Shown: in pieces, positions 1 to 32,658 of the stretch
Layout of the letters: each line of letters starts with the position of its first letter
Numbering within the stretch: position 1 is the first letter of the stretch
Assembly (NCBI GenBank): GCA_903854535.1
Contig: CAINWR010000003.1
Coordinates: 1 to 32,658 of the forward strand
Length of the DNA: 32,658 bases
Direction: 5' to 3'
Origin: Candidatus Staskawiczbacteria bacterium
Lineage (GTDB): Bacteria > Patescibacteriota > Minisyncoccia > Minisyncoccales > Staskawiczbacteraceae
The notes under the pieces: model-generated
What the model was told of the DNA's origin: nothing
Database searches by the model: none
Seen by the model: the letters and a program-made list of their open reading frames with translations, nothing else
Translations under genes and position numbers: made by a program

Positions 1-25
1 AATAATTATTATTAAAAACAAAAAA

Positions 26-316
26 ATGAATATAAAACCATTATCAGATCATATTTTAATTGAGCCTATAAAAGAAGAAGAAAAAACAAAAGGGGGGATT
101 TTCCTGCCTGAAACAGCTAACAAAGAAAAATCAGAAACAGGAAAGATTCTAGCTATAGGTCCTGGTAAGAAAACAGATGATGGAAAAATTATTCCTTTGT
201 CTGTAAAGCCTGGAGATAAAGTTTTGTTTTCAAAATATGGGCCTTCGGAAATTAAAGTAGAAGATAAAGAATATTTAATAGCAACAGAATCAGATATTTT
301 AGCAATAATTGAATAA
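26..316 (+). CDS. groES: Co-chaperonin GroES
   Basis: 96 aa, MNIKPLSDHILIEPIKEEEKTKGGIFLPETA...; GroES fold sequence; directly upstream of groEL. Confidence 0.97.
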   Translation: MNIKPLSDHILIEPIKEEEKTKGGIFLPETANKEKSETGKILAIGPGKKTDDGKIIPLSVKPGDKVLFSKYGPSEIKVEDKEYLIATESDILAIIE

Positions 317-322
317 ATCAAG

Positions 323-2104
<1,782 letters not shown>

Positions 2105-2111
2105 TATCTAA

Positions 2112-2141
2112 AAAATTCGCTAATAAAGCGAATTTTTTTTT
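2112..2141 (+). terminator. Rho-independent terminator after groEL
   Basis: AAATTCGC taataaa GCGAATTT followed by T-tract. Confidence 0.9.
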
Positions 2142-2208
2142 GCAAGAAATAGTTGTGAATAAGATTGCTTTTATTTTTTATTTATTAAGGTTATAATTAA
2201 TAAATATA

Positions 2209-3519
2209 ATGTCTGAAGAAAAAAGTATAATAAAATTAGAGAATATTGAATTCTATTACAACAAAGGTTTGCCCAATGAGCTTCATGCTCTTACGGATAT
2301 CAATATTGATATAAAGCAAGGAGAATTTGCAAGTTTTTTTGGTTCTTCTGGCTGTGGTAAATCTACAATGTTATATATGATTTCTGGTATAGATAAACCA
2401 GAAAGTGGAAAAGTTTTTTTTAATGGTTATGATGTGTCGCAATTTTCTCCTAAAGAAATTGCTGTTTATAGGCAAATGGGTGTTGGATTAATATTTCAAA
2501 ATTTTAATCTTATTCCAACTTTATCTGTGCTTGATAATGTAGCTTTGCCAATGACTTTCTTAGGATTGTCAAATTCAAAAAGGCGAGAGAGAGCTATGGA
2601 GATTTTAGATTATATGGGTATTAAGCATCTTGCCAAGAGATTGCCTTATGAATTATCTGGCGGTCAACAACAAAGAGTTGGTATAGCTAGATCTCTAGCT
2701 AATGATCCACCTTTAATATTAGCTGATGAACCTACTGGCAATTTAGATTCTGCAAATGCTGTAAAAACAATGGAGCTTTTGAGGGATTTAAGTAAGAATA
2801 AAGGCAAAACAATAATATTAGTAACTCACGAGGCTTGGTGTTTAAAATATGTTGATAAGATTTTTTATGTGAAAGATGGAATGGTGACAAAATCTGAATC
2901 AGTAGAGCCACAGGATCTATCTTTAATTGGAGAAAGCAAAATCATAGAAGGCAGGATGCAAGGCGCACATGCTAATAAAAATAATTTTGAAGTTGTAACT
3001 GAATATATATCAACATTCTTTTTTAGAGGGTATTCGAATGAGGAGGTGAAGAGGTCAAAAGAAATTATTGTTAAAAGGATTTCTGGAGCAATTAGTAAAG
3101 ATGATTTTTTCAATGAACTTGATAAACCATTTAAAGATGGTGGGTTGGGTCTTTGGAAGCAGAAAGCAAAAAATATTGTTAGTGCTGTAGAGGAAATTAT
3201 AAATGAAAGCATGGATATATCAACTATATATAAAAGTTTGCAAAAATATCCAGGAATGCCCCTTAAAGATGAATTTAGTGATGTGCGCAAATATCTTTTA
3301 GAAATTTATAAAGGCAGAACATCTGATTTTATTTTAGATTCTTTTGATGAATGTGTGCAAGAGCGTGTAAGGAGTATAATAACAAGAGATAATTTTGTGA
3401 AAGCATTATCTTTACCTAAAAGTGTGGGTGGTCTAGGTTTTTCATATTCAACTGCTTTAAAAATTTCTGATAGATTAGAAGTTTTGCTTTCAGCAAATTT
3501 ATCTCAAGCAACAATATAA
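2209..3519 (+). CDS. ABC transporter ATP-binding protein (MacB/LolD-like) with ~200 aa C-terminal extension
   Basis: Walker A GSSGCGKST, signature LSGGQQQR, Walker B LILADEPTGNLDS; extension after ~residue 230. Confidence 0.93.
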   Translation: MSEEKSIIKLENIEFYYNKGLPNELHALTDINIDIKQGEFASFFGSSGCGKSTMLYMISGIDKPESGKVFFNGYDVSQFSPKEIAVYRQMGVGLIFQNFNLIPTLSVLDNVALPMTFLGLSNSKRRERAMEILDYMGIKHLAKRLPYELSGGQQQRVGIARSLANDPPLILADEPTGNLDSANAVKTMELLRDLSKNKGKTIILVTHEAWCLKYVDKIFYVKDGMVTKSESVEPQDLSLIGESKIIEGRMQGAHANKNNFEVVTEYISTFFFRGYSNEEVKRSKEIIVKRISGAISKDDFFNELDKPFKDGGLGLWKQKAKNIVSAVEEIINESMDISTIYKSLQKYPGMPLKDEFSDVRKYLLEIYKGRTSDFILDSFDECVQERVRSIITRDNFVKALSLPKSVGGLGFSYSTALKISDRLEVLLSANLSQATI

Positions 3520-3527
3520 CAAATAAA

Positions 3528-4772
3528 ATGGAAAATAATAATCAAAGAAATAATTTAAATCCAAAAACAGAAAGAGCTCGTAATTTGAGGTTAAGAGACT
3601 TTATTAAGCTTTCTGTGCGTGCGTTTCGCGTAAGGCCAATGAGAACTTTTTTAACTGTTTTGGGAATGTCTGTGGGGATTGGTACTGTATTTTTTTTGAT
3701 TTCTCTTGGGTATGGTCTTCAATATATTTTGCTTGGCAAATTAGCTCCAACTGAAGATTCTTTAATAAGTTTACAAGCATCTTATCCTGAGGAAGGTATA
3801 GTTATATCTCAAGATATAATAAATCAAATTAGTAGGATTAATGGAGTAGAGGAAGTTAGTCCTGTATATCAAGATGGAGGTGAAATAAATTATAATGGTT
3901 TTACTGGAGATATTATTATAAAGATAATTGATGATAAATATAATAGACTTTCTGGTTTTGTGCCAAATTATTATAATAAAAATAATAATGATTTAAATAA
4001 AGGTATTATAATTTCCAATACAGCCTTAAGGCTAATTGGTTTAGATGAAAATGAGAGTTCTTTGGGCAAGGAAATAGAAATTAAAACTATTTATTATAAA
4101 GATGGAAAAGAGAATATATCTTCTACAGCAAGACCTATTCCTGTAGTTGGTATAGTAGATGATGGTAGTCAATCTCCGTACATATTTATTCCTAATAACC
4201 TTATGAACAACTCTCCCGATTACTTTGGCTCAGTTTTCGTAAAAGCTAAAGATGATAATTCTCTTGAGGCATTGAGATCTGAATTAATAAATAAAGGTTT
4301 TATAATTTCTGCTAGAGTTGACACTGTAAGGCAAGCAAAAAAGATTACAGACGTGATAACAACTGTCCTTGGGATTTTTGGAGTAGCTGCTTTAATTGTA
4401 TCTTCAATAGGTATGTTTAATACGATGTTAATTAGTTTTATGGAGAGAATATTTGAAGTGGGGATTATGAAATCTATTGGAGCTACAAGAATAGATATTT
4501 TAGGGCTTTTTCTTATGGAGTCTTTTATAATGGGTTTGTTGGGAGGAGTTGGTGGTATTGCCATGGGTTTGATTGGAGGATTTTTGGTAAATGCTGGTAT
4601 GAATTTTTTAGCAAGTTATTTGGGTGGAAATCCTATTAATTTATTTATTTATTCTAGCAAGTTTATGATTTTTATAATTTTACTTTCAGGAGTTGTTGGT
4701 TTGCTTTCTGGATATTGGCCAGCTAGAAGAGCAGCTAAGCTTTCAGCTCGTGAAGCGTTTTTACGCAAATGA
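3528..4772 (+). CDS. ABC transporter permease (MacB/FtsX-like)
   Basis: MacB-type N-terminus (RPMRTFLTVLGMSVGIGTVFFLISLGYGL), C-terminal FtsX-like TM helices, ends ARRAAKLSAREAFLRK; 9 bp after the ATPase. Confidence 0.92.
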   Translation: MENNNQRNNLNPKTERARNLRLRDFIKLSVRAFRVRPMRTFLTVLGMSVGIGTVFFLISLGYGLQYILLGKLAPTEDSLISLQASYPEEGIVISQDIINQISRINGVEEVSPVYQDGGEINYNGFTGDIIIKIIDDKYNRLSGFVPNYYNKNNNDLNKGIIISNTALRLIGLDENESSLGKEIEIKTIYYKDGKENISSTARPIPVVGIVDDGSQSPYIFIPNNLMNNSPDYFGSVFVKAKDDNSLEALRSELINKGFIISARVDTVRQAKKITDVITTVLGIFGVAALIVSSIGMFNTMLISFMERIFEVGIMKSIGATRIDILGLFLMESFIMGLLGGVGGIAMGLIGGFLVNAGMNFLASYLGGNPINLFIYSSKFMIFIILLSGVVGLLSGYWPARRAAKLSAREAFLRK

Positions 4773-5269
4773 AGACAGATGATATTAATAATAAAAAAGC
4801 AATGAAAATATTAGCCATGGAAACTGATGATTTTTTTAAGATTTTTCTTCGAGATTCTTTTTTAGTATTTGCAAATAAAGAAACTTCTTTTACTTTTGCA
4901 TCAAATATAAAAGATTTTTTTAAAGCTCTTGAAAATAATTTATTAGAAAAACCAGATATAATTTTTTTATGTTTATCTGCTCCACTTGATGATGGAGGTA
5001 AAATAAAAATGCTGTCTGGATTTGAGGTGTTGAAAAGTTTGAAGAGTAGTGATAATTATAAAAATATACCAGTTGTTATATTTTCAAAATATAATGAAAA
5101 TAGTTTAAAGAGAAAAGCTAAAAAATTGGGAGCTAGTCAATATTTAGTTAAGGGGGAGTGTATGCCTAGAGATATTACTAATGCTGTAGAGAATATGGGT
5201 AATATGGGTGAAGTTGATTTCTTAGAAAAAAGGGAAAGTTTTTTCCAAAAGATTTTCAAGTGGAAATAA
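4769..5269 (+). CDS. Receiver (CheY-like) domain protein, apparently lacking the phosphoacceptor Asp
   Basis: REC-like order ETDDFF / PDIIFLCLSAP / VVIFSK / GASQYLVKGE; 4-bp ATGA overlap with permease. Confidence 0.7.
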   Translation: MKTDDINNKKAMKILAMETDDFFKIFLRDSFLVFANKETSFTFASNIKDFFKALENNLLEKPDIIFLCLSAPLDDGGKIKMLSGFEVLKSLKSSDNYKNIPVVIFSKYNENSLKRKAKKLGASQYLVKGECMPRDITNAVENMGNMGEVDFLEKRESFFQKIFKWK

Positions 5270-5287
5270 ATAGTTATTAAATATATT

Positions 5288-8200
5288 ATGAATAAAAAAA
5301 TTTCTTGTATTTTATTTTTATTTTTTCTGATTATTTTTTCCCCAGTATTTGGGCACGCTGCTACTTTGTATTGGGTAGGTGATGATGGGGCAAATATGAA
5401 TGTGGCAAGTAATTGGAAAATTTCCAATCCATCAAGTTGTGGTGGTGGTGATTCTGGATCTGCTCCAACCAACGCCGACACTATTATATTTGATGCAGAT
5501 TGTGATAATGGAGCTACTTTTAATGCTAATATAACAGCTAGTACTGGAAGTATGATAATTTCATCTGGTTATACTGGTACAATCACAGGAAATAATAGTA
5601 TTACATATGCAAATCCCATAACTCTTGAGGATAATATGCTGATTAATGTTGTTTCATCTAATACTTTTATTTTATCTGGAATTATTAATGATAATGCAAG
5701 TAGTTATTCAATTTCTAAAATTGGAATTGGTAATTTGAGATTAGCTGGTAATAATACTTTTGATGGAGGTGTTAATATTAAAGCTGGTTCAATGGCAATA
5801 TATACAAGTGCAAATGCAGCAGGGACTGGTAGTATAACAATAGGAGATACTTCAGGAAGCGAGAGCGCCACGTTAATTGGCGGTGTAGGCGTGTCGATTG
5901 CTAATAATATTATAGTGCCATCTGGCAGTAGCGGAACATTGACTTTGGGTAATGGGCAAACAAACCAAACCCCTACTTTTTCAGGAACCATAAATTTAAG
6001 TAATAATTTAGTTATATCTACGGGAAGTACTACAACTGGTGCTAAAACTGTAACTGTTGGGAGTTCGATTATTGGAACTGGTAATTTAATTATTAATAAT
6101 GATGGAGCTGGTGCCCTGCTTATATCAAAAAATACTGGAGATGGTATTAATATGGTAGGATCTATTACTAATTCTGGAGCTGGTATTGGGTCTGTGAATA
6201 TTTCAGGTATTGTTGGATCTAATATTACAAGTATTGTTTAAAATTCAAGCACAAGCGTACTTACTCTTTCAAATGCTAGCAATACTTTTATTGGTGATGT
6301 GATGGTTTCTAACGGGGCTTTAAATATAACTCAAAATAATACCTTTGATGTACTTACAATTGCTGGTGACACAACTACAACAATTACTAATAATAAAACA
6401 ATTAATTTAAGTAATTTAATTTCAACTGGCACAGCTGGTCATTTAGCAATAATACAATCTAGTTTAGCTGGATCAAATTTTATTTTTAGCACTTTATCTT
6501 TTGGCATAGCAACAGATTATCTTAGTATAAAAGATTCTAATCCTGCGCAGACTAATACTTGGTATGCTGGAACTAATTCTCAGCAAATTAGTAATACTGG
6601 AAATTGGTTGTTTGCAAATCCCCCAAATAGATATTGGGTAGGTGGCACTGGCGGTTGGTCAGATGCTACAAATCACTGGGCAGTATTTTCTAATGGTACG
6701 CCAAATGCATCTTATGCGCCAAATGCATCAACTCCAGTTTATCTTGATTCAAATTCTTGTACATCATCTTGTACAATAACACTTGGAGCAAATGTAGAAG
6801 CAAGTTCTTTTAGCTTAAATAATTCTAATGCAGTTATTTCTGGTTCTTATAATATTAGCATATCTGGCAATTTTATAAACACAGCAGGAACAATTTCTGA
6901 GCCTACTGTTATTTTGTCTGGTGTCACTCCTACTGTAAATTGTAATTCTACAATAAATAATATTACTTTTACTGCTCCACAAACAGCTACATTCACAAGT
7001 GGGCAAACTTGCACTATAAATGGAAACTTTACTGCTGTGGGGTCTGCAGGAAATTTAATTACAATACAATCTAATTCTCCTGGTAATGCTTTTACTTTAT
7101 CTAAGCCATCGGGTACTGTTTCTGTAAGTTATTGTTCTATAAAAGATTCTCATGCACAAGGTGGAGCAGTATGGTCAGCTCCAACTAGAAATATGAATAT
7201 TGATGTTTCAGGAAATTTGGGTTGGATTTTTAATTCTGCTCCTGAATTTGATGTATCTTTTGGTGCAAATGGTATTTTAGTGTCTCAACTTTCAGATACT
7301 GGTGATGCGCATTTTGGTTGGGCAAAAATTCAGTATAAAACATATGATATTGATACTTTTGATGGTTTGCCCCAAAATCAAGGATATATTACTCCATCTT
7401 TTTGGTACAAAAATGGTGACAATTGGACAAGTATTTCATCTCAATATTTAGCTTCTGGAGATCTTGATAGAAAAGTAGTTGGCGCAACTGCAGAGGGAGC
7501 AAATATTTATACAGCTTATTGGGACGTAAAATCACATATTCCAGAAAATTATTCTACTTCAATACAAATTAGAGTTGGATCAGATGATGGTGAATCTTCT
7601 AATCATCTAGGAACATCAGATAGTGCAAATTTTACTTTAGATACTAAAGCTCCTGTAATTGCAACTAAAACTTTAGATGCTAATTTAGATTTGCTAACAA
7701 TTTCTGCAACTGACAATAATAATTTGTATTACAGGGTTTCTAATACAGAATTAGCTGTAGATGGCACAGGTGAACCTTCTTTTGTAAGCGTGGGAGCTGC
7801 TATTCTATCTGATGATATTCCTATAAATGTATCAACAGCAATTCCTACAGCTTATTTTCAAATTAAGGATTCTTTTGGTAATTTGCTATCTATTACAGTA
7901 ATTGGGCCAAGTATTATAAATAATTTTGTTTTAAAAGATGCATCTAATGTTAGTGCTGGAGATTATAGAGAATTTATGTCTTGGTCTGCTTATGTGGATG
8001 CAGTTGGTTCAAATTTTGCAAGTTATAAAATCTATAAAGCAAGTGGAAATCCATTATCTGATTATTCTTTACTAACTACAATAGGATCCAAAACAACCAA
8101 TTATTATACAGATACTGCTGTTACAGCTTCTACTCCATATTCTTATAAAGTAAAAGTTCTTGATACAGATGGTGATAGTTCTTCTTTTACTGTACCAATA

Positions 8201-10675
8201 GATGATGATGCTCCAGATGGACAAGGAGGTAATGATGTGACAGCTCCAATTATTAGTTCAGTTGCAGTTGCTAAAGTTTATGCAACTTGGGCGAGAATTA
8301 CTTGGACAACTGATGAGCCTGCTACATCTGTGGTAAATTATGGAGATCAAGTTAAAATAGTTGATACTTATACTACCTCTCATGAAGTTGTGCTTACAGG
8401 ATTGACTCCAGAAACAGAATATAATTTCTCAGTGCAATCAACAGATATTTCATCAAATAGCACAACAGATGATAATAATTCAATTAATTATAGTTTTACA
8501 ACAGTTGCTGGTACAGTTATCTCTGATGTTGTAGTAAAATCTGTTTCCGATGTTTCTGCAACTATTGTTTGGAATACTTCAACTCAAACTAATTCCCATA
8601 TTGTTTTTGCTTCTAGTGCTTCTTTGCTTGATACAAAAATTGCTACAGAAGTTTTGGCTGTTGGTAATAATAACAGGTTTTTTGCAAGCCTTTTTGATGC
8701 TGTTGATAAATATTTTTTAGGATTTTTCAAAATGATTTGGGCTTGGATTGAGAATTTAATGTCAGTTTTTGCAGAGGAATCAGAAGCTCAAGATGTTGGT
8801 AATGATACAATAATTACTACAGCATCTGGATCTGGTCTTTATGCGCACGAAGTAGCTATAACAAATCTTGTTGAAAGATCAACTTATTATTTTTATGTAA
8901 AATCAACAGATGCAGATGGTAATACTGCTATAGATAGCAATGGGGGAGGTTATTATAGTTTTACTACAACTTATGATACAGTAGCTCCTGTAATTTCTTC
9001 AATAAGCACCCCTGTAATTACCCCTACAAATGTAATAATTGTATGGACAACAGATGAATTGGCAGATGGTAAGATCTCTTATGGTACAGAATCTGGTAAT
9101 TATACTAATACAACAAGCTTAGATACAGTACTAACAATAAATCACGTAGCTACTATTTCTGGTCTTGAATCTGGGAAAAAATACTATTTTATCATTCAAT
9201 CTTCAGATGCAAATAATAACACTGCAACTTCTCAGGAGCAAGAAGTTACTACAACTAACTCTGGTCAAACAAATATTTATGGAATAATAATAGGCAATAC
9301 TGGCGCTGGTGGAGGAGGTGGCTCAGGGAATGCTGATATATCTTTAGATACAACCCCTCCTGTTATTTCTGATATTGATGTGTTAAGCGATAATCCTTTT
9401 GGAGCTACAATTACTTTTACAACAAATGAGCCAACTATAGCATTTGTATCTTATGGTACAGATATAAATTATAGCAACACTGTAGCTGATGCTCAATATG
9501 GCAATTCTCATACTATAAAAATTAATAATTTAAAGATGGGTACAACATATCATTTATTGCCTTCAGCTCAAGATAGATCTGGCAATATAACTCAGTCTCA
9601 AGATGCTTTAATTACCACCAAATTCATTGCAGAAGCTATTAAAGAAATGGTTGTGTTTGAAGATGTATTAAAATTTCAAGAACAAATAGAGGGTTTAATA
9701 CAATCAGTTCTTCCTTCTTTAGTTCCTCCAATGGTTGCTAATGTAAAAGTTTCTGAGATCACTGAAAGTTCTGCAAAAATAACTTGGAGAACTAATGTCC
9801 CGGCTTATGAAGGAATTGATTATGCTATTAAAGAATTTTTTGATCCTAATAAAGATAAGCCATATGATCAACAAGCTAGTCAAACTGAAAATAAATCAAC
9901 AGATCACTCTTATGTGCTTGTTGGCCTACAACCATCTACTTCTTATCATTTTAGAGTGTCTTCTTATGTGCTTCCTGGTGTTATAGGTTATTCTGAAGAT
10001 GGAATTTTTGCTACAAAAGCTAGTGCTTCTAAGATTGAGGCAAGTAAAATTGGCAATACAGAATTTCAGATCCAATGGATTACTTCTTCAAAAACAAGTT
10101 CTGTTGTAGAATATACCAATACCTTAACTGGTAGAAGGCAACAACAAGAAGATAAAAATCTTGTAGAAAATCATGTAATGAAAATAGAAAATTTAAATCC
10201 TGCAACAGAATATTCTATAAGAACTTTTGGATATGATACAGATAATAATCTGTTTGAAGGTGGGAATATAAAAGTAAAAACCACAAAAGATCTTAAAGTT
10301 CCAGAAATTTCTAATATAAGAATTAATAGTGCATTATTGCCAGGACAGAGCAATCTATTACAAACAGTAATTTCTTGGACTACAAATGAGCCATCTACTT
10401 CCCAAGTTTATTATGATGAAGGTGTAAGCAAGGGGGAGGATTTAGCAAAGAGCGTTAAGCAAGAAGGGCTTACAATGGAACATATTTTGATAGTACCTTC
10501 ACTTAAACCTTCTACTGTCTATCGTTTTAGAATTATATCTGTAGATCAAGCTGGCAATACAGCTAGATCTCCTGTAAAAACTGTTTTGACTCCAGAAAAA
10601 GGAGAGAACGTAATAGATATTATTATCAAGAATTTGCAAGAATCATTTGGCTTTCTTAAAAATTTGAGCAAATAA
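5288..10675 (+). pseudogene. Giant secreted surface protein (autotransporter-like repeats plus several Fn3-like domains) interrupted by one in-frame TAA at 6239-6241
   Basis: Signal peptide at N-terminus of ORF 5288-6241; ORF 6299-10675 is in the same frame (1011 nt offset) and the sequence after TAA (NSSTSVLTLSNASNTFIGDV...) continues the repeat pattern. Confidence 0.85.
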
Positions 10676-10745
10676 AGACAAAGAGTATCGCAAAACGTTA
10701 CGATGTAAGTGTCGTCCACGACTGCGGTTGGGGCTCCCTTAAAAG

Positions 10746-10775
10746 CTTGCTTGTTTTAAAGCAAGTTTTTTGTTA
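10746..10775 (+). terminator. Terminator after giant surface protein
   Basis: CTTGCTT gtttt AAAGCAAG followed by T6. Confidence 0.8.
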
Positions 10776-10794
10776 GAATAAAATAATTAGTTTG

Positions 10795-10866
10795 TAGGCA
10801 GTAGGTAGTAGCTGGTAGGGTTTTAAAATCCGTCACTATTTCCTACAAGCTACAAGCTACAAGCTA
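10795..10866. repeat. Imperfect palindrome of GTAG-type units with 3x TACAAGC tandem on the right side
   Basis: GTAGGCAGTAGGTAGTAGCTGGTAGG ... CCTACAAGCTACAAGCTACAAGCT directly upstream of the 10870 start codon. Confidence 0.75.
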
Positions 10867-10869
10867 AAT

Positions 10870-11403
10870 ATGGAATGTCCAAATAAATGCAAAACAGAGC
10901 TTAAGAAAATAAATTTTCATAATGTAGAAGTTGATTATTGTGAAAATTGTTTAGGAATTTGGTTTGATAAAAATGAGTTACGTCTTGCTAAAGATGATAA
11001 AGACAAGCAATTGAATTGGGTTGATTTTGATATTTGGAGAGATAAGGGTAGGTTTGAATTTTCGCATAGTCAAAAAAAATGTCCAAATTGCCGTATTATT
11101 CTAGTGGAAACAAAATATGATAATTCAAAAGTTAAAATTGATTTCTGTAAGAATTGCCATGGGATTTGGCTTGATAGAGGAGAATTTAAACAAATAATTA
11201 ATTATGTTAAGAGAAAGTCAGATTATGAAATTTTACATAGATATGTAAAAAATTTAGCAGTAGAAGGCTGGGAAGTGTTTTCTGGGCCTGAAAAATTCAG
11301 AGATGAATTAGAAGATTTTTTTATGTTGCTTAAATTATTTAATCATAAATTTGTTGTGCAGCATCCTTTGCTTAATGCTTGGATTGAAGCCCAACAAAAG
11401 TAA
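10870..11403 (+). CDS. Double zf-TFIIB-type zinc-ribbon protein
   Basis: Two CPxC...CxxCxGIWxDxxE motifs (CPNKC..CENCLGIWFDKNEL; CPNCR..CKNCHGIWLDRGEF). Confidence 0.85.
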   Translation: MECPNKCKTELKKINFHNVEVDYCENCLGIWFDKNELRLAKDDKDKQLNWVDFDIWRDKGRFEFSHSQKKCPNCRIILVETKYDNSKVKIDFCKNCHGIWLDRGEFKQIINYVKRKSDYEILHRYVKNLAVEGWEVFSGPEKFRDELEDFFMLLKLFNHKFVVQHPLLNAWIEAQQK

Positions 11404-11410
11404 TATAAAA

Positions 11411-11440
11411 TAAAGCGGCCTGTTATTGCAAGCCGCATAA
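11411..11440 (-). terminator. Terminator of minus-strand mini-gene 1
   Basis: Minus strand: GCGGC ttgcaataacag GCCGC TTTATTTT. Confidence 0.75.
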
Positions 11441-11459
11441 TTGTCGATTTATTCACGGT

Positions 11460-11684
11460 TTATTCGCGATGGGTGAAGCGCCAGCATCGAAGGCAGAAAA
11501 ATGCCTTCATTCCAACTCCAAAGGTCGTACGTGAACCGCATTGGCACTTTGCCCCTTCGTAGTTTAGGCTGGCGACAAAGATCACAATGACGATAAATGC
11601 CAAGATTGATGTTTTAAAAGACAACATTCCCGTGCAGGTGGCTAAAGTTATAACCACCAAAATAAAAAATAAGAACAGATTCAT
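11460..11684 (-). CDS. Small (74 aa) membrane protein with C-terminal zinc-ribbon-like CQCG..CLRC; start refined from 11774
   Basis: Perfect SD AGGAGGT (11691-11697) 6 nt before ATG; MNLFLFFILVVITLATCTGMLSFKTSILAFIVIVIFVASLNYEGAKCQCGSRTTFGVGMKAFFCLRCWRFTHRE. Confidence 0.8.
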   Translation of the reverse strand: MNLFLFFILVVITLATCTGMLSFKTSILAFIVIVIFVASLNYEGAKCQCGSRTTFGVGMKAFFCLRCWRFTHRE

Positions 11685-11735
11685 AAGTATACCTCCTGTA
11701 ATAATATTATTCATTTTATAAATTTTGTCAACTCT

Positions 11736-11764
11736 TTGGTCGTCATATAAAAGTTTGTTATAAT
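11736..11764 (+). promoter_or_regulatory. Extended -10 promoter for wHTH gene
   Basis: TTGGTC-17 nt-TATAAT with TGt extension (TGTTATAAT, -10 at 11759-11764). Confidence 0.6.
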
Positions 11765-11773
11765 AAACAAACA

Positions 11774-11805
11774 ACAGTCTTACAGTCTTGAGATTGTAAG
11801 ATTGT
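11774..11805 (+). repeat. 32-nt palindrome A, copy 1 (upstream of wHTH gene)
   Basis: ACAGTCTTACAGTCT tg AGATTGTAAGATTGT; arms pair completely if G.U allowed in plus-strand RNA. Confidence 0.9.
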
Positions 11806-11833
11806 CGTAGTAATATTAAAGTAAGGAAATATA

Positions 11834-12142
11834 ATGGTGGATATTAAAGTAAATAACAACAAAGAAAAAACGCCGAAACAAATGGAACGGCATTTGAAGG
11901 GTTTGGCAAATCATTACAGGATTGCGATTTTACTTTTGATAGACCAAACTGAAAGTATAACTTTAGAAAAAATTATCGATACTCTTGAAGCTAATAAGAA
12001 AACAATGAGCGCACATACCAACAAACTTTTTTTAGCAGGATTAGTCAATAAAAAGTATCGGGGGAGATATGTAGAACACAGGCTTTCACCATATGGTAAA
12101 ATGTTTGTAGATTTTTTAAAAGCATTTAAAAATATTTCATAA
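11834..12142 (+). CDS. ArsR-like winged-helix transcriptional regulator
   Basis: MERHLKGLANHYRIAILLLI..TLEKIIDTLEANKKTMSAHTNKLFLAGLVNKKYRGRYVEHRLSPYG. Confidence 0.8.
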   Translation: MVDIKVNNNKEKTPKQMERHLKGLANHYRIAILLLIDQTESITLEKIIDTLEANKKTMSAHTNKLFLAGLVNKKYRGRYVEHRLSPYGKMFVDFLKAFKNIS

Positions 12143-12166
12143 ATTTGCGTATTAATTAATAAAACA

Positions 12167-12198
12167 ACAGTCTTACAGTCTTAAGATTGTGAGATTGT
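12167..12198 (+). repeat. 32-nt palindrome A, copy 2 (downstream of wHTH gene)
   Basis: ACAGTCTTACAGTCT ta AGATTGTGAGATTGT; 30/32 identical to 11774-11805. Confidence 0.9.
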
Positions 12199-12277
12199 AT
12201 TAAGGTTTTCAGGTTTGAAAATTCAAATCACAAATTATTTTTCGGAATTTGAATTTTGAATTTTGAAATTTAAAAAT

Positions 12278-12829
12278 ATGTGGGGATTTATTATTTGGGG
12301 AATTATTATTGTGGTAGGTTTTTGGCTAGTTGCTAATTATAATGGTTTGGTAAAGTTAAGAATGCGAGCTAAAGAAGCTTGGAGTGATATTGATATTCAA
12401 TTAAAAAGAAGATATGATTTAATACCTAATTTAATTGAAACAGTAAAAGGTTATGCAAGTCACGAAAGTAATGTATTTCAAAAAGTTACAGAAGCCAGAG
12501 TAAGAGCAATAGCTACTCAAGGAATGGCGCAAAAAGCACAAGCAGAAAATCAATTGTCAGAAGCTTTAAAAAGTTTGTTTGCAGTATCTGAAAGTTATCC
12601 GGACTTGAAAGCTTCAACAAACTTTTTGCAATTACAAACAGAATTAACAGATACAGAGGACAAAATTCAAGCTTCTCGCAGATTTTATAATGCCAATGTA
12701 AGAGATTTGAATATCCAAATTCAAGTATTTCCAACAAATTTAATTGCCAAACAATTAGGATTTTCAGAAATGGAATTATTTGAAGTAGCTGATGCCAAAG
12801 AGCGTGAAAACGTGTCTGTTGAGTTCTAA
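12278..12829 (+). CDS. lemA: LemA family protein
   Basis: N-terminal TM then YNGLVKLRMRAKEAWSDIDIQLKRRYDLIPNLIETVKGYA; ATG at 12278 preferred over TTG at 12263. Confidence 0.93.
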   Translation: MWGFIIWGIIIVVGFWLVANYNGLVKLRMRAKEAWSDIDIQLKRRYDLIPNLIETVKGYASHESNVFQKVTEARVRAIATQGMAQKAQAENQLSEALKSLFAVSESYPDLKASTNFLQLQTELTDTEDKIQASRRFYNANVRDLNIQIQVFPTNLIAKQLGFSEMELFEVADAKERENVSVEF

Positions 12830-12838
12830 TTATAAATG

Positions 12839-12958
12839 CTCGGTAAATTGACTTTTTCTTGCTTGGCAAAATGAACTTTTTTTTCCGTGGCTGAGCCACT
12901 GCGGTGTGCTCCAGCTTGCCCTGCTGGGCAACCTACAAAAAAAGTTCATTTTGCCTCG
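12839..12958. repeat. 120-bp structured intergenic element (type II) with the same architecture as the type I repeats
   Basis: Perfect 19-bp inverted repeats GGCAAAATGAACTTTTTTT (12865-12883)/AAAAAAAGTTCATTTTGCC (12937-12955) enclosing hairpins GTGGCT-g-AGCCAC and TTGCCC-TGCT-GGGCAA; bounded by CTCG on both sides. Confidence 0.9.
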
Positions 12959-12970
12959 CTTATTATTTTT

Positions 12971-13873
12971 ATGGCAACACTTTATACGCAAGCAGATTCA
13001 AATACGAGAAAAACTTGGGCTTTGCTCACAGGATTTTTTGTGTTTATTATACTTTTGGGCTGGTTGTTTGCATACTTATCAAATAATGATGCATTTATAT
13101 TTTTCGCTGTAATTATAAGTTTCTTTATGAGTTTTGGAAGCTATTGGTGGTCTGATAAATTAGTTTTGGCAATGACTCGCGCAATACCTGTAGAGCATAA
13201 TCAAAATCCAGAGCTTTATCATATTGTAGAAAATTTATGTATTACAGCAGGATTGCCTTTGCCTAAGATTTATATAATTCCTGAAATGCAGATGAATGCT
13301 TTTGCTACAGGTCGTGATAAAAATCATGCAGTAGTAGCTGTAACTCAAGGACTTTTACAAAGATTAGAAAAAAAAGAACTTGAAGGAGTAATTGCTCACG
13401 AGTTATCACATATTGGAAATAAAGATATGTTACTTCAAACAGTAGTTGTAATTTTAGTTGGAGTTGTTTCTATTATTTCAAATATGTTTTTTAGAATGTC
13501 AGCTTTTGGGGGGAGAAGTAGAGATGATGATAATAAAGGAAATTTAGGTGTAATTTTACTTATTGTTGGAGTTTTAGCTGCAATTTTAGCTCCAATAGCA
13601 GCTACTTTAATACAGCTGGCGATTTCTCGTAAACGTGAATTTTTAGCAGATGCTTCTGGTGCACTTCTTACAAGATATCCTGAGGGTTTGGCGAGTGCTT
13701 TAGAAAAAATTTCACAAGACGGTGTACCAATGAAAACTGCTAGTACAGCCACAAGTCATTTATTTATTTCAAATCCATTTAAAGGTAAGCAGTCTTTAAA
13801 TTGGTTTACAAAATTATTTATGACCCATCCTCCTGTAGAAGAAAGAATAAAAGCATTAAGAGGCATGAAATAA
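12971..13873 (+). CDS. htpX: Protease HtpX (M48); true start MATLYTQADSNTRKT
   Basis: HELSH zinc motif, AFATGRDKNHAVVAVTQGLL; the 12887 start in the ORF track reads through the structured element. Confidence 0.95.
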   Translation: MATLYTQADSNTRKTWALLTGFFVFIILLGWLFAYLSNNDAFIFFAVIISFFMSFGSYWWSDKLVLAMTRAIPVEHNQNPELYHIVENLCITAGLPLPKIYIIPEMQMNAFATGRDKNHAVVAVTQGLLQRLEKKELEGVIAHELSHIGNKDMLLQTVVVILVGVVSIISNMFFRMSAFGGRSRDDDNKGNLGVILLIVGVLAAILAPIAATLIQLAISRKREFLADASGALLTRYPEGLASALEKISQDGVPMKTASTATSHLFISNPFKGKQSLNWFTKLFMTHPPVEERIKALRGMK

Positions 13874-13893
13874 AAAAGCCCTTTGTGGGCTTT
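13872..13893 (-). terminator. Terminator for minus-strand tRNA-Ser
   Basis: Minus strand AAAGCCC acaaa GGGCTTTTTT. Confidence 0.75.
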
Positions 13894-13904
13894 GGCGGTG
13901 GTTG

Positions 13905-13991
13905 TGGCGGAGGAAGTGGGACTCGAACCCACGGGACCCGTGAAGGTCACGCCTTTCCAGGGCGTTGCAATAGCCACTATGCGACTCCTCC
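13905..13991 (-). tRNA. tRNA-Ser (anticodon GGA), CCA encoded
   Basis: Minus strand GGAGGAGTCGCATAGTGGCTATTGCAACGCCCTGGAAAGGCGTGACCTTCACGGGTCCCGTGGGTTCGAGTCCCACTTCCTCCGCCA; long variable arm, GGTTCGAGTCC T-loop. Confidence 0.95.
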
Positions 13992-14051
13992 TAGCAATTA
14001 TTTATAATATCAAGAAAAAGCTATTTAGTCCAGATAAAAAATAGTATTTTT

Positions 14052-15047
14052 ATGAAAAAGCTTGTAATATTTTTAGGGATTCTTATTGTAATATCTCTTA
14101 TAGCATTTGTTTTTAATGCTGTTTTTTTGAAAGAAAAATCAATTGCAAGTGGAGTTTTTTATATTAAAAGGGGAGAAAATGTTTTGCAAATTTCTGCTAA
14201 TTTAAAGAATCAAGGATATATTACAAATCAATTAAGTTTTGTTTATCAAACAATAATATCTAGAAATTTTAAAAAACTAAAATCTGGTAAATATCAAATA
14301 AAGGAAGGTCAAAAATATAATGAATTAATAAATAAATTTTCTTTGGGACAAATTTTACCTTCAGAAATTTCTATAATTCCAGGCAAAACTATAAAAGATA
14401 TAGCTAATGTTTTAAGTTCTGCATATCTTTTTAAAAGAGATGATTTTTTAAACAAAGCCTTGTATCCAGATAAAAATGTTTTAGATAAATTTGTATTTTT
14501 ATCTGATAAACCAGAAGGCGAGGGCCTTGAGGGCTATTTATTTCCAGATAATTATTTAGTTGATTCATCGGGAAATATTGATGATTTACAAATTCAAATT
14601 TTGTCTAACTTTAATAATAAATTAACACAAGATTTAAGAGATGAAATTAAAGGGCAAAACAGGACAATTTTTGAGATTGTCACAATGGCTTCAATGCTGG
14701 AAAAAGAAGTTAAAAGTTATAAAGATAAACAAATTGTTTCTGGAATTTTATGGAAAAGAGCTGATAATCATTTGCCTTTGCAAGTAGATTCTACACTTTT
14801 ATATTTTCAAACATCATTGCACCCTAGCGTGCTGGAAAAAGATGTAGATTCAGAATATAATACATATAAATATGCTGGACTTCCAAAAGGACCAATATGT
14901 AATCCTAGTTTAGAAAGTATTAAAGCTGCGATTTATTCTGAAAATACAGAGTATTGGTTTTATTTATCAGCACCAAGTGGTCAAACAATATATGCTAAAA
15001 CTCTTGGCCAACATTTGATTAACAAAGCAAAATATCTAAGTAATTAA
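14052..15047 (+). CDS. mltG: Endolytic transglycosylase MltG (YceG-like)
   Basis: N-terminal TM, ...TIKDIANVL..GLEGYLFPDNY...MASMLEKEVKSYKDKQIVSGILWKR...YAGLPKGPICNPSLESIKAAIYSENTEYWFY. Confidence 0.93.
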   Translation: MKKLVIFLGILIVISLIAFVFNAVFLKEKSIASGVFYIKRGENVLQISANLKNQGYITNQLSFVYQTIISRNFKKLKSGKYQIKEGQKYNELINKFSLGQILPSEISIIPGKTIKDIANVLSSAYLFKRDDFLNKALYPDKNVLDKFVFLSDKPEGEGLEGYLFPDNYLVDSSGNIDDLQIQILSNFNNKLTQDLRDEIKGQNRTIFEIVTMASMLEKEVKSYKDKQIVSGILWKRADNHLPLQVDSTLLYFQTSLHPSVLEKDVDSEYNTYKYAGLPKGPICNPSLESIKAAIYSENTEYWFYLSAPSGQTIYAKTLGQHLINKAKYLSN

Positions 15048-15060
15048 TTTTTAAAAACAT

Positions 15061-18000
15061 ATGCAAGAAAATATGCAAAATCAAGAAGTAAATAATATTA
15101 ATAATAGTAGTAGTTCTTTGGTGCAAGGACAGGCAACTTCACTTCGCTCTAAAGGTTTTACTATGCGAGGATTGCCTTGGGTAAAAATTATTATTGGAAT
15201 TATGGTTTTTGCAGTAATAATTTTTGTTGCATATTTTTTTGTTTTAAGATTAAATGTTTTAAATTTAAATTATGGTGATGTGTATCGCTTAGTGCCTGAA
15301 AAAGTTTCGCAATCAGCTGTAATTAGAATTTCTTTACCAAGGGGTGTTGATAAAGAATTAGCTAAAAATAATATTACTTTTGAGCCCAAAATTGAAGGAA
15401 AATGGCTTGATGATAAAAAAACTTCTTGGTTTGGCTCAAAAGAAGTTCTAGCTGAAGTAGTTGGAGAAAAAGTAAATACAAATTTTATTTTCTTTAAACC
15501 AGATTCTACTTTAGCTTTAAATAGACATTATTCTGTAGCTGTAAACTTAGGTGAAGGAAAAGTTTTAACTAGTGATTTTCTATCAGTAGATAATCCACAA
15601 GTAATTTCAGTTTTCCCTAAAGATGATTCTGAGGCCTCAGAAGATTCAAAAATTACCATAGTCTTTAATCGCCCAATGGTGCCTGTTACTACATTAGAGC
15701 AATTAGAAAAACAAAATATACCAATTGAAATAACACCAAAAACAGAGGGTAAATTTAAATGGATAAGCACAAATACTTTGCAGTTTATTGCTAAAGATGG
15801 CTTAAGAGGTTCTACAAATTATAAAGTAAAAATAAAATCTGGTTTTGTTTCAATAGATGGTTTAAATGTATCTGATTTTGAAAGTAGTTTCCAAACAAGG
15901 AATTTAAGGTATTTAGATGGAGGCAATTATTCAGTAATTGAAAATCAAATTTATGATAAACCAGTAAGAATTTATTTTAATCAAGCAGTTGATTTATCTA
16001 AAACAAAAGGTGAGATAAAATTAACTGATAAGAAGACTAATAAAGAAGTTTCTTTTATTGCAGAATATGCAAAGCCAAGCAAAGAAGAGCAATTACAAAA
16101 GCCTCAATATAAAACAGGAGATGGTTTTGGTTATAAACAGAATTTTTTTGAATCAATGTATGCAGGAATACTTGATATTTTTAAGAGAACCACAACAGAT
16201 GCAAGTCAAGATATAACTGCAATTGATATTTATCCTAAAAAAGATTTTTTTGGCAGGAATAAGATTTGGAATTTTAATAATTCATACACAATTACAATAA
16301 ACAAAGCATATCCACAGAAAGGAGATATAATCTTAAATCAAGTAAAAAATATTGATTTTACAACAACTGATATAACAGCTCCATTGTCTTTTATTTCTAA
16401 TAGAACAAATTATTCTGGCAAAGATTTATTTGACCCAGAAGGTGTTGTAGAAATAACTTTTTTTGAGCCTATAAATTTAGGAAGAAGCAGAATTGAAGCT
16501 GACAAAATGAAGGATATTGAATATGGGGAAAAATGTAGGAGTGGACAATATTATAATATGAATAGTTGTGAAAAAGTAGAAGATAGAACAAAAGTAAGAA
16601 TTACTTTTAATAGTAATTTAATAAATCCTGGAGAAACAATAAATTTAAGGTTAAAAGAAATAATAAACGATTCAGGTATAAAAATTAATAAAGATGAGAT
16701 GACACAAGCCTTTACTGTTTATAAGGATTTGCAAATAAGGCTTGGAGATTTGTCAGCAAGTTATAATAAAGATACGCATTATCTTAAAGGCTTTTATATT
16801 TGTTCAAATAATCCTCTGGCAATTCCCGAGAAAAAAGATTTGAAAAATGCAGTTAAAACAGATGTTGATTATCAGATAAATTATTTTAGTAGTTCATATT
16901 TAGAGTACAATAAAATCAACAACTTGCAGTGTAGGCCAGATGAGTTTTCAACTTGGGTAAGTGGGGGATTTATGCCAAACACAGATTATAAATTAAAACT
17001 TGATATTAATGATGTATTTGGTCAAAACGCTAAAAATGATGTATCTTTTTCTACAGGAGAAATGTCAACAGATTATGTTAGTATTTTCATGTTACAACAA
17101 GCTTATAGTATTGCCACTCCAGATAAAACAGTTTTAACTTTTGGAAGTATGAATATAGATTATGTAAATATTCAAATTTGTAAAACAAGTGCCTTGAAAC
17201 TAAAACAGCTTTATAGTAAATATGATTTTGATGATTATGCATGTGATGATATTATTTCAAAAAAGATAGCATTGCCTAAAAGATATTGGATAAATAATTA
17301 TTTTGATGTAGATATTTCAGATTATTTTCAAGAAGCTGTGGGAAATTATATTATTTCTTTAACCCACCCTTTGTATAAAGATTATCAAGGAAATCTGCGC
17401 GATTCTTTAACTTATGTTACTGTGACAAACTTAGCTGTTGCAGAGAAATCTATTACTCCTGCAATTGATTATTTGGGCACAGATCAAGAGTTTTTAACAG
17501 CAGAGCAAATACAAGGTTTAAAAAATATTTATTGGGTTACAGATATTAAAACTCAAAACCCAGTAGAGGGAGCTGTTATAAATTTTTACAGTAAAGCTGG
17601 TAATTTATTAGATTCTGCAGAAACAAACTCTGATGGTGTAGCTTTTTTGCCTCCAGCTACAGGTGTTGATTCAATTACAGCGAGCTTTGATCAAGATAGT
17701 ACAATAATTATGCGAAATAGTGATAAATTTATTTGGTCAGAATCAGCTAGTAATTATAAAAAAGCATATATTTATACAGATAAACCTTTATATAGACCAG
17801 AACAAACAGTTCATATTAAAGGGATCTTGAGAATAGGATATGATGGTAATTATGAAATGTTTAATAATAGTTTGGTTCAAGTGAAATTATTTAATTCAAA
17901 AGGCAATGAGATTTTAGATAAAGAGCTTGGTCTTGATGAATTTGGTACATTTAATATTGATTTTAATTTAGACAAAGACTCAGCTTTGGGCACTTATAGA

Positions 18001-21000
18001 GTTTGCTTACAAAATAGTTATTTTAATTGTGCTAATTTTGATGTTTTGGAATATGTGCCAGCTTCTTTTCAAGTAAATACAAAATCAGATAAGCAAGAAT
18101 ATATTTCAAAAGATACAGTTAATATTAAAGTAAATGCTAATTATTATTTTGGAGCTCCAGTTAGCAACTCTCAAGTAGAATATACTTTAAGTAGTCAAAA
18201 TTATTATTTTGATAAATATAAAGGAGATGATTGGTATAGTTTTGGTTTTTGGGATGATTATTATTATGAATTTAGATATTATTATGGTGATAGCTTTATT
18301 TCTAGAGGAAGCGGAACAACAAACAGTAGTGGAGAATTTAATGTTTCGCAGAAACTTGATTTGCAGGAGATGTTTAGAAATAATCAAAATTTTGGAAGCA
18401 AGATAATTGTTCTAGATACTACAGTAAGAAATAATTTGGGCCAAAGTGTATCAAGCCAGCAGTCTTTTATTGCTCATATGGGCCAATATTATATTGGAAT
18501 AAAAACAGATCCTTATTTTGTTGGTAAAAATGAGGAGTTTAATTTAAAAGTTAAAACAGTTGATGTAAATGGAAATAATGTTAGTCAAAATGGCATTACA
18601 GCTGAAATTTTTAGAGTAAATTGGGAATATATAAAAAGGCAAGAAGTTGGTGGGGCATTTAATTATAAATGGGAGAAAAAAACAGAGTTATCTAAAAGTA
18701 TAAATTTGAGTACAGATAATAATGGTTTTTGGAGTCAAAAAGTAAAACTTGATAAAGAGGGAGAATATGAGATTTTAGTATCAGGAACAGATAAGGCTGG
18801 AAATCAAATAAAATCAAAATATAATATTTATGTTTTTGGTCCTGGTTATTCAAGTTTTATGACAACAGATGATACAAATTTAGGTCTTAAAGCTAGTAAA
18901 ACTAATCTTAAAGTTGGAGAAGAAGGTCAAATTATTATTGAATCTCCTTTTGCAAAATCAAAAGCTTTGATTTGTATTGAAAGAGGAAGAGTTTTTGATT
19001 ATAAAATTGTAGATTTTGTTGGCAATATTCAAGAATATAAATTTAAAGTAGAAGAGCAATATGCGCCTAATATTTTTGTCTCTGTGTTATTGCAATCACA
19101 AGATCCTGCTATAAAATTTGGCACACAGGAATTTAAAATTGAAAGTGATAAATCAAAAATAAATTTTGATATAAAAACAGATAAGAAGTTTTATAGCCCT
19201 GGAGAAAATGTAAAAATGAATATAACTGCTACAGATAATAATGGCAAACCAATTGTTGCTCAAACTTCTGTTGCAGTAGTAGATCTGAGCGTGCTTGCGC
19301 TCAAGGGAAATCCTAAAAAAGATCCTTTAGTATTTTTCTATGATGGTTTTCCGCTTACAGTTTCTACTGCTTCAAATATTAAAAATGCTATTGTAAAAAT
19401 TGAGCCAGTAGATAGAACTAAAGGAGGTGGCGCTGGATTAGATGCAGATGATTCAACAAATGCTAGAGGAGATTTTAGAGATACTGCTTTTTGGCAGGCA
19501 AATATTATTACAGATGAAAATGGTAGAGCTGAGATTTTTTTTAAGCTTCCAGATAATTTAACAACTTGGCAAGCAGAAGTTTTGGGCGTAACAAAAGATA
19601 CTAAGCTTGGTGTAAATTATGCAGAATTTATGAGTAAAAAGGAATTAATGGCAGTTCCTTTAAAGCCAAGATTTATTATTCCTGGTGATGTATTTTATGT
19701 TGGAGCTCAAATATTTAATCAGTCAGAGAATAATAAAAATATAAGAGTTTCATTTAAAAGTGATACTTTGCAATTTTTAGAAAAAAATAAGGAAAAATCC
19801 ATATCTATTGGTAAGAACCAATCACAGTCTGTATTTTTTGAAGTAAAAGCTCCACAGAATATTGGGAAAGGTTCTCATGTTTTTACAATCTCAGTTGATG
19901 ATGGAAGCTTGAATGACTCAGTTGTGCAAACAATTCCAATTAGATCAAATTCAACTTATGAGGTTGTAGCTACAGCAGGTTATACGCAAGGAGATTTAGC
20001 AAGGGAAGTTATTTATATCCCATCAAATGTTGTTTTAGATAAGGGAGAATTAACCTTGAGAAGTTCAGCAACTTTAGCTGTATATTTATCTGATTCTTTA
20101 AATTATTTAATTGCTTATCCTTATGGATGCTCAGAACAAATTTCTAGTAGATTAAAGGCAATTGCTGTAATAAAGTCAGGTATGCAAATTCCAAATTTAT
20201 CTGATAAATTAAAATTAGATGAAATTCAATATGAAGGTAAAGACTATACAATTGATCAGCTTGTGGAAGTTGGTTTGTCTAAGCTTTATAGTAATCAAAA
20301 TAGTGATGGTGGATTTTCTTTGTGGGGGGATGGATATTCTAACTATTATACAACTTTAAGTGTTGTGGATTCGCTTAATTATTTAAGTAAAGCTAGATAT
20401 CAAGTAAGTAAAAATTCAATTAATAAAGCAGTAGATTATCTTTTCAATTATTATAATCAATATAGAAGTGAATTAAGTGATGATGACATTATTTCTCTAG
20501 CTTTGATTTTAATGCAAACAGATAATTATTATCAAAATTCAAATTTAATCAATGAAATAAGTTCAATAATTAAAAACAATTCTCTTTTACAAGATAAATT
20601 AAGCTCTAAATCTTTGGCTCAATTAGGAATAATTGTGAACAGGAAAACATGGTTTGCTCCAGATGTGGTAACAAAAATAAATAAAATATTAGATAATAAA
20701 ATAAATATTGATTCTAGGGGAGCATTTTTACAAGCAGATAGAAATAATTGGTATTATAATTTTTATGAATCAACAATTGCTGATACTGCTTTGTATTTAG
20801 ATTCTTTAGCTGTAGGAAAGCGCGATACAGCAATAACAGATAAAGTGTTAAGGTGGCTTTTGAACTCTAGAGGAAAAGATGGAGCTTGGGGTTCTACTCA
20901 AAATACTTTAGCTGTTGTAAATGCTCTTGTAGATTATTTGAGCTGGAAGAAAGAAACAGATGCAGTTTATACGCTTGATACAAATTTAAATTCAAAGACA

Positions 21001-21624
21001 ATTGATACATATAGCGTTAGTGCTTTGAATATTTTAGATCAAAATAAAAAATCTGTACCAATAACAGACTTTAAAATTGATGATTATAATTTCTTAGAGC
21101 TTTCTAAGAAAGGAAAGGGATCTTTGTATTATGATATGGATTTAAAATATTATCTTTCAGGTATTGTAGAGCCACGAGATGAAGGTTTTGCAATAACTAG
21201 ACAATTTTATGCATTAGAAGATAAATCAGGATCTAAACCTTTGTCTGAAGCAAAACAAGGCCAATTAATTAGAGAACATTTAACTATTGTAGTTCCAGTA
21301 AATAGAAAGCATGTACAAATTGAAGATTATATTCCAGCTGGAATGGAGATTGTTGATATGAGTTTAGCTACAGAAGATAAGTCTTTAAGATTTAATGAAA
21401 TTCAAGTCAAAGCTCCAGAAATTTATCCAGATTTTAAAGAGATTAGAGATGATAGAGCATATATTTATACAAATGAATTAAATTCTGGTGTATATGAATT
21501 TGATTATTATTTAAGAGCTTTGGTTCCCGGAAATTATCTTCAATTGCCTGCAATTGTTTCAGAAATGTACACTCCAGAAAACTTTGGCCGTACAGCAAGC
21601 TCTTACTTTAAGGTTGTAAAATAA
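15061..21624 (+). CDS. Alpha-2-macroglobulin family protein with intact thioester motif, N-terminal membrane anchor
   Basis: 2187 aa; YIYTDKPLYRPEQTVHIKGILR, YPYGCSEQISSR (CSEQ at 20128-20139), TM near residues 40-65. Confidence 0.93.
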   Translation: MQENMQNQEVNNINNSSSSLVQGQATSLRSKGFTMRGLPWVKIIIGIMVFAVIIFVAYFFVLRLNVLNLNYGDVYRLVPEKVSQSAVIRISLPRGVDKELAKNNITFEPKIEGKWLDDKKTSWFGSKEVLAEVVGEKVNTNFIFFKPDSTLALNRHYSVAVNLGEGKVLTSDFLSVDNPQVISVFPKDDSEASEDSKITIVFNRPMVPVTTLEQLEKQNIPIEITPKTEGKFKWISTNTLQFIAKDGLRGSTNYKVKIKSGFVSIDGLNVSDFESSFQTRNLRYLDGGNYSVIENQIYDKPVRIYFNQAVDLSKTKGEIKLTDKKTNKEVSFIAEYAKPSKEEQLQKPQYKTGDGFGYKQNFFESMYAGILDIFKRTTTDASQDITAIDIYPKKDFFGRNKIWNFNNSYTITINKAYPQKGDIILNQVKNIDFTTTDITAPLSFISNRTNYSGKDLFDPEGVVEITFFEPINLGRSRIEADKMKDIEYGEKCRSGQYYNMNSCEKVEDRTKVRITFNSNLINPGETINLRLKEIINDSGIKINKDEMTQAFTVYKDLQIRLGDLSASYNKDTHYLKGFYICSNNPLAIPEKKDLKNAVKTDVDYQINYFSSSYLEYNKINNLQCRPDEFSTWVSGGFMPNTDYKLKLDINDVFGQNAKNDVSFSTGEMSTDYVSIFMLQQAYSIATPDKTVLTFGSMNIDYVNIQICKTSALKLKQLYSKYDFDDYACDDIISKKIALPKRYWINNYFDVDISDYFQEAVGNYIISLTHPLYKDYQGNLRDSLTYVTVTNLAVAEKSITPAIDYLGTDQEFLTAEQIQGLKNIYWVTDIKTQNPVEGAVINFYSKAGNLLDSAETNSDGVAFLPPATGVDSITASFDQDSTIIMRNSDKFIWSESASNYKKAYIYTDKPLYRPEQTVHIKGILRIGYDGNYEMFNNSLVQVKLFNSKGNEILDKELGLDEFGTFNIDFNLDKDSALGTYRVCLQNSYFNCANFDVLEYVPASFQVNTKSDKQEYISKDTVNIKVNANYYFGAPVSNSQVEYTLSSQNYYFDKYKGDDWYSFGFWDDYYYEFRYYYGDSFISRGSGTTNSSGEFNVSQKLDLQEMFRNNQNFGSKIIVLDTTVRNNLGQSVSSQQSFIAHMGQYYIGIKTDPYFVGKNEEFNLKVKTVDVNGNNVSQNGITAEIFRVNWEYIKRQEVGGAFNYKWEKKTELSKSINLSTDNNGFWSQKVKLDKEGEYEILVSGTDKAGNQIKSKYNIYVFGPGYSSFMTTDDTNLGLKASKTNLKVGEEGQIIIESPFAKSKALICIERGRVFDYKIVDFVGNIQEYKFKVEEQYAPNIFVSVLLQSQDPAIKFGTQEFKIESDKSKINFDIKTDKKFYSPGENVKMNITATDNNGKPIVAQTSVAVVDLSVLALKGNPKKDPLVFFYDGFPLTVSTASNIKNAIVKIEPVDRTKGGGAGLDADDSTNARGDFRDTAFWQANIITDENGRAEIFFKLPDNLTTWQAEVLGVTKDTKLGVNYAEFMSKKELMAVPLKPRFIIPGDVFYVGAQIFNQSENNKNIRVSFKSDTLQFLEKNKEKSISIGKNQSQSVFFEVKAPQNIGKGSHVFTISVDDGSLNDSVVQTIPIRSNSTYEVVATAGYTQGDLAREVIYIPSNVVLDKGELTLRSSATLAVYLSDSLNYLIAYPYGCSEQISSRLKAIAVIKSGMQIPNLSDKLKLDEIQYEGKDYTIDQLVEVGLSKLYSNQNSDGGFSLWGDGYSNYYTTLSVVDSLNYLSKARYQVSKNSINKAVDYLFNYYNQYRSELSDDDIISLALILMQTDNYYQNSNLINEISSIIKNNSLLQDKLSSKSLAQLGIIVNRKTWFAPDVVTKINKILDNKINIDSRGAFLQADRNNWYYNFYESTIADTALYLDSLAVGKRDTAITDKVLRWLLNSRGKDGAWGSTQNTLAVVNALVDYLSWKKETDAVYTLDTNLNSKTIDTYSVSALNILDQNKKSVPITDFKIDDYNFLELSKKGKGSLYYDMDLKYYLSGIVEPRDEGFAITRQFYALEDKSGSKPLSEAKQGQLIREHLTIVVPVNRKHVQIEDYIPAGMEIVDMSLATEDKSLRFNEIQVKAPEIYPDFKEIRDDRAYIYTNELNSGVYEFDYYLRALVPGNYLQLPAIVSEMYTPENFGRTASSYFKVVK

Positions 21625-23650
21625 AATGTACTAATATTGTTTGAGATTGTTTGCTAGAGGAGGCGGTTATTTGATAATCGCCTTTTTCTTTTGGCGTGAA
21701 TTCTACTTTTGTACCGGTGCCAATAGTCTGCCAAGTTTTACTTTCTAAACTTTTTATTTTCCATATAACAGATTCTTTAGCTTGTAGAAAAAGTTTTGAA
21801 TTTTGGTCAAATGCAAAAACATCATTATCGTGTGGATTTAAAATTAATTCATTGTCTTGATTTATAATAATATTTTGCGCATATTCAAAATTATCTTCAA
21901 TTAATCCGTATTGTATATTATTAATATTTTTACCCGCCTTGTCGCGAGGCAGGAATTCTATAATATCTTTAAAATCAAATTTAGAATTTAAATTATAATT
22001 TGAAGCAAGCATTAATTGCATTATTTGATTCCATATTTTTCCTGCTCCAATTTGCCCAGAAACCCCATCAGTTGCAGAATTATCGGCATTTCCAACCCAA
22101 ACAGCTACTAAAAAATCTGGAGTATATCCAACTATCCAGCTGTCTCTAAAATCAAGTGTGGTACCAGTTTTTAAAGCATAATTTTGGCTTTGTAAATTAA
22201 GATCGCTTTTAGCTCCAAATTGGTCAATGCTAGTTTTTCTATCAGATAATATTTTGTTTATTAATTCAACATAAGCTTTTTGAGAGACTTCTTTGTTTGT
22301 GTAAGGAAAATAAATTTCATTTAAATTTTTATCATCAAATAATTCTAATTCATTTAACATCCCTTGTTTTGGAAAAATAGAAGAATAATGTGCTAAATCA
22401 AGCAAACTCATTTCTAAAGAACCCAAAGCAATTCCAATTTGATATTGGCCAATTGCTTGTGGAGGAGTATAATTTAATTTTTTTATTAAAAAATTAGTAA
22501 AATTATCTAAGCCAACAAATTCCAATGCTTTAACCGCAAGAGTGTTAATACTATTTGAAAGACCATAATGAGCTGTTATTAAGCCCCTATATTTATTATC
22601 AGAATTTGTAGGATAAATAGAATATCCATCTTCTGTTGAATATTTATATTCTCTATCATCAATTAAGGTATAAGGCCTCATTCCTTTTTCAAATCCTAAA
22701 AGATATATAAAAGGCTTTACTGTAGATCCTATTTGTCTTGGAACTTGTGCCATATTTATTTGATATCCGTCAGAGTTGGAAGATGGGTCGGGAGATCCAA
22801 TCATAGAAAGTATTTGATTGCTAGGCAGTGATAAAACAATTACAGATGCGTTTTTTGCTTTTTTAGTTTTTAAAATTTCTATATTTTGCAAAACTATTTC
22901 TCTAATTTTATTGTTTAATTCATTATCAATAGAAATTTTTATATCTTTTGTAATGTTACTTTTTAAATATGAAGTTAATTCTAAAATAGGTTTATTAGAA
23001 TCCAAAAAATTTGATAAATTTTTTTGATAGTCTTTTGACGGGTTTGAATTTGTGGGGCTGTTTATGGTAAGTAAAAGTTGATTAATTTGTTCTGGCGTTA
23101 AATTTTCGGGATTTGAATTAAAATATCCATAACTTGCTGATTTTAAGCCTTGTAATTGATTACCAAAATATACAGAATTAATATACATTTGCAATATTTT
23201 TTCTTTGCTGTTAAATGTTTCTAAAGCTAATGTGTAAAAAGCTTCTTTAAATTTATTACTTAAAGTCCTTTGATTTTCTTTAGACAAAATTGTTTTTGCT
23301 AATTGTTGAGTAATGGTACTAGAACCTTGTCTTTGCGAAAGTCCAATTTTATTTAAGGCTACCTGTGATATTCCCAAAAAATTAAAACCAAAATGCCAAT
23401 AGAAATATTTATCTTCTTTTTGTAAAAGTGCATTTTTAAAATTATCAGGCACAGAGTCTAAATATGGGGCATAATTTCCCTTAGTATTTTTTTGCGAGAA
23501 AATAATATTATTATTTCTATCAATTATTGAGAAAGATTGATTTGCTTGATATATTGTTTGCATTTGTGAATTTAAAAATCCCAAAACAAAAATCCCCACT
23601 AGAAGTAGTAGTCCCAAAATACCAAATGCAATTTTGAAATTTATTTTCAT
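21608..23650 (-). CDS. pbpC: Penicillin-binding protein 1C
   Basis: GT51 motifs (QKEDKYFYWHFG, GSSTITQQLAK), transpeptidase STVK, SNS, KTGTT, C-terminal BiPBP_C-like domain. Confidence 0.92.
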   Translation of the reverse strand: MKINFKIAFGILGLLLLVGIFVLGFLNSQMQTIYQANQSFSIIDRNNNIIFSQKNTKGNYAPYLDSVPDNFKNALLQKEDKYFYWHFGFNFLGISQVALNKIGLSQRQGSSTITQQLAKTILSKENQRTLSNKFKEAFYTLALETFNSKEKILQMYINSVYFGNQLQGLKSASYGYFNSNPENLTPEQINQLLLTINSPTNSNPSKDYQKNLSNFLDSNKPILELTSYLKSNITKDIKISIDNELNNKIREIVLQNIEILKTKKAKNASVIVLSLPSNQILSMIGSPDPSSNSDGYQINMAQVPRQIGSTVKPFIYLLGFEKGMRPYTLIDDREYKYSTEDGYSIYPTNSDNKYRGLITAHYGLSNSINTLAVKALEFVGLDNFTNFLIKKLNYTPPQAIGQYQIGIALGSLEMSLLDLAHYSSIFPKQGMLNELELFDDKNLNEIYFPYTNKEVSQKAYVELINKILSDRKTSIDQFGAKSDLNLQSQNYALKTGTTLDFRDSWIVGYTPDFLVAVWVGNADNSATDGVSGQIGAGKIWNQIMQLMLASNYNLNSKFDFKDIIEFLPRDKAGKNINNIQYGLIEDNFEYAQNIIINQDNELILNPHDNDVFAFDQNSKLFLQAKESVIWKIKSLESKTWQTIGTGTKVEFTPKEKGDYQITASSSKQSQTILVHFILQP

Positions 23651-23719
23651 TTAACTTTCAAATTCATTTAATCATAATATCATATGCAAGCGCAAAAAAA
23701 CAACCGATATTTCGGCTTT

Positions 23720-23761
23720 TAGAAAAATTGAAGGGGCTAAGCAAATTGCTGTCGCCCCTTT
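23720..23761 (-). terminator. Terminator of minus-strand mini-gene 2
   Basis: AAGGGGC gac AGCAA t TTGCT ta GCCCCTT (23731-23760) then CAATTTTT on minus strand. Confidence 0.75.
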
Positions 23762-23808
23762 ATGAAAAATGGATACGAAAGAGCAGATCAATGGCCTCTT
23801 GGTTTTTG

Positions 23809-24017
23809 TGAGAAGTTACGGCCATCTTCTCAACCTGTTTATATTCTACCCAAACAGGAAAATGGCTTATGACAATCAATCTTTGATTGTCAAAAATCCA
23901 ATCCGACGCTTCCATGCGTCGTGGGAGTTCAACGACTCCCATGGCCACTTTAACGCCACCCAAGTGGTGTTTTCCTCGCAGTATCCTGCGAGGATTGGGA
24001 TGAACCGCGTGATGCGG
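23809..24017 (-). ncRNA. Candidate structured RNA: run of eight perfect stem-loops (may be wholly or partly coding)
   Basis: TGAGAAG/CTTCTCA, CCTGTTT/AAACAGG, GACAATCAA/TTGATTGTC, CGACGC/GCGTCG, TGGGAGT/ACTCCCA, CCACTT/AAGTGG, TCCTCGCAG/CTGCGAGGA, CCGC/GCGG in sequence. Confidence 0.45.
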
Positions 24018-24103
24018 AACAATCCGATGGCCACCGGTCGCCCTTCTTTCCCAATGTATTTGAACGAAGGAACGAATGCCTGGGTCACGATTTTCTTCAT
24101 CAT
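23876..24103 (-). CDS. Orphan SD-led small ORF (75 aa), possibly frameshifted relative to overlapping minus ORF 23760-23963
   Basis: AGGAGG (24110-24115) 6 nt before ATGATG; MMKKIVTQAFVPSFKYIGKEGRPVAIGLFRITRFIPILAGYCEENTTWVALKWPWESLNSHDAWKRRIGFLTIKD. Confidence 0.45.
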   Translation of the reverse strand: MMKKIVTQAFVPSFKYIGKEGRPVAIGLFRITRFIPILAGYCEENTTWVALKWPWESLNSHDAWKRRIGFLTIKD

Positions 24104-24182
24104 GGCAATCCTCCTATGGAAATAGTAGAGAGAACGGCTTGCCACAACCGTGCCCTCAAAACCGGAAATTCACTATATTTTA

Positions 24183-24211
24183 ATTATAGCATAATCAAGC
24201 AAGCTTGTCAA
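24183..24211 (-). promoter_or_regulatory. Perfect consensus sigma70-type promoter for minus-strand mini-gene 2
   Basis: Minus strand TTGACA-17 nt-TATAAT with TGc extended -10. Confidence 0.9.
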
Positions 24212-24273
24212 GTAGGCAAGCTCAAAATAAAGAGTTATAATACATCTATATAAAAATTAAAAATTAATTTTTT

Positions 24274-25305
24274 ATGGATACAAATAAATTAGAACAAATT
24301 GCAAAATTGTTGGTGGCCCCTGGTAAGGGGATTTTGGCAGCTGATGAGAGTTTGAGTACAATTGAAAAACGTTTTATATTATTAGGAATAGAAAATACAG
24401 AAGAAAATCGTAGAGTTTATAGACAAATGCTTTTTACAACACCTGCAATTGAAGAGTATATAAGTGGAGTAATTTTATTTGAAGAAACTTTATATCAGAC
24501 TCTTCATGGCGCTGAAGGTGAGAAAACAATTTTGTTCCCAGATTTTTTAATTGGTAGAAAGATTATTCCGGGAATTAAAGTGGATCAAGGCTTACAAGAT
24601 TTTGAAGGAAGTGAGGTAGAGAAAATAACAAAAGGCATTGAGACTTTGCAGGAAAGATTAATTGATTATGCAAAATCTGGAGCTAAATTTACCAAATGGC
24701 GAGCTGTTTTTACAATTAAAGATGAAGCAATGCCAACAGATGCTTGTATTTTAGAAAATGCAAAACTTCTAGCAAAATATGCTTTATTCGCCCAAGAGGT
24801 AGGTTTGGTGCCAATAGTTGAGCCAGAAGTTTTAGTGGAAGGAAGTCACACAATTGATAAATGTAAAGAAGTTACAGAGAGAGTTTTAAAGGTTGTTTTT
24901 GAAGAGTTAAAGGAAAAAGAAATATATTTTCCAGGAATGATTTTAAAACCAAATATGATTTTACCTGGTAAAGATTGTATTGATCAATCAAATTCTAAAG
25001 AAGTAGCAGAAAAAACTTTAGAAGTTTTAGAAAGATGTGTACCAGATGAAGTGGCAGGAATTGTATTTTTATCTGGTGGGCAGAGCGATGAAGATGCAAC
25101 TTTAAATTTAAATGAAATTGTAAAATTAGCACAAAAAAGTGGAAAGAACCTTTGGCCAATTACTTTTTCCTATGGAAGAGATTTGCAAGATAGTCCTATA
25201 AAAGTTTGGCAAGGCAAAGAAGAAAATATTTTATTAGCAAGAAGTGAATTTTATAAAAAAGCCAAAGAAAATAGCTTAGCCTCTCAAGGAAAATATTTAA
25301 ATTAA
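24274..25305 (+). CDS. Class I fructose-bisphosphate aldolase
   Basis: LVAPGKGILAADESLSTIEKRF, GVILFEETLYQ, GAKFTKWRAVFTI, VPIVEPEVL, GMILKPNM. Confidence 0.95.
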   Translation: MDTNKLEQIAKLLVAPGKGILAADESLSTIEKRFILLGIENTEENRRVYRQMLFTTPAIEEYISGVILFEETLYQTLHGAEGEKTILFPDFLIGRKIIPGIKVDQGLQDFEGSEVEKITKGIETLQERLIDYAKSGAKFTKWRAVFTIKDEAMPTDACILENAKLLAKYALFAQEVGLVPIVEPEVLVEGSHTIDKCKEVTERVLKVVFEELKEKEIYFPGMILKPNMILPGKDCIDQSNSKEVAEKTLEVLERCVPDEVAGIVFLSGGQSDEDATLNLNEIVKLAQKSGKNLWPITFSYGRDLQDSPIKVWQGKEENILLARSEFYKKAKENSLASQGKYLN

Positions 25306-25317
25306 ATATAAATTACT

Positions 25318-26517
25318 TTGATTTTATCTAAAAAAGCAACAATTTTGTTTACAGTTTTTGTAGATATTTTGGGACTGGGAATTGTAATTCCCATTTTGCC
25401 TTTTTATGTGCGAAGTTTTGGAGTTTCTGATTTTGGTATTACAATGTTATTTTCTATTTTTGCTTTGTGTTCTTTTATTTCTGCTCCATTTCTGGGAGCT
25501 TTATCAGATAGAATCGGAAGGCGACCTGTATTAATAATAAGTATAGCTAGCACTGCTTTTGGTTGGGTTATTTTTGCTTTAGCTAAAAGTCCTATTTTTC
25601 TATTTTTAGGAAGAATAATTGATGGATCTGCTGCTGGAAATTTTTCTACAGCACAAAGTTATTTATCAGATTTATCTAAAACTGATAAAGAAAGAACAGC
25701 TAATTTGGGTTTGATTGGAGCTATGTTTGGAATTGGTTTTATAATTGGCCCAATGCTTGGCGGTTTACTTGGTGGCATAAATCACACTTTGCCTTTTTGG
25801 ACTGTAGCAGTTTTAGCTACAATCAATACAATTTTAGCATATTTTAATTTGCCTGAAACTCATTTTCCCAAAAAATTTAAAAATAGCAAATTACAGATAA
25901 ATCCATTTAAGCCAATATTAAAGGCTATTTTTGATAAAATACTTTTGCCTGGATATATAGTCTGGTTTTTGTTTAGTTTGGCTGTATCAGCACAGCAAGC
26001 AGTTTTTGCAATTTATTTATTGCGCGCCTTTAATTATGGAGAATTTGCTGTAGGAATAATTTTAACTATAATGGGAGTTGTGATTGCAATTAATCAAGGT
26101 TTTTTGCTTAAAAAGTTTTGGATTAAGAATTTTAAAGAACCTGATTTGGAAATATATTTATTTTTATTTTTTGGTTTGGGATTTTTATTAATATCTTTTT
26201 CAAATTTTGTTTTGTTTATAATTGGAATTATTTTAACAACTTTTGGGCAATCAGTTTTACGGGTGGTAATGACAAGCCAAATGGTTTCAAAAGCAGGGTA
26301 TAAAAGGGGAGAGGTGCTGGGGGTTATGAATTCTGTAATGTCTTTAGGTATGATTATGGGGCCATTTTTAGGAGGAATTTTAATTGTCTATAATATAGGA
26401 GCACCTTTTGTGCTAGCATTTTTATTATGCTTAATTAGTTTTGTGATTTTGTTTATAAATAATAAGAAATCACAAAAAATCATAGATAATAACCCACCTG
26501 TTAATTTCCCAATTTAA
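25318..26517 (+). CDS. MFS transporter (TetA-like)
   Basis: VDILGLGIVIPILPFYVRSFGVS, GALSDRIGRRPVLI motif, 12-TM pattern; TTG start. Confidence 0.88.
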   Translation: MILSKKATILFTVFVDILGLGIVIPILPFYVRSFGVSDFGITMLFSIFALCSFISAPFLGALSDRIGRRPVLIISIASTAFGWVIFALAKSPIFLFLGRIIDGSAAGNFSTAQSYLSDLSKTDKERTANLGLIGAMFGIGFIIGPMLGGLLGGINHTLPFWTVAVLATINTILAYFNLPETHFPKKFKNSKLQINPFKPILKAIFDKILLPGYIVWFLFSLAVSAQQAVFAIYLLRAFNYGEFAVGIILTIMGVVIAINQGFLLKKFWIKNFKEPDLEIYLFLFFGLGFLLISFSNFVLFIIGIILTTFGQSVLRVVMTSQMVSKAGYKRGEVLGVMNSVMSLGMIMGPFLGGILIVYNIGAPFVLAFLLCLISFVILFINNKKSQKIIDNNPPVNFPI

Positions 26518-26537
26518 AATTTAAGTAATTTAATGGC

Positions 26538-26561
26538 AAAAATCCCCATTAGGGGATTTTT
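26538..26561. terminator. Bidirectional terminator between MFS gene and hsp20
   Basis: AAAAATCCCC atta GGGGATTTTT. Confidence 0.9.
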
Positions 26562-26573
26562 GATTAATAAATT

Positions 26574-26993
26574 TTATTTGACCTTAACTTTTACCTTGGC
26601 CAAAGATTTCTTCTCTAGTTTTGGTAATGTGATTTTTAAGATTCCTTTATCATATTCAGCATCAATGGAATCTTCTTTAACTGCAGTAGGAAGTCTTATT
26701 ATTCTTTCAAAAGACCCAGATCTAATTTCTTTTTTCCAGTAACCCTTGCCTTTGTCTTCAGTTTTTTCTTCTACATGGCCTGCAACCTTTAAAATCCCAT
26801 CTTCAACAGAAACATCAATTTTCTCCGGGTCAAAATTAGGGATGCTTACTTCAGCTACAACATCTTTATCTGTTTCGTAAACATCTATTGCCGGTTTGGA
26901 AATTTCTGATCTTGGGAAGACAGGCATAAGCCAGTTGTCATTGTCAAATGGATCTTCCTGGTCAAAAAATGATTTAAAAGGTATAAGTGACAT
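26574..26993 (-). CDS. hsp20: Hsp20/alpha-crystallin small heat shock protein
   Basis: PAIDVYETDKDVVAEVSIPNFDPEKIDVSVEDGILKVAG...SFERIIRLPTAVKEDSIDAEYDKGILKITLPK. Confidence 0.95.
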   Translation of the reverse strand: MSLIPFKSFFDQEDPFDNDNWLMPVFPRSEISKPAIDVYETDKDVVAEVSIPNFDPEKIDVSVEDGILKVAGHVEEKTEDKGKGYWKKEIRSGSFERIIRLPTAVKEDSIDAEYDKGILKITLPKLEKKSLAKVKVKVK

Positions 26994-27125
26994 AAATTTT
27001 AATTTAAAGTTTAAAATTATATTTTTCCTGTCAACCGACAGGTAGGCGACCTTTATTTTCCTATATATTATATACGCAAAACAAATAAAAATTTTTTAAA
27101 TATTTGAATTTTAACCACAAATTTA

Positions 27126-27165
27126 CAACTACCTTGTTAGTACGATCGTATTGACAAGGTAGTTG
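27126..27165 (+). repeat. 40-bp palindrome B, copy 1, overlapping the -35 of the PaaX-like gene
   Basis: CAACTACCTTGT tag TACGATCGTA ttg ACAAGGTAGTTG; perfect 12-bp outer arms and 10-bp central palindrome. Confidence 0.95.
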
Positions 27166-27179
27166 GGTGGTAATAAAAT
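27151..27179 (+). promoter_or_regulatory. Promoter of PaaX/Cas2-like gene, predicting a leaderless mRNA
   Basis: TTGACA (27151-27156)-17 nt-TAAAAT (27174-27179), 6 nt before ATG at 27186. Confidence 0.75.
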
Positions 27180-27185
27180 TAAATT

Positions 27186-27764
27186 ATGCAAAGAAGATAT
27201 GGAGAAATTACAAAAGATATTTTATTGACAATGGCTACTGCTGGAATAATAACTGTGGCTGTAACTATGTCGCCCAATTTGTTATACAATATTACTAAAG
27301 AAATTATTAAAATTAAAAAGAAAGATTGGGTGCGTAAAAATGTCGATGCCGGGAGGTTGTCAAGATCTTTAATTGGTTTAAATAAAAATAAAATAATAAT
27401 TTTAAAAGAGAATAATGGAAAATTTATTGTAGAGCTTACAGAACGAGGTAAAAAAATTGTAAAAGAAATGCAGTATGAGGATATGAAAATAGAAAAACCG
27501 AATAAATGGGATAAAAAATGGAGAATAATAATTTTTGATATTCCAGAAGGACGAAGAAGAATGGCGCGCGATGCTTTACGAGATAAACTTAAAAAATTAG
27601 GGTTTTATTTAATACAAAAAAGTGTTTGGGTATATCCATATCCTTGTGAAAAGGAAATTCAGTTCTTATGTGAAATGTTTGAAATAAACCCTTATGTAAA
27701 TATTATAACTGCAGATAAAATATATAATGATGACATTGCAAGAGAATATTTTAGATTATCTTAA
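27186..27764 (+). CDS. PaaX-like winged-helix regulator with Cas2-like ferredoxin-fold domain
   Basis: N-terminal HTH-like region, then KWRIIIFDIPEGRRRMARDALRDKLKKLGFYLIQKSVWVYPYPCEKEI. Confidence 0.8.
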   Translation: MQRRYGEITKDILLTMATAGIITVAVTMSPNLLYNITKEIIKIKKKDWVRKNVDAGRLSRSLIGLNKNKIIILKENNGKFIVELTERGKKIVKEMQYEDMKIEKPNKWDKKWRIIIFDIPEGRRRMARDALRDKLKKLGFYLIQKSVWVYPYPCEKEIQFLCEMFEINPYVNIITADKIYNDDIAREYFRLS

Positions 27765-27794
27765 TTAAGTTATTTAAATTTTTTATATTTAACA

Positions 27795-27834
27795 CAACTA
27801 CCCAGTTATCACGATCGTACCGACAAGGTAGTTG
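27795..27834 (+). repeat. 40-bp palindrome B, copy 2, downstream of PaaX-like gene
   Basis: CAACTACCCAGTTATCACGATCGTACCGACAAGGTAGTTG; same length, 34/40 identical to copy 1. Confidence 0.93.
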
Positions 27835-27847
27835 TATAGGGATAGAA

Positions 27848-27877
27848 TAAAAAAAGAGCGGTTTGTGTTCCCGCTCT
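27848..27877 (-). terminator. Terminator of minus-strand mini-gene 3
   Basis: Minus strand AGAGCGG gaacacaaa CCGCTCT followed by T-tract. Confidence 0.9.
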
Positions 27878-27898
27878 AGTGGTTCCATTGGATGGAAA

Positions 27899-28105
27899 TT
27901 ACTTAATCCTTTTGAGATGACAAAGTTCTTTTCGGAACTCTTTTCGAAGAGAAGTAAATTCCAAAAGAAGCTCGTCAATCTCTGAGGCGGTTGCTAAGAG
28001 TTGCGATTTTCTTGGGTTGCGTAGCAACTTCACAGCCCAAGAACAAGCTTGAACCATGCGTCGCAAATCAGAAATTTCTGTTGTAACGCATTTTCCACTT
28101 AACAT
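27899..28105 (-). CDS. Orphan SD-led small protein (68 aa, helical, unknown)
   Basis: AAGGAG 7 nt before ATG; MLSGKCVTTEISDLRRMVQACSWAVKLLRNPRKSQLLATASEIDELLLEFTSLRKEFRKELCHLKRIK; own terminator. Confidence 0.65.
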   Translation of the reverse strand: MLSGKCVTTEISDLRRMVQACSWAVKLLRNPRKSQLLATASEIDELLLEFTSLRKEFRKELCHLKRIK

Positions 28106-28228
28106 TTGCCTTCTCCTTTTGGGAGGTAGTGTCGGGTTGAGCCAAAGTATGTTATATTAATATTGTCAAGAGTTGCGGGGATTTTGCTATTAAGGTAAAA
28201 TTAAATATTATAATTAATATATAAAAAT

Positions 28229-28627
28229 ATGAAAGGATTTAATGCAAATATAGAGCGAGAAACTTTAGAAAATAATAATTTTAGGAAAGTGCTTTATACA
28301 GGTAAGCATAGTCAATTAGTGCTTATGAGCTTAAAGTCAAAAGAGGAAATTGGTATGGAAGTGCATAATGAAAATGATCAATTTTTTAGATTTGAGCAAG
28401 GTCAAGGCAAAGTTATAATAGATGGCAATGAGTATGTAGTTCAAGATGGTTCTGTTATTGTTGTGCCTTCTGGAGCAGAGCATAATGTGATAAATACCTC
28501 TGAAACAGGAGATTTAAAACTTTATACAATTTACAGCCCAGCACATCACAAAGATCAAATTGTGCGTATTACTAAAGAAGAGGCAATAGCAAATGAAGCA
28601 GAATTTGATGGCCAAACAACTGAGTAA
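28229..28627 (+). CDS. Cupin-domain protein
   Basis: GMEVHNENDQFFRFEQGQGKVIIDGNEYVVQDGSVIVVPSGAEHNVIN. Confidence 0.88.
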   Translation: MKGFNANIERETLENNNFRKVLYTGKHSQLVLMSLKSKEEIGMEVHNENDQFFRFEQGQGKVIIDGNEYVVQDGSVIVVPSGAEHNVINTSETGDLKLYTIYSPAHHKDQIVRITKEEAIANEAEFDGQTTE

Positions 28628-28654
28628 TTAATTTTTGCTTGGCAGTAATTTTTA

Positions 28655-28792
28655 CTCGAAAACAAATTTTAGTCGGCACCGGTGTTGAAATTTTCCAGCG
28701 AAAATTTCACACCTCATTCTCGGCAATTTTTCTCGCTTTGCGAGACCATGCAAAAATTGCCTCCGAAGGTGCCTTTAAAATTTATTTTCTCG
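28655..28792. repeat. 138-bp structured intergenic repeat, copy 2 (type I)
   Basis: 136/138 identical to 323-460; differences G327->A28659 and C407->T28739. Confidence 0.95.
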
Positions 28793-28816
28793 TAAATTAT
28801 TGCTTTGTATATTTAT

Positions 28817-29578
28817 ATGGAAGAACTAAACATAAAAAAGTTTGAGTTATCTGACAGAGTTTTTATACTGTCAGGAGTATTGGTTTTAGCTGTAATAGTT
28901 TTAATTGTGGGGAGTTTGATGTATCAATTTCAATCTTTACCTCAAAATATTGACCAAGATTTATCAGTATCAGGTACTGGAAAAGTTTATATTAAACCAG
29001 ATATTGCTTTAGTATCTTTGGGTGTTAAGACGCAAGCTTTAAAAAGCCAAGATGCAGTAAATCAGAATAATGAAAAAATGACAGCTATTACAAAAGCTGT
29101 AAAAGATTTAGGTGTTGAAGATAAAGATATTCAAACTACAAATTATAATTTAAGTCCAGTTTATGATTGGACAGAATCAGGAAGAATATTTAAAGGTTAT
29201 AGTTTAGATCAGGCAATTTCTGTAAAAATTAGGAATTTTGATAAAATAAATGATATTTTAGACAAAGCCACTTCTGCTGGAGCAAATACAGTAGGGGATT
29301 TACAATTTACAATTGATGACAGAGAAAAAGCTTTGTCAGAAGCAAGAACAAAAGCTATTAGCGAGGCTAAGGTTAAAGCACAAAATTTAGCTCGTGAATC
29401 TGGTTTAAGATTAGTAAAGTTGGTTAATGTATATGAATCTAATGGTTATTATCCTCAGCCAATGTATGGAATGGGTGATTCAGCTATGGCAAAAGAAGTT
29501 TCCAGCGTAGCTCCAAGTATTCAAACTGGCCAAATGGAAGTAAGTGCAACTGTTAACTTAATTTATAAAATAAAATAA
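28817..29578 (+). CDS. SIMPL (DUF541) domain protein, membrane anchored
   Basis: TM then LSVSGTGKVYIKPDIALVSLGVKTQALKSQDAVNQNNEKMTAITKAVKDLGVEDKDIQTTNYNLSPVYDW. Confidence 0.92.
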   Translation: MEELNIKKFELSDRVFILSGVLVLAVIVLIVGSLMYQFQSLPQNIDQDLSVSGTGKVYIKPDIALVSLGVKTQALKSQDAVNQNNEKMTAITKAVKDLGVEDKDIQTTNYNLSPVYDWTESGRIFKGYSLDQAISVKIRNFDKINDILDKATSAGANTVGDLQFTIDDREKALSEARTKAISEAKVKAQNLARESGLRLVKLVNVYESNGYYPQPMYGMGDSAMAKEVSSVAPSIQTGQMEVSATVNLIYKIK

Positions 29579-30030
29579 TGGAAGATTGTATATTTTGCAA
29601 AATTATAAAAGGAGAGATTCCTTGTGCTAAAATTTGGGAAGATGAAAATTTTCTAGCTATTTTAGATGCTTTCCCAAATACTAAAGGAATGACGCTTGTA
29701 ATGCCTAAAAATCATCATGATTCTTATATATTTTCCATGTCAGATGATACATATCAAAAATTTTTCTTAGCTGTTAAAAATGTATCTTTGTTATTAGAAA
29801 AAGCATTGGATGTGAAAAGAGTTGCAGTGGTTGTTGAGGGCTTGGGTGTAAATCATGCTCATATAAAGCTTTATCCAATTTATGGATTAGAGAAAGAATT
29901 TGAGGAAACTTGGGCTAAAGATAGAATTTATTTTGAAAGATACGAAGGTTATATTTCTACTCAACTTGGGCCACAGGCCAATAGGGAAGAGTTAAATAAA
30001 TTAGCAGAAGAAATAAGGAAAAAGATTTAG
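29578..30030 (+). CDS. HIT family protein
   Basis: CIFCKIIKGEIPCAKIWEDENFLAILDAFPNTKGMTLVMPKNH...NHAHIKLYP. Confidence 0.92.
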   Translation: MEDCIFCKIIKGEIPCAKIWEDENFLAILDAFPNTKGMTLVMPKNHHDSYIFSMSDDTYQKFFLAVKNVSLLLEKALDVKRVAVVVEGLGVNHAHIKLYPIYGLEKEFEETWAKDRIYFERYEGYISTQLGPQANREELNKLAEEIRKKI

Positions 30031-30040
30031 AAAAAATAGA

Positions 30041-30067
30041 AATAGGGCAGAGAGCCCTATTTTTTTG
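30041..30067 (+). terminator. Terminator after HIT gene
   Basis: ATAGGGC agaga GCCCTAT T6. Confidence 0.92.
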
Positions 30068-30113
30068 TGTATTTTGTCAATAGTTGACATGTCAGAAAAG
30101 TAGTGGTAAAGTC

Positions 30114-30142
30114 TTGACAAGGATTGATGAATATGCTATAAT
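30114..30142 (+). promoter_or_regulatory. Perfect consensus promoter of 3D-domain gene
   Basis: TTGACA-17 nt-TATAAT with TGc extended -10. Confidence 0.9.
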
Positions 30143-30177
30143 TAGGAATTACCCTGAGAAATGGGGTTTTTAATTAT

Positions 30178-30708
30178 ATGAATACAATTTATAAATTAGC
30201 TTTGGCTTTAAGAAGCGTTATTTTTAGCAAAAAGTGTGTTAGTATAATGATTTCATTGTCTTTAATATGCTTGATTGCTTTTGGAGAAATTATTCCAATT
30301 AAGGCAAATGCAATATCTATAGGCATTCCTATGTCTGTAGTGAATTCTTTGTCTATTGTAAAAAATGGCAAGTTAACTGTTTGCAAAATTGATTCTAGTG
30401 ATTATGAAGTTGTAAAGAAAGTAAAGATGACAATAACTGCTTATACAAGTACCCCAGATCAAACCGATGATTCACCATTTATAACAGCTTCTAATAAGCA
30501 AGTAGCAGATGGTATAATTGCAAACAATATGTTGCCATTTGGTACAAAAGTAAGAATACCTGAGCTTTATGGGGACAAAGTATTTGTGGTTGAAGATAGA
30601 ATGCATTCAAGAAAGGGGTTGTATCATGCTGATATTTGGATGGAAGATTTACAAGATGCTAAAAATTTTGGAGCCAAAACAGCATATATTGAAGTTATAG
30701 AAAGTTAA
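30178..30708 (+). CDS. Secreted 3D (Asp-Asp-Asp) domain protein, RlpA/lytic-transglycosylase-like
   Basis: Signal peptide; MTITAYTSTPDQTDDSPFITASNKQVADGIIANNMLPFGTKVRIPELYGDKVFVVEDRMHSRKGLYHADIWM. Confidence 0.87.
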   Translation: MNTIYKLALALRSVIFSKKCVSIMISLSLICLIAFGEIIPIKANAISIGIPMSVVNSLSIVKNGKLTVCKIDSSDYEVVKKVKMTITAYTSTPDQTDDSPFITASNKQVADGIIANNMLPFGTKVRIPELYGDKVFVVEDRMHSRKGLYHADIWMEDLQDAKNFGAKTAYIEVIES

Positions 30709-30720
30709 AAAATAAAATAA

Positions 30721-30752
30721 AAATACTTCGCTAAAAACGAAGTATTTTTTTT
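30721..30752 (+). terminator. Terminator after 3D-domain gene
   Basis: AAATACTTCG ctaaaaa CGAAGTATTT then T-tract. Confidence 0.92.
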
Positions 30753-30817
30753 GGTTATATTGTCTTTTATTTATAAAATAGTATAATGAAATAATTATAT
30801 AAATAAAGATTAAAAAC

Positions 30818-31714
30818 ATGAATATAAGAAATAAAATTTCAAAATTAATTATAAATTTAGGGGAGAGAATTGGGGGTATAGAATCTAGCAGAAAGTATAA
30901 TAATAAGAAAGGTTCCCACCCCTTCAAATACCTCTCAGCTATTTTAATCTCCATAATGTTTGTAGCTTCAATAGTCTCTATTGTGCTTGCTAACTCTCCT
31001 GCCACAATTACAGATAACTTTACAGATACAAGCAAAATAGCCTCAAGTGCCAATATTACAGTATCTGGTGGCGTAGTATCTTTATCTACCACAAGCACAT
31101 GGACTTGTGGAGATAATATAGTTGACCAAAGAGATAATAAAATTTACACCACAGTACTAATAGGCACTCAATGTTGGATGGCTCAAAATATGAACATAGG
31201 TACAAAAACAGCAGGAGCAAACACTCAAGGCACAGATTGCCCTTCAGCTGTAGCAATAGAAAAGTATTGCTATTCAGATAATGAAGCAAATTGCACTACA
31301 TATGGTGGCCTTTATCAATGGAACCAAATGATGTGTGGTAGTACCACAGAAGGAATTCAAGGTATTTGCCCAACAGACTGGCACATTCCCACAGATGCAG
31401 AACAATACACTTTAGAGAATTATCTTAAAGATAATGGTCAAACTTGTGATGCTAGCAGAAGCAGTGCATATGATTGCGCCACAGCAGGCACAAAATTAAA
31501 ATCAGGAGGCACTTCCAATTTCAACGGTCTTTTAGCAGGCTACCGCAGTACTGATGGTTCGTTCAGTTATCTTTCTAGTTACACGCTCCTTTGGTCTTCT
31601 ACTCAGTCAGGTACATCTGCATGGTATCGCAATCTGCATTCAGGTAATACTACTGTCACTCGTAATCTGGACGGTAAGGCTTACGGGTTTTCGGTGCGTT
31701 GCCTCAAGAACTAG
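30818..31714 (+). CDS. FISUMP-domain (C-type-lectin-like) surface protein; candidate DGR target
   Basis: TM/signal, DQRDNKIYTTVLIGTQCWMAQNMNIG...CPTDWHIPTDAE...GLLAGYRSTDGSFSYLSSYTLLWSSTQSGTSAWYRNL...GFSVRCLKN. Confidence 0.88.
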   Translation: MNIRNKISKLIINLGERIGGIESSRKYNNKKGSHPFKYLSAILISIMFVASIVSIVLANSPATITDNFTDTSKIASSANITVSGGVVSLSTTSTWTCGDNIVDQRDNKIYTTVLIGTQCWMAQNMNIGTKTAGANTQGTDCPSAVAIEKYCYSDNEANCTTYGGLYQWNQMMCGSTTEGIQGICPTDWHIPTDAEQYTLENYLKDNGQTCDASRSSAYDCATAGTKLKSGGTSNFNGLLAGYRSTDGSFSYLSSYTLLWSSTQSGTSAWYRNLHSGNTTVTRNLDGKAYGFSVRCLKN

Positions 31715-31796
31715 GTGAATTATCAATTTTCAATTATCAAGTATTGTTGAATATAGGTAAAAATTATGGTAAAATTAGTATATAGAATAAAAATAT

Positions 31797-32024
31797 ATGA
31801 AATTCAGACAAAGTCTATTTTGGGACACAGATCCCAAAAAAATAAATCCAAAACAAAAAGCTAAATATGTAATTGAGCGCATTTTAGATCATGGTAATGA
31901 CCAAGAGGTAAGGTGGCTTTATAGTTTTTATAATAAAAAATTGCTAAAAAATATTGTTCTAAGATCGCGCATATTAATGCCTGAAATAAAAAGTTTATGG
32001 ACAGCGATATTAAGAGAAAAATAA
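31797..32024 (+). CDS. Small DUF6922-like protein, probable antitoxin partner of downstream nucleotidyltransferase
   Basis: LFWDTDPKKINPKQKAKYVIERILDHGNDQEVRWLYSFYNKKLLKNIVLRSRILMPEIKSLW; overlaps next gene by 28 bp. Confidence 0.65.
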   Translation: MKFRQSLFWDTDPKKINPKQKAKYVIERILDHGNDQEVRWLYSFYNKKLLKNIVLRSRILMPEIKSLWTAILREK

Positions 32025-32658
32025 ATTCTAATTTAAAAATTTTACCTCGGGCAACAAGAGATGCTTTTTTGTTTTTGTCTGAGCAAAAATGGATTTCAGA
32101 AAATGGTTGGTATTTGGCTGGTGGAACTGCACTTGCTTTACAGACTGGTCATAGAGTTTCAGTTGATTTAGATTTTTTCACAACTCAAAAAGATTTTGAT
32201 AATAACAATGATGTTTTGACTAACTTTTTGGGAAACAAAAACTGGTCTCCTTATATAAATAAAAAAAATACAGTTTACGGAACCTTGTATAGAGCCAAAA
32301 TGAGTTTTATTGCTTACCCATTTTTTGTGCCAAAAGAAAAAGTTGTTGAATATGGTTTTATAAAAATTTTAGATATAAAAGATATCGCGATAATGAAAAT
32401 AATTGCTATTTCTCAGCGTGGAACTAAGAGAGATTTTTTTGATTTATACTGGTTGGTGAAAAATGTTGATTCCTTAGAGAGTTTTGTTAGAAAATTAAAA
32501 ATACAATACCCGGATATTGCTCATAATTATCATCATATTATTGCGGCATTGCATTACTTTAAAGATGCTGAACAAGACGAGGACCCAAAAATTAATTTTG
32601 ATGTTAGTTGGAATGAAGTTAAAAAATTTTTCAAAAAAGAAGTTATTTCTGGTTTGGT
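31997..32658 (+). CDS. AbiEii/AbiGii-type nucleotidyltransferase toxin-like protein, truncated by window end
   Basis: Open frame from ATG 31997: MDSDIKRKINSNLKILPRATRDAFLFLSEQKWISENGWYLAGGTALALQTGHRVSVDLDFFTTQ...IMKIIAISQRGTKRDFFDLYWL. Confidence 0.85.
   Translation, partial: MDSDIKRKINSNLKILPRATRDAFLFLSEQKWISENGWYLAGGTALALQTGHRVSVDLDFFTTQKDFDNNNDVLTNFLGNKNWSPYINKKNTVYGTLYRAKMSFIAYPFFVPKEKVVEYGFIKILDIKDIAIMKIIAISQRGTKRDFFDLYWLVKNVDSLESFVRKLKIQYPDIAHNYHHIIAALHYFKDAEQDEDPKINFDVSWNEVKKFFKKEVISGL

Follow-up and report, generated by a model that had tools for sequence, protein, structure and literature searches.

The window, the whole stretch of 32,658 nt that was analysed, is contig C3 of a Candidatus Staskawiczbacteria assembly of 844 kb with 31% GC as measured on the window, and it carries a long palindromic sequence between lemA and htpX. 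The closest named relatives of the encoded HtpX are those of Candidatus Staskawiczbacteria metagenome-assembled genomes (MAGs), with 91% identity to RIFOXYD1_FULL_32_13. The lemA stop codon ends at 12829 and the htpX ATG stands at 12971, and the perfect 19-bp inverted repeat that the initial annotation described 5' of htpX is present at 12865-12883 / 12937-12955. The features of the junction are as follows.

12263..12829, + strand: lemA, the gene 5' of the element (Pfam LemA, E 1e-60)
12838..12860, + strand: left-arm remnant GCTCGGTAAATTGACTTTTTCTT of an older element, adjoining the intact element (78% identical to the intact left arm in direct orientation, at a spacing of 24 nt)
12861..12959, + strand: intact framed palindromic element GCTTGG...CCTCGC, 99 nt (covariance models R1 and R2)
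12865..12883, + strand: left arm of the outer stem (19/19 complementary to 12937-12955)
12889..12916, + strand: interior hairpin 1, GGCTGAGCCAC TGCG GTGTGCTCCAGC (minimum-energy fold; conserved in L032, L034, L322 and L348)
12916..12931, + strand: interior hairpin 2, TTGCCC TGCT GGGCAA (inverted repeat)
12937..12955, + strand: right arm of the outer stem (inverted-repeat pairing with 12865-12883)
12971..13873, + strand: htpX, the gene 3' of the element (Pfam Peptidase_M48, E 2.8e-34)

The element folds far better than 200 dinucleotide shuffles of its sequence (z of -7.17 as DNA and -5.94 as RNA), and none of the shuffles folds as well. Both short inverted repeats that had been read as two interior hairpins exist, but the first does not take the form GTGGCT-g-AGCCAC; the minimum-energy fold and the interior common to L032/L034 and L322/L348 correct it to GGCTGAGCCAC-TGCG-GTG-T-GCTCCAGC. 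In L032 and L034, hairpin 2 gives way to different sequences that are also paired. CTCG is found at 12839 and 12955 as had been reported, but the motifs do not make a simple direct-repeat frame and instead belong to a symmetric internal loop. The GCTCGG at 12838, previously taken for the start of the element, is part of a second left arm, and the intact element, whose left foot is CTTG instead of CTCG, occupies 12861-12959. Positions 12845-12867 recur at 12869-12891, 24 nt further on, as a direct repeat of 78% identity, and the same layout of a left arm followed by an intact element is seen at L321:6822, L332:6615, L343:1147, L346:13766 and L348:5272. By this sequence comparison, 12838-12860 is an orphan left arm left over from an older element. 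With these corrections the observation in the initial annotation is real, and it is partly confirmed.

All members share the frame GCTCG-stem...stem-CTCGC around exchangeable interiors of several types, and the arms too are common to these types. When folded, the frame forms the symmetric internal loop GC-TC-GG / CC-TC-GC, in which TC faces TC with base pairs on either side, and on the opposite strand GA faces GA in a C-GA-G context. Tandem G-A mismatches in this context are unusually stable, so the two strands of an element should fold differently. A genome-wide search for CTCG-framed sequences with the pattern GCTCGN{65,95}CTCGC gives 15 matches against 5 in the reversed control, and the stricter pattern GCTCGNNAA...TTNNCTCGC matches 10 times in this genome, against 0 for its control, up to 20 times in genomes of the same genus and only sporadically in other families. 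The same GCTCGG...CCTCGC frame occurs with unrelated stems at L044 and L047, in other families of the order, which suggests that the frame predates the element family.

The window holds two further members, which are 99% identical to each other (322-461 and the copy from 28655).

322..461, + strand: type I member in the groES-groEL spacer, 140 nt, with a further nested interior (R2, E 5e-5)
28654..28793, + strand: the other type I member, separating a cupin gene from the next gene (R2, E 9.5e-5)

We searched 36 genomes of the family with the two covariance models R1 and R2. The htpX copy scores 32.2 bits with R1 (E 2.2e-6) and 28.4 bits with R2 (E 5.8e-6), and near-identical copies are found in two same-genus genomes (L322:6526 and L348:6044). 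Members were detected in 15 of the 36 genomes, about 20 in this genome and 2-38 in each of 14 other Staskawiczbacteria-related genomes, and none were detected by the models in the remaining 21. Element lengths range from 72 to 151 nt. The superfamily that the initial annotation predicted is supported: models built from other subfamilies match the two type I copies as well as the one at htpX, and more members are found both across the genome and in its relatives. The stems vary while remaining paired. Two positions are unconstrained by the pattern, and there 89 of 108 distinct pattern matches are paired (80 strict Watson-Crick and 9 G-U). In addition, 10 of 30 pairs in alignment A5 show a double compensatory change that keeps the pair, and L348:5272 has a wholly different yet complementary stem around a common interior.

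The placement of 122 elements was counted with a hexamer gene model, after two weak calls (L378:11281 and L315:2887) had been dropped as likely false, and flanks were compared on sequence stretches around the elements. The expected location between co-directional genes holds for most members, with 97 of the 122 lying in such spacers in sense orientation, but not for all, as 9 are antisense, 7 lie in convergent or divergent contexts and 9 are intragenic. Among the 87 sense spacer elements that were measured, the median distance is 7 nt past the stop codon and 14 nt ahead of the start codon. The occupied junctions include atpB-atpE, atpE-atpF, atpG-atpD, rpsL-rpsG, groES-groEL and the region upstream of sodA, the gene names being read from translated ends, and Pfam tests covering the genes of the window. 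The sense orientation of 97 of 106 elements in co-directional spacers, the tight spacing, the presence in the atp, rpsL-rpsG and groES-groEL operons and the compensatory changes would all fit cis-acting operon RNA structures, such as RNase III-type processing or stabilising sites between cistrons, that are kept for regulation, since a regulatory function that is kept would make elements co-directional with genes. Several results argue against such sites, and we regard them as an improbable explanation. No Rfam family matches at the gathering score, the sole match in the window being a tRNA. Sister species have nothing at these junctions or carry an unrelated palindrome there, some members lie within genes, and orientation mostly tracks replication over genes where the two are discordant.

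At orthologous junctions an element is present in some genomes, and the site is empty in others of the same genus or family. The atpE-atpF junction is empty in G001 (TTTAATTATATGG), holds a subfamily A element in G000 and holds an arm remnant plus a subfamily C element in G002; the rpsL-rpsG junction is likewise empty in G001. At lemA-htpX, L070 is empty (TTTTAAAAATATGGCAACA), with a stop-to-start spacer of just AAAT, and L069 carries the unrelated palindrome TCATTGCGAGG...CGCAATGA. This second palindrome family occupies junctions, and the mnmA loop, that the elements also use (upstream of htpX in L069; mnmA of G019 in L194; L168), with many matches in G019, G032, G002 and G006 and one element in this genome.

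The intragenic members are all free of stop codons and lie in sense in mnmA (in several genomes), rnhB and tgt and in antisense in miaB, these names being assigned from conserved motifs. In mnmA and rnhB the reading frame through the subfamily C insert is the same (LAKSNFSARHGLS...RARKIYLAR). Depending on the species, the mnmA loop holds one or another type of palindrome or is short. We also observed short perfect palindromes that are apparently in frame in coding sequence, GCGAGCGGTCCGACCGCTC in rnhB (L037) and CCTGCCTGCCGGACAGGCAGG in sodA (L039).

Terminal inverted repeats, dispersed near-identical copies and A/T-rich insertion sites are also what conventional miniature inverted-repeat elements (MITEs) would show if a DDE transposase acted on their double-stranded ends. 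When empty and occupied sites are aligned, no target-site duplication of constant length is visible, though the A/T-rich flanks and the divergence of the orthologues may mask one. CTCG is fixed at both ends in direct orientation and the bias toward one replication strand is strong, and we regard movement by a DDE transposase as improbable.

Intact elements are also found within another pair of arms, as at L061 and L316:10341. We infer that the recurrent left-arm remnants arose by insertion of one element into another, followed by loss of the duplicated right arm. Nested and partial forms, and left-arm remnants joined at T-runs, could also come from enzyme-free spread, in which the template switches between lagging-strand hairpins by quasi-palindrome correction or arm recombination. 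Arms that change together, such as the stem of L348:5272, and the lack of a detected enzyme are consistent with such switching, which nevertheless accounts better for change at occupied sites than for insertions at sites that are empty in relatives, and we hold it to be rather unlikely as the route of spread.

We used third-codon-position (GC3) skew, corrected for gene strand, as a proxy for the leading strand and took |R|>0.06 as a clear skew. At this threshold 105 elements have leading and 2 have lagging polarity. Because most genes share the leading polarity, only head-on, convergent and divergent contexts discriminate, and these give 13 leading against 2 (n=15 clear cases; one-sided P 0.004). 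The GC3 skew of G017 looks uninformative, being near zero though its genes all lie on one strand (L409, L410), and we therefore give the result without this genome as well, where it is 11:1. On contigs with at least two elements, all elements lie on one strand in 24 of 25. The exception is G021:C26, with two minus elements at 6.5 and 24 kb and three plus elements at 144-170 kb, and there the element strand flips where the GC3 skew flips, near 100 kb. At this point (L400/L401) the skew turns from negative to positive, as it would at an origin of replication. L366 is one strong exception, in which orientation follows the genes. Where gene and replication direction disagree, element orientation mostly follows replication, and this 13:2 result is the one set above against RNA sites kept for regulation. 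Leading polarity places the GCTCG...CTCGC strand on the lagging-strand template. The mobile hairpins of IS608 and ISDra2 have a single-stranded lagging-strand-template substrate (PMC6006769).

No mobilising enzyme was found among the Y1 transposases and the PaaX_M/Cas2-like family that were examined in the family genomes. Y1 transposases are absent from the element-rich G014, G021 and G031 and present in several element-free genomes, and a search of 20 Y1_Tnp loci with model R1 gave no flanking member and nothing below E 0.2. The PaaX_M/Cas2-like gene was rejected as well, being absent from the element-rich G003 and G031 and abundant in the element-poor G006 and the element-free g7 genomes G016, G032 and G028. 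No exact match to one subfamily arm was found in viral contigs. An identity with integron attC sites was also discarded, since neither the consensus arms AAATAAAC...GTTTATTT nor the arms of the htpX copy, AAATGAAC...GTTCATTT, fit the GTTRRRY / RYYYAAC boxes.

Two other arrangements of repeats were seen in the window. A PaaX_M (Cas2-like) gene of 192 aa at 27124-27836 is flanked by 45-nt inverted repeats of 82% identity that are themselves palindromic, and PaaX_M matches occur in 25 of the 36 family genomes, with up to 12 per genome; the gene and its flanking repeats are possibly a mobile single-gene element. Palindromic repeats of 42 nt that are 90% identical (11764-11805 / 12157-12198) flank a 102-aa ORF at 11834-12142.

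Among known systems, the Rickettsia palindromic elements (RPE; Ogata et al. 2000, as summarised in PMC2229807) are similar in being imperfect palindromes about 100-150 nt long, with several families per small genome and no known transposase, and in having both intergenic copies and in-frame intragenic copies in conserved genes (here mnmA, rnhB and tgt). The Staskawiczbacteria elements differ in belonging to another phylum with no known shared sequence, in the mismatch frame GCTCG...CTCGC at both ends, in their strong replication-linked orientation and in their nesting. The likeness being one of features, they are treated here as an RPE analogue rather than an RPE member. Palindromic coding repeats have also been reported in Wolbachia and an archaeon, according to titles cited in PMC2229807.

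REP/REPIN repeats are mobilised by RAYT Y1 transposases, and CGTC-tagged REPs occur without a dedicated transposase (PMC3733652, PMC6006769). They resemble the elements in lying in operon spacers and in forming short hairpins whose foot carries a conserved tetranucleotide, but here CTCG stands at both feet, in contrast to GTAG (GTGG) or CGTC at one end in REP, and the units are larger, contain a three-way junction and have no flanking RAYT. The IS200/IS605 family shares the predicted single-stranded hairpin substrate and the orientation of lagging-strand-template insertion, but it has two separate subterminal hairpins instead of one closed outer stem, and among the 36 family genomes no tnpA is linked or co-distributed with the elements and their ends are not shared with a tnpA-bearing element. 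The elements lack the defining features of REP/RAYT and IS200/IS605 derivatives that were tested. ERIC/IRU and Correia (NEMIS) repeats are likewise palindromes of about 100-200 bp in transcribed spacers, but they have TA-type termini and target-site duplications (PMC2229807), which were not seen here. Searches of the literature turned up no report of such elements in Patescibacteria or CPR, and the family is previously undescribed.

Taken together, we consider it likely that the lemA-htpX sequence is a copy of a non-autonomous, RPE-like palindromic mobile family that spreads as single-stranded hairpins of the lagging-strand template. An element of this family, about 72-150 nt long and hosted by Candidatus Staskawiczbacteria and close kin (Patescibacteria), consists of an outer stem, whose frame is the symmetric mismatch GC-TC-G / C-TC-GC, and an interior that is exchangeable and usually has two hairpins. 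New copies would be inserted into operon spacers rich in A/T, into a few protein loops that tolerate them or into the loop of an earlier element, and subsequent loss of the shared right arm would leave a left-arm remnant, as at htpX. The mobile form would most likely be a single-stranded hairpin for which the lagging-strand template is both source and target, which would give the GCTCG...CTCGC strand its leading-strand polarity, and the framed hairpin would presumably be read by an enzyme. A doubtful but possible reading is that the elements are a new class of replication-coupled single-strand element, with a TC/TC mismatch frame that reads as tandem G-A on the other strand, growth by concentric nesting and an enzyme that is neither a Y1 transposase nor a known partner.

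In-frame palindromic insertions are known from Rickettsia, and here they occur in Patescibacteria, a group in which genome reduction is otherwise pronounced. Across species, a given operon junction or a given loop of a tRNA-modification enzyme carries different palindromes, and such sites offer a natural series in which to study how elements spread, how proteins tolerate them and whether lagging-strand hairpin DNA is the moving form.

Follow-up and report, generated by a model that had tools for sequence, protein, structure and literature searches.

A hairpin-packed small gene in Candidatus Staskawiczbacteria belongs to a family-wide class of GC-rich, Shine-Dalgarno-led units

The window analysed here, a stretch of 32,658 nucleotides from the genome of a Candidatus Staskawiczbacteria bacterium (Patescibacteria), contains an isolated transcription unit on its minus strand, to which all feature coordinates below refer. 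The promoter (24183–24211) is an exact consensus, with TTGACA and TATAAT separated by 17 nt and an extended −10 TG, and a DNA match across the organism's own genome (G000) returned five promoter-like sites besides this one. The 5′ leader (24104–24182), which extends ∼72 nt past the inferred transcription start, holds a hairpin read by eye as ACGGTT-GTGGCA-AGCCGT and carries a Shine-Dalgarno (SD) sequence, AGGAGG (24110–24115), 6 nt upstream of an ATG. This start codon opens an ORF of 75 amino acids plus stop (23876–24103), followed by a 3′UTR RNA module (23779–23867) and an intrinsic terminator (23731–23760), in which a hairpin with seven perfect outer pairs precedes a T run. The GC content of the element reaches 0.53, compared with 0.23–0.35 in both flanks. 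The original prediction had described an isolated unit of higher GC than its neighbours, and its promoter, terminator and AGGAGG-6-ATGATG are all exact. The promoter spacer (24195–24207) also contains an inverted repeat, CAAG-N4-CTTG, that is found in four other units (L014, L024, L028 and L031); overlapping promoters in this way, it is possibly an operator.

The feature that first drew attention to the element was a chain of eight consecutive perfect stems, and every stem and loop length that had been given for it is correct. Over positions 23809–24017, a greedy count of perfect stems 6 bp or longer finds seven, with 52 bp in total; in 500 dinucleotide shuffles of the same segment the mean is 0.4 stems and 2.5 bp, and no shuffle exceeds 19 bp. 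The chain had also been called unique within the window, and among 1,082 windows of 209 nt more than five stems occur only where these overlap the element. Six of the stems (stem/loop lengths 9/3, 6/6, 7/6, 6/11, 9/4 and 4/5; 23871–24017) lie inside the ORF or at its end, the last overlapping the stop codon, and the remaining two form part of the 3′UTR module. The shuffled-sequence folding that had been proposed as a check gives a z-score of −5.6 for the whole transcript, with none of 100 shuffles equally stable, although this value, like the other z-scores and E-values in this work, rests on a modest number of shuffles. By region, the z-scores are −4.4 for the coding sequence, −1.5 for the 3′UTR and −0.9 for the 5′UTR, placing most of the excess structure in the coding part. 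When synonymous codons are shuffled within the ORF, which preserves both the protein and the codon usage, the 75-aa ORF still scores −4.8 in one run and −4.1 in another. The element folds equally well on its opposite strand (coding-sequence z of −5.4), so the case for selection at the RNA level rests on the class to which the element belongs and not on this member, for which a DNA-level cause is possible.

The element is the mRNA of a small protein-coding gene, packed with hairpins, and not a stand-alone structured RNA. Frame 0 of the ORF is the best of six, and in a leave-one-out codon model, with 51 other class units as the training set, it scores 0.163 against 0.071 for the next frame, a modest margin; under the same model the correct frame comes out on top in all 52 class members. 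Sequence in common with the sister genome (G001) ends at the start codon and resumes just past the stop, beside unrelated ORFs. The protein itself is an orphan, with no homologue among 247 genomes of the order, phages, plasmids and viral contigs. At the gathering threshold, an Rfam search left the element unmatched, the sole match in the window being a tRNA, and the best element match in a relaxed search had an E-value of 0.99 and a score of 17.1 bits, where the gathering score is 50; a known structured RNA family, which the original prediction had suggested looking for, was thus neither found nor approached. That prediction had wavered between a structured noncoding RNA and a dual-function RNA. 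A coding or dual-function transcript with real structure stands, while a noncoding RNA with an incidental ORF is not supported, given the codon model, the UTR boundaries, the recognisable proteins of the class and the Rfam result.

The 3′UTR module, which is common to unrelated genes, consists of a hairpin (CCTGTTT..AAACAGG) and a likely H-type pseudoknot (23791–23832), TGAGAAG[ATGGCC]GTAA-CTTCTCA-CAAAAACCAAGA-[GGCCAT]. A covariance model of the module matches the window's own copy, three copies in G001 and one divergent copy in G000:C45 (E = 1.3e-4). In the four close copies, 90.9% of cells are paired, compared with 40–53% when the alignment is slid, and one pair is compensatory; in the divergent copy both stems are altered, yet by eye they are still complementary (AAAGCC/GGCTTT and GCAAC/GTTGC). 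The sister genome holds the 3′ element three times, trailing unrelated ORFs, and the 5′ leader once, in a copy of 89% identity (G001:C83) whose match ends at the start codon. Contig G001:C42 shares this terminator and the sequence downstream of it. Across the class, pseudoknots are found in 7 of 52 3′ regions against ∼0.8 in shuffles, and so are not universal, while leaders and 3′UTR hairpins recur beside unrelated ORFs at identities of up to 98–100% between species. One 50-nt hairpin element, TTTCTTTCAAA..TTTGAAAGAAGG, turns up in leaders as well as 3′ UTRs of unrelated units, with 92–100% identity across species (the L002 leader, the L086 leader and 3′UTR, and the L024 3′UTR). Judged by these matches, unrelated genes draw on the same UTR modules. 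The sites of the units also vary, as the FBA-flanking intergenic site in G001 is occupied by a different GC-rich unit and FBA in a congener (G002) has other surroundings and no adjoining GC-rich unit. Separately, the sequence GCTAGACACACTTTT, or its complement, interrupts GC-rich units L136 (G001:C6), L016 (G001:C42) and L017 (G001:C83) and runs on into identical AT-rich DNA in L136 and L016; it looks like the end of an insertion element.

The element is a member of a class spread across its family. The pattern TTGACA-N14-TGNTATAAT has 115 sites, spread over 26 of the 36 family genomes, compared with none for a reversed-pattern control, and most consensus-promoter sites are followed by a single GC-rich, SD-bearing ORF. 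The units are scattered, single-gene and mostly orphan, each with a near-consensus promoter, a strong SD and a GC-rich ORF. Of 81 promoter-defined units, 62 have an SD followed by an ORF 40 codons or longer, where local shuffles give 5.6 ± 2.6, and the spacing from AGGAG to the start is mostly 6–7 nt. These promoter-led SD ORFs have a median GC of 0.52 (5–95% range, 0.45–0.60) in a genome of 31–32% GC. The class is real and its ORFs are coding; the element shares the class's consensus promoter, SD and GC-rich ORF, with a codon-shuffle z below the native range. Searches of Pfam, PHROGs, PADLOC and NCBIfam with 65 class proteins returned almost nothing besides the recognisable families Csx20 and Band 7, while a census of SD-led genes in the one genome it covers, G000, adds CsrA, STAS, radical SAM and acyl-carrier domains. 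All of the genomes compared are MAG-based. One class protein family, that of L066 (homologues L216, L217 and L219; G000:C33:10798-11286), is present in 15 of 36 family genomes; its C-terminal 40 aa are repeated ∼460 nt downstream, with stops in two copies, in the manner of VR and TR, and the family looks like the target of a diversity-generating retroelement. Consensus promoters found outside the family mostly lack a GC-rich unit downstream. Some there precede apparent noncoding RNAs (L201–L203, also L185 and L190), of which we take the conserved RNA of L201–L203 to resemble 6S and that of L190 to be RNase P-like. The class appears to be undescribed, in that searches of an open-access library returned no earlier account of it, which is weak evidence of novelty.

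Across the class, mRNAs fold beyond what protein and codon usage require. For 62 class ORFs, the mean codon-shuffle z is −2.28 in the sense orientation and −1.57 in antisense (paired p = 2.5e-4). By comparison, 56 Escherichia coli segments of equal GC have a mean z of −0.50 (Mann-Whitney p = 8e-9 against the class), and native genes of the same genome score −0.44 in the window and +0.09 in a sample of AT-rich ORFs drawn from 391 kb of that genome. Orthologues behave similarly over short distances: a 66-aa set from three congeners has an alifold z of −3.7 when codon columns are permuted, while native FBA orthologues lie between −0.3 and +0.5 under the same null, which preserves cross-species codon conservation (a version that broke such conservation was set aside). 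A pair of the diversity-generating-retroelement type is borderline, at −1.95, +0.57 and −1.83 in three segments, and alifold found no conserved helices in the distant homologue pairs L046/L122 and L055/L063. We read this as selection for folding in itself, in which individual helices persist over short distances only. Given the distant pairs and the borderline case, any shared function of the structure would be generic, and its purpose is a guess.

The translation signals of the class present a paradox. The 3′ end of the organism's own 16S rRNA (GTGGATCATATTTTATAAAA, ...GGAAGCTGCTCGTGGATCATATTTTATAAAA), from the one 16S gene found in G000, does not contain the anti-SD CCUCC, which is also missing from the 16S of G002, these being the two genomes in which the 3′ end was seen within the genus, and from the 16S of three further families in the order. 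An earlier study (PMC10783764) documents that other Patescibacteria have lost CCUCC and describes, as here, 16S without an anti-SD and few SD genes overall. The SD-bearing minority in our case is non-random, being a GC-rich, strongly promoted and structured single-gene class, and a class of this kind is not described in the consulted parts of that source. Its introduction gives Bacteroidota rpsU (bS21), which is SD-led although its lineage avoids the SD. There, too, a few genes use the SD against the habit of the genome, whereas here many unrelated orphan genes are involved and the anti-SD is missing, not hidden. Among native AT-rich genes, an SD is found in 2% in one count and 3.7% in another, which is the background level; the second count, over stop-to-stop ORFs, has many frames and starts of GC-rich genes wrong and so undercounts these genes. 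Low-GC ORFs follow AGGAG about as often as they follow control motifs of the same composition. SD-like sequences are also kept in orthologues from three congeners, most weakly in G002. With an SD in 62 of 81 units, mostly at a spacing of 6–7 nt, and with this retention, the class SDs look like signals in use, and yet they seem to be unreadable by the cell's own ribosome. The start codon of the present element is predicted to be largely paired, a poor fit with efficient translation by an SD-less ribosome, and class start regions are less accessible than native ones (AUG unpaired probability of 0.41, n = 52, versus 0.51, n = 15). A shortage of tRNAs as a sign of foreign translation was rejected, since the genome has 45 tRNA genes, a full set with many C34 anticodons; the cell is therefore able to decode class genes, which counts against a purely host-directed use. 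An apparent counterexample is a 16S with an anti-SD in G006 (L246, G006:C33:2476-3948). We discounted it, since it has an archaeal-looking 5′ end and failed to align with the organism's own 16S; L246 probably comes from a contig contaminating that MAG. The 16S genes of G000 (L243, G000:C25) and G002 (L244, G002:C15) carry large insertions at different positions, ∼520 nt and ∼870 nt relative to each other, which are probably introns.

Taken together, the element is probably a strongly promoted monocistronic message for a 75-aa orphan, belonging to a lineage-specific accessory class that is written in a foreign, SD-type format and has selected mRNA structure. Under this reading, the consensus promoter would drive strong transcription, and the hairpin chain would be a generic selected property of the transcript with no one specific fold. 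Folding would probably make the message long-lived and nuclease-resistant, and the hairpins would probably also mask internal start sites, leaving initiation dependent on the leader and SD. The SD-type format itself would be shared by accessory genes retained over long periods.

It is possible, if less likely, that the units are ordinary genes of SD-using, GC-richer donors (hosts, phages or plasmids) that arrived by passive horizontal transfer and kept their original signals. Transfer into Patescibacteria is common (PMC12455944), and the units are GC-rich, patchy and mostly orphan, with Csx20, CsrA and STAS among them; the window's own ORF is in no relative, and the FBA-flanking site in G001 holds a different unit. 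A narrow GC range, shared codon usage, promoter spacers typical of the genus and UTR modules reused across unrelated genes point instead to long residence, and promoter, SD and fold are kept in orthologues at ∼78% mean column identity. GC-matched genes of foreign type, from E. coli, are also without comparable folding, and the queries tried gave no viral or plasmid match. A viral origin was considered and rejected, as the promoter pattern and two proteins are absent from viral contigs and the window's own protein is absent from phages and plasmids.

A cause at the level of DNA is doubtful. Template-switch correction of quasi-palindromes, or mobility as folded single-stranded DNA, would account for stems that are perfectly Watson-Crick and foldable on both strands, for the negative antisense z of the class (−1.57) and for units that are modular, single-gene and site-variable. 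Integron gene cassettes offer a likeness here, in their modular single-gene units with common flanking elements and variable cargo, although in the present class each unit has its own promoter, leader and terminator and the units are scattered. Against both versions, the sense strand folds more than the antisense (p = 2.5e-4), and native genes of the same genome have no such excess.

Expression directed at a host is unlikely. The sigma-70 polymerase and anti-SD ribosomes of a partner bacterium would express the units after delivery of DNA or RNA, and folding would silence them in the symbiont, whose own ribosome has no anti-SD. Agrobacterium T-DNA consists of genes written in the recipient's expression code, and by analogy the class could be a gene repertoire in the partner's code, with consensus sigma-70 promoters, strong SDs and GC-rich codons, folded to be silent or stable at home and expressed by the partner after transfer, a bacterium-to-bacterium counterpart of T-DNA. 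We regard that extended version as quite unlikely; the likeness applies to this alternative only and extends to recipient-code genes, and here no borders were found. Consensus promoters and textbook SDs with their spacing, in a cell with no anti-SD, SD-poor native genes and less accessible class starts (0.41 versus 0.51) are all consistent with host-directed expression. Patescibacteria also carry conjugation-type T4SS (PMC12102498), which makes delivery conceivable and nothing beyond, and relaxases are missing from most of those clusters (PMC12102498). Further, a delivery signal was not found, no host is known, the full tRNA set allows decoding in the cell itself, and the Csx20 and CsrA members suggest roles in the cell.

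A CsrA regulon, with AAGGAG retained as a CsrA (ANGGA) site and not as a ribosome-binding site, is very unlikely. The genome does encode CsrA within an SD-led GC-rich unit (Pfam E = 1.5e-25; L170:3073-3267, G000:C32), partial CsrA relatives lie in loci of two other genera (one at L120:1763-1900, G019), and ANGGA falls within 47 of 68 SD windows. Leader GGA outside the SD is not enriched, however, with 66 seen against 79 expected, and we rejected CsrA target status on that count; the spacing from AGGAG to ATG is also fixed at the SD optimum. Finally, a stand-alone ribozyme, riboswitch or sRNA with an incidental ORF would suit the extreme fold and the isolated unit, but is hardly credible given the codon model, the SD, UTR boundaries at the start and stop codons, protein-coding class relatives and no Rfam match.

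If, as we favour, the element belongs to a retained accessory class with selected mRNA structure, then one small symbiont genome splits in two, with AT-rich, unstructured, SD-poor native genes on one side and GC-rich, hairpin-packed, SD-led accessory genes on the other. This split occurs in a cell whose 16S has no matching anti-SD, which raises a sharp and testable question: which ribosome reads the class genes? The class provides naturally occurring coding sequences whose mRNA folding is apparently under selection, and it suggests that many orphan genes of Patescibacteria may be accessory cargo expressed in a format of its own.
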